Position numbers and translations under genes: made by a program
From: Myxococcota bacterium
GTDB lineage: Bacteria > Myxococcota_C > UBA6777
Direction of reading: 5' to 3'
DNA length: 64,000 nucleotides
Assembly (NCBI GenBank): GCA_023150835.1
Contig: JAKLKB010000009.1
Location: 1 to 64,000, forward strand
In this document: positions 1 to 64,000 of the stretch, piece by piece
How positions within the stretch are numbered: position 1 is the stretch's first letter
How the letters are laid out: each line of letters opens with the position of its first letter
The notes under the pieces: generated by a model
What the model saw: the letters and a program-made list of their open reading frames with translations, nothing else
Databases searched by the model: none
Told to the model about the DNA's origin: nothing

Positions 1-176
1 CCGAAGATATTGCCGCCACCGAGCATTTTGCCGATACCACCGAGGAGACCACCGATGCCGCCTTGGCCACCGCCGAGAAGACCACCGAGGATACCGCCTG
101 CACCGCCGCCACCGCCGAGACCACCGAGAAGTTGACCGGCCATGGGCATCACTGATTTCAAGATGTTTCCGAGCAT
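1..176 (-). CDS. Glycine-rich small protein, 3' end outside window
   Basis: The reading frame starts at ATG 176 with an AAGGAG ribosome binding site a few bases upstream and runs off the left edge, so the C-terminus is missing. The first residues are MLGNILKSVMPMAGQLL, followed by a long run of Gly/Leu repeats (GGLLGG, GGIGGLLGG). There is no signal peptide, recognisable domain or catalytic motif. It is transcribed in the same direction as the export-apparatus operon, about 200 bp after sctU. That position would suit a secreted substrate or a small structural component of the system, but this is inference from context only. A low-complexity cytoplasmic or membrane-active protein is equally possible. 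Confidence 0.6.
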   Translation of the reverse strand, partial: MLGNILKSVMPMAGQLLGGLGGGGGAGGILGGLLGGGQGGIGGLLGGIGKMLGGGNIF

Positions 177-376
177 GATAGGACTCCTTTGAGTTTGTTT
201 GGCCTCGTTGTTGAGGCGGTTCGTTGTATCGTCACCCAACACGCTTGTTTGGGTTGTGAGTTGTTTTGCGGGGAGTGTTTTTTCCCTCAGCTTTCAACTC
301 AAGTATCGCAAAGGCAAGTGATCCTGTTGCTGATCTTTTGAAAAAAAGTTTTCAGCGAGATCAAAGGGGTGTGGTT

Positions 377-1438
377 TTACTTGGTTTCACCGCGTTCTTC
401 GGCCAATTGGAAGACGAATTGGAGGATCTCGGCGACAGCGTCATAAAGTTCTTCGGGGATCTCTTGGCCGAGTTCAAGTTTGTTCAAAGCACCGGCAAGA
501 GGGACGTTGCGAAGGATGGGGATACCTTTTTCTTTGGCGATCTCTTTGATCTTTTGCGCCCAAAGACGCTCGCCTTTGGCGACGACTTTGGGGGCGGATT
601 CGCCTTCTTTGTCGTACTTGATCGCGACGGCGATATGTTCGGGGTTGACGATCACGGCATCGGCATTACCCGTTTCGTTCACGGAGTCGTTCATGGCCAT
701 CTCCTGATGAAGTTGACGGCGCATCCCTTTGATGTAGGGATCGCCTTCTTGGTTTTTGTATTCGTCTTTGATGTCTTTTTTGCTCATCATCATGTCTTTT
801 TTGTACTGCCACTTTTGATAATACCAGTCGGCAGCAGCGATCACACCGAAGGCGACGCCGATACGAACAGAGAGATCGTAGAGCAGATCCCAGACAAGAG
901 CAATGGATTCAAAGATCGGCATACGGATGGTCATAATGATCGGATTGACGCGATCTTTGACGATCATATACGCCATGATCGAAACGATCGTGAGCTTGAT
1001 GATGGACTTGAGGAGTTCGATCACCTTTCGGAGCTTGAACATATTCTTGATCCCGTCGATGGGATTGAGTTTTTTGAGTTCAGGCTTGAGCGGTTCAAAG
1101 GTGATCAAGACGCCGACTTGGATATAGTTGGCGAGGAAGGCGACCGCGAAAGAGACCATGCAGAGGGGCAAGATGGCGGTCAACATGACAGTGATGCCGC
1201 GTTGAGAAAGTGAGATGATCAGGCCGATATCGGGTTCGCGTTGTGTGGCGAAATAAAAGCAGAGACGGATAAAGTCCATCATCTGATCGGAGATGTTGCG
1301 ACCGAGGAAATAGATCACAAGGAAGCCGATCAAAAAGATGGCCGCTGCGATGATATCTTGGCTTTTTGCGATCTGCCCCTTTTTTCGGGCTTCTCGCAGC
1401 TTATGTTCGGTGGGTTCTTCGGTTTTATCTCCGGACAT
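377..1438 (-). CDS. sctU: Type III export apparatus switch protein SctU/FlhB family
   Basis: This is the inner-membrane substrate-specificity switch of flagellar and injectisome export machines. The 353-aa product begins with the typical cytoplasmic lead (MSGDKTEEPTEHKLREARKK). Four hydrophobic segments follow at roughly residues 28-47, 83-105, 143-162 and 175-203, then a charged linker. The autocleavage motif is NPEH at 265-268, followed by HIAVAIKYD as in the family. The usual motif is NPTH; Asn, Pro and His are kept and only the third position differs. ATG 1438 is preferred over an upstream TTG because it gives the family N-terminus. It is the last recognised export gene of the operon, after sctR, sctS and sctT. 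Whether it serves a flagellum or a non-flagellar system cannot be settled from this gene alone. Confidence 0.93.
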   Translation of the reverse strand: MSGDKTEEPTEHKLREARKKGQIAKSQDIIAAAIFLIGFLVIYFLGRNISDQMMDFIRLCFYFATQREPDIGLIISLSQRGITVMLTAILPLCMVSFAVAFLANYIQVGVLITFEPLKPELKKLNPIDGIKNMFKLRKVIELLKSIIKLTIVSIMAYMIVKDRVNPIIMTIRMPIFESIALVWDLLYDLSVRIGVAFGVIAAADWYYQKWQYKKDMMMSKKDIKDEYKNQEGDPYIKGMRRQLHQEMAMNDSVNETGNADAVIVNPEHIAVAIKYDKEGESAPKVVAKGERLWAQKIKEIAKEKGIPILRNVPLAGALNKLELGQEIPEELYDAVAEILQFVFQLAEERGETK

Positions 1439-1530
1439 CCCATCACCTATGGTTTGCAAACCAAACGCATTGTCGCTGGTTCCCAGTCAAAGCGCTCGGT
1501 TTGGGGAGTTTGTGAGTTGAAGGCGACAAG

Positions 1531-2373
1531 TTAAAACGGCCTAAGGTACTGGATCACCGTCCAAAGCTGGCTGAGCGTTTTCGCCATGATGATCTCGCTT
1601 TGTTGGACAAGAAGAGCCAGACTGAGCATGGCAAACAAGACCCCGAGCATGGCTTTGAAGGGCATCATCAAGAACATGACGTTGAGTTGGGGGGCGACCT
1701 TGTTAAAAAGTCCCATACACATATCGGTGATGAAGATCGCGATCATGACGGGCGCAGAGAGCGTGAGCGAGGCAAAAAAGAGGTGAGAAGACAACCGCCC
1801 GACCATCTCAAAAAGCGGCCACAGCCCTGTATCAAAGCGCGGAAAGCCGGCAAAAGGGACGATCAGATAGCTGCGCATAAAGTACTCGATAAACACGAGA
1901 TGGCCGTCGACTGCAAAGAAGACCACGATCAACAGTTGGTAGTAGAGCGTACCGATCTGGGAGGTGGAGGCTTGCATTTGAGGAACAAGGCTGCTGCCCA
2001 TCGCGGAACCACGGGCGGTATCGATAAAGCGGCCCACCATCTCCGCGGTAAACCAGATCGACAAGATGATAAAGCCCAACAAGAAACCCACAAAGGTTTC
2101 TTTGACAACGTAGCCAATAAAACGAAGCGCAAACGGAAAGCTCGGTCCTACGGGCCGAAAGATCGGCTCAACGACATTGGCGTCCGAAAGCATCGGATAC
2201 ATCAAGATACCGAGCGCAAGCCCGATACCGATCTTAACTTGCGCAGGGACCAGCTTTCCGCCGAGAAAAGGAACCAACCAGATCATGCTGAGGATGCGCG
2301 TCATCATCAGACCAACGATCATCAGCGGCTCAGAGAGGTTGAGATTGTTGACGATGCGAGAAAGTTCTTCCAT
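1531..2373 (-). CDS. sctT: Type III export apparatus protein SctT/FliR family
   Basis: A polytopic inner-membrane protein of the export gate; SctR, SctS and SctT together form the helical core complex in known systems. The 280-aa product has about six hydrophobic segments. Family-typical stretches include the N-terminal LMMTRILSMIWLVPFLGG, the central GRFIDTARGSAMGSSL loop, and DGHLVFIEYFMRSY. Length matches the family (about 255-280 aa). It starts at ATG 2373, about 60 bp after sctS, and is followed by sctU after about 90 bp, all on one strand. No frameshift or missing segment was noticed. Confidence 0.92.
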   Translation of the reverse strand: MEELSRIVNNLNLSEPLMIVGLMMTRILSMIWLVPFLGGKLVPAQVKIGIGLALGILMYPMLSDANVVEPIFRPVGPSFPFALRFIGYVVKETFVGFLLGFIILSIWFTAEMVGRFIDTARGSAMGSSLVPQMQASTSQIGTLYYQLLIVVFFAVDGHLVFIEYFMRSYLIVPFAGFPRFDTGLWPLFEMVGRLSSHLFFASLTLSAPVMIAIFITDMCMGLFNKVAPQLNVMFLMMPFKAMLGVLFAMLSLALLVQQSEIIMAKTLSQLWTVIQYLRPF

Positions 2374-2433
2374 GGGCTTACAGCTTCGGGTGTTTGCGTG
2401 GGGAGAGTCAGACGCGGCGTTTGGTGGAGATCG

Positions 2434-2703
2434 TCAGTTCACGATGTTGGGGAATTCGGTGAGGATGCGTTCGGTATAGCGGATCAAGATATTGCCGATC
2501 CATCCGCCAAAATAGATCAGCGAGCCAAAGACGACGACGATCTTGGGAACGAAGGTGAGGGTTTGTTCTTGGATCTGGGTGACGGCTTGGAAGATCGCGA
2601 TCACCAAGCCGATGGCCATGCTGATCAAGATGGGGGGGCCAGAGACGATCATCACCAAAAGAAAGCCTTGGTTGGTCACTTGGATGGCGTATTGTTGAAG
2701 CAT
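2434..2703 (-). CDS. sctS: Type III export apparatus protein SctS/FliQ family
   Basis: A small inner-membrane component of the export gate. The 89-aa product has two hydrophobic helices (about 15-38 and 53-75) separated by the conserved loop FQAVTQIQEQTLTFVPKI, which is diagnostic for FliQ/SctS. Length equals the family norm (86-90 aa). The ATG at 2703 follows sctR by about 40 bp and precedes sctT, the universal R-S-T order of flagellar and non-flagellar type III secretion loci. Confidence 0.94.
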   Translation of the reverse strand: MLQQYAIQVTNQGFLLVMIVSGPPILISMAIGLVIAIFQAVTQIQEQTLTFVPKIVVVFGSLIYFGGWIGNILIRYTERILTEFPNIVN

Positions 2704-2742
2704 GGTCGGTTCCTCGAAGGCGATAGTTTGGGGGGATTTGGC

Positions 2743-3594
2743 TTAGAGGTAGCCAAGGATCAAACCCTTGATGATCAAGTACCAGCCGTCTACAAGAACA
2801 AACAGCAAGAGTTTGAAGGGCAAGGAGATGGTGGTTGGGGAGAGCATGTGCATCCCCAAAGCCAGCAAGATATTGGCAACCACCATGTCCACCACGATAA
2901 AGGGCAGAAACAACAAAAAGCCGATCTGGAAGGCTTCTTTGAGTTCGGATATCACGAAAGCAGGGACGATGACCGTAAAGTCGTCTTTTTCGAAACCTTC
3001 GTGATGTTTTTTATCTCGCAGTTGGAGTGCGAGATTGTAGAACATATTGTGATCTTTGCGGTGGCTGTGCTTGATCAAGAAGCGTCGGATGGGTTCTTGG
3101 GCGCGTCTGACGGCTTGGATGAGGGTTTTGACGCTGGTGGCGCTGAGCGGTGTTTGTTGAGCGCTCGGCGTTTTTTCAAGGAGATCTTTGAGTTCATCGC
3201 GGACTTCCAGACCCACAGGAACCATCACGTAGATGGTCAAGATAATCGAAAGGCCGGTGATCACTTGGGTGGGAGGGTTTTGCTGTGTGCCGAGGGCGCT
3301 GCGCACGATCGAGAGGACGACGGCGATCTTAACGAACGAAGTGATCATGATCAGCAAAAACGGCGCAAGAGAAAGTGCGCCCATCACGACAACAAGGACG
3401 ATCGGGTTTCCAGCGACGGAGTCGCTAAAGTCGATGGTTGCGCCGCCTGCGATGTTGCGTTTTTTTCGCGCCAGCGCTTCCGAAGCAAACAGAACAAAAG
3501 GCAGCGCAGCACACAGCGCAAAGACGAGGCTGCGTAAGATGCGATGAGAGAGCAAACGGATCTTAGGGTTCATGTTTCGGATGTTTCCGGCCAT
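2743..3594 (-). CDS. sctR: Type III export apparatus protein SctR/FliP family, with signal-peptide-like N-terminus
   Basis: Core subunit of the type III export gate. The 283-aa product ends with the hallmark FliP/SctR block: LPFIVVDMVVANILLALGM, a SPTTISLPFKLLLFVLVDGW stretch, and a final membrane helix. An N-terminal hydrophobic segment (about 20-42, ending ASEALA) looks like a cleavable signal sequence. That is a trait of flagellar FliP and is usually missing from injectisome SctR, which explains the length (about 60 aa over SctR). ATG 3594 overlaps the upstream fliO-like gene by 32 bp and has a GAGG about 9 nt before it; ATG 3573 is an alternative. The overlap suggests translational coupling. 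Confidence 0.92.
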   Translation of the reverse strand: MAGNIRNMNPKIRLLSHRILRSLVFALCAALPFVLFASEALARKKRNIAGGATIDFSDSVAGNPIVLVVVMGALSLAPFLLIMITSFVKIAVVLSIVRSALGTQQNPPTQVITGLSIILTIYVMVPVGLEVRDELKDLLEKTPSAQQTPLSATSVKTLIQAVRRAQEPIRRFLIKHSHRKDHNMFYNLALQLRDKKHHEGFEKDDFTVIVPAFVISELKEAFQIGFLLFLPFIVVDMVVANILLALGMHMLSPTTISLPFKLLLFVLVDGWYLIIKGLILGYL

Positions 3595-4630
3595 CGCTCA
3601 CGACCTCAAAGTGCGTGGGTATGGGACTCGCGGGGGGCGATTCAGCGTCCTTGGTTTGATCGGGATTTCTGCGAAGGATGCGCCAAAAAGCGCCCGTTGC
3701 GGGGGGCTTTTTGGCGAGAGCAGCCTGTGTCTGCGTTGGATCTAACGTGGCCAAAAAGGTCACGCCTTGTTCGTGGGAAGCGATCAGGAAATACTGCTGC
3801 GCGACTTCGACGAGCCAGAGGGCTTTTTTGGGTTCAAGCCCAACACGCGCATGGATCTGCAAAACTTGGCCGGATTGGAATGGAAGCCCAGTTCGAGCCG
3901 AAGCCCATCGCAGCACAACAAAGATGAGGATGACGATCGCGCCGAGGATGAACAGTACACTGAAAGTCCGAATCCAGTAAAGAGCCTGCCCCTCAATCAA
4001 AGCATTCGGGCGCCTCGGATCAAAAAGCGGCGGTCGTTCGTGGGTGGGCGTCAACCGCAAGCGGCTGATCATCGGAGGACGGCGCGTGTGCGATTGTGTG
4101 ATCGCCTGTTGTGTTGTGGGTGTTCCTGCGGATTTCGAGATCGCCGATGTTGCCGATGTTGCGGGGGGAATGACGCGTTGTGTTGTGGGTGTTCCTGCGG
4201 ATTTCGAGATCGCCGATGTTGCCGATGTTTCGGGGGGGATAGCGCGCTGCGTTGTGGGAGTTGTCGATGCTTCGGGGGGGATAGCGCGCTGCGTTGTGGG
4301 AGTTGTCGATGCTTCGGATGTTGCCGATGTTGCGGGGGGGATAGCGCGTTGCGTTGTGGGAGTACCCGAAGGCAAGGGCTGTGTGGAAGCAGAAGGCGTA
4401 GATCTCGGAGGGAGCGGAGGTTGCGCGCTGCCATCCCGCCCGAATCCGAAAGTTCCGAACAAAAAGAAGGCGACGCAAACAGCCCACCCACCGAGTCGAT
4501 GCAGGAGGATGGAGTGCAAAGGTAGCTTGTGGGAAGCAAAGCGTGTTGTGCAAAGCGTGTAAGCGGAGTCTTGATGAGGCCGATCGCAGGGGGCGGATCG
4601 AGGCGGGGTGTGGTGTGTGGTGTTGAGCAT
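3563..4630 (-). CDS. FliO-like export-apparatus assembly protein with expanded Thr/Pro repeat region
   Basis: The C-terminal third resembles FliO: a single membrane helix (about 215-240) followed by a small cytoplasmic beta-rich domain (LQIHARVGLEPKKALWLVEV, then a FLIASHEQGVTFLATL strand pair). Upstream, an N-terminal hydrophobic segment ending GRDGSAQ looks like a signal peptide preceded by an unusually long leader. A low-complexity region follows, made of tandem TPTTQRAIPPATSATS-type units. FliO scaffolds FliP assembly in flagella and is generally absent from injectisomes. The gene sits directly between the SpoA-domain gene and sctR, exactly where fliO sits in flagellar operons. The start is uncertain: ATG 4630 lies 7 bp after sctQ with no strong ribosome binding site, and much longer or shorter versions are possible. 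Confidence 0.72.
   Translation of the reverse strand: MLNTTHHTPPRSAPCDRPHQDSAYTLCTTRFASHKLPLHSILLHRLGGWAVCVAFFLFGTFGFGRDGSAQPPLPPRSTPSASTQPLPSGTPTTQRAIPPATSATSEASTTPTTQRAIPPEASTTPTTQRAIPPETSATSAISKSAGTPTTQRVIPPATSATSAISKSAGTPTTQQAITQSHTRRPPMISRLRLTPTHERPPLFDPRRPNALIEGQALYWIRTFSVLFILGAIVILIFVVLRWASARTGLPFQSGQVLQIHARVGLEPKKALWLVEVAQQYFLIASHEQGVTFLATLDPTQTQAALAKKPPATGAFWRILRRNPDQTKDAESPPASPIPTHFEVVSDGRKHPKHEP
4095..4375 (-). repeat. In-frame tandem repeats inside the fliO-like gene
   Basis: Two nearly identical units of about 69 bp, then two units of about 36 bp sharing the same GCGTTGTGGGAGT-type core, lie head to tail. All are multiples of three, so they lengthen the Thr/Pro/Ala-rich periplasmic linker without breaking the frame. 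Near identity between copies suggests recent expansion and likely length variation between strains. Confidence 0.8.
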
Positions 4631-4637
4631 GCGGGTT

Positions 4638-5933
4638 TTATTTGCGCAACTCGATAATACGAACGCCAAGCTGGCCGTCGATCTCGACAAGTTCGCCTTT
4701 TCCGAGGATCTGTCCATTGACGACCAGATCCAGCGGTTCGTAGGGTGAGCGACGAAGTTCGAGGACTTGTCCAAGACGAAGATAAGCCAGATCGCGGGCT
4801 TTGGCTTCGACCCGTCCGAGTTCAACGATCAAAGGGACAGGGACATCGCTGAGTACGGGAGCCATCTGTTCATAATTTGCGTCTTCACCGTAACCACCGG
4901 GCATGTTTCCCTCCTGATATTCGTTTGGATAGGCTGGTTGGTTGTCATCTTCAAACTCGCTGCGATCGATAATTCCTCGGATGCCGGGGGATTCAGTGCG
5001 GATCACCTGTTCGATGATCACGCGACGGTTGGCGGAAGGGTCTTCTTCGATGCGACAGCGCAACGCATAAGCGGAGCGCAGACCAAATTGAAGGATCGCT
5101 TCGCCGCGAAGGATCCCTTCTTCGGTGGGGGATGCGCTACATTCGCGTAGGAGTACGATATCTTCGGATTCAAGTCCAGCGAGGTCGGCTTCGCTGAGCA
5201 TCACCGTCCCGACGCGGATGTGTCCTGTGAGTGGCTGATCGGCGATCCAATGGAATTGCTCTTGGAGCATGGCGGCTTCGTGCGATGTATCGTGCGGTGA
5301 AAGGCTGTTGGCGAGTTCTTGGATCAGGCGGATCGGAGTGTAAAGGCGCGCAAAGCCTTGGTGTTGCAACAGGCCGAGGAACAGTTCTTTGCGATGATAG
5401 AGCGTATCCGCAGGGATGCGTTGGCGGAGAGGAGAAGTCTCTTGATGGATCCCTGCGAGGCGCAGTTCCATCGAAGCGGCGGGCTTCCAAAGCTGCTGGA
5501 TATGTTGGAGAGCTTTGAGGACAAGGAAAGAAAACACCCCGCGCTCCACTTCGTTGAGACCGCGACCTGTGTCCAATCCGTCGCCTGTTCCGCCGAGTGC
5601 GCGATCCACCATCACGGCGGCAAGGCGCGGATCGATCTCGATCAAAAAGCGTGAATCCGCCGGAAGCAAGGCGATCTCAATCAACAGCGTTGGCGGCAGA
5701 CACAAGCGTTCGATCTGCGAAAAATCGAGGTACTGTTCTTTGTCGATCCATTGGAAGGCAAGCTGGCCTTGGAGGTAAGAGGACAGGGCTTGGCTGATCT
5801 CTGGGATCAGAGATTGTCGAAACAGATGGGTCGGGAAGATCCGCGCAAGTGTATCGAAGAAGTAGATCTCAGACTTGCGGATCTTGGGGAGATTTTGAAA
5901 CTGAAAGGGGCGGATCTCGGCGGCGCTAGGCAT
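4638..5933 (-). CDS. sctQ: C-ring protein SctQ / FliM-FliN-like, C-terminal SpoA domain
   Basis: Predicted cytoplasmic sorting-platform or C-ring component. The 431-aa protein has a FliM/SctQ-like middle (a FLIEIDPRLAAVMVDRALGG stretch, residues about 105-125, then GRGLNEVERGVFSFL). Its C-terminal SpoA domain (about 360-430) is very FliN-like: a VPLIVELGRVEAKARDL start, LGQVLELRRSPYEPLDLVVN, and a GVRIIEL end. The LSQEEIDALL CheY-binding peptide that opens flagellar FliM is not present, which argues against a chemotaxis-switch FliM. ATG 5933 is chosen because the upstream part of the open frame has no family similarity. It opens the operon; the nitrilase gene diverges 138 bp away. Confidence 0.82.
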   Translation of the reverse strand: MPSAAEIRPFQFQNLPKIRKSEIYFFDTLARIFPTHLFRQSLIPEISQALSSYLQGQLAFQWIDKEQYLDFSQIERLCLPPTLLIEIALLPADSRFLIEIDPRLAAVMVDRALGGTGDGLDTGRGLNEVERGVFSFLVLKALQHIQQLWKPAASMELRLAGIHQETSPLRQRIPADTLYHRKELFLGLLQHQGFARLYTPIRLIQELANSLSPHDTSHEAAMLQEQFHWIADQPLTGHIRVGTVMLSEADLAGLESEDIVLLRECSASPTEEGILRGEAILQFGLRSAYALRCRIEEDPSANRRVIIEQVIRTESPGIRGIIDRSEFEDDNQPAYPNEYQEGNMPGGYGEDANYEQMAPVLSDVPVPLIVELGRVEAKARDLAYLRLGQVLELRRSPYEPLDLVVNGQILGKGELVEIDGQLGVRIIELRK

Positions 5934-6071
5934 CGCGTTTTTCTCGGGGTTTGGTTGGGAAAACGGGCTACTGCACACGCTTTGTGTACTCTTGACCGAA
6001 GGTGACGCCCATGATAGGCAGATCAAGTCCAAAGGACAACTGTTTTTTCATTCCTCAAAGCGAGGTGACAC

Positions 6072-6926
6072 GTGTCGAGGCGTTTTCTGCTGGCTTGTGT
6101 GCAATTACATGGAAGCGATGAGCTTCAAGCGAACCTAGAGCGTTGCCGTCGTTGGATCAAGGAGTCTGTGGAACGTGGGGCGGAATTGGTCTTGTTGCCC
6201 GAAGACTTCGCCTTTTTGGCACGAGGCGAACAAGACAAACACAACTTAACGAGCGCCCAGCTTTCTAAGATTATCGAGACGATCCGAGAAGAAGCCTTGC
6301 GCCACAGCGTACACATCCTCGCAGGCGGGTATCCTGTGCGTGTCGAGGGCGAAGAACACAAACTCTACAACCGCGCTACGTTGTTTTCGCCCGATGGAAC
6401 GGAGCTTGCGCATTACGAAAAGCTTCATTTGTTTGATGCCGATCCACCGGGCGCACCACCCTTGCGAGAGTCCCACCACATCCAACGCGGTGAGCGCGTT
6501 GTGGTCGTCGATACCCCGCTTTGCAAGATCGGCTTGTCGATCTGTTATGATCTGCGTTTTCCTGAGCTGTATCGGGCATTGGCTCTTCAAGGGGCCGAGT
6601 TATTGACCGTCCCTGCGGCCTTTACGCTCACCACCGGAAAAGATCACTGGCGGATCTTGTTGCAAGCACGCGCCATCGAAAATCAATGTTATCTCGCAGC
6701 ACCCGCCCAATGGGGACGCCACTCCGATACACGCTTTTCGTTTGGTTCCTCGCTGATCTGCGATCCTTGGGGGACTGTCCTCGCATGCGCCCCTGAATCC
6801 GAAGGCATCGCCCTCGCAGAGTTTCAACCCGCCTACCTCGAATCCGTTCGCCAACGCATCCCCTGCCGTTCTCATCTCCGACACGATCTTTTTTCTTTCA
6901 ACCCTCCCTCCCCTTCTTCCACTTGA
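6072..6926 (+). CDS. Carbon-nitrogen hydrolase (Nit1/omega-amidase-like)
   Basis: Cytoplasmic amidase of the nitrilase superfamily. The Glu-Lys-Cys triad is visible: Glu in LVLLPEDFAF (about residue 44), Lys in HYEKLHLFD (about 116), Cys in GLSICYDLRFPELYR (about 158). The DLRFPELYR signature and the HLFDADPPG loop are typical of the Nit/YafV-like branch that hydrolyses omega-amides such as deaminated glutathione. Precise substrate is not determinable here. Length (284 aa) fits the family. The start is GTG 6072 with AGGTGA six bases upstream. The downstream lipoprotein gene begins 4 bp after the stop, so the two are probably cotranscribed. Confidence 0.88.
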   Translation: MSRRFLLACVQLHGSDELQANLERCRRWIKESVERGAELVLLPEDFAFLARGEQDKHNLTSAQLSKIIETIREEALRHSVHILAGGYPVRVEGEEHKLYNRATLFSPDGTELAHYEKLHLFDADPPGAPPLRESHHIQRGERVVVVDTPLCKIGLSICYDLRFPELYRALALQGAELLTVPAAFTLTTGKDHWRILLQARAIENQCYLAAPAQWGRHSDTRFSFGSSLICDPWGTVLACAPESEGIALAEFQPAYLESVRQRIPCRSHLRHDLFSFNPPSPSST

Positions 6927-6929
6927 CCC

Positions 6930-8012
6930 ATGTGCAGATCACCCACAACCCTCTTTTTGACCCTGCTTTGCAGCCTACTGACCCTGCTTTGCAAACCACC
7001 GACCCTGCTTTGCAGCCTACTGACCCTGCTTTGCAGCCTACTGACCCTGCTTTGCAGCCTACTGACCCTGCTTTGCAGCCCAACGCTGCTGAGGCGCAAA
7101 CCATCCACAAACCTCTTTGTGATCTGGGTGTGGTGCTGGATGGGATGGAGTTTGGCGGGATGCCAACGCGATATCCTGCCCTTTCCTTCGACCATTGCGG
7201 GACTTTCGCGCCCTTCGGTGTCTTTGGTCTCCGAAAACCTCGATGGGATCTTGGACCGCGTACGCTGGCTTGAAGAGGCCCGTTATTGGTCGCAATCCTT
7301 GATCCAAGCCCACGGACTGAGCCGCAGCCTCGGACCTACGACCAACATCCCGCTCGCCCCTGCTTGTGATGCTTCGGTGGGCGGTAGTGGGTGCAATGCT
7401 TGTCTCTCCGTCGGAGCAGTCCCTGTGTTCGGGGTAGACGAACGCCAAGGCTCCCTTGGGCTGCGTTGTTGGACCAAAGATTACCTCCAAGGCGATATCG
7501 CTGTGGAAGTCCCGTCTCTGGCCATCGAAGAAGGCGAAGGATTCGAGGATTGGCAAAACGTCGGACGTGGCGGAGATGACAGCGCACGTTTCGTCACAGA
7601 ACAAGTCTTTATGCGCGGATCTCTCGGATACAAGGCGATCTTGCGCAGGCGGAACTTTGAGCAACAACGCACCGAGCTTTTGTGGGTGGCGAGCCTTTGG
7701 GTACGCGAAGGCGACTCAGGACAACCCGAACGCCGCTTGGATGGTGGGATGGGCTTTGTCTTTGAAGAACGCACCTCCGGCCCCGTCACTCGGCGTTCTG
7801 CCGTCTTTCTCGATGAACGCAGCGTCCTCTACCAAAATCCGACACGCAAAGAACAGATCTACAGCGTCGAATTGCTCGCCACCAACGGCCATTTCTTTTG
7901 CCGCTTTATCCCCAAGATCAGTGGCTGCTGCCAAAAAAGCACCTATCCCGCCGACGCCGAACCCTGCGAGGAGATCCCCGATCAACGCTATCCTCTCTCT
8001 TGGCCTTTTTAA
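6930..8012 (+). CDS. Predicted lipoprotein with repeat-extended leader
   Basis: A 360-aa protein of unknown function. The classical lipobox LAGC ends at Cys78, preceded by a short normal-looking signal (RRKPST, hydrophobic stretch, LAGC). Ahead of that lies an odd 50-residue hydrophobic stretch made of repeated LTLLCSL units encoded by a 21-bp DNA repeat. The only plausible start codon in frame is ATG 6930, four bases after the nitrilase stop, so the repeat is apparently translated. The mature part is rich in Cys (ACDASVGGSGCNACLS; CRFIPKISGCC), Asp and Glu; no domain was recognised. It probably attaches to the outer membrane or periplasmic face. It converges with the 8031 gene, 18 bp between stops. 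Confidence 0.68.
   Translation: MCRSPTTLFLTLLCSLLTLLCKPPTLLCSLLTLLCSLLTLLCSLLTLLCSPTLLRRKPSTNLFVIWVWCWMGWSLAGCQRDILPFPSTIAGLSRPSVSLVSENLDGILDRVRWLEEARYWSQSLIQAHGLSRSLGPTTNIPLAPACDASVGGSGCNACLSVGAVPVFGVDERQGSLGLRCWTKDYLQGDIAVEVPSLAIEEGEGFEDWQNVGRGGDDSARFVTEQVFMRGSLGYKAILRRRNFEQQRTELLWVASLWVREGDSGQPERRLDGGMGFVFEERTSGPVTRRSAVFLDERSVLYQNPTRKEQIYSVELLATNGHFFCRFIPKISGCCQKSTYPADAEPCEEIPDQRYPLSWPF
6958..7083 (+). repeat. Six-copy 21-bp tandem repeat in a lipoprotein leader
   Basis: Six direct copies of a 21-bp unit (consensus TGACCCTGCTTTGCAGCCTA plus C), starting at 6958, 6979, 7000, 7021, 7042 and 7063. Copies differ by only a few bases; the second reads GCAAACCAC in place of GCAGCCTAC. The unit length is a multiple of three, so copy-number change alters leader length but not frame. 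Confidence 0.95.
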
Positions 8013-8030
8013 GCCCGCATCCCACCTAAA

Positions 8031-8540
8031 TCAACGGAAGAAAAAGGGTGTTTGATAACGCACAGGCTGATCAAGATCGTGGGCAGGAAACTTCCACTTG
8101 GAGATCGCGCCGAGGACGCACTGCTGGATATCTTTGACTGCGATATCACTTCGGAATATCCGAGTTTTTTGGACACCGCCGTCCTTGGTGATCAAAAATT
8201 CAACGGTGATCACTCCGCCTTTGGGGGACAGTTTTTCGGGGCCTTTGTAGCCGAAATAACAGGACTTGAGCGGTTCTTGGTGTTTGTTGATGTATGAAAA
8301 GACGTGTTGTTCGATGTATCGGTGTTGGGCTGTGCCCTTAAAAGGCCGCCAGTCGCGGCGATCGATCGGATCGCCGATCGGAACAGCGTGTGGCGTTTGT
8401 GTCTGGACGTTGGTTTTGACCGCAGGAAGAGAGAGATAATAACTTACTCCTGCGCTCGCCACGCCAAGAACCAGCAACATCAAAAAAATCGGCAACGTAA
8501 ACAGCGGCTTGCTCTTTGTATCGGACGCTTTGTCGGCCAT
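8031..8540 (-). CDS. Single-TM protein with TonB/AgmX-PglI-like C-terminal domain
   Basis: The 169-aa product has one membrane helix (about 15-37) and a periplasmic C-terminal domain. The sequence GGVITVEFLITKDGGVQKTRIFRSD followed by IQQCVLGAISKWKFPAHD matches the AgmX/PglI/TonB C-terminal fold (strand-helix-strand ending in a KWKFP-type turn). Such domains bind envelope partners in energy transduction or in myxobacterial gliding complexes. Two Cys (LKSCY, IQQC) are in positions often disulphide-bonded in this family. Start ATG 8540 has AAGGAGA about 9 nt upstream. The same domain type ends the 888-aa-frame GltJ/AgmX-like protein at 27159-29765, so the window contains two members. Confidence 0.75.
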   Translation of the reverse strand: MADKASDTKSKPLFTLPIFLMLLVLGVASAGVSYYLSLPAVKTNVQTQTPHAVPIGDPIDRRDWRPFKGTAQHRYIEQHVFSYINKHQEPLKSCYFGYKGPEKLSPKGGVITVEFLITKDGGVQKTRIFRSDIAVKDIQQCVLGAISKWKFPAHDLDQPVRYQTPFFFR

Positions 8541-8593
8541 CTTCTAGGTCTCCTTTGTTTTTGGCTCAAAAAGAAATCGAACGGTCTGGTGGG

Positions 8594-8717
8594 ATAGTTT
8601 TGATGGGGCTTTGCCCCAAACCCCACAAGGGACTGTCGCCCCTTGACCCCGTGTTGGCGGGAGGATCGTTCGTTTTTCACACAGACGACAGCACCGCTTG
8701 AAGTAGCGCGAGCACGG
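8594..8717 (+). repeat. Dispersed repeat family 2, copy 1
   Basis: About 124 bp containing two hairpins (GGGGCTTTGCCCC and AAGGGACTGTCGCCCCTT) and the block CCCGTGTTGG. It aligns over its whole length with 59231-59356, including the tail CCGCTTGAAG and GCACGG/ACACGG. A truncated third copy lies at 14342-14370. It occupies nearly all the roughly 300-bp spacer before the VKOR-DsbA gene; nothing gene-like was seen in the spacer otherwise. Confidence 0.8.
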
Positions 8718-8840
8718 GGGTTTTGTCCACGACGCAACGGGCGTTTTGTACGACTCGGCTTGCAGTACAGCCTTTTCGCTTGATCCTAGTCTATCCGCGC
8801 CGCTGTTTTTTATCGGAACCGCCCTTCCCTTCTGCTCAGA

Positions 8841-10619
8841 CTAGCGATGTTGCGGGCGAGAGGTTGCAGAAGGCGTTGAGGGCAACGAGACAGGGGTGCG
8901 TTGAAGCGGAAGGACGGGCAGTGAGGCGGGTGTGCGAGGCAAGGGAGCGAGAGGACGAGGAGTGGTGGGAGGCAAAAGAGCCGATTGCAAGGCATCCGAG
9001 GGGAGGGAACCTGTGTACGATTTTCCGTTGAGCAAAAAGGCGGGTGTAGCGCGGATCTTGAGGCGTTTCCCCACTTCGATATCTTGTTGGAGAAAAGCGT
9101 CAGAGTCTTTGCTTTCGAGACACTCTGCAAAGGTCTTGCGATCCAAGCCGAGGTAAAACGCCCAATCCAGCAGCTTTTCGCGATCAAGCGATTTGTATGT
9201 GTCATGCAAGAGATCGCTCATCGGCCAAAACAGCTTTTGTTTTCCAGCGCAATGGCTGGCTTTCGCAAGCAGGCAGGCCATCGGATGCGAGGATTTGTCA
9301 GCGGATGGATTGCAAGACGGATCGAGCGGAGAATGGCGGCGAACCAAACGCAGCGTGTTTTTGTGCTGGCGAACTTTCTCACGCAAGGCTTGGTGTTCGC
9401 GTTGGCAAGAAGGGCAGGTGTAATCGGAGAATTCCTCGATCGTCACACGGGGCTGTTCGGCTCCGATCCATGCGTATCCTTCGGTGGTAAAGCCCTGTGG
9501 TAGGGCATGATCGCGGCTTTTGACGAAAAAGGTGGGCGTGCCTTGAACCATCTTCTTGGTGGCGTCGAGGATATCTTGTTGGACGTAGGACTTGGCTTGT
9601 TCGCTATCAAGGCAGGCGGCAAAGTCGTTGGGATGGAGACCGATCCCTTTGACTTTTTCGGGGAGTTGCTCTTTGTCAAGTCGGGGCCCGCTGATATACA
9701 AGAGATCACTCAAGGCCCAAAACTGCCCCTGTTTTCCGGCACAATACGCTGCATACGCAAACAAACAAGCCTTGGTATGAAAAGGCTCGCGGATGCTCGG
9801 GTTGCAATGGTGATCGAGCGGATAGTGGCGGTGGATCACACGCACAGAATCTGCGGCATCCACAAGCAGTTCACGCAGTCGAAAGTTGGAACGCTGACAA
9901 AAAGGGCACTCGTAATCAGAAAAAGCAGTAATCGTCAACGCGGGAAATGTCGAACCGATCCACGGGTGGCCTTGGGCATCGAGTCCGTTGGGGAGTTGCA
10001 AAGTGCTCGATGTTCGGGCGGGTAGGATGACGGAAGATCTCTCCCAATACTTGGGATAGGCCAAAGGGATCAACACCGTCACAAAGGCGACGAGTACGAC
10101 GTATTGGAGATGTGACGTAGCCCAGTCAAGGCCCGCAGCGATGGCCTCTTTGGTGGTTTGCTCTTGTTGTTTGACCAGCACCCAGACCAGCACAAACAAC
10201 ACGGGATTAATCACGTATGTGGCAAGGCAAAGCAGACAAAGCGCCCCCACGTGCGCCAAAGACAGATACGCCATCCACGCGCTCGCCAACGTGCTAAAGC
10301 CTGTGAGTCCAAGCAACAGCCCCAAAAGCGCGGGGGTTCGGGCTTCGCGCAGTCGCCCTATCCACGCGGCGATCAAGATCAACAGATAGCCCCACAAGCC
10401 CCACACCGACACAGGCGCGCCTGCCAAACGAGAGTAGGCACTTCGCGCAACGCTATCGCAGTTGATTCGGGCATTTGGAGAGCAAAAGCTTTTGTGCGAG
10501 GGGTCAAGGTTGGCTTTGACATGGATGTACGTCAGATCCACAGAAAGGCCGATACCAACGAGAAGAAGAAGCAACAACAACACCCAAGGGGCGTTGGAAG
10601 GGAGCGTTTTTTTCGCCAT
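8841..10619 (-). CDS. VKOR-DsbA-DsbA triple fusion (disulphide bond formation)
   Basis: Predicted self-contained oxidative-folding enzyme of the inner membrane and periplasm. Residues about 10-150 form a VKOR domain with Cys46, Cys54 (ARINCDSVARS), the SVWGLWGY motif and the active-site pair CLLC at 128-131. After another membrane helix (about 173-188) come two DsbA-like thioredoxin domains. The first has CPFC at 238-241 with cis-Pro motif GTPTFFV. The second has CPSC at 402-405 with RATPAFLL. Quinone-linked VKOR normally reoxidises a DsbA-like partner, so this fusion would carry enzyme and two substrates in one chain. The tail after about 540 is Pro/Ser-rich and unstructured. Bacterial VKOR-DsbA fusions are known; two DsbA domains in tandem are unusual. 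Start ATG 10619. Confidence 0.9.
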   Translation of the reverse strand: MAKKTLPSNAPWVLLLLLLLVGIGLSVDLTYIHVKANLDPSHKSFCSPNARINCDSVARSAYSRLAGAPVSVWGLWGYLLILIAAWIGRLREARTPALLGLLLGLTGFSTLASAWMAYLSLAHVGALCLLCLATYVINPVLFVLVWVLVKQQEQTTKEAIAAGLDWATSHLQYVVLVAFVTVLIPLAYPKYWERSSVILPARTSSTLQLPNGLDAQGHPWIGSTFPALTITAFSDYECPFCQRSNFRLRELLVDAADSVRVIHRHYPLDHHCNPSIREPFHTKACLFAYAAYCAGKQGQFWALSDLLYISGPRLDKEQLPEKVKGIGLHPNDFAACLDSEQAKSYVQQDILDATKKMVQGTPTFFVKSRDHALPQGFTTEGYAWIGAEQPRVTIEEFSDYTCPSCQREHQALREKVRQHKNTLRLVRRHSPLDPSCNPSADKSSHPMACLLAKASHCAGKQKLFWPMSDLLHDTYKSLDREKLLDWAFYLGLDRKTFAECLESKDSDAFLQQDIEVGKRLKIRATPAFLLNGKSYTGSLPSDALQSALLPPTTPRPLAPLPRTPASLPVLPLQRTPVSLPSTPSATSRPQHR

Positions 10620-10652
10620 GATTTTCGTACTCGGTCGCTGCGTGAAGTGAAG

Positions 10653-10728
10653 GCTTGCTCAAGCACTCCAAGGCCGGAGTGTTCGGATAAGCTTGTTCAA
10701 GCACTCCAAGGCTGGAGTGTTCGGATAA
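10653..10728 (-). repeat. Two tandem 38-bp hairpin repeats
   Basis: Two direct copies (10653-10690 and 10691-10728) differ at two C/T positions. Each contains the stem-loop CACTCCAAGGCCGGAGTG (or GGCTGGAGTG). They lie between the proS stop and the VKOR-DsbA start, both genes on the minus strand. They could attenuate or terminate readthrough, though no T-run follows the stems. Confidence 0.75.
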
Positions 10729-10738
10729 GGCGGGCGAA

Positions 10739-12226
10739 TCAATAAGCACGCGCAAAGATCGCAATTTGGCGCGTTTGTTTTCCCGTATAAAAGCAACGCC
10801 CGAGAGGTCCGTCTTGTTCCCCAAGCGGATAACAGCGATGGGTCATCTTCAGATCTTCTTTGATCTTGTCTTCGTCTTCGTTGCTTCCGGCCCAATAGAC
10901 TTTGAGGAATCCGCCCTTTTCATCGGCCAACTGTTGAAAAGTCGCCATATCGGGGATATCGGAGTGGGTGTTGGCCTCGCGAAACGCGAGGGCTTGTTGG
11001 TAGAGTCCTTGTTGCACTTCATCCAAAAAGCCTTGGATATGCTCGACGAGACCGAGCATCGAGACGCCCATGATCTTGCCGTCTTTTCCGGGTAGATGGC
11101 GTCTTGCGACCACCACCGCTTGCTTTTCGACATCTTTGGGTCCGATCTCAATGCGCAACGGCACACCACGCATCTCCCAATCGTTGAACTTGAAACCGGG
11201 GGTGAGGTGTTCGCGGGTGTCGAGTTTGACTCGGACTCCAGCTTGTTTGAGGGCGTCAAAAGCAGCTTGGGCTTGTTGGAGGACGGCTGGTTTTTCGTCT
11301 TCTTTGCGCCAGATCGGGACGATCGCCACTTGGATCGGAGCCATCTTGGGGGGCAAGCGCAAGCCTTTGTCGTCGCCATGCGCCATGATCAATGCCCCAA
11401 CAAAGCGGGTACTGACGCCCCAAGAGGTCGTATGCACGAGCTGTTGGACGTTGTGTTCATCGAGAAATTGGATGCCAAACGCACGCGAGAAGTTTTGACC
11501 GAGATAATGGGAAGTTCCCGATTGAAGGGCCCAAGCGTTGCCCATCATCGCCTCGATCGTGAAGGTGTTGACAGCTCCTGCAAAGCGTTCGTTGGCGCTC
11601 TTTTCGCCCGGGATCACGGGGATCGCCGCAAAGTCTCGCGCAAGCTCGACGTAGACATCCAACATCCGCAAGGTCTCTTCCATTGCTTCGGCTTGGGTGG
11701 CGTGGGCGGTGTGGCCTTCTTGCCAGAGAAACTCCATCGTCCGAAGGAACGGGCGTGTCCGCATCTCCCATCGCACGACGTTGGCCCATTGGTTGATCAG
11801 CAACGGAAGGTCGCGGTAGCTGTTGACCCAACGCGCAAAAGTGTGACCGATGATGGTCTCCGAGGTCGGACGGATCACCAGCGGTTCTTCGAGCGGAGAC
11901 GCGGGTTTCAATCCACCTTGTCCATCCGCCTCAAGGCGAGAATGGGTGACGATCGCGCACTCTTTGGCGAAACCTTCGACGTGTGCGGCTTCTTTTTCGA
12001 GGTAGCTTTTGGGGATAAACAGCGGGAAATAGGCGTTTTGATGCCCTGTCTCCTTGAATCGACGATCCAAAACGTCGCGGATCGCCTCCCATAGGGCATA
12101 TCCATAAGGACGAATTACCATACATCCCCGAACAGGGGAGTTTTCGGCAAGTTCTGCCTCGCGCAAGACATCCAAATACCAGCGGCTAAAATCCTCACTC
12201 CGAGGGGTGATCGCTGTCTCTGCCAT
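10739..12226 (-). CDS. proS: Prolyl-tRNA synthetase, archaeal/eukaryote-like (type 3) form
   Basis: Charges tRNA-Pro with proline in the cytoplasm. The 495-aa class II synthetase shows the ProS-type-3 layout: N-terminal DFSRWYLDVLREAEL, motif 1 (VRGCMVIRPYGYALWE), motif 2 (NVVRWEMRTRPFLRTMEFLWQE region), then the HTTSWGVSTRFVGALIMAHGDDKGL motif 3 segment. An anticodon-binding domain follows, and a C-terminal extension ends in CFYTGKQTRQIAIFARAY. The inserted editing domain of typical bacterial ProS is absent, which fits the length. Start ATG 12226. It appears monocistronic or first in a unit with the VKOR-DsbA gene. Confidence 0.95.
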   Translation of the reverse strand: MAETAITPRSEDFSRWYLDVLREAELAENSPVRGCMVIRPYGYALWEAIRDVLDRRFKETGHQNAYFPLFIPKSYLEKEAAHVEGFAKECAIVTHSRLEADGQGGLKPASPLEEPLVIRPTSETIIGHTFARWVNSYRDLPLLINQWANVVRWEMRTRPFLRTMEFLWQEGHTAHATQAEAMEETLRMLDVYVELARDFAAIPVIPGEKSANERFAGAVNTFTIEAMMGNAWALQSGTSHYLGQNFSRAFGIQFLDEHNVQQLVHTTSWGVSTRFVGALIMAHGDDKGLRLPPKMAPIQVAIVPIWRKEDEKPAVLQQAQAAFDALKQAGVRVKLDTREHLTPGFKFNDWEMRGVPLRIEIGPKDVEKQAVVVARRHLPGKDGKIMGVSMLGLVEHIQGFLDEVQQGLYQQALAFREANTHSDIPDMATFQQLADEKGGFLKVYWAGSNEDEDKIKEDLKMTHRCYPLGEQDGPLGRCFYTGKQTRQIAIFARAY

Positions 12227-12387
12227 TCGTTCTCTCCGTCACTCGTCCTTCAACAAAAAGGATTGCGTTGTGCGCGTCCAACCGAGCGGATCTGGGCGCG
12301 CAAGCTTAGAAGTTGCCTCTATTAGCACCGTTCGTTGCAAAGATCAACGACAGGACGAGCAACCACTCTCGAAGGTGCGGCATCATT

Positions 12388-13092
12388 ATGACCGAACAAA
12401 AAGTGCTCGCTCCTTTCACCCTGTCCGACCTGAGGGGGGAGGTCAGGTGTACCATGCAACAAAAGAAGATGTTTCACGCGATTGAGTTGGGAGACTGGGA
12501 ACAAGCCCGACAGTCCGCCCTCTGCATCGAACAGGTTGGCGTTGCCCAAGAGGTTTGGCTTCGGCTGATCGAGGCGCTGCGCGAAGCCTCCGTCTCACAA
12601 GAAGATATCCAAGAGCTTCGGATGGCCTTGCGCAAAGCGCCCCGCTGTGTGGGCCTGTATCACGGGCTGGTTCGATTGCACTTACAATCTCGCGATATCG
12701 AACAAGCCGCCTATTGGTGGGGTATTGGGATCAAGATCGAGCCGCACAATCCGTTGCTTTGGATCGCAGGGATACGAATCGCCTTGATCCAAGATGACCT
12801 TGAGGCCGCAGAATTCCGTCATCAAAGCGCTTCGCGTTGGATGAAAGAAGACGATCCGCTACGGCTGCGATCGGCTGGAAAGCTCGATATGGCGAGAGCT
12901 TGTATGATCTGGGACAAAGGGCAACACGAACAAGCTCTGTTTTGGCTGCGGCGTGCAACCCGCTATGATCCGTCTTGGCCCGAACCTTGGGAAGCTTTGG
13001 CGCAATATCTCGATACGATGGGCTGCAAAGAACGCGCTGCGTGGTACGCCACCGAAGCCCGACGCCGACAGACCGATCCCCACCCCAACTGA
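12388..13092 (+). CDS. TPR-repeat protein
   Basis: A 235-aa predicted soluble protein made of TPR-like helical pairs. It includes AAYWWGIGIKIEPHNPLLW, ALFWLRRATRYDPSWPEPWEALAQYL and a final Arg-rich segment. No signal peptide or catalytic motif was seen. ATG 12388 is preferred over the upstream end of the frame because GAAGGTG lies about 10 nt before it; ATG 12454 is possible. It diverges from proS with about 160 bp between them, which should hold both promoters. It converges with the 13111 gene. Function unknown; TPR proteins usually scaffold other proteins. Confidence 0.7.
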   Translation: MTEQKVLAPFTLSDLRGEVRCTMQQKKMFHAIELGDWEQARQSALCIEQVGVAQEVWLRLIEALREASVSQEDIQELRMALRKAPRCVGLYHGLVRLHLQSRDIEQAAYWWGIGIKIEPHNPLLWIAGIRIALIQDDLEAAEFRHQSASRWMKEDDPLRLRSAGKLDMARACMIWDKGQHEQALFWLRRATRYDPSWPEPWEALAQYLDTMGCKERAAWYATEARRRQTDPHPN

Positions 13093-13110
13093 TCTTTTCG
13101 ACGCAAACCC

Positions 13111-13956
13111 TCAACGCTTGGAGGGAATGGAGGTCGGGGCGGGCCGCTCGACAAGGCGTTCTTGGGCAACGACGCGAAAAGCAAGAACAGGCGAGAATTT
13201 TTCGTGTTCGTATTGTGCGCCCACACCGATCTGGATGGCGACGATGGAGCCAAAGCGAAATTGAAGCTGCGGCATGATCAGGGCCGAAAAGCCGTCATGA
13301 CTGCCGTAAGCAAGGTTGGTTTCAAGGCCAAAAGCGAGGTGTTGGGTGATCTCGAAAAATAAGGTGGGATTGAGAATCCCCTTCACAGTGGGTGTTTGCT
13401 TGGAAAAGATGTAACTGCCTTCCACCCCGATCATGCAAAAGACCGAAAAGACGCTGTTCACTCGGTATCCAAGCAGATACAATGCCGCGATCTCTAGCTC
13501 AGCATCGGCCAAGAAATACTCCAAGATCCCTTGGAGACCGTGAATAAAACGCCCTTCTGCCGCGACGCCAAAAGTCCCTTGGGCCGCGAACTTGAGCGCT
13601 TTGATCGTGGTGTTGACGATCGGCAGTTCGAGCTCGATCGCAAAGCCGTCTGCAACGGCGTATTCGATCTCGGGTGCCCACCCCATGCCCAGTTCTTGCT
13701 TTTGTAGCTGGATCTGCCCAAGAGCGTTGACTTCGATCTCGCCTTTCAAAGCCCCCAACCCACGAACCAGATCGAAGACCATCGGTTCGGGGATCTCTGG
13801 GCCTCCCCCCGCCATCGCCGTGCGCCCTCCCCTCAAAAAACAGGCGGCACAACAAAACACCACCCACCACGCCACCCCAAGGCGCACACAACAAACAGAT
13901 CGCAGGCAAAACATACAAACGCTCCAGACAAAAATGATGGATTTCAACAAAGACAC
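13111..13956 (-). CDS. Predicted outer-membrane beta-barrel protein
   Basis: A 281-aa exported protein. The N-terminus has a long hydrophobic Cys-rich signal region ending near TAMAGGG (about residue 50). The rest alternates polar and hydrophobic residues as amphipathic strands (AVADGFAIELELPIVN, AFGLETNLAYGS, LMPQLQFRFG-type strands). This resembles transporter-type outer-membrane barrels in the MetA/phenol-degradation-like class, with strand GSIVAIQIGVGAQYEHE near the end. Assignment rests on pattern, not on a conserved motif. An exact start is unclear because MSLLK at 13956 lies far ahead of the signal core; a later start is possible. Confidence 0.6.
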   Translation of the reverse strand: MSLLKSIIFVWSVCMFCLRSVCCVRLGVAWWVVFCCAACFLRGGRTAMAGGGPEIPEPMVFDLVRGLGALKGEIEVNALGQIQLQKQELGMGWAPEIEYAVADGFAIELELPIVNTTIKALKFAAQGTFGVAAEGRFIHGLQGILEYFLADAELEIAALYLLGYRVNSVFSVFCMIGVEGSYIFSKQTPTVKGILNPTLFFEITQHLAFGLETNLAYGSHDGFSALIMPQLQFRFGSIVAIQIGVGAQYEHEKFSPVLAFRVVAQERLVERPAPTSIPSKR

Positions 13957-14387
13957 GACAAAAACATCGTTTGCCCGCCGAAAAACATCACCAGAGCGAT
14001 TTTATTCCTTCTAGCTACGCAAACTTCTGTTGTTGTCTGAGCATGTCCGTTCGCTGCTCGATGTCCCGATACACGGGCGGTTCGCGAACCGCCCCCACGC
14101 AAACATTGCCTTGCATCGAACACGGATCGAACGAAAGAATCGTAGAGAAAGCAAACAGGGGAGGGAGAGAAATTCGGAGGCAGCGAGGTTTTGGTGTTCC
14201 ACGCCGCAGGCTGTTTGCACAAGAGAGCGTCTTTGCCTGCCCCGACTTCCCCCCGTTCACGGGGGGATTGAGGGGGGGCGATCAAAAGAAAAGGCGATCA
14301 AGACCGACTATCCGATGTTTCCACCTTAGCAAGGCGCGTATGGGGCAGCGCCCCACAAAAACCATCGAACTGCGTAAAGTTCGATCC
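13957..14387. other. Repeat-rich intergenic spacer without a gene
   Basis: No supported coding frame. It holds a perfect 20-bp palindrome GGGCGGTTCGCGAACCGCCC (14075-14094), the same as at 41513-41532. It also holds a strong G/C hairpin with CCCCCCG...CGGGGGG arms (14249-14266), a truncated copy of repeat family 2 (14342-14370, reversed), and a terminator-like hairpin (14364-14385). It looks like a landing zone for small palindromic elements. Confidence 0.7.
14356..14385 (-). terminator. Rho-independent-like terminator after the 14388 gene
   Basis: Read on the minus strand just past the stop codon: stem ATCGAACT, loop TTACGC, stem AGTTCGAT, then GG and a TTTTT run. The eight-base stem is perfect. 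The TTACGCAGTTCGAT half is shared with the element at 41465, so the terminator may derive from, or be part of, a dispersed element. Confidence 0.65.
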
Positions 14388-14993
14388 TTAATCGTTTTGT
14401 TCGGGTGCGCGGAAGAGATTGGGATCGATAAGTAGGATCAGGAAGAGGACGGGAACCATCCACAAAGCGCGAGCAAAGCCGATGGTGGGGATGAGAAGAA
14501 GCATCACCATCCCGACAGCGCCGACCATCAGGGTGCGCACATCCATTTCCATGCGCGAAAGAAGATCGGTGGCTTGTTCACGGATCTCGAGGCTGCTGTG
14601 TTTTTCGGCAAGATCAACAAGCAGCTTTCGGGCTTCGGGATAGTTGCCGTCTTGAAAATGTTGCGTAGCTTGTTCGAGGATCGCGTTGCCTTCGGCGATG
14701 CGTGCGCGAGCAGCTTCGGATGCACTTACAGGTGCGGGCTTTTTGGGGCTTTCGACTTCGGTGATCTCGATGGTTTCGGTCTTGACGATGGTGACGTTGC
14801 CTTCATGGATCACTTCGGTCGATTGGATGACGATCTCTTCTTTGATCACGGGCTTTTTGGCTTTTGAAGCCGTCGAAGTACTGGCATTTTTGGAGGGGGC
14901 GGAGCCTGCGGCTTTTGCTGCGGGGGCCTGAGCCGTTTTTTGGGTCGAGGTGGTGGCAGAGGCGGGGGAGGTTACGTTTTTCTTTTTGCTCAT
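14388..14993 (-). CDS. Membrane protein with Ala/Ser-rich N-terminus and TPR-like helix pair
   Basis: A 201-aa protein of unknown function. Residues 1-50 are a low-complexity Ala/Lys/Ser/Thr stretch. A beta-like repeat of Glu/Ile/Val follows (VIKEEIVIQS, IVKTETIEITEVE). Next comes a TPR-like segment (AILEQATQHFQDGNYPEARKLL), and near the C-terminus two adjacent membrane helices (about 148-190). MSKKKN at 14993 was chosen as start because the upstream part of the open frame overlaps a dispersed repeat and has no protein-like character. A terminator-like hairpin follows the stop. Confidence 0.6.
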   Translation of the reverse strand: MSKKKNVTSPASATTSTQKTAQAPAAKAAGSAPSKNASTSTASKAKKPVIKEEIVIQSTEVIHEGNVTIVKTETIEITEVESPKKPAPVSASEAARARIAEGNAILEQATQHFQDGNYPEARKLLVDLAEKHSSLEIREQATDLLSRMEMDVRTLMVGAVGMVMLLLIPTIGFARALWMVPVLFLILLIDPNLFRAPEQND

Positions 14994-15026
14994 CGAAAAA
15001 AAAGCCTTTCTATCGCCGACATGAGT

Positions 15027-15142
15027 AATGCGATCTCCGAGAGATGTGTGTTCGAAGGGTCGTGCGTAGACGCCCGATTGTTGGGCAGCCACACCTGTCT
15101 GCCCCTACGTTTTACGATCACACACCCTGCGGATTTCGTATA
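15027..15142 (+). repeat. GTAG-hairpin dispersed element, copy A
   Basis: About 116 bp with imperfect inverted ends (left GCGATCTCCGAGAGATGTG, right CGGATTTCGTATAA) and a central hairpin GGGCAGccacacctgtCTGCCC followed by CTAC, i.e. GTAG 5' of the hairpin on the minus strand. It is nearly identical in its right half to copy B at 45823-45942. It lies between the 14388 gene and rsmH. Confidence 0.85.
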
Positions 15143-15259
15143 AGGGAGCCTTGTTGAAAGCAAAGGAATGTATACGTTGTCGCGTTGGATTTCCAAGCCC
15201 CGTGTGCAAAGAATGAAGTGAACTCCTTGAAAAAGAAAGAAAAAGGAAACAAACCAAAG

Positions 15260-16231
15260 ATGTTCGAGCGAGAACAGAATGATCAACGAAGCGAGTCAAA
15301 GCCTTGGCATCGGCCTGTTTTGCTCGAAGAAACCTTGGAGGGCTGGGTTTATTCCGAGGCCAAGTACCTTGTAGATGGAACGGTGGGGGGTGGAGGACAC
15401 AGTGAGGCAGCGTTGGAGCGATACCCGAATGTTCGGCTGTTGGGGCTGGATCGCGATCTGGATGCGCTTGCAGAAGCGGGGAAAACACTGGCGCGGTTTG
15501 GCGATCGGGTCCATCTACGGCAAGGGAGTTATGCGCGATTGGATCAGCATCTTGCGGCGATCGGCTGGCCCGCACAGGTGGATGGGATCTTGTTAGATTT
15601 GGGGGTGAGTAGCCACCAACTGGATACGGCTGAGCGAGGCTTTAGCTTTCGGATGGACGGGGCATTGGATATGCGCTTTGCACAAGCAGGCGAAGACACC
15701 CCCACAGCCGCCGAGTTGGTAAATCAAGCCTCCGAAGAAGAACTCACGGGATGGTTTCGAGAGTGGGGCGAGGAGCGCCAAGCCAAGCGGGTCGCACGAG
15801 CGATCTTGCGCTGGCGCGAGCGGGAACGTATCGACACCACAGCGCAGTTGTTGGCTTGTTTTGAGAGCGTGCTTGGGAGCCGTACCCCCAAAGGTCGAGT
15901 GCATCCCGCAACACGGTGTTTTCAAGCGTTGCGGATCGCCGTCAATCGGGAGTTTGAACACATCGACACCTTTCTTGCGCAGTTCCCTGCGTGGTTGGTT
16001 TCAGGAGGACAGATCGCGATCCTCTCGTTTCACTCGCTCGAAGATCGGCGCGTCAAGCAACGCTTTCGTGCGCTTGCGACAGGGACGGATGATCCGAATG
16101 TTCCGTTGATGGATCGGGATGATCCGACTTTTTCTTTATTGCATCGCAAGCCGATCACAGGATCAGAAGAAGAGATCGAGCAGAATCCACGCGCCCGCAG
16201 CGCGCTCTTGCGCGCTGCCAAAAAACGTTGA
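15260..16231 (+). CDS. rsmH: 16S rRNA (cytosine-1402-N4)-methyltransferase RsmH
   Basis: Uses SAM to methylate N4 of C1402 in the 30S P site; rsmI, which 2'-O-methylates the same nucleotide, is also in this window. The 323-aa product shows the SAM-binding motif VDGTVGGGGHSEA (about 37-50), HRPVLLEE at the N-terminus, and the family signatures DGILLDLGVSSHQLD, RGFSFRMDGALDMR, HPATRCFQALRIAVN and ILSFHSLEDRRVKQRF. ATG 15260 has AAAGGAAA upstream and gives a normal family length; the longer open frame starts inside an AT-rich leader. It opens a division cluster with ftsL and ftsI. No mraZ precedes it. Confidence 0.97.
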   Translation: MFEREQNDQRSESKPWHRPVLLEETLEGWVYSEAKYLVDGTVGGGGHSEAALERYPNVRLLGLDRDLDALAEAGKTLARFGDRVHLRQGSYARLDQHLAAIGWPAQVDGILLDLGVSSHQLDTAERGFSFRMDGALDMRFAQAGEDTPTAAELVNQASEEELTGWFREWGEERQAKRVARAILRWRERERIDTTAQLLACFESVLGSRTPKGRVHPATRCFQALRIAVNREFEHIDTFLAQFPAWLVSGGQIAILSFHSLEDRRVKQRFRALATGTDDPNVPLMDRDDPTFSLLHRKPITGSEEEIEQNPRARSALLRAAKKR

Positions 16232-16414
16232 TGCGGATTTTTTGTGCTTGGGGGCAGGACGGGCTACAAAAAGAAGAACCAAACAAAAGCCGAGAGACCT
16301 TGGCTTTTCAGGTGCGCGACCTCTCGCTGGTGTGGGGCGGCAGCGCACCACTTTACCGCCAAGCGCGGCTCGGATGATTTCTTCTTTGAATGGGTAAGGG
16401 ATGCAGGGAAAAAC

Positions 16415-16864
16415 ATGAAGGGATTGACAGGACTGTTTCATCGGACTCCCTCGGATCGGGAGCTTCTCAAAAGCCACATCGAACAACCGAGTGTATGGCA
16501 GACCGCTTTTCCTGAGGAACGTCGGGGACAATGGCTGTATTGGTTGGCTGTAGGCTTGTGTATTTGCGTGTTTACGGGCTTTGTGCTGTATCACATTCGC
16601 CTACACGCCGACACAATGCGGCTGCGGTTGGCCTTGGGTGAGACCCAAAAGCAAGTCCTCGCCATCCAAGTCGAGCGCCGTCACCTCGAAAAAGAATGGG
16701 CTGAACTGGTCGCGCCAGAGCGACTGATGCCGATGGCCATCCAAAAGCTCGGTCTGGTGGCCCCCAAACGCCAATTGATCGTCCGACTCCCCAACAAAGA
16801 AATGCGCTCTCAAACAGGGGTTCATCTCGCACAGCGCAACACCTCCCACTCTTCTGCGCGTTGA
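16415..16864 (+). CDS. ftsL: FtsL-like cell-division protein
   Basis: A 149-aa single-pass membrane protein placed between rsmH and ftsI, the standard position of ftsL. It has a short cytoplasmic lead, one membrane helix (about 50-70), then a periplasmic coiled coil (LRLALGETQKQVLAIQVERRHLEKEW) and the septum-initiator-like ending APERLMPMAIQKLGLVAPKRQ, close to the MATKLGM/P-type motif of FtsL/DivIC. FtsL sequence conservation is low, so context carries much of the call. ATG 16415 is preceded by CAGGGA at a good distance. Confidence 0.78.
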   Translation: MKGLTGLFHRTPSDRELLKSHIEQPSVWQTAFPEERRGQWLYWLAVGLCICVFTGFVLYHIRLHADTMRLRLALGETQKQVLAIQVERRHLEKEWAELVAPERLMPMAIQKLGLVAPKRQLIVRLPNKEMRSQTGVHLAQRNTSHSSAR

Positions 16865-16930
16865 TCCTCCCCGCCCAGCCCTCAGCAAAAGACACAAACC
16901 CTCCTCCGATGGGTCGCCTTGGAGAACGTC

Positions 16931-18997
16931 ATGTCATCAAAACCCACTCCCTCCTCGACACGCCAAACCAACACGCCTTACCCCGCCCCCAACGCAGCAT
17001 TTGGTTCGGGCAAGCGCATCGTCTGGGTGATGTGCTTTTTGTGTGTGCTTTTTGCGATCTTGGGCTACCGTTCCTATCAACTCCAAGTCAAACAACGCGA
17101 ATCGTTGTTGTCCTTGGTTCACGCAACACAATACATCTACATCCGACAACAAGCCCAACGCGGCACCATCTACGATCGCAAGATGGCTCCTCTTGCGTTG
17201 AGTGTGATCGTGGATTCGTTGGTCGCCAACCCACGACTCGTCTCCAAAGAACTCGATGCTGCGAGGCAACTGGCGCGCATCCTCGATCTGTCGCCTCGGG
17301 AGCTGTACTGGAAACTCACCCGCGACGGTTCTTTTGTCTGGCTGAAACGTCGCATCAGCAAACGCGAAGCCCAAGCCGTCCGCCAGCTCCCCTTTTCCGA
17401 CAAGCTGCGTTTCGAGTCCGAAAGCCAGCGCGTCTATCCAAATGGCCGATTGGCCGCCCATTTGCTGGGGGGTGTGGGCAGCGACGGCAAAGGTTTGGGG
17501 GCTGCGGAGTTGGCGATGGAACCGCTGCTTCGGGGAAAATCTTTATCGATCCGACGGATGCGTGATCCACAGGGTCGCCAACTGTTGCGAGCGAAGGATC
17601 TGGAGTTGGCACGCAAGCGCGGTGCGGACTTGGTGCTGACCATCGACAAAAGCATCCAATACATCGCAGAGATGGCGATGGGACGGGCAATGGAAAAGAC
17701 GCGGGCCAAGCGGGGCGTCGCGATCGTGATGGAGCCAAACAGCGGTGATATCTTGGCGCTGGTGGTGAAGCCAGACTTTGATCCAAACAAGTTTAGCGAA
17801 GTGCAAGCTGCGATCCGCAACAATGCGGCCTTGTCGAACCCCTTTGAGCCGGGATCGACGATGAAGCCGATCACGATGGCTGCGGCCATGAACATGGGGC
17901 TGGTCAAACCCGAAGAACGCATCCACGACGAAAGCGGTCGGATGCAGATCGGACGCCGAACCATCCGCGACGATCATCCGAAGAGGCGACCGCTTACGCC
18001 GTTGGAGATCATCAAATATTCCAGCAACATCTGCTCTGCCAAGATCGGCTTTCGGATGGGCAAAGAGCGTTTTCATCAACAACTCAAGGCATTCGGATTT
18101 GGAGAACGCTCTGATATCGGCCTTCCCGGGGAATCTCGTGGCATCCTCAGTTCTCCCCATCGTTGGTCGCAGATCGGCCTTGCGAACATCGCATTTGGTC
18201 AAGGGATCGCCGTCACACCGATCCAACTGACGGCTGCGATCAACACCATCGCCAGCGACGGATTGTACTACAAACCCCGTCTCTTCAAGCAGATCATCGA
18301 TCCAAAAGGCAAGGTCACACGCAAGTTTGAAACAGCCCCACGTCGCGTGATATCAAGCGATGTTGCCCAACGTATCGGTTTAATGATGGAGTCAGTGATC
18401 GGGGCACCCGATGGTACGGGAAAATCCGCACGAGTCGATGGCGTTCGTGCCGGCGGAAAGACAGGAACGGCACAAAAGCCCATCCCGGGAGGACGAGGCT
18501 ACGGCAAAGATCGCATCGGTTCTTTTGTGGGTTATGCGCCTGTGGATCAGCCCCGAATCACCGTCCTTGTTGTGATCGATGAACCCAAAAGCCCCTGCAA
18601 GTACGGCGGATGTACCGCTGCACCCGCATGGAGCGAGATCGTTCGGGAATCCTTGACCTATTTGGGAGTTCATACGGGTGAGCCGCTGCGCTTTGCCCCG
18701 ATATCTCACGTGATGAAGCTCGCCGATGCGGACAAAACGCACGTCGCCAAAAAGCTCCCCCTTCCACGCAGCGCCGCAAAGCGCAAGCACCCAACCAAGA
18801 TCGCCCTTCGTTCGGCCAAACGCCCCCACCTCCAAGCACACCGCGTCCATCGCCCCCCCGCCAAGGCCCAAAAATCCCGTCATTCCAGCGATACCACACA
18901 CCCGAAGCGCTCTCGCCCTTCCAAAGCACGACGCTCCCGTACAAAACCCAAACACCGACACAAACCCGCCAAACGCCGCTCCTTCGATACATGGTGA
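16931..18997 (+). CDS. ftsI: Septal peptidoglycan transpeptidase FtsI/PBP3 with basic C-terminal tail
   Basis: Class B penicillin-binding protein that cross-links septal peptidoglycan with FtsW. The 688-aa product has a membrane anchor (about 30-46), a dimerisation domain (RGTIYDRK at about 78), and the transpeptidase motifs STMK (309-312, Ser309 acyl site), SSN (364-366) and KTGTAQ (510-515). Residues after about 575 form a Lys/Arg/His/Pro-rich tail of roughly 110 residues without known domains, absent from most FtsI. No PASTA domain is present. ATG 16931 has GGAG 7 nt upstream. The usual next genes (murE, murF, mraY) are missing; a PEGA protein follows instead. Confidence 0.96.
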   Translation: MSSKPTPSSTRQTNTPYPAPNAAFGSGKRIVWVMCFLCVLFAILGYRSYQLQVKQRESLLSLVHATQYIYIRQQAQRGTIYDRKMAPLALSVIVDSLVANPRLVSKELDAARQLARILDLSPRELYWKLTRDGSFVWLKRRISKREAQAVRQLPFSDKLRFESESQRVYPNGRLAAHLLGGVGSDGKGLGAAELAMEPLLRGKSLSIRRMRDPQGRQLLRAKDLELARKRGADLVLTIDKSIQYIAEMAMGRAMEKTRAKRGVAIVMEPNSGDILALVVKPDFDPNKFSEVQAAIRNNAALSNPFEPGSTMKPITMAAAMNMGLVKPEERIHDESGRMQIGRRTIRDDHPKRRPLTPLEIIKYSSNICSAKIGFRMGKERFHQQLKAFGFGERSDIGLPGESRGILSSPHRWSQIGLANIAFGQGIAVTPIQLTAAINTIASDGLYYKPRLFKQIIDPKGKVTRKFETAPRRVISSDVAQRIGLMMESVIGAPDGTGKSARVDGVRAGGKTGTAQKPIPGGRGYGKDRIGSFVGYAPVDQPRITVLVVIDEPKSPCKYGGCTAAPAWSEIVRESLTYLGVHTGEPLRFAPISHVMKLADADKTHVAKKLPLPRSAAKRKHPTKIALRSAKRPHLQAHRVHRPPAKAQKSRHSSDTTHPKRSRPSKARRSRTKPKHRHKPAKRRSFDTW

Positions 18998-19130
18998 TGA
19001 CAGAAAAACACCGCGAGAGTTGACAGTTTGGGGGATCTTCGATAAGCACGAAACAGGCAAAACGAGAGTCCAAGCGGATCTTTCTGGGAGAGAGACCACA
19101 GCAGAGGCGGCTTGGGTTGGAGGCGTGTGG

Positions 19131-20384
19131 ATGGTGGGTCGTTGTTTGTGTCGTGTTGGATACGGGCTCCTCTTGTGCGTGATGGGGTGGTGGGCAACGG
19201 TATGCACGCAAACGTCGGCGTATGCGCAAAAGACAGCGGACGTTTCTGTGGTTGTGTCTTCTCTCGACAAGACAGGCGCAAACAACGCATGGATCGAAGG
19301 CGTGTGGAGCGAGTCGTTGGGGGTGCGCCACCGCGAAAGTGCCCTCTATTTGGGCGGAATCCCCGAAGACCAAAGCAACGCCCTGTCTGAGGCCGCAAAA
19401 GCCTTTGCAGCGGGAAAAAAAGCCTACGAAGAACTGAATCCTGAGACCTCATTTCGCCAGTTCACCAAAGCCATCCGACACTACAAAGAAGCCAGCGCCT
19501 ACACCACCGATATCAAGCCGCTCGCCCAAGCCCTGCTTTACATCGGCGTCGGCTACCTGCTGAACGGACAACGCGCCCAAGGCATCGCGTCTTTTCAACA
19601 AGCCTTGGTGTTTCAACCGACAGCGACGTTGGCGGGGATATCCACCGAAGAAGACAAGTTGCAGATCTTCAAACTGGCGGAAGAGGAGATCAAAAAACTT
19701 CCCAAGCACCTGATCAAGATCAGCGCAGAGACCGATGCTGCGGTCTTTATCGACGGTCGATTTCGCGGCGTGACGCCCTTGCAGGTGCGCTTGTCTGAAG
19801 GCGAACATCTGATCGCGGTGCGACGCCAAGGCTATGTCTCTTGGGGTCGCAGTTTGCGCATCAAAGGCCCAGAGACCTTGGAGGCTCAACTCAAAGCCTT
19901 ATCAGGACAAACCAACTGGCTAAAATTGGGACAAAGCGCGACGGACAACGGCAGCCAAGAACAAGCCGAAGTCCCCGCAAGTGTCCTTGCATTGGGCCAG
20001 TTGACAGGCGGTGAGATGTTGGTGATCGCACAAACCAAGCGGGTGCAATCGCGTTTGTGGATTCAAGCTGCGGCTTATGATCTTGCGAACAAACGCCAAG
20101 TTGCGGCAGGAGGCGCATGGGCCGAGTGGCCCAAAGGAACAGAGGTTGCGCAAGAGCTTCTGCGATCGCTGTTGCGTGGGACACCTGTTCGCCTTGGAGG
20201 TTGGCTCCCAAATGCCATAGGAAGCACGGGAAGCCCCCCCAAAGGAGGCGGAAACGCCGTAGGGATCGCGTTGGGTATCACAGCGGGTGTGCTGGTGTTG
20301 GGGGCGGGCGTTGCGATCGCGGTGTATTTCTTGACGCAACCGCGCTGCGAAAAAGGAAGCTGCATCGATCTCACGCTCAAGTAA
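19131..20384 (+). CDS. Exported PEGA-domain protein with C-terminal membrane segment
   Basis: A 417-aa envelope protein. A signal peptide (GYGLLLCVMGWWATVCTQTSAYAQ region, about residues 9-32) is followed by a helical TPR-like domain (about 80-170). Next is a PEGA repeat (INISAETDAAVFIDGRFRGVTPLQVRLSEGEHLIAVRR type, about 205-250), then a domain with SVLALGQLTGGEMLVIAQ. A C-terminal membrane helix (about 380-405) precedes a short tail holding two Cys. PEGA modules are common in envelope proteins of Myxococcota. ATG 19131 has GGAGG 8 nt upstream; the long open frame before it overlaps the ftsI tail and is not protein-like. Confidence 0.8.
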   Translation: MVGRCLCRVGYGLLLCVMGWWATVCTQTSAYAQKTADVSVVVSSLDKTGANNAWIEGVWSESLGVRHRESALYLGGIPEDQSNALSEAAKAFAAGKKAYEELNPETSFRQFTKAIRHYKEASAYTTDIKPLAQALLYIGVGYLLNGQRAQGIASFQQALVFQPTATLAGISTEEDKLQIFKLAEEEIKKLPKHLIKISAETDAAVFIDGRFRGVTPLQVRLSEGEHLIAVRRQGYVSWGRSLRIKGPETLEAQLKALSGQTNWLKLGQSATDNGSQEQAEVPASVLALGQLTGGEMLVIAQTKRVQSRLWIQAAAYDLANKRQVAAGGAWAEWPKGTEVAQELLRSLLRGTPVRLGGWLPNAIGSTGSPPKGGGNAVGIALGITAGVLVLGAGVAIAVYFLTQPRCEKGSCIDLTLK

Positions 20385-20442
20385 CCCTCTCCTGATCACT
20401 GTCCCCGCTCAACAGCCATCAGAAAACCTCGGAATAGAGGCC

Positions 20443-20949
20443 ATGATCACCATGCACAAACTACACTCCCCTCTGCCCTGCTCCAAGTCCGATCTTGGGC
20501 GAACCAAGAACAGCTTCGTGCGGATCTGCTCGATGCTGTTGCTGTGCCTTGTTCTCGGAGCGATCTCGTCTTGTGGCTCGCCCTCAGAGGGCGGATTTGG
20601 TGTTCGACTCCAAGGGCTCGATGCAGCGGTACTTGCGCGGATGCGCTTTCTGGATATCGCGATCTTTCCCGCAAGCAAGGTGGCTTGCAACCAAGTCAAC
20701 GCCACCAACTACACCAAAAGCGGAGCTTTTGCCGCCGATCACCTCGGGGAATTTCCCGTTCGCTTCGATGGAACCGAACGAAGGGCGATTATCAACGAGC
20801 TTCCCGAAGGCAACGATCTCGTGTTGTATTTCCTCGGCCTTGAGTCGGTGGGAGAAGAAAAGAAAGCGCTCGCCCAAGGCTGCACAAGCGGGATCACCCT
20901 CAAAAAAGCGGAGATCACCGTCGTCAACGTCACGATGAACGCCCTTTAG
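20443..20949 (+). CDS. Small predicted lipoprotein
   Basis: A 168-aa product with a hydrophobic signal (MLLLCLVLGAISSC) ending in lipobox Cys44, preceded by an unusually long polar lead of about 27 residues; ATG 20452 or a later start would shorten it only slightly. The mature part contains two further Cys (VACNQ, GCTSG) that could pair, and no recognisable domain. It follows the PEGA gene by about 60 bp on the same strand, so cotranscription is likely. Function unknown. Confidence 0.65.
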   Translation: MITMHKLHSPLPCSKSDLGRTKNSFVRICSMLLLCLVLGAISSCGSPSEGGFGVRLQGLDAAVLARMRFLDIAIFPASKVACNQVNATNYTKSGAFAADHLGEFPVRFDGTERRAIINELPEGNDLVLYFLGLESVGEEKKALAQGCTSGITLKKAEITVVNVTMNAL

Positions 20950-21123
20950 CTCTCCTCAAAAAACGACCGTTGTCTTCGCACAAGAAGCCACCGTCACCCA
21001 CATCACGCCCCGTCGTGTACAACCATGACGTCCGATACAACGACTGGACCTGTTCACCGCCCCCCACATCATGCCCTGTTATGCCCTTCTATCGAAGGGA
21101 CAAGATAGGCTAAGGAGCGCTAT

Positions 21124-21453
21124 ATGAGCGAAGCACCCAAGCAAGAAAACAAGCCACGGCGCAGAGTCGCCCCCCTACGCAACACCGCCCCTCGCCGCGT
21201 CCAGCCCGAAGCCCCTCCCCAACACGGCGTATTCAAAGAGGGATGGCTACGCTATCACGATTTTTATAACGGTTTTATGCCCCACCCAAGCGAGTTCGCA
21301 CGAGGCGAAGATCAAGGCGCAACTGAGATGGGGCTGGTTCGTATCCCTGCGTTGATCTTCTACGTCCCGATCTACTACATCTTCTTGCTTTTGCTGTTTC
21401 CGCTGTTCTATCCCTTTATGCTTTTTTCCGCGATCTCTGCGCGAAAATCCTAG
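21124..21453 (+). CDS. Small membrane protein of unknown function
   Basis: 109 aa. The N-terminal 35 residues are Pro/Arg/Lys-rich and probably cytoplasmic. A conserved-looking segment follows (KEGWLRYHDFYNGFMPHPSEF), then a long hydrophobic region with aromatic residues (about 75-103) that can form one or two membrane helices. ATG 21124 has a clear AAGGAG 8 nt upstream, which supports a real gene despite no recognised family. Confidence 0.65.
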   Translation: MSEAPKQENKPRRRVAPLRNTAPRRVQPEAPPQHGVFKEGWLRYHDFYNGFMPHPSEFARGEDQGATEMGLVRIPALIFYVPIYYIFLLLLFPLFYPFMLFSAISARKS

Positions 21454-21520
21454 AGCACCCGAGAGGTGCGCGAGGTCACAGATCAGGGGAGCGCAATGTA
21501 GGAAAGCGAAGCACTGCCTT

Positions 21521-21624
21521 TGCAAGGTTCGCAATCAGCGAGACAACAGCTCGGGGAGCGAAACGCTGTTTTTGCAAGGCTCGCGATCAGCGAGACAACA
21601 GATCGAAGGAGCGAAACGCTGTCA
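21521..21624. repeat. Two 52-bp tandem repeats spanning the end of the giant TPR gene
   Basis: Two direct copies sharing TGCAAGG, CAGCGAGACAACAG and GGAGCGAAACGCTGT blocks, with a degenerate partial copy ahead. The second copy encodes the last residues and stop codon of the minus-strand gene ending at 21587, so that C-terminus has been shaped by the repeat. Confidence 0.75.
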
Positions 21625-24600
21625 TGGAAAGACTCGGATCGAGGGGGATCTGGAGCTTTTTGCGCAGCGCAAGATGTTGGCGAGAAAAAGCAAAGGCCAA
21701 AAAAGAATGCAGGGGCGGGAAGTTTTCGATCAACATCGCGAAATCTGCGGGAGGACGGTCGAGACGACCTGCGGCATACAGAGCCATCGCTTGCAGCGCA
21801 GGCGCAAAAGAAGGTGTGGCAAGGAGACCGATCTGCGAAGAGATCCGCTCGACGGTGTCATGCCACACAACGGGAGCAGGCAGTTCTTGTCGGATCTCTG
21901 GGGAACAAAGACGCTCCGCCAAGGTCCACAGCTCGATCGGGATCTCGGCGGGTGGAAAGATCTCGCGGGGTAGGTGTTGCAAAAGAAGATGTGCAAGAGT
22001 CCCAAGCAGCGTAGCGGATCGAAAAGGCGGCAAAAGCTGGGTCATGGTTTTGGCGAGCAAAAAGCGTTGCTGTTCGGGGGGAGATGCGTACAAAAACGCA
22101 TCGCCAAGCAAAAAAGTGGGCGGGTGGTAACGCAAAAGCGCAGGAGCAAGCGTGTCCGATTCTCCCGCAACAAGATGCACCGAAGGCAAACCAAACTGCG
22201 AAGACAAACGCCGAACCATCCGAGACAAGGGATGATTCGGCTCCAAGGTTTCGTTTGCGAGATGCGTTGCCAAGGGCGGTAAAAGCGAAGCCCAAGAGGC
22301 CGAGTGTTCGTTCATAGCTGTAAACAAAGACGTTGCGGCCTCGGCTTGTTCGGCAAAGTCACCGAGGCAATGGCGTATCTCTTCGTTTGTCAAAGAATGT
22401 CCATCTCCATCCCAAGCGTTCTCTTCGATGGCAGGAAGAGAGGCGGGTGTCTCTTCGCCATGATACCGCAGGAGCGTCACAGCAAGGGCGAGGATATCGT
22501 GTTCTTGGTAGGTTTGGCAGAGCCAAACCAAGCGATGCAACGGCTGTGTCGAAGAAGGAACATCCAGATAAAGCTCTGTGAGGAGCTGGGTTTCGCGCTG
22601 CCATGTGGGTGCAAGCTCGCGATAGCGAAGGAGAAACAGATCTTCGGTGGGGCAGATCTGCAAGCCGAGCAGGTAGGTCAGGAGCGCCATGGGAGCTTGT
22701 TGGAGGGTGTGTTGAAAGAGTTGAGCGATGTTGTAAACGGTGGCAACAAGTTGTTCTTTGGGTGCGTTGTTGGCGTTTGCTTGGCGCAAACGCTCGACAA
22801 GTTGGAAGATCTGTTCTGCTGCGGAGTTTTGTTGTTCATCTTCGCCCCCATGCAAACGCTCGGCGAGCGCAAAGATCTGTTCGAGGGTGACTTGGGCTTT
22901 GTGCGGAACGGAGCGGAGTTGAACACCGTGCCATCGGTCTTGGGAGCGAGACGCGGGAAGATCTTTTGAGGAAGCCGCAGCGAGCGCGTCTTGGGAGGAT
23001 TTGGAAGGTGAGGACTGAAACATCAAAGTAAAGTGTTCGTCCGAAGAAAGCAGGGGCGGCAAGAGATCAGGATCATCCAATTCACCGCTGTCTGTCGCAG
23101 GATGAACGGAGTCGTTGGGAGAAGAAGAAAAGGTGATCTGTGTGTCTTGTTGGGGGATCAAGGTATCGGGCGAAACCCAGACGGCTCCGGACTTGTTGCC
23201 AAAGAAGTCGGAAAGATCGTCTTGGGTGAGGTGTGCGTGGATCTGCGGAGGGCGGAGCATGGGATCAGGAAGAGGCCGATAGTTGTTGGTTCGCGCAGGA
23301 TCGGGAAGTGGCGAAAAGGAGTCTGTGCGTGTGTGATCGTTGAAGTGTTGTCCTGAGAAGGCGGCGTGTGGGAAGGATGTTGTGCGGGAGAAGGCGTTTT
23401 CTTGGGCAGGATCAGGGAGAGCAGCATGAGTGTCTGTGCGCATGGCGTCTTGTGCGGAGAGGGCGGGAGGATGGGCCTCAAACGCATCGGTACGCGAGGT
23501 TTCTTCTTTTTGCGCGAGAAGATCTTCGACAGCGGGAAGGTCTGTATGGGTTTGAAAGCTTTCGTTTTCTTTGGGCAACGATCCTGAAGGGACGGGAAGA
23601 TGGGCGAGAGGAGCGCGCATTTCATCGATCGTCGCTTCTTGAAGAAAAGCAGGGACAGGAAGGTGGGCGAGAGGAGCGCGCATCTCGTCGATGGTCGCTT
23701 CTTGAAAATGGATCGGTGGTAGCGATTGGGGCGGGCTCGATGGCTTCGTTTCCACCGAGCGTTCGGAGGAAACAGGATGTTCAGCGGTCGTGGCATTGTC
23801 TGGCGTGGCTGATGCCGTTTCGTGGGCAGAAAGAGCATCCGTTTCGTCAAGCTCACCGAGTTCAGGAACCGCATCGTGTTCGTCGGTGATTGACGATGCA
23901 GAGAGCGCGGATTCATCGACAGGATCGTTTGTTCTAGAGGGAGAATGCCTGTGTTTGGGGGTTAGCCCCACAGAGGGGCGCAACGATGCCGAGAGACGGG
24001 TAGAGGGCGAAGAGACGGGAGGCTCGATATCGGGGAAGATTTCATTATTTTGGGTATGTATGTTGGGGGGTGGGTTCGAGATCTTTGCCATCTCCGCCAT
24101 CTCCGAGGACTCTGTCGAGCCCAACAATTCTTCAAGGTTGTGGATCATCGAACGTGCAGAAGCCATCTCAGGGTCGGCTTGCCAAGCCTCCCGAAGAGAA
24201 TCCAAAGCGGAAGGCCATCGCTCGCATCGAGCGTGAGCGTGGGCAAGGCGCACCAACAAACGAGCGCGCTCTTTGCGATCACTGGCCTTTGGCAAAAGGC
24301 GCGTCAAGTACTCGGCCTGTTCGTCGAACCGTTCAAGCCGTCCACACAAGGTCTCAGCGCGTTCAAGAACGACGACAGACTGAGGAGAAAGAGCCAAGAC
24401 AAGGCGATAAGCGGACAGAGCTTGTTGTGGCTGGCGCAAGGTGTATTCATAAAAAAACCCAAGTTGTTGGTACAACGCAGGCAGTTTTTCGGAAGCAAGG
24501 AGGTCGTTTTCGCTACGAGCGATCTGCTTTTTGAGCAGACGTTCCAAAAGCATCCACGCCTGAAAACGAGCCGCCAACGAAAGCGCACGCACAAGCAGCG

Positions 24601-26932
24601 AAGAGGGAACGCGGTGTCCTTGGGCCTCGATCTGTTGTAAAAACTCGATGGCACGGGCTTGATCTTTGAGATGAAAACAGACAGCAGCCAACCAATAGCT
24701 GATTTCGGCATGTTGCAGATCATCCACCACGCGCAGTTGCGCTTGGGACAAGATCTCCAGCAAGCGTGCAGGAACACCACGCGCCAAGATCTCTGGCAAC
24801 AAAAACAACGCATCCTCAAAACCGCCGTCGATCAAAAACAAGCGATGGCAGACTTGCAAGATATCGTCGTCAACATCGGAGGATTCGAGCGAGACAGCAG
24901 CGATGCGCATCAACAGAGCGCGCTGAAGGTCGGTATCTTGGGAACGCTCAAACAATCGCCACAAGATCCCCATCGCTTCGGTACGTTCACCGACCCGCAA
25001 CAACAAATCAACGAAAGGCCATAAGATCTCGCCATGATCGTCTGCACTCCGATGGGCTTTTCGATAAGCCTCTAAAGCTTCCGATTGCTTGGACTTGTCA
25101 TCTTCCAACATCGACGCCAGCCCCAAAAGATGACGGGCGCGAGCCAACGGAGATTCGGGGATATCAAGCAAACGATGCGAAAGCTCTAGTGCTTGTTTGG
25201 AAAGCCCAAGACTCAAAGCGAGTTGTCGGCCTAGCTGCAAAAGCTCGGTATGATCGGGATGGCGCTGCCATATTTTTTGAAAAACCCGCCAAGCGCGCTG
25301 TGTTCCGTCTTTTTCAAGCAACAGCCGATGCACCAATTGGATCTGCCACGTGATGTCGCCGTTCCCTTGAAACGCCATCTCTTCACACCAGCGCCCGAGC
25401 GGGTGAGACAAGCCAAAAAGCCGAACTCTCCGCCAAATCGAACGCAAGACCAACGGATCTTTTGGAAACCAAGCCCACGCCATCCAAGCCATCGTCAGGC
25501 CGCGCCAAGGGACACGTGCGGATTGTTCGAACCATACGGCCATACGCATCCACACCCATGCACGCAAGATCGCCGAAGGCTGCGAAAGACCAAACAGCCT
25601 CCACGCCCGCAAACAGGTCTTGTGATCGCCACGCGCACGAAAAGCCACCAAGACTCGTTCAAAACGCACAGGATCACTCGGAACCATCGAAAAATCCAGC
25701 CATAGCCAATCGAACATCTCCACCGAAGACAACAAGCCTTGGCGGTGTGTGTCCAAAAGCCGCGCAAACGAGGCAGGGTTGTGCGAGATCGGAAGACGCC
25801 CCAACGGCAGATAACGCTGCAAACGATCGAGCAGCGGCCAAGCTTCCGCATCCGCGATAGCATGATACAAAGATTCCCAAACATGCGTCCCCCGCGATCG
25901 TCGGCGCAAGATCCCTTCCCAAGCGATCTCGGCCTCTTGACCGCCTTTGTGCGTTAGGCTTGTTGCGTACAAACAAGCTTGTTCTTCTTCGACGTACACA
26001 TCCAACATCGCAAGGCGCGCACACATCGTATCCAGAGCGGCTTTTTGTGGCGAGACCTGCGTGGCGGCGTGCCGCTCCGAAGATTGCCTTTGCTGACGTT
26101 CGTCTCGAATGCCCGAACCATCGAGATGATCTTGCGATACCAGCGAAGCAAAGTGTACGCGTAACACCAAATCCTCGGACGGATGAACAAAAGCGGGTAG
26201 AGCCTGTCTCAAGTGAGACCACTGTTGTTGGCGCAAAAGATGCGCAACCCATGCGGCTTCGTGGGCTGTCCACGGGAAAGCTCGCACACGAAGGCACCGC
26301 TCCATCCACGCAGCATCGGGCGCAAGCGCTCCAGCGCATTGAACAGATATCTGCCAAAGTTCTCGAATCAACGAATCATCCGAAGAATAAGCCATCCATC
26401 GCAACGTTGCTCGTGTCAGCGCTCTCCACGCTTTGGCCCGAACCAACACAGACTCCACGCGGCGAAAAGCCTCGACGGCTCCGTATTGTTGACAAAGGCA
26501 TCGCTCCATCATCTCCAACGAATCTTCGGAAAAATTGGGGTTTTGATAGCACGTCAGGACAGAAAAAGGGCGAGACAAGGGACGCCCCCCCAGATGACGG
26601 GCGGCCTCGACTTGTTGTTGCGCAGCTTCGGGCAAATGCACCAACCACTGCTCTTGAAGCGAAAGCAAAAGCTGAGCAGACAACGACGACGAAACCCCCT
26701 GCAAGCGGCTCGCGAGTCGTCGAAGTGTCTGCTGTTGCTCGGGGATTTGAGGAGAAGAAAGCGCCCAAGCCGCCGCCAACAAAAGCGACACCGCGTGTTG
26801 ATGGGGTGGTTGGGCTTCTTGGGCGCAGGATTCGAGATGGTGCGCCAAACGCAAGTGATGACCCGCTGTTGCAAGCGCAAGCAAGGGCTGTTGAGTTGTA
26901 AGAGGAACGTGTTCGTACAATCTCGGCTCCAT
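21587..26932 (-). CDS. Giant TPR-rich protein (1781 aa)
   Basis: A very large protein without signal peptide or membrane segment. Residues 1-990 are mostly helical repeats of TPR/HAT type (for example GFFYEYTLRQPQQALSAYRL and ALDSLREAWQADPEMA). A disordered acidic/Pro/Ser-rich region (about 995-1330) contains a duplicated unit, QEATIDEMRAPLAHLPVP twice. The C-terminal 450 residues are again helical. The last part reads like a degenerate M48-peptidase fold: the helix PEQQRFLLAKTMTQLLP stands where an active-site helix is expected, but there is no HExxH. Large TPR proteins with such tails are known from myxobacteria by my recollection. Start ATG 26932. Role unknown; the likely job is scaffolding a large assembly. 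Confidence 0.78.
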   Translation of the reverse strand: MEPRLYEHVPLTTQQPLLALATAGHHLRLAHHLESCAQEAQPPHQHAVSLLLAAAWALSSPQIPEQQQTLRRLASRLQGVSSSLSAQLLLSLQEQWLVHLPEAAQQQVEAARHLGGRPLSRPFSVLTCYQNPNFSEDSLEMMERCLCQQYGAVEAFRRVESVLVRAKAWRALTRATLRWMAYSSDDSLIRELWQISVQCAGALAPDAAWMERCLRVRAFPWTAHEAAWVAHLLRQQQWSHLRQALPAFVHPSEDLVLRVHFASLVSQDHLDGSGIRDERQQRQSSERHAATQVSPQKAALDTMCARLAMLDVYVEEEQACLYATSLTHKGGQEAEIAWEGILRRRSRGTHVWESLYHAIADAEAWPLLDRLQRYLPLGRLPISHNPASFARLLDTHRQGLLSSVEMFDWLWLDFSMVPSDPVRFERVLVAFRARGDHKTCLRAWRLFGLSQPSAILRAWVWMRMAVWFEQSARVPWRGLTMAWMAWAWFPKDPLVLRSIWRRVRLFGLSHPLGRWCEEMAFQGNGDITWQIQLVHRLLLEKDGTQRAWRVFQKIWQRHPDHTELLQLGRQLALSLGLSKQALELSHRLLDIPESPLARARHLLGLASMLEDDKSKQSEALEAYRKAHRSADDHGEILWPFVDLLLRVGERTEAMGILWRLFERSQDTDLQRALLMRIAAVSLESSDVDDDILQVCHRLFLIDGGFEDALFLLPEILARGVPARLLEILSQAQLRVVDDLQHAEISYWLAAVCFHLKDQARAIEFLQQIEAQGHRVPSSLLVRALSLAARFQAWMLLERLLKKQIARSENDLLASEKLPALYQQLGFFYEYTLRQPQQALSAYRLVLALSPQSVVVLERAETLCGRLERFDEQAEYLTRLLPKASDRKERARLLVRLAHAHARCERWPSALDSLREAWQADPEMASARSMIHNLEELLGSTESSEMAEMAKISNPPPNIHTQNNEIFPDIEPPVSSPSTRLSASLRPSVGLTPKHRHSPSRTNDPVDESALSASSITDEHDAVPELGELDETDALSAHETASATPDNATTAEHPVSSERSVETKPSSPPQSLPPIHFQEATIDEMRAPLAHLPVPAFLQEATIDEMRAPLAHLPVPSGSLPKENESFQTHTDLPAVEDLLAQKEETSRTDAFEAHPPALSAQDAMRTDTHAALPDPAQENAFSRTTSFPHAAFSGQHFNDHTRTDSFSPLPDPARTNNYRPLPDPMLRPPQIHAHLTQDDLSDFFGNKSGAVWVSPDTLIPQQDTQITFSSSPNDSVHPATDSGELDDPDLLPPLLSSDEHFTLMFQSSPSKSSQDALAAASSKDLPASRSQDRWHGVQLRSVPHKAQVTLEQIFALAERLHGGEDEQQNSAAEQIFQLVERLRQANANNAPKEQLVATVYNIAQLFQHTLQQAPMALLTYLLGLQICPTEDLFLLRYRELAPTWQRETQLLTELYLDVPSSTQPLHRLVWLCQTYQEHDILALAVTLLRYHGEETPASLPAIEENAWDGDGHSLTNEEIRHCLGDFAEQAEAATSLFTAMNEHSASWASLLPPLATHLANETLEPNHPLSRMVRRLSSQFGLPSVHLVAGESDTLAPALLRYHPPTFLLGDAFLYASPPEQQRFLLAKTMTQLLPPFRSATLLGTLAHLLLQHLPREIFPPAEIPIELWTLAERLCSPEIRQELPAPVVWHDTVERISSQIGLLATPSFAPALQAMALYAAGRLDRPPADFAMLIENFPPLHSFLAFAFSRQHLALRKKLQIPLDPSLSMTAFRSFDLLSR

Positions 26933-27158
26933 CCTTCCGTCACCATCGAATCATGGACATCCGTCAGCCATCGCAACACACGGGATATCTTCGCCCCCCC
27001 GCGTTCGGTGTCGAAAGCGAACAAGTACACGACACCGATGGAGGACAGAGCGCGAATGCGTTGTGCGGAAAGAAGTGAGGCAACGCATGGTGGGTTGGGG
27101 TCTTGAAGCGCGTTCTTTCTGTTGTTTGTCTAGGATGCAGCACGCCGAGATAGCGCGT

Positions 27159-29765
27159 TTAGTATTGTGCTTTGAGGAGATAAGGAACCTCCATCTTGAG
27201 GCTTTCGCCGGTGAAGGGCGTAAATTGCCAGCGGCGCATGGAACGAACGATACACTTGGTTAAGGACATCCCTCGAAAACGGGGGGTCAGCACTTCGACC
27301 GAAGAGACGCTGCCCGACGCTTCGATCCCAAGCATCACGACCAACCGGCCCGAGATGGTAAGGGCTTTGAGGTGTTGTTCGTAGCAGTATGTGATCTTTT
27401 CTTTGTTGGCTTCGATCTCGTTGAGCAGCTTTTTGACAAGAGCTTGATCGACCCCTGCGGCATCGGCCACACGCACCGAAGGCTGCTGCTGCGGTGAGGT
27501 CGATGAAAAGGTCATCGCGCCGCGCTGTGCGAGGCGTTTGAGGACTTCGCTATCCATCTCTTGTTTTTTGGTGGTTTGGAGGTGGGGTGTCGCAGTAGAA
27601 CGCACAGACGAGGAGCGTCGTGCGGAAGCCACCAAACGGCGGCGAGGCTTGGTTGGGGTGGCGGCAAAAGAAGGTTTGTAGCCGCTGCCTTGGAGCAACG
27701 CATCCCGCAAGCGTTTCTGTTCTTCGGTGAGTTCTTGGTTGGGTTTCAAAAGAAGTTCTGCCGCTTTTTCGCGTTTTTCAAACATCTTGTTGATCTGGCG
27801 ATTGGCCACAACCGAAGAAAGCAAGATCAACACGACGAGAACCCCAGCCCCTACAAGCAGAACATTGCGCCCAGTGCGTGGCTTGATGGTTTCGGACATC
27901 TCTTCGAGGATATCGTCATCATCGATCGAAAGCTCTGTTTCGGCAGCAGGCTCGTCGAGACTCATCGGAAGCGGCGGAAGTTCCACTTCAAAGATCTCGT
28001 TGCCTGTTCCGCTGTCTTTGTAAGATCGATCAAAAAACAGAGCCTCTTCCGAAGATTCGATCAGATCGCCCATACTCGCAGGAAGCGCTTGGCTTTCCAT
28101 CGCAACGTCTTGTGCTTTGGAAGCCGGCGGAGCAGGCCGCTCCATAACAGGAGCAGGGAAGGGCATTTGCGCTTTAGGTGGTTCGTTTTGTTGGGGGATT
28201 GTTTGAGCCGCAAGAGTCCCGTGCGGCGCAGCAGATGGCCGTGTTCGCGCCCCCAACAGTCCAGAGAACGGATTCTCAAGGCTTTCAGGTTTCGATTCTG
28301 CCAGAGGCCGCGCAGCAAGAGGAGTCCCCATTTCAGGGGCCTCTTCCTTGCCACCCAACCAATCCAAAGGAGAAGGCCCTTTCAAAGCCGAAGACCCCGA
28401 AGCATTCGCGTTTTTTTCCATCACGCTCGCAGGTTTGAATGGATCGTTTTTTGCGGATGGAGTATTGGTGCCGAGCGGGGAAAAGGGTGTGGGTTTGACC
28501 GTTGCAGGGACAGGTTCAGCAAGCGATGGCTCTTTATGCACCGTCGAAGCAGCCGTTGGTTGCGGAGAAAAGGGTGCTTGAAGCGGCGCTTTGGCAAAGG
28601 CAGGGCTTTGGGACGATTGGGGCTGTGCAGAGGCCGAACGTTGGGGCTGTTGAGCAGATGATGGCTGAGATTGTTGTGCTTGTTGCGCTGGTTGTGTCGA
28701 GGCCGAACGTTGGGGCTGTTGGGAGGGTACGGGTTGTGCTTGTTGCGCTGATTGCGCAGAGGCCGAACGTTGGGGCTGTTGGGAGGGTACGGGTTGTGAC
28801 TGTTGCGCTGATTGCGCAGAGGCCGAACGTTGAGGCTGTTGGGAGGGTGCAGGTTGTGACTGTTGCGCAGAGACCGAGCGTTTGGACTGATGGGGAGCGA
28901 TATCGAGTTGTTTTGAGAGATCGGAGATGTCCTCGCCTGCATCGCGGCCTTGTTGGAGGATCTGTGCGATGGATTGGATGGATGTTGCGCCTTCGGATTC
29001 TGCGCCGTCATCGTAGAGATCGCGATCCGTATCGGCATTTGATTGGTGGAGGCTTTCATCCATCGTTTGGTGAGGAGAAGAAAAAGGCGTAGATGAGGAA
29101 GAAGAAAAGCCCCCTTGTGTTGGTGGATACGATGGGGCGGGTGGTTCGGCGATGCCACGAGCGCGCAGGAAGGCAGAGCGGACCTCCGAAGCCTCGCTTG
29201 CAGGACGCCAGTTCGGCCATCCTGCGTTCCAGATCAAGTCTTGTTCGTGGACTTCGCCGCGCACGATGGCTGTTTGAAGATCGCTCAAGGTGACGGGGCC
29301 GACGGGTGCGTTGTGGAGGGCATAGAACCACGTGGGTTGTTCGTTCTTTTCTTCGCGGATTTGGCGGAACCAATCTGCGGAGATACGCGCAACCATGGTG
29401 CGTTCGCTGCGTTGTTCGCCAGCGTCTTGTTGGCTCGAGAGTTGAGCGGAGGTGGTGGGTTTGGTGGAGACGCGATCGATCGAAGCAAAGGTCACGGATG
29501 CGCTGCTTGGGGGGGCTTCGTTGCGCGTCTGGAAACTGGACGCAGGGACCAGACTCTCCAAAGAAGCGGAAGAGAAGATGGGGTGGATAGCTGAAGAAGG
29601 AGCCGCAGAGACGGGGATATCCAACTCTTTTTGTGCTTCGGGATCGCGAACCACGATCACATGCGAACAACGCTTGCAGCGGATCTTCAGCACTTTGTTG
29701 CGTACTTTTTGTTCTGCGATGGAATATTTGGCGTGGCAATTGTCACAGATAAATCGCATCTGCAT
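27159..29765 (-). CDS. GltJ/AgmX-like protein: zinc ribbon, GYF, TM, TonB-like C-terminus
   Basis: Predicted inner-membrane protein linking cytoplasm and envelope. Domains of the 868-aa product are, in order: an MJ0042-type zinc ribbon (Cys7, Cys10, Cys30, Cys33); a GYF_2 domain (about 145-195, WFYALHNAPVGPVTLSDLQ); a long Gln/Pro/Ser low-complexity region with 20-residue repeats; a membrane helix (NVLLVGAGVLVVLILLSSVV, about 650); and an AgmX/PglI-type C-terminal domain (ITYCYEQHLKALTISGRLVV ... MRRWQFTPF). This layout matches GltJ/AgmX of the Myxococcus Agl-Glt gliding machinery, where the zinc ribbon and GYF regions contact cytoplasmic regulators. No other agl/glt gene was recognised nearby, so a motility role is unproven. 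ATG 29765 is preferred; ATG 29759 is equal. Confidence 0.85.
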   Translation of the reverse strand: MQMRFICDNCHAKYSIAEQKVRNKVLKIRCKRCSHVIVVRDPEAQKELDIPVSAAPSSAIHPIFSSASLESLVPASSFQTRNEAPPSSASVTFASIDRVSTKPTTSAQLSSQQDAGEQRSERTMVARISADWFRQIREEKNEQPTWFYALHNAPVGPVTLSDLQTAIVRGEVHEQDLIWNAGWPNWRPASEASEVRSAFLRARGIAEPPAPSYPPTQGGFSSSSSTPFSSPHQTMDESLHQSNADTDRDLYDDGAESEGATSIQSIAQILQQGRDAGEDISDLSKQLDIAPHQSKRSVSAQQSQPAPSQQPQRSASAQSAQQSQPVPSQQPQRSASAQSAQQAQPVPSQQPQRSASTQPAQQAQQSQPSSAQQPQRSASAQPQSSQSPAFAKAPLQAPFSPQPTAASTVHKEPSLAEPVPATVKPTPFSPLGTNTPSAKNDPFKPASVMEKNANASGSSALKGPSPLDWLGGKEEAPEMGTPLAARPLAESKPESLENPFSGLLGARTRPSAAPHGTLAAQTIPQQNEPPKAQMPFPAPVMERPAPPASKAQDVAMESQALPASMGDLIESSEEALFFDRSYKDSGTGNEIFEVELPPLPMSLDEPAAETELSIDDDDILEEMSETIKPRTGRNVLLVGAGVLVVLILLSSVVANRQINKMFEKREKAAELLLKPNQELTEEQKRLRDALLQGSGYKPSFAATPTKPRRRLVASARRSSSVRSTATPHLQTTKKQEMDSEVLKRLAQRGAMTFSSTSPQQQPSVRVADAAGVDQALVKKLLNEIEANKEKITYCYEQHLKALTISGRLVVMLGIEASGSVSSVEVLTPRFRGMSLTKCIVRSMRRWQFTPFTGESLKMEVPYLLKAQY
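28621..28875 (-). repeat. 60-bp tandem repeats in the GltJ/AgmX-like gene
   Basis: About four head-to-tail copies with an exact 60-bp period, the middle ones nearly identical (shared blocks GAGGCCGAACGTTGGGGCTG and TTGTTGCGCTG). Each encodes a 20-residue Gln/Pro/Ser unit of the periplasm-spanning or cytoplasmic linker. Copy number probably varies among strains. Confidence 0.9.
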
Positions 29766-30086
29766 CGTTTGTTGCTCTCTCAAGTTAGGGGGTTGAGCAT
29801 GTTTCGAGAGAGACAGGCCGCCCAAAGACAGCGCTCACTCGGTAGAGCGTCCCCCGCAAACACATCAAACATCCCATGCGTCCTACTTTGTTGTTTTCTC
29901 AAGCATCCATCCAAGCCATGTTCCGCAGAGATCGTTGCACAGCGGCCTTTTGCGGTCAAACGTCGAAACATATTGCAATGAAACGGCAGAGATGGCAAGC
30001 CCCTTGAGATCCTCTGGCGCAGAAAAGGCGCTCCACAAATACGGTGCGTTTTGGGTCGAATCGGCCCACGCAAACCTTTTGGTACG
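29766..30086. other. Spacer between two minus-strand zinc-ribbon genes
   Basis: About 320 bp with no supported ORF and no recognisable repeat. It should contain the promoter of the GltJ/AgmX-like gene, but no convincing -35/-10 pair was found. Confidence 0.5.
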
Positions 30087-32753
30087 CTAAAGAGGGAGAC
30101 CCTGAGAAGTAGCCAACGGGGGGGTAAACGGGGATTGAAGAGCCGAAAGATACCATTTTCCGCGAGTTGAGCGATGAAACAGGCTGGTCATGATCTGATC
30201 TTGATCGCCCTCGCGCAACACCCACAAGACCCACGCATGAGGGGGCTTTCCTTCTTGGTACACAAAGGGAGACAGGACGTTGCGTTTTTTGCGTGGCTCT
30301 TCCGACTTGATCTGACGTTCCAGCATGGACACAGCGGTTTGCGTAGAAAGTTCAGGGCCTTCGTTGGCGGCAACCTCAAGAGAGAAACCTTTTCCTGTGA
30401 GTTGATACCGCCCAAGAAACCAAACGCCTTGGTTGGAGCGCAGAAAACTGGTGCGGATCCCTTGTGGACTCCCTCCCCGCTCCAAAGACCAGTGTGCGAT
30501 GGCCGTGTGGCTTTGAGGTTCTTGGGAGATGTAGAGGTCGCGGATCTGGATCCCTGCAAAGTGTTCGTCTTCTTTCCAAAACTGGCGCAAAATAAAACGT
30601 GCGGTGTCTTCGCTCATCAAAGGGCCGTCTTTTTGAGCAAAACGCACGTCTGGTAGAACTTGTTCTGTGGCTTTCGGGACGATCCATGTCCCTGCGAGCG
30701 AAGCATCCAATAGCACCCATGTTCCTTGTTGCGTCTGTCCAAACAAGCTGGAAAACAAACGGATCTCTTTGGAGACGCGCCGCTTTTGTTTGGCGATCAC
30801 AGTCCAAAACCAATACGCCCTTGCATAGGGCTGTTGGGCCTCTTGATGAACTTGTAGAGACTGGATCGTGGGGGGAGAGGGTTGTCCACGCCAATAATGC
30901 TGCAAGATCCCCGTCGCGTCGTCTTCTTGGAGCGCAGAGGTTGGTTTGGTGGACTGTTCCAAAAAGGCGCGAGGAAGCGGCTTGACTTGCACAAGATACC
31001 ACTTTTCGTCGTTGGCGCGGCGCATCTTTCCGAGCCACGTTTCTCGCTCACGACGCCACACCATCACCGCTTCTTCCTGCTCTTGTTTCATCAAGTGGAG
31101 CGCATCGTAACTGGCGGCTTTGTCTTGCTCTTGATAAAAAGCACGCAATAAATCTTGGGCGATATCGAGCGTAAGCACCATCCCACCCGCCCGCGAAAAA
31201 GCATACAACAATCCACGCTGCGGACGGATCGCATAACGCGACAAATACCAATCTCCCCGTTGAGAGCGATGAAACAGCGACTTGACATACCAAGATTGTT
31301 CTTGCCCTTGTGGTGGTCTTTTTCGCAACAACCAATACGCATAAGCCCGAGAAGCAGGACCTTTTTGAAGGACATACATATTGTGGATCGAGACATGAGA
31401 AAAAGGTCCGCGCATCTTCCAAAAACAGCCGATCAACGCCGCTGCCGTCTCCGTCGTCAAACGCGGTGGACCCGATTGTTTGCAGCGCACTTCGTACGGC
31501 CGCCCGCTGCCCATCAACGCAACGTACCACCGCTTTTGGGTCGAAAAAACGAAAAGGCTACGATAACGTTCGTCTTTTTGGGGGTGGTGCCAGTGCAAAA
31601 AGGCATACCGTGCGCCTTCTTCTTGGTAGATGTAGGCGTGTTGTAGAGGGCGCGAAAGCGGCTGGCCTTTCAAAAAAGCCCATTCGTGGGCCAACAAGCG
31701 CAACGCCAACGCCCGATCTAACCGAGGAGATTGCGTAGGTTCTTCTTCTTGGTAAGGCGAACGCTTGGCTTTGTTGGGTTCGCCAAGTACACGCAACAAC
31801 AGATCGACCCCCGGCCAAGAACGCGAAGGAAACAACCAAGCCGCAGCCAATAACCCCAACGCAGCGGACTGAGCAACTCCCAACAAGATCGAAAACCAAG
31901 CCAAAAAGCGACCGTTGAGCAGACCCGCACGACGCCGAATCCGACGCAAGGACCAAAATCCCGAAAAAATCGCCAACGGCCCCAAAAAAAACAACGCGCA
32001 AAAAAAGGCCAAGATCGCCCGACCATCCGTCCCAACAGGCACCACCTCCCCCAAATCAAGTGGAGCTTGAGTCCCTTCGTTTGAGGTTTCCTCGGAGTCT
32101 CGATAATCCGGAAGATCACGCAGATCCACAGACGCCGCCTGTACCGCCTGATCAAACACTTCAAGCTTGGGTCTGGCGTGTTGAACTGGCACAGGTACTG
32201 TCGGCATCATCCCGCCCGACGTTGATACTGTCGGCATCATCCCGCCCGACCCGTGTCGATAGACAGGCTCTGCTCCATGCGATGGATCGCCCCAATGCCG
32301 AGTATAGGCTGCTTGGGGAACTTGTAGATCATGCGGTGACTGGGCTTGTTGCAACGCTGCAACATAAGGAGACGGCGTGATCGAAGTGCTTTCCGAGAGC
32401 GATTCGTGTGTGTGCGTGTCGATCTCTTCGGCAAAAAAATACCCATGCGTTTGCCGATCCGCTCCCAAGGTTTCATCACCCACCTCACCCATCGCAAATG
32501 CCAAGGAATCTTCGTCGGGTGAGACAGGTGTATGTAGGTTGGTTTGTTTCGGAGAAGAGGTGTATGTTGGACGCGCAACCGCCGTATCTGGCTCGTCTAC
32601 AAAAGCGTCGCTGTCCGGCAAAGATGCCGCATCTGTCGGCAAAAGCTCTTGGCCGCGCAAGACCAAAAACTGCCCACAGGTGCATTGAAACGCATAACCC
32701 GAAGCGTAATGCGCAAGATCATAAGTTCTTCCACACGCGGAACATGCTGCCAT
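30087..32753 (-). CDS. Zinc-ribbon membrane protein with about five copies of an unrecognised domain
   Basis: 888 aa. An N-terminal zinc-ribbon-like Cys set (CSACGRTY at 4-7; CTCGQF at 24-26) is followed by a disordered stretch. Then come two membrane helices of DUF4190 type (AILAFFCALFFLGPLAIFSG and GRFLAWFSILLGVAQSAALG, near 240-305). The large remaining part consists of about five repeats of roughly 115 residues. Each has a helix (LSxxTAxxxLxxFW), a strand pair (IxIxxLYIxQE, then AxAxWxL), and an ending QxxxxSLFxRSxxGxWYLxR. No family came to mind for this unit. ATG 32753 has GAAGAAGG 8 nt upstream; ATG 32759 is possible. It precedes the GltJ/AgmX-like gene on the same strand. Confidence 0.78.
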   Translation of the reverse strand: MAACSACGRTYDLAHYASGYAFQCTCGQFLVLRGQELLPTDAASLPDSDAFVDEPDTAVARPTYTSSPKQTNLHTPVSPDEDSLAFAMGEVGDETLGADRQTHGYFFAEEIDTHTHESLSESTSITPSPYVAALQQAQSPHDLQVPQAAYTRHWGDPSHGAEPVYRHGSGGMMPTVSTSGGMMPTVPVPVQHARPKLEVFDQAVQAASVDLRDLPDYRDSEETSNEGTQAPLDLGEVVPVGTDGRAILAFFCALFFLGPLAIFSGFWSLRRIRRRAGLLNGRFLAWFSILLGVAQSAALGLLAAAWLFPSRSWPGVDLLLRVLGEPNKAKRSPYQEEEPTQSPRLDRALALRLLAHEWAFLKGQPLSRPLQHAYIYQEEGARYAFLHWHHPQKDERYRSLFVFSTQKRWYVALMGSGRPYEVRCKQSGPPRLTTETAAALIGCFWKMRGPFSHVSIHNMYVLQKGPASRAYAYWLLRKRPPQGQEQSWYVKSLFHRSQRGDWYLSRYAIRPQRGLLYAFSRAGGMVLTLDIAQDLLRAFYQEQDKAASYDALHLMKQEQEEAVMVWRRERETWLGKMRRANDEKWYLVQVKPLPRAFLEQSTKPTSALQEDDATGILQHYWRGQPSPPTIQSLQVHQEAQQPYARAYWFWTVIAKQKRRVSKEIRLFSSLFGQTQQGTWVLLDASLAGTWIVPKATEQVLPDVRFAQKDGPLMSEDTARFILRQFWKEDEHFAGIQIRDLYISQEPQSHTAIAHWSLERGGSPQGIRTSFLRSNQGVWFLGRYQLTGKGFSLEVAANEGPELSTQTAVSMLERQIKSEEPRKKRNVLSPFVYQEGKPPHAWVLWVLREGDQDQIMTSLFHRSTRGKWYLSALQSPFTPPLATSQGLPL

Positions 32754-33153
32754 TCCCATGCCTTCTTCACCCCGCCTCAACCTTCGTTGCAACAAAGAGC
32801 TTCACCTACATCCAACAAGCCACCACACAAACGAAAATCACCTCGCGGGCTTGGTTGGAGTCGGTTCCTTTTTTTAGCGCGCCGTGACGTTTCCACTCCA
32901 CGTTTTGTAGCAAAGTCCTCCTGTCCACGCAAGCAACCCCTCCACGACACCTTCCCATGCTTTGCTATGCTTAGAGGATGCGCCCTTTGCGCCCACCCAA
33001 GCCCGCCTCCGTTGACCTTGACACGCAGACACGGGGTGGTATAGTCACCAAGATTTTCGGGGCATCGCTTTGCACCCTCCCACACACCCAACCGCCTCTC
33101 CTACGATTTCAGGCGAAACCAACCATGCCAATCTACGAACAAAGAGCACGATC
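32754..33153. other. Divergent promoter region without a gene
   Basis: About 400 bp between the minus-strand zinc-ribbon gene and the plus-strand DHH phosphoesterase gene. No ORF looks protein-like and no repeat family member was recognised. Both promoters should lie here. Confidence 0.5.
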
Positions 33154-34212
33154 ATGACCACCCCAGCGCAGAAATTTCGCGAAATCATCGAAAATCTCCC
33201 GCTGCAAAGTAAGGTTGCGGTCCTCACCCAAGACAACCCCGATCCCGACGCCATGGGATCGGCCTTTGCGATCTCTTATCTCTGCCGTCACCTCAACCCC
33301 GATATCCAAGGCACCGACATCTTTTATGGGGGCACCGTCTCTCACCCCCAAAACCGCACCATGGTCAACCTGCTCGGCCTACCCATGCGGAAAATGAAAC
33401 TCTTCCGCCCCGAAGAATACCAAATCATCGTCCTCGTCGACGTCGCCTCCACAGGACGAAAAAACCTCCAGTCCACCAACGCCAAACCCCACATCATCAT
33501 CGACCACCACCGCGATGATCCCGACGGCGAATACCTCCTCAAAGATATCCGCCCCGTCGGAGCCGCCTCCACCATCGTCACCTCCTATATGCGCGAATAC
33601 GGCCTCGAAGAAAAAGCCGGCGAAACCAGCGGCCCTCACCCCCTCACCCACGTCGCCACCGGACTCCTCGTCGGCATCAAAACAGACACCCAAGAACTCA
33701 CCTCCCCCACCGTCACCCCCCTCGACTTCCAATGCTACGAATACCTCCTCAAACTGATGGACGGAAAAAAACTCTATCAGATCATCAACTACACCATCCC
33801 CCGCTATCTCTATCTCCTCAAAGCCGAAGCCTACAAGGCAATGGAACTCCAACATTCTGTGGTCGTCGCTGGCTTGGGCCTGATCCCTCCCTCACAACGC
33901 GATGCCATCCCGATCATCGCAGACGAACTCCTGCGCATGGAAGGCGTCGAAACCGTCGTCGCTTACGCCATCGTCGAAGACCGCATCGTCGCCTCTCTGC
34001 GCACCACAAACGATGGCGTCGAAGTCAACTCTTTTTGTCACCAAGTCTTCGGAGAAGAATTCTCCGGTGGAAAACTCGGCTGCGGCGGGGCTTCTGTCCC
34101 TCTTGGCTTCCTTACTCCCGACGACCAATCCCAGACCACCAACCACCAAGTCTGGGAGGCTGTTCGCGCCGTCGTCAGCCATCGCGTCTTTAAAGTCGCC
34201 TCCAGCGGCTAA
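33154..34212 (+). CDS. DHH/DHHA1 phosphoesterase (NrnA/RecJ-like)
   Basis: Predicted Mn-dependent phosphodiesterase that degrades very short oligonucleotides, pAp or cyclic dinucleotides. In the 352-aa product, the metal-binding motifs are QDNPDPDAMGSA (26-37), the IIVLVDVAS aspartate (about 96) and IDHHRDDPDG (116-125). The DHHA1 half ends with the Gly-rich GGKLGCGGASVPLGF, standing in for the usual GGGHPMAAG motif; the His of that motif is lacking. ATG 33154 gives the family N-terminus. Upstream residues in the open frame are Pro/Thr-rich and unlikely to be translated. Substrate (nanoRNA, pAp or c-di-AMP product) cannot be told apart here. Confidence 0.87.
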   Translation: MTTPAQKFREIIENLPLQSKVAVLTQDNPDPDAMGSAFAISYLCRHLNPDIQGTDIFYGGTVSHPQNRTMVNLLGLPMRKMKLFRPEEYQIIVLVDVASTGRKNLQSTNAKPHIIIDHHRDDPDGEYLLKDIRPVGAASTIVTSYMREYGLEEKAGETSGPHPLTHVATGLLVGIKTDTQELTSPTVTPLDFQCYEYLLKLMDGKKLYQIINYTIPRYLYLLKAEAYKAMELQHSVVVAGLGLIPPSQRDAIPIIADELLRMEGVETVVAYAIVEDRIVASLRTTNDGVEVNSFCHQVFGEEFSGGKLGCGGASVPLGFLTPDDQSQTTNHQVWEAVRAVVSHRVFKVASSG

Positions 34213-34336
34213 GCCGCGTTCCAACGGCCACTTCCGCCGATAAAAATACCAGCGGTGAAGACGGCCTGTTCGCTGCGTTCGCCTGCTTTTCGTTTGGCTC
34301 TTCTTATCCTCATTTGCGGAGACATCGGAGATTTTC

Positions 34337-37300
34337 ATGATTTTCTACTGCCCAACCTGCCAAGGAGAAAACAACCTCCCCATCTCCAGCGTCCCCCCCG
34401 GTGGGTTACGCACAACCTGTCGTCATTGCCAACAATCCCTCCACCTCAACGAAAACGGACAGATCACCCTTCTCGGCGGATCTGCGGCAGGTTACGCGAC
34501 ACAACCACCTCGCCCAAACCCCGACCTCGAAGGGCTTGAACTCGAACTCCCACAAGAAGATCCCTTCGCACAAGACCTCTCCGCCGATCAAGAACTGATC
34601 GATCCCTACGGCAACCTCGATCACCTCGGACTCCCCGATATCTCTGGCCTCCCCAGCGCTCCGCCTCCTCTTGATGACCCCTTCGGAAACTTTGCCGCTC
34701 AACCCAACACATACACCGCCAAAGCCAGCAGACCCGCCCCTCCCGCCAAAGCCGGCAGACCCGCTCCTGCTCCCACAAACGATGACCCTCTCGCTGACCT
34801 CTACGGCGAACTTGATAAACTCGATCAACAACACGCCCCTCCCTCCCAACAAGAAATGCGCTACCACCTCCGCCGTGGCTCTGGCCGTACCTTCGGCCCT
34901 TTCCCTGTCTCGCAGATCCGACATATGCTCCAACACGGCGAACTCAACGGCAGCGAACAACTCTCCAATGATGGCCAGTTTTGGAGCCCCATGCCCGATT
35001 GGCCCGAATTCCAAGATCTCCAAACCGCCCAACCTGCCGAACAATGGGAAATGAACAGCCCAAGCTATGCCGCACCTCCCCAAACACCCACGTCCAAACA
35101 ACATGGCAGCCTCCAAGGGCCCCGACCTGCCGCATCTTTCGCTCGACCCGCAGTCTCCGATAATCTCAGCTACAGCCCCCCTCCCGATGCCACCCCAAGC
35201 TACCGCCCTCCCGAGAACGAACTCCCCGACCACAACCCACAACGCCACAAAAAACACGTACACTCCGCCCTCAAAACCGGCGAAAACAAAAAAAGCAGCA
35301 AGGGACTTCTTCTCGTCGGCCTTCTCTTTGGCGTGATCCTTCTCGTCGGAGGCACCGTCGTCTTCCTCCTCCCCCAAGGCAACAACGAGATCCATCCCGA
35401 TATCCAAATCGATCTCTACCGCCCCTTTGTCACCGATGGATACGCCTTTTACGAACGCAACCTCCTCGCCAAACTCAGCCTCGATCAACGTCGCTACCCC
35501 AATCACCCTCAACTCCCTCTCCTCAACTCCCTCACCTACGCCATGCTCCTCGAACACCACCCCGACAAAAGCCTTGAGGCACAACTCAAATCCAACCACG
35601 CCCGCCTCGCCTCGCCCCAACCCGATGCCCCTCTCTCCCCCGATCGGCTCTGGCTCAACGCCATGATCGCTCTCTCCGCCAATCAAACCTCTCCCGCCCA
35701 ACAATGGCTACAAAAGCTCCAACAACGCGAACCCAAACACCCCGCCATCCCTTACCTCCAAGGCAAGATCTTTTATCTCCAAAAACAGTACAACAAAAGC
35801 ATGGCCACCATGCAAAAACTCACACAAACCAATAAGCAATATGCGCGTGCCCTCTACATCCTCGGTCTCTCTCACGCCGCACGCAAACAATTCCCCCAAG
35901 CCTTTCAAGCCTTCTACGACGCAACCCTTGTCTCCGACCAAGCCCCTCATCTCCCTTCTTTCCTCCAACTCTTTGAAATCGAAGAACATCTCCCCAAAGA
36001 ATCCAAACGCTACGAAAGCCTCTGGAGAGAAAGCGAAAAAGCCTTTAAAGTCCGCAACCGACAACTCCTCGCTCACTACACCTTCCTTCGCGCACAACGC
36101 GCTCGCTCCCAAGAACGCCTCACCGAAGCCTACACCCTCCTCGTCCAAGCCATCCAACTCGACGGCGAAAACCCGCGCTACAAAAATCAAGAACTCCCTT
36201 ACCTCTTCGCCACCCGACAATACCCCAAAATCGCCAAAAAACTCGAACCTCTTGTCGCCCCTCCCCGCCGAGATATCCAACGTGATGTCGCTCTCTTTTA
36301 TATGCGCACCCTCTACCACACCCGCGAATGGGTCGAAGGCAAACGCATCGCTCAACACCTCGTCACCCTCTACCCCAAAGACGCCAACCTCCTCTTCTGG
36401 TCTGGCTTGTTCGAAGAAGGCAACAAATCTTATCTCCTCGCCTTCCAAGCCTTTAGCAAAGCCCTCACGCTCGATCCCAAACACACCGCCTCTTTCTTTG
36501 GACAACTTCGCTCCGCCTACAAAAGCGGACAAACCGACCTCGTCCAGTCCTTGCGAGAAAAAATCCCCTCCTACCCCATCCAAAGTGTCGATGACCGCAT
36601 GGCCCTCGTTCGCTGGTTGCTCCTTGAAAAACAATTCGAAGAAGCCGCCAAACACGTCCAACAAGCCCTCAAAGAACTCCCCGGTGACGAACTCCTCCAC
36701 AAGCAAGCCGGCCAGATCGCCCTCGAAATGCGCGAACCCGCCAAAGCACAGCACCACTTCCAACAAGCCCTCAAGATCTTCCCCGAAGACAAACCCTCCC
36801 TCCTTGGCCTCGCAAAAACCCTCGAACAACAAGGACATCTGACCACCGCTCTCCAAAATTACGAAAAATACCTCGACCTCGTGCGCCGCGAAGACGCCGA
36901 AGCTCTCTTCCGCACAGGCCGCATCTTTTTCTCCCTCAAAAAGTATGAAGAGGCCGAACAACGCCTCGAACGCGCCATCAACTTCAACGAAAAACTCGCC
37001 CCCGCCTATTATTATCTCGCCCGCACACTCGAAGAACTCAAACGCAGCGACCACGAAAAAATCCAGCGCAACTACGAACAAGCCATCCAACTCGATCCCC
37101 ACGAGCGCAGCTACCAATACCGCCTCGCAAGCCTCTTTTACAAAAGGCAAAAACTTCCTCAAGCCCTCCAGATCTACAACAAACTGCTCAACATCAAAGG
37201 CCAAAGCAAACCCCAAAAAGCAGAGATCTTTATGGCCCGTGCAAACCTCTACGCCGAAGTCCGCGACTGGAAACGCGCCCTCCAAGACTACCAACGCGCC

Positions 37301-37699
37301 ACCAAAATGGACCCCCAACTCACAAAACTACACGCTCTCATCGGCGATACCTACGTCCAACTCAAGCAGTTCGCCCCCGCCATCCGCGCTTATACACAAT
37401 CCCTCCGCTTTCTGCGTGGCATCGAACGCGCCGAAGTCTACGCCAAAATGGGCGATATGTACCGCGATCAAGGCACACTCCCCAGAGCCTCCTTCTACTA
37501 CAACCAAGCCCTGCGCTCCGATCCAAAAATGTTCGATGTCTACCGGCGCCTTGCCTACACACTCAAAGATCAAAGACAGTGGCGCTCTTGTGTCAACGCA
37601 TTCAACAAATTCCTACAGCTTGCACCCGAAGATAACCCCGACCGCAAAGAAGCTCGCATCGATGCTCGTGGTTGTCACAACGCCATCTTCGAAAAATAA
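34337..37699 (+). CDS. Zinc-ribbon, GYF and TPR membrane protein
   Basis: A 1120-aa protein. The N-terminus is an MJ0042-like zinc ribbon (Cys5, Cys8, Cys28, Cys31). A Pro-rich acidic region follows, then a GYF_2 domain (about 174-230: RYHLRRGSGRTFGPFPVSQI ... WSPMPDWPEF). One membrane helix comes next (GLLLVGLLFGVILLVGGTVVFLL, about 323-346). About 750 residues of TPR repeats follow, presumably periplasmic (for example AYYYLARTLEELKRSDHEK and ASFYYNQALRSDPKMFDVYR). It shares the zinc ribbon plus GYF plus TM plan with the GltJ/AgmX-like protein but replaces the TonB-like end by TPRs. Start ATG 34337. A second TPR gene follows 62 bp later. Confidence 0.83.
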   Translation: MIFYCPTCQGENNLPISSVPPGGLRTTCRHCQQSLHLNENGQITLLGGSAAGYATQPPRPNPDLEGLELELPQEDPFAQDLSADQELIDPYGNLDHLGLPDISGLPSAPPPLDDPFGNFAAQPNTYTAKASRPAPPAKAGRPAPAPTNDDPLADLYGELDKLDQQHAPPSQQEMRYHLRRGSGRTFGPFPVSQIRHMLQHGELNGSEQLSNDGQFWSPMPDWPEFQDLQTAQPAEQWEMNSPSYAAPPQTPTSKQHGSLQGPRPAASFARPAVSDNLSYSPPPDATPSYRPPENELPDHNPQRHKKHVHSALKTGENKKSSKGLLLVGLLFGVILLVGGTVVFLLPQGNNEIHPDIQIDLYRPFVTDGYAFYERNLLAKLSLDQRRYPNHPQLPLLNSLTYAMLLEHHPDKSLEAQLKSNHARLASPQPDAPLSPDRLWLNAMIALSANQTSPAQQWLQKLQQREPKHPAIPYLQGKIFYLQKQYNKSMATMQKLTQTNKQYARALYILGLSHAARKQFPQAFQAFYDATLVSDQAPHLPSFLQLFEIEEHLPKESKRYESLWRESEKAFKVRNRQLLAHYTFLRAQRARSQERLTEAYTLLVQAIQLDGENPRYKNQELPYLFATRQYPKIAKKLEPLVAPPRRDIQRDVALFYMRTLYHTREWVEGKRIAQHLVTLYPKDANLLFWSGLFEEGNKSYLLAFQAFSKALTLDPKHTASFFGQLRSAYKSGQTDLVQSLREKIPSYPIQSVDDRMALVRWLLLEKQFEEAAKHVQQALKELPGDELLHKQAGQIALEMREPAKAQHHFQQALKIFPEDKPSLLGLAKTLEQQGHLTTALQNYEKYLDLVRREDAEALFRTGRIFFSLKKYEEAEQRLERAINFNEKLAPAYYYLARTLEELKRSDHEKIQRNYEQAIQLDPHERSYQYRLASLFYKRQKLPQALQIYNKLLNIKGQSKPQKAEIFMARANLYAEVRDWKRALQDYQRATKMDPQLTKLHALIGDTYVQLKQFAPAIRAYTQSLRFLRGIERAEVYAKMGDMYRDQGTLPRASFYYNQALRSDPKMFDVYRRLAYTLKDQRQWRSCVNAFNKFLQLAPEDNPDRKEARIDARGCHNAIFEK

Positions 37700-37761
37700 T
37701 CGGCCCACGCCTAGACTCTCCCTCCAGCCATCACACCAAACACCACCCAAAGGACCAACCC

Positions 37762-38976
37762 ATGCGGACTTTTTACAGCCTCTCCCTCTTCTTGTTGTTC
37801 CTCCCTTCCCTTGCTTTTGCAAACCTGCCCTCCTCCCGCCCCACAGCCACCCCAAACACCACCAAACCTCCCCTGCTTCAACTCGATATCGATCCCATGC
37901 TCCTTCGCGCAAAAGACGGCCAAGTCCGAAACATCCAACAACTTGACCTACGCGCACTCTACCAAACCGCCGCCAAAGCCTACTCCCTCAAAAAATACGA
38001 CGACGCCATCAAACTCTACCAAGCCATCCGCACTTACTACCCCACACACCCCTACCTCTACGCCGCTACCTACAACCAAGCCCTCGCCCACGAAGACAAA
38101 GCCGAACTCCCCGCTGCCATCGCGCTTTATCTCGATCTCCTCAAACAGCCCGCAACCCCCGCAAACATCGCCCTCAACGCCCGCTTTCGGCTCGCCGCAT
38201 CCTACGGCAAAACCAAAGCATGGCAACCTGCCTTCCAACTCTACGATGCTCTCCTTCAAACCAACCTCTCCGAAGAAGACCGCATCGACGCCCTCGCCTA
38301 CGCCGGCGAAGCCCTGTTTTTTCTACAACAACACGAACAAGCCCAGCCTCTCCTCCGCCTCGCCGTCGCTCTCCACCTCCGAAAAGAAGCTCCACTCGGC
38401 AAGATCAACTATGCCGCCGCCATGTCCCAGTATTATTGGGCTCGCATCTATCATCTTCGCTTCAAACAGCGCAGCTTCCGCCTCCCTCAAACCAAAATGA
38501 AAGAAGATCTCGACGACAAAGCCCGCAACCTCCTGCGCGCACAACGCCTCTACCTCGACGCCATCCGCCTGCGACACGCCGAATGGGCCCTCGCTGCCGT
38601 CTATCAGATCGGCAAAATGTACGAAGAAATGTACGAATCCATGAACGCTGCCCCGATCCCCCCCGAACTCAACAACGAAGAACGTCTCGTCTACACCCAA
38701 GAACTCCACAAAAAGATCAAGATCCTCCTCGACAAAGCCCTCGTCACCTATTACCGAAACCTCCAACTCGCCGAACGCATCGGCATGAACAAAGCCGACT
38801 GGAAACAACGCACCGACCAGCGCTTTCAACAACTCCTTCTGTTCTACCAACGCTCCTTCGGCTCTCCCCCTCTCCTCCAAGAACTTCAACAAAAACAACC
38901 CTCCTCTCGACCCACTCCTCCGTCCCTTCAACAAAAACAACCCTCCTCTCGACCCACCTCCCCGCCATCCCGTTAA
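37762..38976 (+). CDS. Periplasmic TPR protein
   Basis: 404 aa. A clear signal peptide (MRTFYSLSLFLLFLPSLAFA, residues 1-20) starts at ATG 37762, with AAAGGA upstream. Helical TPR units follow (KKYDDAIKLYQAIRTYYPTHPYLYAA; AIALYLDLLKQPATPANIALNARFRLAASYG). The last about 35 residues are a repeated QQKQPSSRPTPPSL-type tail whose DNA repeat continues beyond the stop codon. The gene follows the zinc-ribbon/GYF/TPR gene closely and shares its C-rich codon use. The two may form one envelope assembly; function unknown. Confidence 0.78.
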   Translation: MRTFYSLSLFLLFLPSLAFANLPSSRPTATPNTTKPPLLQLDIDPMLLRAKDGQVRNIQQLDLRALYQTAAKAYSLKKYDDAIKLYQAIRTYYPTHPYLYAATYNQALAHEDKAELPAAIALYLDLLKQPATPANIALNARFRLAASYGKTKAWQPAFQLYDALLQTNLSEEDRIDALAYAGEALFFLQQHEQAQPLLRLAVALHLRKEAPLGKINYAAAMSQYYWARIYHLRFKQRSFRLPQTKMKEDLDDKARNLLRAQRLYLDAIRLRHAEWALAAVYQIGKMYEEMYESMNAAPIPPELNNEERLVYTQELHKKIKILLDKALVTYYRNLQLAERIGMNKADWKQRTDQRFQQLLLFYQRSFGSPPLLQELQQKQPSSRPTPPSLQQKQPSSRPTSPPSR

Positions 38977-39064
38977 AACAACCCTCCTCTCGACCCATCT
39001 CCCCGCCATCCCGTTAAAATCGACCGCCCTGCCCCTCCAACTCCGACGATCTCCCTCGGCTTTC

Positions 39065-39088
39065 AAGTTTCACGACATCGTGAAACTT
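39065..39088. promoter_or_regulatory. Perfect 11-bp inverted repeat, operator or hairpin candidate
   Basis: AAGTTTCACGA, two bases, TCGTGAAACTT. The central TTCACGA-NN-TCGTGAA occurs again at 39552-39567 just before mvaS. No T-run follows, so a terminator is less likely than a protein-binding site or a mobile palindrome. Confidence 0.45.
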
Positions 39089-39551
39089 TACCACAGTACT
39101 GTATCTTCGCTGCGACAAAACCAACCCTTTGTCCTGCCCAACACCTGTCATCAAAAGCCTTTTTCACGAGAGAATCACAAGACAAACGCCACAACTTCAT
39201 CAAGGGCCTGCAAATTGCTAGTCGCGCTGCGCCAAACGCCATGCTCAAAAAAAGCGCGAATCGTCTGCTTTTCGTCAGCATCACAAGCCCAGAAACGTCG
39301 ACAACGCAGAAGATGTCTTGTGCTTTGTCGCGCTTGCGGCCTCAAACAACCGCCTCCCGCTCCAAGCGAGGGCCTGTTTGCCGCTTGCGGATGCCACCGC
39401 ATCCATTGTGTCGCTTGCGGATGTCATCGCATCCATCGTGCTGTTCGCGGATGGATGCGCGATCCACAGCAACTACCACAAGGCGCACGCATCTTTACAT
39501 CGCATCGTGGCCGCGCTATCCAGCATCGCACGAACAAGGCATCCTTTTATC

Positions 39552-39567
39552 TTCACGATCTCGTGAA
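39552..39567. promoter_or_regulatory. TTCACGA-NN-TCGTGAA palindrome 53 bp before mvaS
   Basis: A 16-bp palindrome identical in its arms to the core of the one at 39065-39088. Its position, just upstream of the first mevalonate-operon gene, would suit an operator for the GbsR/MarR-like regulator encoded inside that operon. This link is inference only. Confidence 0.4.
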
Positions 39568-39620
39568 AAGATGCCACCCCAAAACACTGCGATCCGACCG
39601 AACCCCACAGAGGCAGAAAC

Positions 39621-40880
39621 ATGAACGGAGCCATTTTGGATCTCGCCGTCGCCATTCCTCACCACTACGTCAGCCATGAGGAGCTGGCCCGAGCGCGAGA
39701 CGTTGAGGTAGACAAGTACCAACAGGGCCTAGGATGCGAAGAGATGGCGATCTGCGGCCCCGGCGAAGACACCGTCACCTTGGCTGCTGAAGCTGCATGG
39801 CGACTGTTCGAGCATCACCCTGAAGCTCGCGAACGTGTCGGATTGTGTGTCGTCGGAACCGAAAGCGGCGTCGATGCCGCAAAGCCCGTCGCGATCTACG
39901 TTCACCGCTTGTTGGGACTCCCCCCAAACTGCCGCGCTTTTGAGGTTAAACACGCCTGCTACGGAGCCACCGCTGCCCTTCAGATGGCCTCGGCTTGGGT
40001 TCAACAACATCCCAAACGCCTCGCCTTGGTGATCGCCTCGGATATCGCACGTTATGAACGCGGATCTGCTGGTGAACCCACCCAAGGAGCAGGGGCCGTT
40101 GCAATGTTGGTCGGAAAAGCCGAAGAACGCGATGCCCTCCTTCAGCTTTCCCCTATCAGCGGGGCTTTTGCCAGTGATGTGTACGACTTTTGGCGTCCAC
40201 CCTACCAGTCCGAAGCCCTCGTCAAAGGCAAGTACTCGATGAACTGCTACCTCGAAGGTCTTCAAGGGGCTTACGAAGATTATTGCCGACAAGCAGGCGA
40301 CGAACCCACCCCCGATTATCTGTTGTACCATGTCCCCTTCCCTGCGATGGCCCGAAAAGCCCACAGACGCATGAGCGATCTGCGCGGTCTCTCCGAAGAT
40401 TTGTATCTCGACGATCTCGAACGCCGCGTCGAACCTGCCTTGTGGGCAAACCGAAAGATCGGTAATGTCTATTCGGGTTCGTTGTATCTTGCGCTTGCGG
40501 GCCTGTGTGAGCGCAAGGGAGCCCATCTGATCGGTCGACGTGTGGCGCTGTTTTCCTACGGCAGCGGTTCGTGTAGCGAATACTTTACTGGGCGATTTGG
40601 CGAAGGAATCTACCGTTTCCACCGGCATCTTCATTCCGTCCTTGAAGCAAGGACCGAAGTCGATGTCGATCAATACGAGCTTTTGCACGATGCCTCGCTC
40701 AAAATGGAGCGCAATCACTCGTTCCAACCGGCGTTACCACATCAAGGACAGGCGTTCACCTTTTTGGGGATACGCGATCATGAGCGATGCTACCGCCAAA
40801 ACTTCGCAGAAGACGCCGTTGCGCTCTCCAACGCCCGCCCCACCGCCCTCCACCACACACGACCTTTTCAACGTGCCTGA
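39621..40880 (+). CDS. mvaS: Hydroxymethylglutaryl-CoA synthase
   Basis: Condenses acetyl-CoA with acetoacetyl-CoA to HMG-CoA, the first committed step of the mevalonate pathway. The 419-aa thiolase-fold enzyme has the catalytic Cys113 in EVKHACYGATAAL, the acid/base Glu81 in GTESGVD, and the active-site His in LLYHVPFPAM. GNVYSGSLYLALAGL and FSYGSGSCSEYF are further family motifs. The last about 25 residues extend past the usual end and overlap the next gene by 101 bp. It opens an operon with a regulator, mevalonate kinase, mvaD and a PMK-prenyl synthase fusion. HMG-CoA reductase and IPP isomerase genes are not in the window. Confidence 0.95.
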   Translation: MNGAILDLAVAIPHHYVSHEELARARDVEVDKYQQGLGCEEMAICGPGEDTVTLAAEAAWRLFEHHPEARERVGLCVVGTESGVDAAKPVAIYVHRLLGLPPNCRAFEVKHACYGATAALQMASAWVQQHPKRLALVIASDIARYERGSAGEPTQGAGAVAMLVGKAEERDALLQLSPISGAFASDVYDFWRPPYQSEALVKGKYSMNCYLEGLQGAYEDYCRQAGDEPTPDYLLYHVPFPAMARKAHRRMSDLRGLSEDLYLDDLERRVEPALWANRKIGNVYSGSLYLALAGLCERKGAHLIGRRVALFSYGSGSCSEYFTGRFGEGIYRFHRHLHSVLEARTEVDVDQYELLHDASLKMERNHSFQPALPHQGQAFTFLGIRDHERCYRQNFAEDAVALSNARPTALHHTRPFQRA

Positions 40881-41460
40881 TCCCACTCCACACAACGACT
40901 CTCCACGCGAAGAACTCATGGCGATCTTTGCTGAATTCTTTGATGGCTTCGGCTTCAAACCGAACCTTGGTCGGATCTGGGCTGCCCTGTTTTACAACGA
41001 AGCACCCATGAGCCAACGCGAGATCTGCGCCGAACTTGGCCTGTCTTCGGGCTTGGTCTCCCAAGGTCTCGCCGAATTGATGCGCTTTGGCATGGTGGAC
41101 ACCGAACCCGCGCAGCGGGGCCGCGAAACGCTTTATCACAGCGAAACCAGCCTCCTCAAGATCGTCTCCTCCATCCTCAAGCAGCGCGAAGAACAGATCA
41201 TCCAACGTCTCGAAGAGCGCATCCGTGCGCTCCAATCGCGTCTTGCGATCCAAACCGATCTCCCGCAGCAAGACAAAAAACGACTCGAACGCCTCGAAGA
41301 GATCTTGGTGATCTGTCAGCTTGCCTCCTCGATCATCGGCTTGGTCGAGATGTTTTCACGTTATTCTTATCACGCTGTTGCGCTTGGTGCCCGCGCTCTC
41401 ACGCATCTGCGCGTAGCCCAACTCCCCGATCTTCTCGGATTAACCAAACGAACGCGCTGA
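40780..41460 (+). CDS. GbsR/MarR-like winged-helix transcriptional regulator
   Basis: A 227-aa DNA-binding protein. After a Pro/Thr-rich lead, residues 47-125 form a winged helix: EAPMSQREICAELGLSSGLVSQGLAELMRFGMVD, then a wing with RGRETLYHSE. The C-terminal half is a coiled-coil and helical segment (ILKQREEQIIQRLEERIRALQSRL) typical of the GbsR branch of MarR proteins. ATG 40780 overlaps mvaS by 101 bp and is preceded by GGGGAT; ATG 40918 is an alternative that would almost remove the overlap. Its place inside the mevalonate operon suggests local control of isoprenoid synthesis, possibly through TTCACGA palindromes upstream of mvaS. Confidence 0.8.
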   Translation: MSDATAKTSQKTPLRSPTPAPPPSTTHDLFNVPDPTPHNDSPREELMAIFAEFFDGFGFKPNLGRIWAALFYNEAPMSQREICAELGLSSGLVSQGLAELMRFGMVDTEPAQRGRETLYHSETSLLKIVSSILKQREEQIIQRLEERIRALQSRLAIQTDLPQQDKKRLERLEEILVICQLASSIIGLVEMFSRYSYHAVALGARALTHLRVAQLPDLLGLTKRTR

Positions 41461-41464
41461 AACT

Positions 41465-41590
41465 CCATAGGACTTACGCAGTTCGATACGAAAAAGGCCC
41501 ATGTTCGGGCGCGGGCGGTTCGCGAACCGCCCCTACAACGCGTTGATTCTTCACGGTTTCCCTTTTCAACTGCGTAAGCCCTACTCCATA
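41465..41590. mobile_element. MITE-like element with TTACGCAGTT inverted ends
   Basis: About 126 bp between the regulator and mevalonate kinase genes. The ends are inverted copies of GGACTTACGCAGTT / GGGCTTACGCAGTT, each next to a CCATA or TCCATA motif. The middle holds the perfect palindrome GGGCGGTTCGCGAACCGCCC followed by CCTAC (GTAG on the other strand). It has no coding capacity. The palindrome recurs at 14075-14094 and the TTACGCAGTTCGAT end at 14364-14385. Confidence 0.7.
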
Positions 41591-41602
41591 CGGATTCGCT
41601 GC

Positions 41603-42607
41603 ATGATCATCCAAACATCTGGCAAGTTCATTCTTGCGGGAGAACACTTTATCTTGTACGGCTGTCCTGCCTTGGCTTTGCCTTGGCATAGCGCCCACCT
41701 TACGCTGACTTCGGCTCCCTCGCATCCTGCGCCCGAACCTCCCGTATTGATCGAGGCTTGGCAACACGCACGCAGCCTGTTGTCTTTGCCCAAAGATACG
41801 GGGTTTCCATTCACTCTCCATTCGGACATCCCCTTCGGATGCGGCTTTGGCTCAAGTGCCGCCTTGTGCGTGGCTCTGCTTCGTGCCGCAGCCTACGAAG
41901 CCAACACCCCGCTCGACGACGCGGCCTTGATCGAACACGCCACCACCTTAGAGGCCCTTTTTCACGGTCGCTCTAGCGGATTGGACCCTGCAGTAGTCGT
42001 TCGTCAAACTCCCCTCCGCTTTCAGATCGGCCAACCCCCGCAGCCTTGGTCGTGGACGCTGCAAGGTGTCGGCATCGTCTTGGCCGTCAGCCAAGAACAA
42101 CGAAAAACCGCTGTGGCCGTCGAGCGCGTCCGCCATTATTCGCAGCGATATCCCGCCCGTTTTGGAGCTCTCCTCTCCCAAGCACGCGATCTGATCGAAG
42201 CGATCCAAACGCTTTGCGCATCCGCCCCCACCGAGACCTATCAACAGCGCATCCAAGGGCGTCTGCTTGGAACCCACCTCGATCACAACCACGCGCTCCT
42301 CGCCGAGATGGATATCTCAGCCCCGCACCTCGAATCCCTCGTCCAATGCGCCCGAAACAACGGCGCTTGGGGAGCCAAACTCACAGGTGCAGGCATGGGC
42401 GGTGGCATGATCGCTGTCGCTGAACCCGACGCGCTCCCTGCTCTCGCCGAAGCCCTCCACGACGCAGGCGCCACCACCACCCACATCCACCTCCCCCCCG
42501 TTCAACACCCCCCATCCTCCGCCATATCCGCTGCCTCGGAGACCACCACAAACATCGTATCCGCCTCTCCTGAACCACCGAACCCAACACGGGAGCCCTG
42601 TCCATGA
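41603..42607 (+). CDS. mvk: Mevalonate kinase (GHMP family)
   Basis: Phosphorylates mevalonate at the 5-hydroxyl with ATP. The 334-aa product shows the GHMP N-terminal SGKFILAGEHFILYG (6-20), the glycine-rich ATP loop DIPFGCGFGSSAAL (75-88), the SGLDPAVV catalytic Asp region, and C-terminal motif KLTGAGMGGGMIAV. ATG 41603 is the family start; upstream codons lie in the MITE-like element. The stop overlaps the mvaD start by ATGA. The last about 35 residues are a Pro/Thr/Ser-rich extension. Assignment as mevalonate rather than phosphomevalonate kinase rests on the AGEHF N-terminal motif and gene order. Confidence 0.9.
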   Translation: MIIQTSGKFILAGEHFILYGCPALALPWHSAHLTLTSAPSHPAPEPPVLIEAWQHARSLLSLPKDTGFPFTLHSDIPFGCGFGSSAALCVALLRAAAYEANTPLDDAALIEHATTLEALFHGRSSGLDPAVVVRQTPLRFQIGQPPQPWSWTLQGVGIVLAVSQEQRKTAVAVERVRHYSQRYPARFGALLSQARDLIEAIQTLCASAPTETYQQRIQGRLLGTHLDHNHALLAEMDISAPHLESLVQCARNNGAWGAKLTGAGMGGGMIAVAEPDALPALAEALHDAGATTTHIHLPPVQHPPSSAISAASETTTNIVSASPEPPNPTREPCP

Positions 42608-43677
42608 CTCTTTACGCAAGCGCCCCCTCCAACATCGCCCTTGTCAAGTACTGGGGCAAACGCAACACCCAACACAATCTCCCCCTCACTTCAAGCTTTT
42701 CCGTCACGCTCGAAACCATGCGCACTTGGGTTGCGATCTCTCCGCTCTCCGATGGACCCGATCGATGGGCGCTTTATGGAAATCCCAAAAAAGCCTTGCG
42801 CGTTCTCGCCGAAGCACGCGCTTTTACACACAACTCCCAGCCCCTCGCCATCTCCATCCACAACGACTTTCCCTCGGGCGCAGGACTCGCAAGCTCCGCT
42901 TCGTCGATGGCTGCGCTGGCCTTTGCCCTTGATCTCGCCCTCAACGACGGCAACACCCCACGCACCGAAGTCGCTCGGTGGGCGAGACTCGGTAGCGGCT
43001 CCGCTGTTCGCTCCCTTTATCCCGGCTTTGTGTTGTGGGAAGCCGGCCTCGATCCCGAAGGCCGCGATTGCATCGCACAAAGCCGCTTCCCCGCTTCTCA
43101 ACTCCCACTTGATCTGATCGCCTGCGTTGTCGACGATCGCACCAAACCCATCGGATCCACCCAAGCGATGGAACGATGCCGCGATACTTCCCCAAGCTAC
43201 GCAGCCTTCCACACACGCAACGCCGATGACCTTCGACGCGCCCTCCACGCGCTCCAAACCCAAAACCTCGAAGCTCTCGGACAAGTCAGCGAAGAAAACT
43301 GCCTCGCCATGCACGCCGTCATGCACCAAGCCCAACCCCCCATCGACTATTTCCAAGACGGCACCCACGCCGCCATCGCCACCGTTCGCGCTCTCCGTCA
43401 ACAAGGACTTCCCTGCTTTTTTACCATCGACGCCGGACCCAACGTCAAAGTCCTTTGCCCTCCCGCCCACACACCCGCCCTCCGCGAAGCTCTTGAACAC
43501 ACCACAGGCGTCACACGCCTTCTTTTTGACCGCGTCTCCGACTCCGCCGCTCGCCGTGAACTCGCTTGGCCCGCTCATCTGCCCGCTCACGCGCACTCCC
43601 CCACAACACCTCTCCACACACACGCCATCCCGCTCCCAAACACAACCTCTTTCCCCCCCACAGGAGCGGCCCGATGA
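42604..43677 (+). CDS. mvaD: Diphosphomevalonate decarboxylase
   Basis: ATP-dependent decarboxylation of mevalonate 5-diphosphate to isopentenyl diphosphate. The 357-aa product has ASAPSNIALVKYWGK (5-19), the phosphate loop FPSGAGLASSASSMAALA (89-106), and the substrate-binding GSGSAVRSLYPGFVLW stretch. The FFTIDAGPNVKVLC stretch contains the catalytic Asp. All are diagnostic for MvaD. A Thr/Pro/His-rich tail of about 40 residues follows the domain. It overlaps the genes on both sides by ATGA (42604 and 43674), indicating tight translational coupling. Confidence 0.96.
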   Translation: MTLYASAPSNIALVKYWGKRNTQHNLPLTSSFSVTLETMRTWVAISPLSDGPDRWALYGNPKKALRVLAEARAFTHNSQPLAISIHNDFPSGAGLASSASSMAALAFALDLALNDGNTPRTEVARWARLGSGSAVRSLYPGFVLWEAGLDPEGRDCIAQSRFPASQLPLDLIACVVDDRTKPIGSTQAMERCRDTSPSYAAFHTRNADDLRRALHALQTQNLEALGQVSEENCLAMHAVMHQAQPPIDYFQDGTHAAIATVRALRQQGLPCFFTIDAGPNVKVLCPPAHTPALREALEHTTGVTRLLFDRVSDSAARRELAWPAHLPAHAHSPTTPLHTHAIPLPNTTSFPPTGAAR

Positions 43678-45773
43678 CACGCTACAGCGTTTCCGCCCCC
43701 CACAAGCTGCTGTTGTCTGGCGCATACACCGTCCTCGATGGGCATCCCGCCCTTGGTCTGGCCGTCGAGCCAAGGATGCACCTCACCCTCGACACCGCCT
43801 CGCATGAACCTTGGCCCCGCGACAACCCTTTTGCCGAAGCGGTCCGAGCCGTCATGCGCGAAGAAGCCCACCGCATCGGCGTTTCAGAACTTCCTCCCAG
43901 CCTCGGCTTTTCGACGCATACCGAGATGCCTGTTCATGGATGGGGCGTCGGCAGTAGCGCAGCCTTCGTCACTTGCCTCACTCACGCATGTTCTCTTGCG
44001 ATGGGGCTTGCTCTCGATCCCACCGAGATCTTTGCGATCGCCCGCCGCGCCCATCGCTTCGCTCAACAAGAACAAGGCAGCGGACTCGATATCGCTGCTT
44101 GCACCTTTGGCGGACTGATCGGCGCAAACAACGCGCACACCGCCTCCACTCCCCATATCCATCTGCTCGAATGGCCCGAAGAGATCGCCGTCTTGTTGAT
44201 CCGTTCTGACAAAAAAGCCGACACCCGCGAGATGATCCAAACCTACCACCAAACCCCCAAAGAACATGCTCGCGCTGAACGCCATGCCCTCTTGCGATCC
44301 ATCGACCGCGTGTGGGACGCCGCTTTCAAAACATCCGATCTCCTCGCAGCCCTCGCCGAAAACAGCCGTTGCGAGGCCGATTGGTCCCACGCCATGCAGA
44401 TCCCTCTCGTCACACCCCTTCAACACCAACTCGAACAAGCCTTCGCTGCGCACAAACCGCATATCGTGATCAAATCTCTCGGTGCAGGCGGCGGCGATAG
44501 CATCGGTTGTTTCTACCACCGCGAATACCTCCACCTCGCCGATATCGCCGAACACACCAAAGCCTTTTCCCTCCAAGTCCGACCTGTTCGCGTTGAAAGA
44601 CACGGCTCCTCCACTCACACCACACACTTCGATCCCCTTGACCTCGCACACATCGCAACCTCCACCATCTCGAATACTCGGGCTTTACACACACAGGACT
44701 CGTCGATGACGACCGATCTCTTGGCTCCTTATCAAGAACACGCACAACGCGCTTGGGAAGCGCTACAACCGCAGCTACTCCAACAAGAACGCGCCCTTGC
44801 CCCCATGCTTGCTCACCATTTCCAAGCCACAGGAAAACTCTTACGCCCCGCGATCGCCCTCGCCTTCTTCGATCAACTCAACGCAAAACAGACTTTTGAG
44901 ACCCCCCAATGCTCGGAACAAATGACTCAAACTGCCCTTGCCATCGAGCTTTTACACAACGCAACGCTCATCCACGATGATCTCCAAGACGGAGACGCTT
45001 TCCGACGTGGTATCCCCACTGTCTGGAAAGCTTTTGATGCTTATCAAGCGATCAACGCGGGTAGTGCGCTGTACTTTTACGCCCTTCAATGGCTCGCGAA
45101 CCTTTCTCTCACCCCGCTTACCATCGTCCGATTGCATCAACTCTTTGCCACTCAAACCCTCGCCATCATCGCAGGCCAAGCTCTCGAAAAGCAGCTTTGG
45201 GCCGCTCTCGACGATCCACAACAACACCAAACCGAAACCCTTTATCTCGAAGTCGTCGAGAAAAAAACCTCCGCCCTTTTCGCCTTGCCGATGATGTCTG
45301 CGGCCATCCTCGCGGGTCTTGACCCCGCTTCGACACTCGCTCTACAGGACGTCGCACGACCGCTCGGTGCGCTGTTTCAGATCCAAGACGATATCCTCGA
45401 TCTATTCGGAAACAAGGGCCGCGATACCGTAGGAACCGATATCGCCGAAGGCAAACCAAGCTACCCTGCATTGTACGCACTCCAACACGCCTCCCCTGAC
45501 CACGCTGCACGCCTCTATCAGATCCTACGCAGCCCCCGCGAACAAACCACACATACCGATATCCTCTGGGCCATCGACTTGATCCGCTCCTGTGGCGCGC
45601 TCCATGCCTCTCTTCAAAAAATGCACTCCCTCCGCCAACAAGCCCTCGCGGCTCTCACCCGCGCCGTCCCCGCCCCACACACACCATCAAGCTTCCTTCA
45701 CGCCGTCTGCGACAAGATCATGCTACCGATCCAACATCTTTCCCATCCCTCGGCTCGCGAAAGGCTTGCTTGA
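43674..45773 (+). CDS. Fused phosphomevalonate kinase and polyprenyl diphosphate synthase
   Basis: A single 700-aa frame carrying two isoprenoid enzymes. Residues 1 to about 335 are a GHMP kinase: SAPHKLLLSGAYTVLDG (7-23), ATP loop HGWGVGSSAAF (88-98), QGSGLDIAACTFGG, and SLGAGGGDSIG. Residues 345-700 are a trans-prenyltransferase: GKLLRPAIAL, first Asp-rich motif DDLQD (435-439), second DDILD (572-576), KPSYPALYAL. Small residues (Ala, Thr) precede the first motif where FPP synthases have aromatics, suggesting a product longer than C15, perhaps GGPP. An in-frame ATG at 44706 has AGGA 7 nt upstream, so a separate synthase may also be made by internal initiation. The kinase assignment follows from operon logic. 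Confidence 0.9.
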   Translation: MTRYSVSAPHKLLLSGAYTVLDGHPALGLAVEPRMHLTLDTASHEPWPRDNPFAEAVRAVMREEAHRIGVSELPPSLGFSTHTEMPVHGWGVGSSAAFVTCLTHACSLAMGLALDPTEIFAIARRAHRFAQQEQGSGLDIAACTFGGLIGANNAHTASTPHIHLLEWPEEIAVLLIRSDKKADTREMIQTYHQTPKEHARAERHALLRSIDRVWDAAFKTSDLLAALAENSRCEADWSHAMQIPLVTPLQHQLEQAFAAHKPHIVIKSLGAGGGDSIGCFYHREYLHLADIAEHTKAFSLQVRPVRVERHGSSTHTTHFDPLDLAHIATSTISNTRALHTQDSSMTTDLLAPYQEHAQRAWEALQPQLLQQERALAPMLAHHFQATGKLLRPAIALAFFDQLNAKQTFETPQCSEQMTQTALAIELLHNATLIHDDLQDGDAFRRGIPTVWKAFDAYQAINAGSALYFYALQWLANLSLTPLTIVRLHQLFATQTLAIIAGQALEKQLWAALDDPQQHQTETLYLEVVEKKTSALFALPMMSAAILAGLDPASTLALQDVARPLGALFQIQDDILDLFGNKGRDTVGTDIAEGKPSYPALYALQHASPDHAARLYQILRSPREQTTHTDILWAIDLIRSCGALHASLQKMHSLRQQALAALTRAVPAPHTPSSFLHAVCDKIMLPIQHLSHPSARERLA

Positions 45774-45985
45774 AATCCCGTGAGATCGTGCGACATCGCT
45801 TCGACCGCCAATTTGTCGGGATGTGATACGATATCCGTGTGATGTGTTCCCATAGGATAGTGCGTAGACACCCGATTGTTGGGCAGCCACACCTGTCTGC
45901 CCCTACGTTTTGTGATCACACGCCCTGCGGATCTCGTATTATGCCCTCAATGCTTGGTTGAGATCCCGTGAGATCGTGCTACAGT
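45770..45985. repeat. Direct repeats flanking GTAG-hairpin copy B
   Basis: Two direct copies of a roughly 27-bp sequence (TTGARATCCCGTGAGATCGT plus GCNACA) at 45770-45796 and 45958-45985 bracket the dispersed element. The first overlaps the stop codon region of the PMK-prenyl synthase gene. Each contains an imperfect CACGATCTCACG-like palindrome. Confidence 0.7.
45823..45942 (+). repeat. GTAG-hairpin dispersed element, copy B
   Basis: About 120 bp. The ends are imperfect inverted repeats (GATACGATATCCGTGTGATG at the left; CGGATCTCGTATTAT at the right). The centre is GGGCAGccacacctgtCTGCCC followed by CTAC. The stretch from about 45861 to 45940 is almost base-for-base the same as copy A at 15065-15142. 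Confidence 0.88.
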
Positions 45986-46024
45986 ACGATGCCTTCTGTG
46001 TTTGCGAAACCAAAGGAGAACATC

Positions 46025-46639
46025 GTGCAACAACACCGCCACACACCACCCAATCCCGATCATTTCGCCTTTTCGCCTCGATCTGCTCTTGCTCTGCTGA
46101 TCGCCCTTGTTTGCTTGCTGACCACCCTCGAAGCCCACGCTTACCGCATCGGCGGAACCAACCCCTACGCTGGCTCACGGCGCGAAGGTTATATGTACCA
46201 AGAAGGCACCAAACGCGCACTCGAACTCGAAGTACACGGCGGCTTCGATGTCGTCGAACAAGGTCTCGCCGCAGGCATCCGCTTTCACATCCCCATCGTC
46301 CACAACGGCCTTCTACCCGACTTTAACGACGCCTTGTACTTTACCGTAGGCTCAGACTTCTATTGGACCCGCTGGAAGGGCATCTTTGGTGTCGGCTTTG
46401 GCGTTCCGCTCACCGTCTTGTGGCGACTCTTTTTCACCAAGCTCTTTTCCTTGGGCATCGAAGTCGGACTCAACCCCTACGTCCACCTCCGCTGGTTCAG
46501 CGAAACCTACAATTATGGATTTTTGCCCGTCTTTTTCGTGGGTGCTGTGACGCTGCACTTCGATATCACTCCCCTGCTCAGCGTCATGGTCCGCCTCGGT
46601 TCCCCCTACCTCAGCGCGGGTGTCTCTTTTCGGTTTTGA
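46025..46639 (+). CDS. Predicted outer-membrane barrel-like protein
   Basis: A 204-aa exported protein. The start is GTG 46025, chosen for the AAAGGAGA site 5 nt upstream. A signal peptide (about residues 14-38, ending TLEAHA) follows a polar lead. The mature part is rich in Gly, Tyr, Phe and alternating hydrophobic residues (LYFTVGSDFYWTRWKGIFGVGFG; VMVRLGSPYLSAGVSFRF) and ends in Phe, like an outer-membrane strand. It resembles small barrel proteins, but no family motif was recognised. The stop lies 11 bp from that of the convergent 46651 gene. Confidence 0.62.
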   Translation: MQQHRHTPPNPDHFAFSPRSALALLIALVCLLTTLEAHAYRIGGTNPYAGSRREGYMYQEGTKRALELEVHGGFDVVEQGLAAGIRFHIPIVHNGLLPDFNDALYFTVGSDFYWTRWKGIFGVGFGVPLTVLWRLFFTKLFSLGIEVGLNPYVHLRWFSETYNYGFLPVFFVGAVTLHFDITPLLSVMVRLGSPYLSAGVSFRF

Positions 46640-46650
46640 GAAATCTCGGT

Positions 46651-49600
46651 TTAGAGGCTTTTGGCGATGGTGCGGATCTGTGGAGCGGTTGGGGCGTTGG
46701 GGGAAAGGCGTAAGAATTGGTTGAAGGCACGTTTGGCTTTTTTGGGTTGTTGAAGGTTCATATAGATCAAGCCGAGGACACGGTACGCATCGCCCATCTT
46801 GGGATCTGCTTTGATCGCGCTTTGCATCTTTTGTTGCGCGGCGGGAAGCTTGCCTGAAAACATCAACCGCATCCCTTCGGCGTGGTATTTTTTCGCAAGC
46901 GCAGGATCGCGTGGGGCCGCACGGCGTTTGACGGGCCGCTTCACTGGCCGCTTCACTGGCCGAGGTTCGGAGACGGGTTCTTCTCGACGCTCCGCAGGTT
47001 CTTCGCGCCGTTCGGGTGTCGGCTCTTCGCGCCGTGTCGCAGGCTCTTCTCGACGTGTCGCAGGCTCTTCGCGACGTGCCGCAGGTTCTTCTCGACGTTC
47101 GGGTGTCGGCTCTTCGCGACGTGTGACAGGTGTTTCGCGGCCTTGCGTGGAACCCATCTGCGGAGTGGAAGCCTCAGGTGTTCCAGCGTCTGGAGCCGAA
47201 ACGCCCGCGTCTTGGCCTTCGACACGCGCCAACATCGGGCGTTCGGATGGGCGAGGGGTTGGGCGAGCCTCGATGCGTTTCGCGGGTGGAGTTTGGCGCG
47301 AAACGATCGGTTCAGGTGTCAATTCATCTGATTTCGGTTTGCGGGGTTGTTGAAGGCTACTGATCGCGATCAACATCACGGTAGCAACGACGATTACGCC
47401 GATCCCACCGAACAACAGGATCTTGCGATTTCGATCCGCTTCAGCTTTTTGTTCTGCAACAAGCCGATGGAATTCATCTTCTTCGGGCGAAGTGTATGCG
47501 CCTGCGTGATCGTTGGCAGGGGAAGAAAAGAAGTCCTCGCTCGTCGGGTCAAAGTCTTCCACGTCGCCACTCGTGTGGGGTTGTGCGGCAAGCGGGTGGC
47601 TTTTGGTGGGAGCTTTGGCGTCGGTTTTCAGCGCAGACTCGACTTTGATCGGCTGCGTTTTGGCCGTCGGTTGGGGCTTTGCAGCGGTGGCCGCCTTTTC
47701 GGAAACCGCAACAGCAGCGGGTTTCTCCGCACGGGTCGCTGGTTTCAAGGGCGCTTCTGCGGCCTTGTCAAGACCAATCGAGAAGGAAGCGAAGACGCCA
47801 GATTCTGTGACGGGCTGTTTTCGCTCGGAGATCTCGACTTTTACAGCGATCTCTTGCGAAGGAGGCGGTGCAGCGGGTTCTTCTACTGCTTTCTCGGAGG
47901 AAAGCGTAAACGCCGAAGCGGAAGACGAAGACGGCGCAGAGATCGAGATCTCGGCTTTTTTCTCCTGAGAAGCAGACTCTTCGGAAGCCGAAGAAGGAGG
48001 AGCCATCAAAAACGGCGTCATGGGCCGTGTATCGGCTTTTTTGGCTGCGGGGGCCGCCGACTTTTCTTTTTCTGATTTTTCTTTTGCGGCACGCGAAGCG
48101 ATATCCAACACATTCATCTGTGCGATGGTGTCGGATGCAGCGACCTCCGCTCGTTCAAACGCAACAGCATCGTCCAAAGAAACCGCTGCGATCTCGACCT
48201 TCGCGGAGCTTGCCGTCGACTCTTGGAAGGGGTGCATCGAGCGCGTGGGACGAGAACTTCCAGCGGGCTCAGAGCCTGCATCAAAGGGGGCGTCGTCGAG
48301 GGACTGTTCACGCAGCGCCACGCTTGGCAACGCTTCTTGCGCAGGCAGCGACAAGATCGGCAACGAAGCGTACGTCGCAGCCGCTTCAACGTCTCCGACG
48401 GCAGAAGCCGATAACAACAGGTCTGCACCAAACGCTCCCGCAAAGGGCCGCGTATCAAGCGTGTGGTCTGTAAGCTTTGGGTTGTCTGTTTTGGTCTCCG
48501 CATCTTTTCTCTCGCCAAGCGCAGAAAACGACGGCAGATCGTCGTGCGTCAACGAGCGAACTTGCTCTTCAAGGTTCTGTTTCAGATCGCTTTCCAACAG
48601 ATCCGACACAAGATTCATCGAGATCGCATCCAGATCGGAAAAGCTGCTGACCTTTTGTTTGACGATGGAGGGAGGAACCTCAAACTCTGCCGTTCCCGAA
48701 GAGACGGGCTTTTGAGCGGAATCGCCGCCAAAACGCTCCAACTCCCCCGAAGCAGACGCTTTGTGAAACGCTTCGAGCGCGGTGCGATCTTGCGGATCTC
48801 CGAGCAGATGGGAAACCGAATACACGTCTTCATCGTCGGCTCCGTCGTCCACCGAAGGAACCTCCAATGTCCCGAAGGCTTGGATATCGGGTAGCGCCGG
48901 GCGCGACGGCGAGGATGTCGAAGAAGACGCTCGGGACGTGTCTTTGCTTGAGCTTGGCGAAGAGACCGCTGGAAGGATATCTTGTGACAGCGAAGTGATC
49001 GCAGAATCCAACATCATCCCCAAACCGGCGATCTCGTCGTCCAAGGCGGTTTTGATTTTGGGTGGCACCGTTTCAAGCCGACTTCCCGTCAACTCGGAGA
49101 CGTCTTTGACCGTAGGTAAGCCGGGATGTGTACTCAGCTCGGGAGGTTTGCGTTTCCTCCCAGAGTCCGACGGCGGCGAGGTGTAATGGTCAGGCTGTGA
49201 AGAGGACGCCACGTCTCCTCCCAAAAACGGCTCTTCGACAGGTTCTGTAAAGTCCGCAGGTGGCCGAAAGGCTGGGACGTTGGGCGACGTCTCAAACTCA
49301 GAAAAGGCTTCATTTCGGAGCGTAGGAGCGAGTTCGCGTTGTCGCAACGACGAAGAGTCTTCTTGGGATGCAAAGGCGGGCGGCGGCATATTTGGGATAG
49401 TTTGCGAAAGGTCTTCGGGTTCATACACTGAGGTGTCTGCGGAGACTGATTTTTTCGCTGTTTTGGATTGCGGGGCTGTGAGGCGCTGTTCTTGAAAAGC
49501 CCGTTGTGCCGCCCCAAAGATATCACCTGCGGTCGCGGTTTGCCTAGCGGTGGGGATCTGCGTTCCTTTCAGATACGACGCCGACTCGGAGACCTCGGGG

Positions 49601-49815
49601 ATCGCAAACGCAGCCTCGCGTTGTTGCAATGCCTCGGCAGCCTCGGAGACGATGCCCTCGGTGGATTCGTCGACCTCATCAAATAAACCAGAAGTGTGTT
49701 CTTCTCGCATCCGACGGTCCACGTGGGAAACAAAGCCTCGCAACAGCTTTGCGGCATCGGATACATCGTCTTTCATCCCCTGAGGGATCTCAAAGAGATC
49801 GCGTTTCTCGCTCAT
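46651..49815 (-). CDS. Large disordered membrane protein with C-terminal TPR pair
   Basis: 1054 aa. The N-terminal about 795 residues are acidic, Ser/Ala/Glu-rich and likely disordered, with scattered short helices and a conserved-looking start (MSEKRDLFEIPQGMKDDVSDAAKLLRG). One membrane helix (ILLFGGIGVIVVATVMLIAI) is followed by a low-complexity RREEPA-type repeat, a KRPVKRPVKRR basic stretch, and two TPR units (YHAEGMRLMFSGKLPAAQQKM; YRVLGLIYMNLQQPKKAKRAFNQFLR). The topology suggests a cytoplasmic disordered platform and periplasmic TPR. ATG 49815 has GGAG 10 nt upstream. Function unknown. Confidence 0.68.
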   Translation of the reverse strand: MSEKRDLFEIPQGMKDDVSDAAKLLRGFVSHVDRRMREEHTSGLFDEVDESTEGIVSEAAEALQQREAAFAIPEVSESASYLKGTQIPTARQTATAGDIFGAAQRAFQEQRLTAPQSKTAKKSVSADTSVYEPEDLSQTIPNMPPPAFASQEDSSSLRQRELAPTLRNEAFSEFETSPNVPAFRPPADFTEPVEEPFLGGDVASSSQPDHYTSPPSDSGRKRKPPELSTHPGLPTVKDVSELTGSRLETVPPKIKTALDDEIAGLGMMLDSAITSLSQDILPAVSSPSSSKDTSRASSSTSSPSRPALPDIQAFGTLEVPSVDDGADDEDVYSVSHLLGDPQDRTALEAFHKASASGELERFGGDSAQKPVSSGTAEFEVPPSIVKQKVSSFSDLDAISMNLVSDLLESDLKQNLEEQVRSLTHDDLPSFSALGERKDAETKTDNPKLTDHTLDTRPFAGAFGADLLLSASAVGDVEAAATYASLPILSLPAQEALPSVALREQSLDDAPFDAGSEPAGSSRPTRSMHPFQESTASSAKVEIAAVSLDDAVAFERAEVAASDTIAQMNVLDIASRAAKEKSEKEKSAAPAAKKADTRPMTPFLMAPPSSASEESASQEKKAEISISAPSSSSASAFTLSSEKAVEEPAAPPPSQEIAVKVEISERKQPVTESGVFASFSIGLDKAAEAPLKPATRAEKPAAVAVSEKAATAAKPQPTAKTQPIKVESALKTDAKAPTKSHPLAAQPHTSGDVEDFDPTSEDFFSSPANDHAGAYTSPEEDEFHRLVAEQKAEADRNRKILLFGGIGVIVVATVMLIAISSLQQPRKPKSDELTPEPIVSRQTPPAKRIEARPTPRPSERPMLARVEGQDAGVSAPDAGTPEASTPQMGSTQGRETPVTRREEPTPERREEPAARREEPATRREEPATRREEPTPERREEPAERREEPVSEPRPVKRPVKRPVKRRAAPRDPALAKKYHAEGMRLMFSGKLPAAQQKMQSAIKADPKMGDAYRVLGLIYMNLQQPKKAKRAFNQFLRLSPNAPTAPQIRTIAKSL
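46978..47128 (-). repeat. 21-bp tandem repeats encoding RREEPxx
   Basis: About seven imperfect 21-bp units of the GGTTCTTCTCGACG / GGCTCTTCGCGACG type, each encoding seven residues (RREEPAT, RREEPTPE variants). All remain in frame within the 46651-49815 gene. Confidence 0.85.
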
Positions 49816-49923
49816 CAAAATCGTCTCCACAACAGGCGACACAGCCAGTTCCCACGCACGCGCAGGAAATTAAAGTGTTCCGAATCTACCACCTTCCGAA
49901 CCACCTTGCAATCTATCTACTGC

Positions 49924-49953
49924 TTGACAGCCGATTGCCGCAAAGCACATACA
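49924..49953 (+). promoter_or_regulatory. Weak sigma-70-like promoter candidate for selB
   Basis: A perfect TTGACA (49924-49929) is followed after 18 bp by CATACA, a poor -10. It lies about 75 bp before the selB ATG, in the divergent spacer with the 49815 gene. Only the -35 is convincing. Confidence 0.3.
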
Positions 49954-50029
49954 TCAAACGCCGTTTTGTATGCCCTCCTCAAAAGATACGCAACCCACAC
50001 CCCCCGAACGCACACAAAGAGACCACCGC

Positions 50030-51967
50030 ATGAAGCACCGAATCCTCGGAACAGCCGGACACATCGACCACGGGAAAAGCAGCCTTGTCCACGCGCTCAC
50101 AGGCCAACGCACCGATCGCCTCCCCGAAGAACAACGCCGTGGTATCACGATCGACTTGGGCTTTGCTTCTCTTCGCGCAGAAGACGTTCACATCGGCATC
50201 GTCGATGTTCCCGGACACGAAGGCTTGATCCGTACCATGGTCGCAGGCGCCAGCGGTATGGACTTTGTGATGCTGGTAATCGCCGCCGACGAAGGGATCA
50301 TGCCCCAAACCCGCGAACACCTCGCCATCTGCGACTTTTTGGGCATCCACCACGGCTTGATCGTCCTCTCCAAAGTCGACCTCGTCGATCCCGCATGGCT
50401 CGAACTTGTCCGCTCCGAGATCCGCAGCGAACTCCAACACTCCCCGCTCCAACACGCCCCCCTCCTCGAAGTCTCCTCCACCACAGGCCAAGGCATCGAA
50501 ACGCTGCGCGAAGCGATCTTTGCCCTCGCTCGCCAACTCCCCGATCTCCCACACCAACAACCTGCAAGACTCCCCATCGACCGCGCTTTTGAACTACGCG
50601 GTCTCGGACCTGTCGTCACAGGCTCACTTCACGGCCAAGATCTGCAAGTCGGCGATACCGTGATCGTCCTCCCCCTCGCCCAACAAGGCCGCATACGCGG
50701 CCTCCATGTTCATCACCAGCCCACCACCAAAGCCCATCACGGACAACGTACCGCCGTGAACCTCCAAGGCATCCCACTCGAAGCCCTCACACGCGGACAG
50801 ATCTTGACCAACGATCTCAGCCTCCAAACCTCCCGCGAGATCGCTGTTTCCTTGCGTGCTCTTCCGCACCTGCCCAAGCCGCTCAAACATCGGGCTCCTT
50901 TGCTCTGCCACCTCGGCACCCAACAGATCGCCTGCCGTCTGTGGCTCCCACAAGCCCCTCACATCGAACCCGCACAACACGCCTTCGCTTACCTTTTGCT
51001 CGATGAACCTGTCCTTGTCCTTCCCCACGATCGCCTGATCTTGCGCGGCTTCCAGCGCTTCCCCAAACACGGCTCCACCGTCGCGGGTGGACAGATCCTC
51101 GATCCCTTCCCTCCCCGCAGAAAACGCCATCGCACCGAGCTCAGCGAACGCCTCCACACTCTTCTTCACGACCCCCTCGAACAACGCGCCGCCATGCTCA
51201 TCCAAGAAGCCCAACTCCACACCCTCTCCACACCCGCTCTCGCCCAACGCCTCGGCCTCTTCGGTCAACCCCTCGATCAACTCCTCCAACGCCTCCTCCA
51301 ACAACACACTCTGCTCCAAATCGATCACGATCCCCCTCATTTTCTCCATACCTCCACACTCCACGACACTTGCGCCCTCGCCATCCAACGCCTCCAACAA
51401 CATCACCAAGCTCACCCCCTCCACGAAGGGATGCCCCGCGAAGCCTTGCGTGAACAACTTCGCATCCCTTCCCCTCGGCTTTTTCAACTACTCCTCCAAA
51501 CTCTCCTTCAACAGGGCAAGATCGCCCCTCCCCAAGACCTTTTGCGCCTCGCCACCCACCGCCTCCAACTCAACGACGACCACGCCGATCTCGAACTCCG
51601 CTTGCTCTCCCTCTACCTCGACGCCACACTCTCACCCCCTCGCGTCCAAGATCTCCCCGCTCTCCTCCAACTCACCCCCCAACAACTCAAACCCATCCTC
51701 ACCTTGCTCCTTCGCAACAACCAACTCGTCCGTGTCTCCGAAGATCTCTACTTCCATCCCCAACCCCTCCACGATCTACAACATCGCCTGATCGCTTTTC
51801 TCCTTCAACACCACACTCTCTCCCCCCAAGACTTCAAAGAACTCACCCAAACCTCCCGTAAGTTTTCCATCCCCCTCGCCGAATACTTCGACAAACAACG
51901 CCTCACCCATCGCCAAGGCGATCAACGCATCCTTCGCGACCCCAAATCCCACAAGGCACAACCATGA
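50030..51967 (+). CDS. selB: Selenocysteine-specific elongation factor SelB
   Basis: GTPase that delivers Sec-tRNA(Sec) to UGA codons followed by a SECIS hairpin. In the 645-aa product the EF-Tu-like G motifs are [10 protein letters not shown] (10-19), DVPGHE, and LSKVDLVD. Domains 2 and 3 follow ([18 protein letters not shown]). The C-terminal half carries winged-helix SelB domains, ending [26 protein letters not shown], the mRNA-hairpin-binding region. ATG 50030 gives the canonical [13 protein letters not shown] start. The stop overlaps rsmI by ATGA. selA, selC and selD are not in the window. Its presence implies that some in-frame UGA codons in this genome encode selenocysteine. Confidence 0.95.
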
Positions 51968-52899
51968 TCACGCTCTCCCTTGCACCCTACCCCGAACTCC
52001 AACCCGCCATCTACCTCGTCCCGACTCCCATCGGCCACCTCGACGATATCACCTTGCGCGCCCTCCGCACCCTCGCCACCGTCGACCGCATCGCCGCCGA
52101 AGATACCCGCAGCGCCCGCCTCTTGCTTAACCACTTTGGCCTCCAAAAACCCCTGTCCTCCATGCACCGCGATAACGAATCCGCCCGCACCTCCGCCTTG
52201 ATCGATGCCTGCAAACAAGGCGAACGCATCGCCTACATCAGCGAAGCCGGTATGCCCGGGATATCCGACCCGGGTTATCTTCTCGTCCAAGACGCCATCC
52301 TCTCCGCTGTCCCTGTGTTCGCACTCCCCGGTCCTTCCGCCTCGATCACCGCACTTGTCGCAAGCGGCCTACCCACCGACCGCTTTCTCTTCCTCGGCTT
52401 TCTTCCCCACGCTTCCGCTCGCCGCAAACAAGCCCTTGCCCCGTTTGCTTATCTTCCCCTTTCCATCGTCCTTTACGTCTCACCACACCGCATCTCCGAT
52501 GAACTCGACGATATCCGCTCCGTCCTTGGCGACCGCCAAGCCTGCATCGCCCGCGAGATATCCAAGATCCACGAAGAATATCTACGTGGCTCCCTCTCCT
52601 CCCTCCAACTCGAACTCGCACAACGCAACCACAAACTCGGCGAGATGGTCCTGATCCTCCAAGGCGTCCCACCACAAATCGCCGCACAAGCCCACGCCAT
52701 CCTCTCAACCACCACCGACACAATGCCCCTCGACGCAGACGCTGCCCTTCAACAACACGCCCACCAACTCCTCCAAAGCAACGCACCCCTCTCCCAAATC
52801 GCCAAACAACTTTCCCACCACTGGCCGCAGATCACACGCCAACAAGCCTACGCCCTCCTCCAAACGCTCCGTCATCCCGACCAAACCAGCAATGTCTAG
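51964..52899 (+). CDS. rsmI: 16S rRNA (cytidine-1402-2'-O)-methyltransferase RsmI
   Basis: SAM-dependent tetrapyrrole-methylase-fold enzyme that 2'-O-methylates C1402, complementary to RsmH at 15260. The 311-aa product shows YLVPTPIGHLDDITLRAL (17-34), AAEDTRSARLLL, SEAGMPGISDPGYLLV, LPGPSASITALVASGLPTDRFLFLGFLP, and REISKIHEEYLRG. All are family signatures. The C-terminal tail after about 245 is a helical extension like the RsmI C-terminal domain. It overlaps selB by 4 bp and ends just before the GTAG-hairpin tandem array. Confidence 0.96.
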   Translation: MITLSLAPYPELQPAIYLVPTPIGHLDDITLRALRTLATVDRIAAEDTRSARLLLNHFGLQKPLSSMHRDNESARTSALIDACKQGERIAYISEAGMPGISDPGYLLVQDAILSAVPVFALPGPSASITALVASGLPTDRFLFLGFLPHASARRKQALAPFAYLPLSIVLYVSPHRISDELDDIRSVLGDRQACIAREISKIHEEYLRGSLSSLQLELAQRNHKLGEMVLILQGVPPQIAAQAHAILSTTTDTMPLDADAALQQHAHQLLQSNAPLSQIAKQLSHHWPQITRQQAYALLQTLRHPDQTSNV

Positions 52900-52900
52900 C

Positions 52901-53153
52901 TGTGATTGCCCTGTTCTTGGGCAGCCACGGGGGGCTGCCCCTACTGTGATCGCCCTGTTCTTGGGCAGCCACGGGGGGCTGCCCCTACTGTGATTGCCCT
53001 GTTCTTGGGCAAATGCGGGGGCTGCCCCTACTGTGATTGCCCTGTTCTTGGGCAAATGCGGGGGCTGCCCCTACTGTGATTGCCCTGTTCTTGGGCAAAT
53101 GCGGGGGCTGCCCCTACATCGTTCGCTCGCAGACCCTGCGGGTTTTGTATAAT
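52901..53153 (-). repeat. Five-copy tandem array of the GTAG-hairpin core plus one right arm
   Basis: Two 44-bp units (52901-52944, 52945-52988) and three 43-bp units (52989-53031, 53032-53074, 53075-53117), each TGTGATTGCCCTGTTCTTGG + GCAG/GCAA... + GGGGGCTGCCCCTAC. On the minus strand each unit begins GTAGGGGC followed by a hairpin. After the fifth unit comes about 36 bp (CGCAGACCCTGCGGGTTTTG, TATAAT) matching the right end of the 115-bp elements. It sits between rsmI and the RAYT gene's 3' end. Confidence 0.92.
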
Positions 53154-53227
53154 CCGTGCCGTGCAAGGGCAAACGGCTCAACGATGGATTCGCGAAAGCC
53201 TGCGCTCGTCATGCGCCCTCAGGCTCG

Positions 53228-53305
53228 ATAGCCACCGAGTTCTCGATTTCGGTCGAAAGCCCATCCTAGCCACCGAGTTCTCGATTTCGGTCGAAAGCCC
53301 ATCCA
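53228..53305. repeat. 39-bp direct duplication at the 3' end of the RAYT gene
   Basis: The block TAGCCACCGAGTTCTCGATT through GGTCGAAAGCCCATC occurs twice head to tail (from 53228 and from 53267). The second copy encodes the last residues and stop of the RAYT frame; the first lies just outside it. Confidence 0.88.
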
Positions 53306-54030
53306 ATTGGGTTGTCAAGGATGTATTGCCGAATGCGAGCGAGAGATTTCTCGTCGCGGATGATGTGTTCGTAATAATTGCGTTGCCAGACCCGACCGAA
53401 GAATGGCTGCCAACCCGATTGTTTCACCCCATCGGCGTATCGTTTCGTGGTCAGGGTTTTGAACCGATGAATGACATCCGACAACGATAACGTAGGGGCA
53501 GGCCCCTGTGCCTGCCCGATTTGTGCCTGCCCGATATGCCCCGATATTGTAGGGGCAGGCCCCTGTGCCTGCCCGATTTGTGCCTGCCCGATTTGCCCCT
53601 GTGCCTGCCCGATTTGTGCCTGCCCGATTTGTGCCTGCCCGATTTGTGCCTGCCCGATCTGTGCCTGCCCGATCTGTGCCTGCCCGATTTGTGCCTGCCC
53701 GATTTGTGCCTGTGCCTGCCCGATTTGTGCCTGCCCGATGTGCCCCTGTACCTGCCCGACGAGGACGACGATCCCATGTATATGATTTGGCATGATTACG
53801 AATTCGTCGACGTCCACACCGGGATAAAACATAGGGATTTCGTCCCATACTGTTTGGATCATCCGCCCTGCATCGTTGAGCCGCATCTCCCCCTCTACCA
53901 TATCGCCGAACAGGCAGGCGAGGTCATGGGTGCAGAGAGTCACGAAATACGCCCCAGCACGGGAATAATCGTAACCTTTCAGACGAATGGATCGGCGGTG
54001 GTGTTTTTCTGGATCGTATTTCAATCGCAA
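53266..54030 (-). CDS. REP-associated tyrosine transposase (RAYT, Y1_Tnp HUH) with GQAQI repeat insert
   Basis: IS200/IS605-like single-strand DNA transposase domain of the RAYT class. In the 254-aa product, the N-terminal YDPEKHHRRSIRLKGYDYS and GAYFVTLCTH are followed by the HUH motif in IMPNHIHGIV (His83, His85). The conserved Tyr lies in WQRNYYEHIIRDE (Tyr219/220), with the family ending DNPIGWAFDRN. Between the two halves (about 92-185) lie repeated GQAQI pentapeptides encoded by 15-bp repeats, with two GQAQGPAPT units. On the plus strand those GPAPT units are GTAGGGGCAGG hairpins, the predicted substrate. Start is TTG 54030, 10 bp after the preceding gene's stop; the weak ribosome site leaves it uncertain. 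RAYTs are usually domesticated single-copy genes. Confidence 0.9.
   Translation of the reverse strand: MRLKYDPEKHHRRSIRLKGYDYSRAGAYFVTLCTHDLACLFGDMVEGEMRLNDAGRMIQTVWDEIPMFYPGVDVDEFVIMPNHIHGIVVLVGQVQGHIGQAQIGQAQAQIGQAQIGQAQIGQAQIGQAQIGQAQIGQAQIGQAQGQIGQAQIGQAQGPAPTISGHIGQAQIGQAQGPAPTLSLSDVIHRFKTLTTKRYADGVKQSGWQPFFGRVWQRNYYEHIIRDEKSLARIRQYILDNPIGWAFDRNRELGG
53492..53756 (-). repeat. GTAG-hairpins and 15-bp repeats inside the RAYT gene
   Basis: Two GTAG-led hairpins on the plus strand (53492-53519 and 53549-53577), each GTAGGGGCAGG...CCTGTGCCTGCCCGA, are followed by about ten copies of the 15-bp unit TGCCTGCCCGATTTG. The unit looks like a repeatedly copied right half of the hairpin. In the minus-strand frame it reads GQAQI. 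Confidence 0.92.
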
Positions 54031-54040
54031 CTCGTCGTCT

Positions 54041-54493
54041 TCAAGAAGACGCTTTCTTTTTACGCAGCGTCTGCACAGCTTTTTTTCGAGGCTGTGCTGT
54101 AAAGTCCAGCAGCGCGCTGATGAGTTCTGAAACGGGTTCGTTTTCTTCTGCCGCCAACTTGGCCTTCGCTGCGCGAAGTAGCTTATCCGCCCCCTTTTTC
54201 ACCTCAGACATTCGCGCCTGCCGGCTCTCTTGCACTTGTTCCAACTTTTCCGCCAACCACTCTTCCGCCTCTTTGAATCCTTCGGCCTCTTCCACCAGCG
54301 CCAGCAGCTTGGCTGCGTCGATCCCTGAAACGGACAAAATCGACGGATCATCCCGCAAACGCTCGAACATGGGTCGCACAACCGCTGCATACCCCTCCCG
54401 AACTTTCGCAAAATCTTTCTTCTCTTCTGCGCTGTAATTCCGAATCCCCATATCCTTCAGATCGATCATCGTCTTGGTCTTCTTTAGTGACAC
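54041..54493 (-). CDS. Small coiled-coil protein of unknown function
   Basis: 150 aa, charged and helical. It opens VSLKKTKTMIDLKDMG; the middle holds AAKLLALVEEAEGFKEAEEWLAEKLEQVQ and the end is Lys-rich (RKKAVQTLRKKKASS). GTG 54493 is chosen because AAGGAGG lies 8 nt upstream; longer frames start at TTG without a site. No membrane segment or known motif. It is followed 10 bp later by the RAYT gene and preceded by the 41-bp tandem array. It could be coexpressed with the transposase, but a functional link is unproven. Confidence 0.62.
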   Translation of the reverse strand: MSLKKTKTMIDLKDMGIRNYSAEEKKDFAKVREGYAAVVRPMFERLRDDPSILSVSGIDAAKLLALVEEAEGFKEAEEWLAEKLEQVQESRQARMSEVKKGADKLLRAAKAKLAAEENEPVSELISALLDFTAQPRKKAVQTLRKKKASS

Positions 54494-54606
54494 CAAACAG
54501 CCCTCCTTATGCAACGTGATTTCATCCACCACGGCCACCAAAGCACAAACGAACCCCGCGATCAAGCATCGATCAAAATAACCACTCTCCCCCAAAGCAA
54601 TATTTG

Positions 54607-54841
54607 ATCTCTACGAAGCTCTTTTTCTTTCTGTAGAGAGCAAAATCATCTCTACGAAGCTCTTTTTCTTTCTACAGAAAGCAAAACCATCTCTACGAAG
54701 CTCTTTTTCTTTCTACAGAAAGCAAAACCATCTCTACGAAGCTCTTTTTCTTTCTGTAGAGAGCAAAATCATCTCTACGAAGCTCTTTTCCTTTCTGTAG
54801 AGAGCAAAACCATCTCTGCGGAGCTCTTTTTCTTTCTACAG
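54607..54841. repeat. 41-bp tandem array (five full copies and a partial)
   Basis: Units start at 54607, 54648, 54689, 54730 and 54771, with a partial at 54812 running into the 3' end of the GGDEF gene. The consensus starts ATCTCTACGAAGCTCTTTTT. Two variants alternate: CTGTAGAGAGC, where CTCTAC and GTAGAG can pair, and CTACAGAAAGC, where CTTTCT and AGAAAG form a perfect palindrome. All the spacer is filled by this array; no gene is present. Confidence 0.95.
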
Positions 54842-56233
54842 CTCTTTCGACAAAGAGGGATTGGATGGGGTGAACACGAAGCGATCTCGGCCTTGTTGTT
54901 TGGCTTGATAGAGGGCGATATCGGCTTCTTTGAGGAGCGCCTGAAGATCGAGCGTTACGCTTTCGGGTGGGCTGATGGCTTCTGCAACGCCGATGCTACA
55001 GGTGACAGCGAGCGGGCCAGATTGTGTTTGAAAGGGAGAGATGGCGATGCTTTTTCGCAAGCGCTCTGCAACGATCTGTGCCTGTTGTGCGGTGACACCG
55101 ATCAGCAGAAGGACGAATTCTTCTCCGCCATAGCGCCCGAGGATATCCGAGTCGCGGATTGCGCGTCGGAACCTTTTTGAGGCTTCTCGGAGCACTTCAT
55201 CGCCGACGGGGTGGCCGTGTGTATCGTTGATCTTCTTAAAGTGATCGAGGTCCAGCATCATGGCATAAAACGGGCGCTCGTAAGGAAGAGGCTTGTGACA
55301 TTGCTCGCGTGCTTTGGCGAAGAATTGGCGGCGATTGTAGAGTCCTGTCAACTCATCGACGAGCGCAAGCCGTTTGAAGGCGTGAAAGCGCTCTGCTCCG
55401 TTCAAAACATCGGCGGCCTCGTGCGCAACAGAAAGTCCCCATTCCAAGCGGCTATTGTCATAAGCGGATGCGTTCGGAAAATACAGTAAAAAAAGCGCCA
55501 TACATCGGTTTTGTTGAAGGATCGGCAAGGCATACAAACAACTCGTTTTCTGGGATGCTTTGGCATCCTCGATCTCTTGAAAGCCGTCTGGCTTTTGAAA
55601 CACCATCCCACCCGAACAAAGCGAACCTGCCCGCAATAAAAAAAGCTCCTCTTCTTGGGAGATATCTGCGCTGAGCAACATCAGTTCTGTATCGCTTTCG
55701 TATCCGACGCTGTAGGTCAACCCTTCCTCTGGATCGAAAAAAAACGCATGGGAGGCGTTGCAACCAAGCGCCGCGTGCAATTCTTTCAAAAAAAACAAAA
55801 ACACTTCCTCGGGTTCGAGCGAGCTTTGGGCATCATTCCACGCATGAAGCCGCTGCAAAAACAAGGAGTGCGCTTCTTTTCGTGCGAGCGACTCTGCCAG
55901 CCGTCCGAGCAGACGAAGAGCGCATTGGCTTGCCTCATGGATCTCAAACACCGTTTTGGCGGCTGTGTGGCTTGATGTCGGCGCTGTTTTAGCGGCTGTG
56001 TGGCTTGATGTCGGCGCTGTTTTGGCGGCTTGGCTCGGCGAAAACGCTGTTGTTGGTTGAGTTTGTTGCGAATTTTGGGAGGCATCGCAAAGCGTGGCGC
56101 TGTGTTGAGCGATCTCTTCGAGGTAGTCGCGTAATTGGGCGCAAAGCAAAGAGCCTTCGCCGATCGTTTCGGAGAGGTGGGGGAGTGCGGAAAAGAAGCG
56201 GGGGTCAAAGAGCCGATTGTGTTCACCTTGCAT
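54836..56233 (-). CDS. GAF-GGDEF diguanylate cyclase
   Basis: Makes the second messenger c-di-GMP from two GTP. In the 465-aa product, residues about 60-95 contain a duplicated AAKTAPTSSHT unit. Residues about 135-285 look like a GAF sensor domain, and 285-455 form the GGDEF domain with the active GGEEF at 369-373 and DLDHFKKINDTHGHPVGDEVL. The product-inhibition I-site RDSD (360-363) is intact, so feedback control is likely. ATG 56233 has AAGGAG 8 nt upstream and overlaps the kinase gene by 11 bp. The last gene of a FIST-kinase-cyclase operon; the cyclase has no receiver domain, so its link to the kinase must be indirect or by complex formation. Confidence 0.93.
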   Translation of the reverse strand: MQGEHNRLFDPRFFSALPHLSETIGEGSLLCAQLRDYLEEIAQHSATLCDASQNSQQTQPTTAFSPSQAAKTAPTSSHTAAKTAPTSSHTAAKTVFEIHEASQCALRLLGRLAESLARKEAHSLFLQRLHAWNDAQSSLEPEEVFLFFLKELHAALGCNASHAFFFDPEEGLTYSVGYESDTELMLLSADISQEEELFLLRAGSLCSGGMVFQKPDGFQEIEDAKASQKTSCLYALPILQQNRCMALFLLYFPNASAYDNSRLEWGLSVAHEAADVLNGAERFHAFKRLALVDELTGLYNRRQFFAKAREQCHKPLPYERPFYAMMLDLDHFKKINDTHGHPVGDEVLREASKRFRRAIRDSDILGRYGGEEFVLLLIGVTAQQAQIVAERLRKSIAISPFQTQSGPLAVTCSIGVAEAISPPESVTLDLQALLKEADIALYQAKQQGRDRFVFTPSNPSLSKEL

Positions 56234-57905
56234 GGTGGTGGACTCCTTCGACCGTTTCAGCAACGGGGTGCTTGTTGGCAAAGCGGGGACAATCGATCAC
56301 GATGCGCGTCCCTTGGGCTGGTGTACTTTGGATGGAGATCTGCCCGCCTTGGTGCAACACAGCTTTTTGGACGGCAGACATCCCGATCCCACGCCCAGAG
56401 ATCTCTGTGGCTTCTTCGGCGGATGAAAGCCCATCTTCAAAGATCAAGGCCAGTTTTTGTTCATTGGACATTTTTGCAAGCTGCTCTTCGCGGAGGATCC
56501 CTTGAGCCAAAGCCCGCCGGCAAAGCCGCTCGATGGGGATACCGCCTCCGTCATCTTCGACCACCACGCGGTAGCGCTCGCCTGCATAAGACAAAGACAA
56601 CAGCACTCGGCCTTGCTGCGACTTCGTCCCTCTGCTTTCGGGAAACTCGATTCCGTGATCCACAGCATTTCGTAGTAAGTGCGGCAACACAAGAAATAGC
56701 GGTTGAACGGTTTCAGCATCCACCAAGAGTTCTTCGCCTTCGAGTACAAATTCGATGCGTTTGCCGAGCCTGAGAGAGAGTTTTTCAACGAACGATTGGA
56801 GGGGACCGAGTAATTCACGCGCTGGGCGTTGGACCCATTCTTCTGCGAGGTGTTTGAGGGCCTGAATGCGTGTGCCTGAGGAACGTCGGTCATCGTAAAG
56901 CGTCATCCGCATCGCTTGCATCTGTTGTTTTGAGATTTCAAACGGAGGGTCGAACTCATCGTAGTGAAGCCCGATCACACAAGCATTCTCCTCGATAAAC
57001 TCGCGCAACGACGACTCCACTCGCAAGATCTCTTGGTTTGTGATCTCTTTGGCTTCTTCGGCTGTATGCACACAAGCCACGACCTCTGCGATCCCATAAG
57101 ATGCGGCGTTTCCTTTGATCGTGTGGAGCGCCCTGCGCCGAAAGGCTTGTGTTGTCGTCGGCGACAACATCTGCGCGATCTGCTCCTTTGCGTCGGTTAA
57201 AAATTGCTCGAAGGCGTATTTTTGCCGAAGGATCGTCAACAGGGCTTGGTTACGCAGATGCCCGCGCTGGGCTTCTTCGAGTGCTGTAATATCGCTGATG
57301 GTCATCAACACGCCGTCGACTTCACCTGACACAGCGCGCAATACACGTCCTTCAATGCGCAGTATCCGCCCTCTGACTTCAAAGCGGGAGGGCAGTTGTG
57401 CCAAAGACACTTCTTCGGGGAGGATATCTTCGAACACTTGATCCATCCCGAGTAAAAAATCCGAAAACGACACGCTGTCCTCGATGCCAAGCAAAGCCCC
57501 CAAAGACTCACCCGCAGCCACGCAGCGCCCAAACAGTTCTGCACAAGACCGCGTGAAACCTTCCTTGAGACGGAGTTCTTGATCGCAGATCAAAAACCCA
57601 AACGTCACATGATCGAGGATGGCTTGGAGGGCTTGGGTGCGACGGAGAACCTCGCATTCGAGTTGCTCGTTGTAGCGTTGCAGCTCTGCCGAACGAATTT
57701 CCATCCATACGCGCCGTTGCAGGCTCTGTTCTTCGCGCTTTCTTGCGCGATCGAGTTGACGATACAGCACGCTCTCGGAGCCTTTGTTGTACATCGACTT
57801 GACTTTTTTCTTGAGCACGTCGACGGTTTTTTCGGCAGCCATCGCACGCCGCTTCCAATCGGTACTTTGTTCGGGCAGCGCCGTATGTTGTGGGTTGGTG
57901 CTCAT
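56223..57905 (-). CDS. PAS-Hpt-CheA-like histidine kinase
   Basis: A 560-aa soluble kinase. An N-terminal coiled coil (about 20-95) leads to a PAS-like domain (about 95-210, ILDHVTFGFLICDQELRLKEGF). A His-phosphotransfer domain follows with the phosphoacceptor His261 in LHTIKGNAASYG. Next is a CheA-type catalytic ATPase: N box HLLRNAVDHGIEFPESR (about 409-425), VVEDDGGGIP, and GRGIGMSAVQKAV. The CheA P2 and CheW-like domains are absent, and no receiver is attached. ATG 57905 has AGGAGG 7 nt upstream and overlaps the FIST gene stop (ATGA), so translation is coupled to the sensor. The CheY at 60059 is a plausible phosphate acceptor. Confidence 0.9.
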   Translation of the reverse strand: MSTNPQHTALPEQSTDWKRRAMAAEKTVDVLKKKVKSMYNKGSESVLYRQLDRARKREEQSLQRRVWMEIRSAELQRYNEQLECEVLRRTQALQAILDHVTFGFLICDQELRLKEGFTRSCAELFGRCVAAGESLGALLGIEDSVSFSDFLLGMDQVFEDILPEEVSLAQLPSRFEVRGRILRIEGRVLRAVSGEVDGVLMTISDITALEEAQRGHLRNQALLTILRQKYAFEQFLTDAKEQIAQMLSPTTTQAFRRRALHTIKGNAASYGIAEVVACVHTAEEAKEITNQEILRVESSLREFIEENACVIGLHYDEFDPPFEISKQQMQAMRMTLYDDRRSSGTRIQALKHLAEEWVQRPARELLGPLQSFVEKLSLRLGKRIEFVLEGEELLVDAETVQPLFLVLPHLLRNAVDHGIEFPESRGTKSQQGRVLLSLSYAGERYRVVVEDDGGGIPIERLCRRALAQGILREEQLAKMSNEQKLALIFEDGLSSAEEATEISGRGIGMSAVQKAVLHQGGQISIQSTPAQGTRIVIDCPRFANKHPVAETVEGVHHHAR

Positions 57906-59053
57906 GGACATCCCTCCTGATGCGCTCCGCGAAAAGACACCGCAACAAGCGTCTGGTTGATGTGAAGACCGTTGAGTTGCTCACCGTATGTATCGAAGGC
58001 CACCATCGCCCGAGAGATACGGCGATATGTTTCGCCGAGACTTGATTCGATTCCCTTTTGCTTCGCTTCTAACGCACGCAAAATGCAGTGAAATCCCAGC
58101 AAAAAATCGAAAGGTTCGGCATCTCTCATCGACGGCAAAAACGCCTCCCCTAGAGCAACGGGCATTTCTTTGTGTCCAGCGATATCCAAGACCATCCCCT
58201 CTTCGACAGCGCAGTAAAATTTGATGGCTCCATCTTCTGTGATCGCTTGGATGCTGCGCACGTACATCTCGCCGTCGCATTCAAAGAGGACAGGATGCAA
58301 AAAAGTGATCTCGTTTGTAACTTCTTGCGGAGACAGCCCTAATGCCGCTGCGTACGCTTCGATCGCAGGGTATCCGTCCATCTCGTACACCGTTCGCGTT
58401 TGTGGATTGGCTTGGGTGATCACCACAGAACGCGAAGTGGCTTTGAAATGTTGGTGTTTGAGAAACGCGACTTCCGCGCCGTTTTTTTCGCCAAATAGCA
58501 CGACTGCAGCGTGTTTGTGTGCGTTTCCGTTGTGGTACACAAAGGTTTCGCGAAAAGCCAGATCATCGCCCGCCGAGCCGCCTGCGATCTCGATCCCTTC
58601 GAGCGCATCGGCCAACGATGCGATCACCTTTTCCTCTTGACCAGAAAGCCCGTCCACAAACAAGAGGCAAAAATAATTTCTTGGATCGAAACTTTCTCGT
58701 TGGATCGAAAAGCCCTCAAAGAGATCCTCCACCCTCTTTTCCGCCACGTCTCGATCAAAAGCCTCCAGATCATCGATCCGTGCGGTTTGCCATCGGATGC
58801 CCGACCCGACAAGGCCCGACAACACCAAAGATCCCTGAAAATGCTCGCCGTTGAGATGTTCTCCTGCGGTAGAGCAACCCACCATCGGAGTGTGCGGAAA
58901 CCGATTGGACAAGCATCGAGCAACCCGCACAGGATCTTGTTGGGTGGAACTGAACACAAAAAGGATCTCTGGCGCTTCGGACCAGCCTTGAGTGGCTTCA
59001 ATAACCGCCTTTTCTGCATCCGTATCGAATGAAACACCTTGCAAAACGCGCAT
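57902..59053 (-). CDS. FIST-domain sensor protein (NosP-like)
   Basis: A 383-aa cytoplasmic protein with FIST N and C domains. The N-terminal half includes ILFVFSSTQQDPVRVARCL and PMVGCSTAGEHLNGEHFQGSLV. A central LLFVDGLSGQEEKVIASLADAL precedes GGSAGDDLAFRETFVYHNG. The C-terminal half has DGYPAIEAYAAALGL and a final FDTYGEQLNGLHINQTL. FIST proteins next to histidine kinases include the haem-containing NO sensors called NosP, which inhibit a cognate kinase linked to c-di-GMP. Here the kinase and a GGDEF gene follow directly, the same arrangement. Haem binding cannot be verified by eye. ATG 59053 has GGGAGAG upstream. Confidence 0.9.
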   Translation of the reverse strand: MRVLQGVSFDTDAEKAVIEATQGWSEAPEILFVFSSTQQDPVRVARCLSNRFPHTPMVGCSTAGEHLNGEHFQGSLVLSGLVGSGIRWQTARIDDLEAFDRDVAEKRVEDLFEGFSIQRESFDPRNYFCLLFVDGLSGQEEKVIASLADALEGIEIAGGSAGDDLAFRETFVYHNGNAHKHAAVVLFGEKNGAEVAFLKHQHFKATSRSVVITQANPQTRTVYEMDGYPAIEAYAAALGLSPQEVTNEITFLHPVLFECDGEMYVRSIQAITEDGAIKFYCAVEEGMVLDIAGHKEMPVALGEAFLPSMRDAEPFDFLLGFHCILRALEAKQKGIESSLGETYRRISRAMVAFDTYGEQLNGLHINQTLVAVSFRGAHQEGCP

Positions 59054-59109
59054 GACGCTCTCCCTCGACCAGCAGGCTGAATCTTTGAAAACTCTCTAGA
59101 ATGGGACTT

Positions 59110-59222
59110 GTACGATATCCGAGTGATGTGTAGAGGAGAGTATGTAGATGCCCTGTGATTGGGCAGACACAGGGGTCTGCCCCTACATCCTTACGATCAC
59201 ACAACGGGCAGATCTCGTATTA
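59110..59222 (+). repeat. GTAG-hairpin dispersed element, copy C
   Basis: About 113 bp. Left end TACGATATCCGAGTGATGTG, hairpin GGGCAGacacaggggtCTGCCC followed by CTAC, right end GGGCAGATCTCGTATTA. Together with the adjacent repeat at 59231-59356 it fills the roughly 340-bp gap between the FIST and CheX-like genes; no ORF is supported there. Confidence 0.87.
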
Positions 59223-59230
59223 CGCATTTG

Positions 59231-59356
59231 GATGGTTTTGTGGGGTTTCACCCCACACCCCACGAGAGGGCCAAGCCCTCTTGACACCGTGTTGGGCGAA
59301 GAGAACACAGGTTTTTCAACACAACGGCTCTGCCGCTTGAAGCGTCGCGAACACGG
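59231..59356 (+). repeat. Dispersed repeat family 2, copy 2
   Basis: About 126 bp with hairpins GTGGGGTTTCACCCCAC and GAGGGCCAAGCCCTC, then TTGACACCGTGTTGG and the tail CCGCTTGAAGCGTCGCGAAC. It aligns along its full length with 8594-8717. Confidence 0.8.
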
Positions 59357-59390
59357 CTTCTTTGCAAAACTGCGTGACGGCTGTCCTATT

Positions 59391-59915
59391 TCAAAAGAAA
59401 AGCATATCACCAGCCTCTTGTGACTCGTCTTGTGGGTCGGTTAATCGGGCAAGTTCAAGGTTTTCAGCGTACTGATAATCTACCCACACATGCAATCCCC
59501 CAGACTCACCCCAAAAGGTGTATTTTTGGATCTTGCTTTCAGTGGAGTTGGGTACGCGAAGAGACACCCCGCGCAATAAAACAGGAGAGGCGATCCACAA
59601 GGTTTGGCCGTACTTCATCAATTCGCCTTTGATTCGGCCCAACAACTGGTTCGAGATCTCGCCCAACCAATCAAACAGCATCTCTTCTTGGGGGTCTTGA
59701 TCTTGGGGGATGGGAAAGATTCGTCTCACAAAATCAATCTGCCCCAAAACTCCGAGCGTTCCGCGCAAATGTTTTCCAGAAAAACCGATGACAGCGGCTA
59801 TCTCGCCTTCGTAGTCGGGTACGGGCAATTGATTTTTTCGGACATCCATCTCTGGAAAAAGCGAGGTACAGCACGTTTTGGTGATCTCATCGAGCAATGT
59901 CGCAGTAGTTTGCAT
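59391..59915 (-). CDS. CheX-like chemotaxis phosphatase
   Basis: Predicted CheY-P phosphatase of the CheC/CheX/FliY group. The 174-aa product contains the single catalytic helix DWLGEISNQLLGRIKGELMKYG, with the ExxN pair Glu86 and Asn89, as in CheX. The preceding VIGFSGKHLRGTLGVLG strand segment is also typical. ATG 59915 has GGGAGA upstream; the longer open frame upstream overlaps the cheY end and is not protein-like. It follows cheY on the same strand by about 140 bp, so it probably dephosphorylates that CheY. Confidence 0.82.
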   Translation of the reverse strand: MQTTATLLDEITKTCCTSLFPEMDVRKNQLPVPDYEGEIAAVIGFSGKHLRGTLGVLGQIDFVRRIFPIPQDQDPQEEMLFDWLGEISNQLLGRIKGELMKYGQTLWIASPVLLRGVSLRVPNSTESKIQKYTFWGESGGLHVWVDYQYAENLELARLTDPQDESQEAGDMLFF

Positions 59916-60058
59916 ACGGTTCTCCCAAGTGTGGCAAAAGCCGCTTTGTGAGGCGTGAATGGATCCGTTGAGGGGGCGCTTTGCGGAACATGGATCGGCC
60001 CGTTTGTGGCGGAAGACGGCCATCCGAACGGAGCAAGATGCGATCGGATGGCAAAGCG

Positions 60059-60421
60059 TCACAGAGCCAGTTTGTGGACAGCTTTGACAAGCAGATCGGG
60101 CTGAAAGGGTTTGACGATCCAGCCCTTTGCACCGACCTCTTTGGCTTTTCGGATCAGGCTTGGTTGCCCTTCTGTGGTGAGCATCAAGATCGGGACACGG
60201 ATCCCCGCATGATAGGCGCGCTGGACCATCTCGATCCCGTCCATACGCGGCATATTGACGTCACAGATCGCCATCGAAAGATCCGAAGTATGAAGCAGAT
60301 GTTCGAGCCCTTCTTCGCCGTCAACGGCTTCAACGATCTCGAAACCTGCGGGAATAAGAGCTTGGCGCAATTGCTGCCGAACTGTCGCGGAATCATCCAC
60401 CAACAACACTCGTTTGCTCAT
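60059..60421 (-). CDS. Stand-alone CheY-like response regulator
   Basis: A 120-aa single receiver domain. Acidic pocket Asp9-Asp10 (VLLVDDS), phosphoacceptor Asp54 in AICDVNMPRMDG, switch Thr in LMLTTEG and Lys in IVKPF are all present, so it should be phosphorylatable. No output domain. ATG 60421 has GAGG 7 nt upstream. It heads a minus-strand block with a CheX-like phosphatase, then (after repeats) the FIST, kinase and GGDEF genes. This suggests that the Hpt/CheA-like kinase may phosphorylate it. Confidence 0.9.
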   Translation of the reverse strand: MSKRVLLVDDSATVRQQLRQALIPAGFEIVEAVDGEEGLEHLLHTSDLSMAICDVNMPRMDGIEMVQRAYHAGIRVPILMLTTEGQPSLIRKAKEVGAKGWIVKPFQPDLLVKAVHKLAL

Positions 60422-60572
60422 CAGTGTGCCTCGCTCTAGCGTCGATGGATCGGTGCTTTTACAAAAGCATGGATGCCACCAACGAAGGTGTTGTGCTTGT
60501 TGCAAACAATGGAGTCTTTTGTCTCTGTTGTTGAGAGTGACGGGCCGCACAAAAAAACCTGAAGAGCAAAGT

Positions 60573-62192
60573 CTAGATTTTTTTGGACTCGGAGAGGGGC
60601 GAAGCAGAAGAGGCGGGGGTCGGGCCATAATAGAAGCGGAAAGCGGCAAGGCCGAAAAGCGCGATGGCAACGACATAATGGTGGGTGTTCATTTGGATTG
60701 GGAGGCGAAGGATCGGTTTGAGGATCAAGTACAACATACCGAGCCAAGCGTGTGCGATCAAATACAGCCCAAGGATGCGCCGTGTCGAAGGCACTTCCCA
60801 ACGCTTTTTGGCCAACAGCAAAAACGCAAGCCAGTGCAACGGGTGGTACATCAAAAGGTTTGCATTGTGCGGAGGTTCGGGCATCCATGTAAAAAACATC
60901 ATCAAGGCCAACGCGGTCCCAAGAGACGCGGCCACAAACAGATACACCCGCAGCCACCGACGAAACGCAGGGCGCGCCCACAACAACAGCCCCAACAACC
61001 ACCAAAATCCGCCGAGTCCGTAAGTGAGCGACACAGGCTCGACACGCATCGCCTCCGCTGCTTTTCGTTGGTACAACGTGGCTGAGGGCGCAGCCAACGA
61101 TCTTCCACGCGAGACCAGCCAATTTGGATCCGCCACGTAAGACTCCAAGTACACAGGCAAAAACATATCATCCCACCGACGCAACGGGCGATCTGCAAAA
61201 GGCCCCATCCCAAAGTCCATCAAGATCATCAGCACAGGATTTGGCGTGGTGCGTTGCATGACGTGTTTTCGGTAGGTATTGGGGCTGAGCGCCAAGGCAT
61301 CTTCACGAAACACCGGTCCCATCGCATAATGCAACGCATCGCGCAGCTTGGTCGAGCAGTTTTGCCGATAATGATCATATCTGTAAAAGCGGTTTTCGGG
61401 GCGCGAATGGTGTCGCAAAAAATGCAGCAGACGCCGTATCTCCTTGGCGCGCAGATGAAGCGTGCGAAACTGGTAGGTGCGATCGGTGTATTGATAACCG
61501 CGCAGCAGATAGTTGTGCGGGATCACACTCAACCAATACTGCATCTGATTGCGCAGATAATCGCGCAACAGCTTCACAGGGTTGTTCCCCGAAAAAGTCC
61601 CGAAGTTATACGTCATGTCCTGCCCAAGCAACCGATCTCGAACACGCAAGGCATTGTGACCGAAGTACGTAAACAGCCAGTTTCCCGGACCGATCGTGAC
61701 GAGATCCACGCGGTACCGCTGCAAGATCCGCTCATCGCTTTCTTGTGCAGGATCGAGTCGACGCCATCCCCTCCGCCTGAGGCGATCAGCGCGACCCCAT
61801 CGATCTTTTTGCGCATCTCGCTGTGTCGAAAAGGGGCGAACAGGAACAGACGGCATTGGTAAACGTCGATCTGGCCGAGAGGATGGAGAAGATGGGCGTG
61901 GTTCGGGCGAAGAGATGGGGGACTCAGGCGGAAGCTCAGGCAACCAATCGCCATGTTTGAATTGGAGGATGTGTTTCTTTGGATCGCTCGGAGGGATGGG
62001 CTTGGACAACGTGGTTTTTGACGTTGGAGGAATGGGCGCCGACAGCGAGGCTTTCGATGTTGGAACGCTTGTCGGAGGGCGAGAATACGCATCCGATGCT
62101 GCCAACAAGCAGAGGCCAAGCAAGAGACCAAAGGCCCCAACCATCGGAAAATAACGCAAACATCTCGGAATAACGATATGTAATTGGATCAT
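60573..62192 (-). CDS. DUF4105 (Lnb-type) cysteine-fold membrane protein
   Basis: 539 aa. An N-terminal signal or anchor (about 14-34) is followed by a Pro/Ser-rich linker. The DUF4105/Lnb N-terminal domain follows (about 155-360), with a papain-like layout. A His lies in TYFGHNALRV (His179) and a Cys in RYDHYRQNCSTKLRDAL (Cys279), the likely catalytic pair. The C-terminal third has four or five membrane helices (about 385-530). DUF4105 proteins are periplasmic thiol hydrolases of largely unknown substrate. ATG 62192 lacks a strong ribosome site, so the start is moderately sure. The C-terminus ends 150 bp before the cheY start. Confidence 0.84.
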   Translation of the reverse strand: MIQLHIVIPRCLRYFPMVGAFGLLLGLCLLAASDAYSRPPTSVPTSKASLSAPIPPTSKTTLSKPIPPSDPKKHILQFKHGDWLPELPPESPISSPEPRPSSPSSRPDRRLPMPSVPVRPFSTQRDAQKDRWGRADRLRRRGWRRLDPAQESDERILQRYRVDLVTIGPGNWLFTYFGHNALRVRDRLLGQDMTYNFGTFSGNNPVKLLRDYLRNQMQYWLSVIPHNYLLRGYQYTDRTYQFRTLHLRAKEIRRLLHFLRHHSRPENRFYRYDHYRQNCSTKLRDALHYAMGPVFREDALALSPNTYRKHVMQRTTPNPVLMILMDFGMGPFADRPLRRWDDMFLPVYLESYVADPNWLVSRGRSLAAPSATLYQRKAAEAMRVEPVSLTYGLGGFWWLLGLLLWARPAFRRWLRVYLFVAASLGTALALMMFFTWMPEPPHNANLLMYHPLHWLAFLLLAKKRWEVPSTRRILGLYLIAHAWLGMLYLILKPILRLPIQMNTHHYVVAIALFGLAAFRFYYGPTPASSASPLSESKKI

Positions 62193-62624
62193 TTCAATCG
62201 GCTGCTCTTTCTGTGTAGGGTTTCTGCAATATCCTGATAGGACGCGATCGATACGGGGTCAAGGGAGCCTTGCGACGGAGGCGTGACGTGGCCTCTCGCC
62301 CCGACACAAACAAACCCAATCAATCCTACGAGATCCGCCCGTTGCGTGATCGTAAAGAGGTAGGGGCAGACAGGTGTGGATGCCCAAGAATCGGGCATCT
62401 ACGTACTCTCGTTTGCTGTGTACATCCCTCGGATATCGTATCACTTCCACAAGAGAGACGGAACATCGGGGGCTTGCAAGTCCTTGCGTTGAAGCGCAAC
62501 CTTTGGGGGTGTGGATCGGGCGTCTATGGTGTGGGGTGTGAATCGGGCGTCTATTGTATCGGTCGTGGATCGGGCGTCTTTGCAAAGCTCCCACAACGCA
62601 ACAAGAAACGAGGAAGCGAGAAAG
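62193..62624. other. Divergent spacer with a dispersed element and short repeats
   Basis: No gene. It holds GTAG-hairpin copy D (62327-62442) and, at about 62508-62580, three imperfect copies of GTGGATCGGGCGTCTA. The promoters of the DUF4105 and protease genes must lie here. Confidence 0.6.
62327..62442 (-). repeat. GTAG-hairpin dispersed element, copy D (reversed)
   Basis: About 116 bp in the opposite orientation to copies A-C. It begins CTACGAGATCCGCCCGTTGC and contains GTAGGGGCAGACAGGTGTGG (GTAG at 62360-62363). It ends CTCGGATATCGTATCA. The hairpin's far arm is diverged (GATGCCC). Confidence 0.82.
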
Positions 62625-64000
62625 ATGTTGAAGTGTCCGAAGAAATGGAATCCAAGGACGGCGGCGATCTGGGCATTTGTTGCATGGATCGGGATGTTTC
62701 CGATGGCAGCCTCTGCACAGGTGGCTCAAAACAAGCCTGAATTGACAAACAGCACAGCGAGCGATCCACAAGATCTATTGGTGGTCTCCAAAGAACTCCC
62801 GCTCTTGCGCTGGATGATCAGTCGATTGCCCCAAGCCTACATCGATCCTGCGCAATTCGACCCGCCTCGGATGTTTCGTGCAGCGTTGGAACGATTGGCT
62901 TACCATGTGACGGATATCTGGGTGGATTTCTCGGCTGAAAGCAAAGGCACGTTCACCCTCCACGTCGGCTCTCAGCGCAAAGACTTTGCGATCGGCAGCT
63001 TCTTTGGGATCTTGGATGTTTGGATCAAAGCACAAAAGATCATGCCTTTCATCAAAGAGCATTATCGGGGATCGATGACTACGCAACAGATGGACTATTA
63101 CATGGTGCAAGGCGTCCTGTCGACCTTGGACAAACAAACGCGACTGGTCGACGTGTCAGGGAGAACGAACGCCAAAAGCCTCGTACAGCCCGGGATGATC
63201 GGCATCCTGTCAGACATGAAGGAGGGAAAGCTGATCATCCAAAAGGTATATCCTGATTCACCTGCCGACCAAGCGGGCTTGTTGCGCGGCGATCAGATCG
63301 TCCAGATCAACGGCGAGCCTGTCTTGCCGACCATGACACTCGAACAATTGGTTGTAAAGCTCCGAGGGTTCCGAGGGACACGCTTGGCTCTTCATCTTTT
63401 GCGCAAGGGCTGGAAAGCCGCTCGACGCATCGTGTTGATCCGCGCCCAGATGCAAGCCCCTCTTGTGGTCGCTCATCTGCTGCCGGGGCGGATCGCGTAT
63501 ATCCGTTTGCGCCAATTCAGCCAAGGCGCAACAGCGATGATCCGCGAAGAGATGGGCCGACTGCGCCGCCAGATCGAAGGCAACTTCCTTGGGCTGATCC
63601 TCGATCTTCGCGACAACCCCGGGGGTCTTGTGATCGAAGCCGTCGCGATCTGCTCGATGTTTGTAGAAAAAGGAGAGGTCACTTCGTTTGTTGGCGCTCG
63701 CATCCCACGCAAAACATACAGCGTGACCGGAAAAAACACCGAGGAAAAATATCCCCTCGCTGTCCTTCTTAATGGCCGCTCAGCTTCTGCGTCTGAATTG
63801 CTCGCAGGTGCGCTGCAAATGCACAATCGCGCCGTGATCTTGGGCCGCCAAAGCTACGGCAAAGGCACCGTCCAAAGCGCAGGACTGGCCTTGGGTGGGC
63901 GTTTTTATATGGCCGTCACCATCGCACAATACCTGATCCCGGGGGACGTCTCGATCCAAGGAGCGGGTATCCGCCCCGATATCGAACTGGTGCCTGTGCG
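62625..64000 (+). CDS. S41 C-terminal processing protease (Ctp/Tsp), 3' end outside window
   Basis: Periplasmic serine protease of the Ctp family. ATG 62625 follows a purine-rich GAGGAAGCGAGAAAG. The signal peptide (about 1-32) ends FPMAASAQ. A helical N-terminal region is followed by a PDZ domain (about 190-260; KEGKLIIQKVYPDSPADQAG, LLRGDQIVQINGEPV). The S41 core has LGLILDLRDNPGGLVIEA, the nucleophile Ser in LNGRSASASELLAGAL, and the general-base Lys in GRQSYGKGTVQS. The reading frame is open to the window end, where the DIELVPV segment usually near the end of the catalytic core has been reached. About 459 codons are visible. Confidence 0.92.
   Translation, partial: MLKCPKKWNPRTAAIWAFVAWIGMFPMAASAQVAQNKPELTNSTASDPQDLLVVSKELPLLRWMISRLPQAYIDPAQFDPPRMFRAALERLAYHVTDIWVDFSAESKGTFTLHVGSQRKDFAIGSFFGILDVWIKAQKIMPFIKEHYRGSMTTQQMDYYMVQGVLSTLDKQTRLVDVSGRTNAKSLVQPGMIGILSDMKEGKLIIQKVYPDSPADQAGLLRGDQIVQINGEPVLPTMTLEQLVVKLRGFRGTRLALHLLRKGWKAARRIVLIRAQMQAPLVVAHLLPGRIAYIRLRQFSQGATAMIREEMGRLRRQIEGNFLGLILDLRDNPGGLVIEAVAICSMFVEKGEVTSFVGARIPRKTYSVTGKNTEEKYPLAVLLNGRSASASELLAGALQMHNRAVILGRQSYGKGTVQSAGLALGGRFYMAVTIAQYLIPGDVSIQGAGIRPDIELVPV

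Follow-up and report, generated by a model that had tools for sequence, protein, structure and literature searches.

The window, by which we mean the whole 64,000-nucleotide stretch of DNA analysed here, contains the gene of a RAYT (TnpA-REP) transposase whose reading frame holds REP hairpins between its two catalytic motifs. This raises the question of how such hairpins came to lie in the gene, whether they are peculiar to it, and what they say about the substrate of the enzyme. The features on which the analysis is based are collected in Table 1.

Table 1. Features of the RAYT locus in the window.
Feature	Position	Strand	Basis
RAYT / TnpA-REP gene (HUH Y1 transposase), 254 aa with linker	53266..54030	-	Y1_Tnp, NF047646, model match to 4ER8
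HUH motif, H-I-H of MPNHIHG	53776..53784	-	invariant columns of the homologue alignment; codons read directly
Repeat linker, 264 bp / 88 aa, between the HUH strand and helix alphaC	53491..53754	-	tandem-repeat analysis; model pLDDT
Full REP hairpin 1, GTAGGGGCAGGCCCCTGTGCCTGCCC	53492..53517	+ (antisense to RAYT gene)	
Full REP hairpin 2, GTAGGGGCAGGCCCCTGTGCCTGCCC, identical to hairpin 1	53549..53574	+ (antisense to RAYT gene)	
Tandem array of 15-bp REP 3′-half units, TGTGCCTGCCCGATT	53564..53739	+	repeat analysis
Catalytic tyrosine codon, Y236 in RQYILDNP	53323..53325	-	invariant in alignment; aligned with Tyr of DYIYINP in 4ER8
Array flanking the RAYT gene on its 3′ side, five 43–44 bp units (hairpin + spacer)	52900..53117	-	repeat analysis, pattern search
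Same-class REP with covarying stem pair, GTAGGGGCAGACCCCTGTGTCTGCCC	59161..59186	-	variant also elsewhere in genome

The RAYT Gene and Its Enzyme Core

An earlier note on this DNA had read the gene as a RAYT, and this assignment holds: the HUH motif (histidine codons 53782–53784 and 53776–53778) and the catalytic tyrosine are kept, NF047646 (REP_Tyr_transpos) is the best family match, and the predicted fold corresponds to that of 4ER8, a RAYT–REP complex. The Y1_Tnp profile gave 28.9 bits (cutoff 23). The NF047646 score was 58 bits, or 69 bits with the linker removed, in both cases below the cutoff of 80, which is a convenience threshold and marks no defining trait of RAYTs. The ORF starts with TTG, and an alternative in-frame TTG at 54024 would give MKYDPEKHH, as homologues have. 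All 22 columns that are invariant among homologues, HUH and Tyr included, are retained, and the frame is free of stop codons. An HUH Y1 domain with both motifs intact, together with REPs that flank the gene and are dispersed genome-wide, places the protein in the RAYT / TnpA-REP class (class 2 of Quentin et al.).

In an AlphaFold model (35 sequences), most of the core had pLDDT above 90, and residues 114–133 and 137–169 fell below 50; based on this prediction, the linker most likely forms an excursion without ordered structure. The model matched IS608 TnpA, ISDra2 TnpA and 4ER8, the last with Z 12.2 over 129 residues (3.1 Å, 22% identity). PDB sequence matches of the full protein to 7wkk, which is unrelated, and to a designed protein arose via the low-complexity linker and were rejected.

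The organism's own genome (7.56 Mb) was searched by pattern and by protein. The protein search found no second full-length RAYT in this genome, which is 93% complete, and an IS200-like match on contig 42, a fragment beside a TnpB-like frame, was rejected as a candidate. No relative was found in a search of viral contigs. The RAYT gene ends within a perfect 38-bp tandem duplication (53229–53304), by which its last 13 codons are repeated downstream.

The Repeat Linker inside the Gene

Two full hairpins and about ten 15-bp half repeats had been described between the HUH and Tyr motifs, and both were found, the half repeats numbering exactly 11. The unit TGTGCCTGCCCGAT occurs 13 times in the linker, twice as the 3′ arm of a hairpin and 11 times as an extra half unit, one of which stands apart at 53522. 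Folded as ssDNA, each hairpin has an 8-bp stem with an energy of -10 kcal/mol and a z score of about -3.7. Tandem Repeats Finder (TRF) gave the array a period of 15 and a score of 230. A pattern search allowing up to three mismatches found no tandem of half units elsewhere in the organism's genome.

The linker is translated as GQAQGPAPT and IGQAQ units, as had been noted earlier. The observation that the frame stays open through the repeats also stands, the ORF being intact, but it carries little weight: the repeat is poor in stops, its length of 15 is a multiple of three, and all three coding-strand frames are open through the array, so that an open frame alone is no evidence of selection. 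What is informative instead is that the length of the insert is divisible by three and that both halves of the enzyme are intact. The hairpins lie within the transcribed region with their GTAG foot on the template strand, and the mRNA therefore carries only the complement and has no GUAG foot.

REPs in the Window and in the Genome

Searching the 7.56-Mb genome for GTAGGGGCNNNCCCCNGTGNNNGCCC with one mismatch allowed gave 243 forward and 257 reverse matches, and the reversed control pattern gave none. The variable stem triplets of the genomic REPs covary, with AGC/GCT, AGA/TCT, AAC/GTT and AGG/CCT among the examples. Based on these roughly 500 copies against none in the control, and on the covarying triplets, the linker REPs are members of the REP class of this genome. 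These copies, and the closest enzyme relatives, which share the class, support this part of the reading in the earlier note, where the hairpins were taken for the predicted substrate of the enzyme.

The exact linker hairpin (loop CCCCTGTG, stem CAGG/CCTG) is confined to the linker within this genome; the other 38 near copies have the same stem and the loop CCCCCGTG, and the commonest genomic variant listed has the stem CAGCC/GGCTG. The 38 GTAGGGGCAGGCCCCCGTGCCTGCCC copies seem to be embedded in a longer repeat flanked by GGAAATCACACGGTGTTT...TCTGTTGCGTCG, and several lie at contig ends. Shared flanks were present in all eight copies inspected (L001–L008), which points to a larger dispersed element.

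The array flanking the RAYT gene lies between it and the gene at 51964–52899, and its units carry the GTAGGGGCAGCC hairpin. The REP GTAGGGGCAGCCCCCCGTGGCTGCCC is intact in two of the five units (52919–52944 and 52963–52988), and the right arm is degenerate in the other three.

A second REP type, GTAGGGGCGGTTCGCGAACCGCCC, occurs in the window at 41513–41536 and 14075–14098, the latter copy being GTGG-led. No RAYT matching this type was found in the organism's own genome; the type is carried by the clade into which the same-genus RAYT L014 falls. A direct repeat of about 41 bp (ATCTCTACGAAGCTCTTTTTCTTTCTGTAGAGAGCAAAATC), unrelated to the GTAG REPs, was found at 54600–54840, between the ORF 54041–54595 and a diguanylate-cyclase-like ORF (54836–56281).

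Linker REPs among Homologues

When 84,980 species genomes were scanned, there were at least 561 homologues, and the best 80 of these, from many phyla, were used. Both motifs could be parsed in 69 of these 80, and the linker survey rests on these 69. A GT[AG]G hairpin was present in the linker of 57 of the 69, compared with 4.7% of codon-shuffled linkers. Linker REPs are thus the rule in the surveyed homologues of this RAYT subclass. Some homologues are without a linker REP, and L014, from the same genus, has no clear one. Tandem expansions of half REPs also occur in L026, L032, L038, L056, L057, L066 and others, and, given the linker hairpins in most homologues and the recurrence of such arrays, the window holds an extreme example of an architecture that is common. 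The period was divisible by three in 15 of the 16 linkers with arrays, the window counted; a contrast between coding and intergenic array periods was dropped, since about half of the intergenic spacings are also multiples of three.

The earlier note had proposed comparing homologue linkers with the REPs of their own genomes, and the two agree in general form. An exact match of at least 15 bp between the linker and its own flanks was found in 15 of 60 cases, against 3% of comparisons with the flanks of other genomes. After linker REPs were assigned by a stem-based classifier, two main classes emerged: an asymmetric one whose loop ends in GTG (17 rows, the window included) and a palindromic double-foot one (32 rows). 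The asymmetric pattern was present genome-wide in 13 of the 15 genomes with an asymmetric-class RAYT and in 9 of 33 others (p = 1.6e-4), or, when at least three copies were demanded, in 10 of 15 and 7 of 33 genomes (p = 0.004). The GGTTCGCGAACC / GTAGGGGCGGTTCGCGAACCGCCCCTAC REP or a near variant, usually in low copy number, occurred in all five genomes with a linker copy and in 6 of 39 others. The double-foot pattern, present in 44 of 48 genomes, is too widespread to discriminate.

Many asymmetric REPs are also found in some double-foot RAYT genomes, where they perhaps derive from further RAYTs. Genome G040, to which L090 belongs, has 200 asymmetric REPs although the linker REP of L090 is double-foot, which suggests a second RAYT or one that was lost. 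In G011, the genome of L037, asymmetric REPs occur mostly as inverted pairs about 30–50 bp apart, in a REPIN-like arrangement, and the partner stems differ.

REP Class and Covariation with Helix alphaC

In a tree of the homologues found here, computed from the core protein with the linker left out, the REP class switches a single time over the 49 classified rows. With unclassified rows counted, the asymmetric group alone requires 2 changes, compared with 15.3 in shuffles. The stretch from FK of alphaC to VWQRN measures 24 aa in all 17 asymmetric sequences and 17–19 aa in all 32 double-foot ones.

Partial Mantel tests on about 40 double-foot and similar RAYTs compared the half-stem distance of the REPs with segments of the protein, after overall protein distance had been removed by regression. 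The covariation peaked at the start of alphaC, the helix between the HUH strand and WQRN, where the partial r of 0.31 was reached in none of 300 permutations (95% limit of the permuted maximum, 0.205). A second covarying segment, with partial r of 0.20–0.23, is the end of the upstream helix. The best alphaC columns (93, 97 and 100/101) have the spacing of one helix face, and so do those of the upstream helix (61, 65 and 68/69). In the E. coli TnpA-REP, alpha3, the counterpart of alphaC, binds the REP, and its K82 contacts the bulge (PMC8266576). The covariation suggests that, within one class, the sequence of the linker REP tracks the DNA-binding helix. It is not proof, because tree structure and the linkage between alphaC and the linker are incompletely removed by the test, and part of the signal could be linkage, since alphaC adjoins the linker in the gene.

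Relation to Known Systems

In-frame REPs between HuH and Y were already described by Quentin et al. for TnpA-REP subclass 2.4, to which these authors assign the RAYT group 4 sequences of Bertels et al. and in which they judge the insertion loop peripheral (PMC6006769). Based on motifs and anatomy, the window protein fits subclass 2.4 / RAYT group 4. Its NHIH and WQRNYYEH agree with the subclass motifs NH[IFV]H and WQ, and it shares the GTAG REPs, the variable insertion between beta3 and alphaC, and the in-frame REPs between HuH and Y. It differs in its tyrosine motif, which is YILDNP where the subclass consensus is YIxNNP (the site varies among close homologues), in its asymmetric single-foot antisense REPs and in an unusually large half-REP expansion of 11 extra units. 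The locus had been singled out as the strongest candidate for an unusual system, a reading that is not supported in view of the published subclass and of the hairpins in most homologue linkers. The in-frame insertion itself is already known; what is added here is evidence that REPs are the rule in these linkers and follow the helix that binds DNA.

The E. coli TnpA-REP of 4ER8 (subclass 2.2, RAYT group 2) has the same fold, catalytic Tyr and HUH, and its residues in contact with GTAG, Q95 and R104, correspond in the alignment to the invariant Q216 and R225 of the window RAYT. However, it is without a linker insert, its REPs are bulged, and it has a C-terminal extension that the window RAYT lacks. 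The HUH Y1 fold is likewise shared with the IS200/IS605 TnpA proteins of IS608 and ISDra2, but the window protein scores far below the NF033573 cutoff and has GTAG REPs in place of subterminal IS hairpins. REPs also occur inside the open frames of unrelated genes (PMC3733652), whereas those described here lie in the gene of the transposase itself and at one recurrent site.

Possible Origin and Role of the Linker REPs

Based on the above results, we consider it probable that the gene encodes a subclass-2.4 TnpA-REP with cognate-class REPs in a disordered linker, inherited in step with recognition, and that the 3′ half of the REP has been amplified. This reading draws on the observed anatomy, REP class match, predicted disorder, recurrence, tree and covariation with the enzyme. 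An ancestor would have captured a GTAG REP in a permissive loop able to take any insert whose length is divisible by three. The captured REP would then have been inherited with the gene and kept matched to the REP type that the enzyme recognises. In the window gene its 3′ half would have multiplied into an array of 15-bp (5-codon) units, for which strand slippage during replication of a tract prone to hairpins is the most likely cause. The core enzyme has most likely kept its activity, and the fold is probably little affected by the linker. The published precedent for the subclass and the finding of a single full-length RAYT in the genome also speak for this explanation. The predicted substrates are the GTAGGGGCAGG and GTAGGGGCAGCC hairpins, over other REP classes. 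Against this explanation counts the fact that the exact linker hairpin is limited to the linker and that the commonest genomic variant differs. The asymmetric REPs in some double-foot RAYT genomes, the NF047646 score below the cutoff even after removal of the linker, the lack of a clear linker REP in L014 and the position of alphaC beside the linker likewise count against it.

A plausible competitor, to which we give somewhat less than even chances, is pure tolerance: REPs insert wherever they do no harm, the loop is permissive, and the REP is inherited with the gene, so that covariation reflects ancestry and linkage and not recognition. The occurrence of REPs inside many unrelated genes (PMC3733652), the peripheral position that Quentin et al. 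ascribe to the loop (PMC6006769) and the predicted disorder of the linker all agree with it. It accounts less well for a hairpin at one site in 57 of 69 homologues, for the perfect tie between REP class and core segment length, and for covariation that is concentrated on one face of alphaC and at the end of the upstream helix but disappears in the variable stretch that directly follows alphaC, though this lies nearly as close to the linker. The near-universal presence of the linker REP, its co-evolution with the enzyme and the REPtron-like flanking REPs would also suit an internal REP that is functional for the gene, serving as master copy or label when the enzyme copies or moves, as ssDNA, either its REP family or the gene itself. 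We regard this as unlikely, considering that the exact linker hairpin differs from the prevalent genomic variant and that some homologues have no linker REP.

Decay of the gene, in which repeats grow as the RAYT becomes a pseudogene, would explain the large expansion, the TTG start and an NF047646 score below the cutoff; however, the absence of stop codons, the 22 intact invariant columns with HUH and Tyr among them, an insert length divisible by three and a core with pLDDT mostly above 90 make it highly improbable. Least probable of all is the autoregulation suggested in the earlier note, by which the enzyme would bind its own gene or mRNA via the internal hairpins. These do lie inside the transcribed region, but the strand with their GTAG foot is the template, so that the mRNA offers only its complement, and the E. 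coli TnpA-REP binds and acts on the ssDNA REP and not on the complement (PMC8266576); autoregulation through mRNA is thus unlikely.

Implications for the RAYT Family

As to cognate-class REPs inherited in step with recognition, the substrate of each enzyme may be recorded in its own gene, given that REPs are the rule in the linkers and follow the helix that binds DNA. We hold it an even bet that most genes of the subclass are self-labelled enzyme–substrate pairs, in which the linker REP would be the cognate target and would covary with the alphaC face and the end of the preceding helix. The linker REP offers a likely cognate substrate for each gene, in a subclass without biochemistry in the literature cited here, and it accounts for the odd repeat peptides of such transposases (GQAQ, VGATRRVAPT, GRGTARRAPT). 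Together with the alphaC covariation, it makes the question of how RAYTs distinguish REPs directly testable. If the pairs are indeed self-labelled, with the linker REP as the cognate target covarying with a few residues, a REP recognition code would be readable from genome data alone and would be open to residue swaps.
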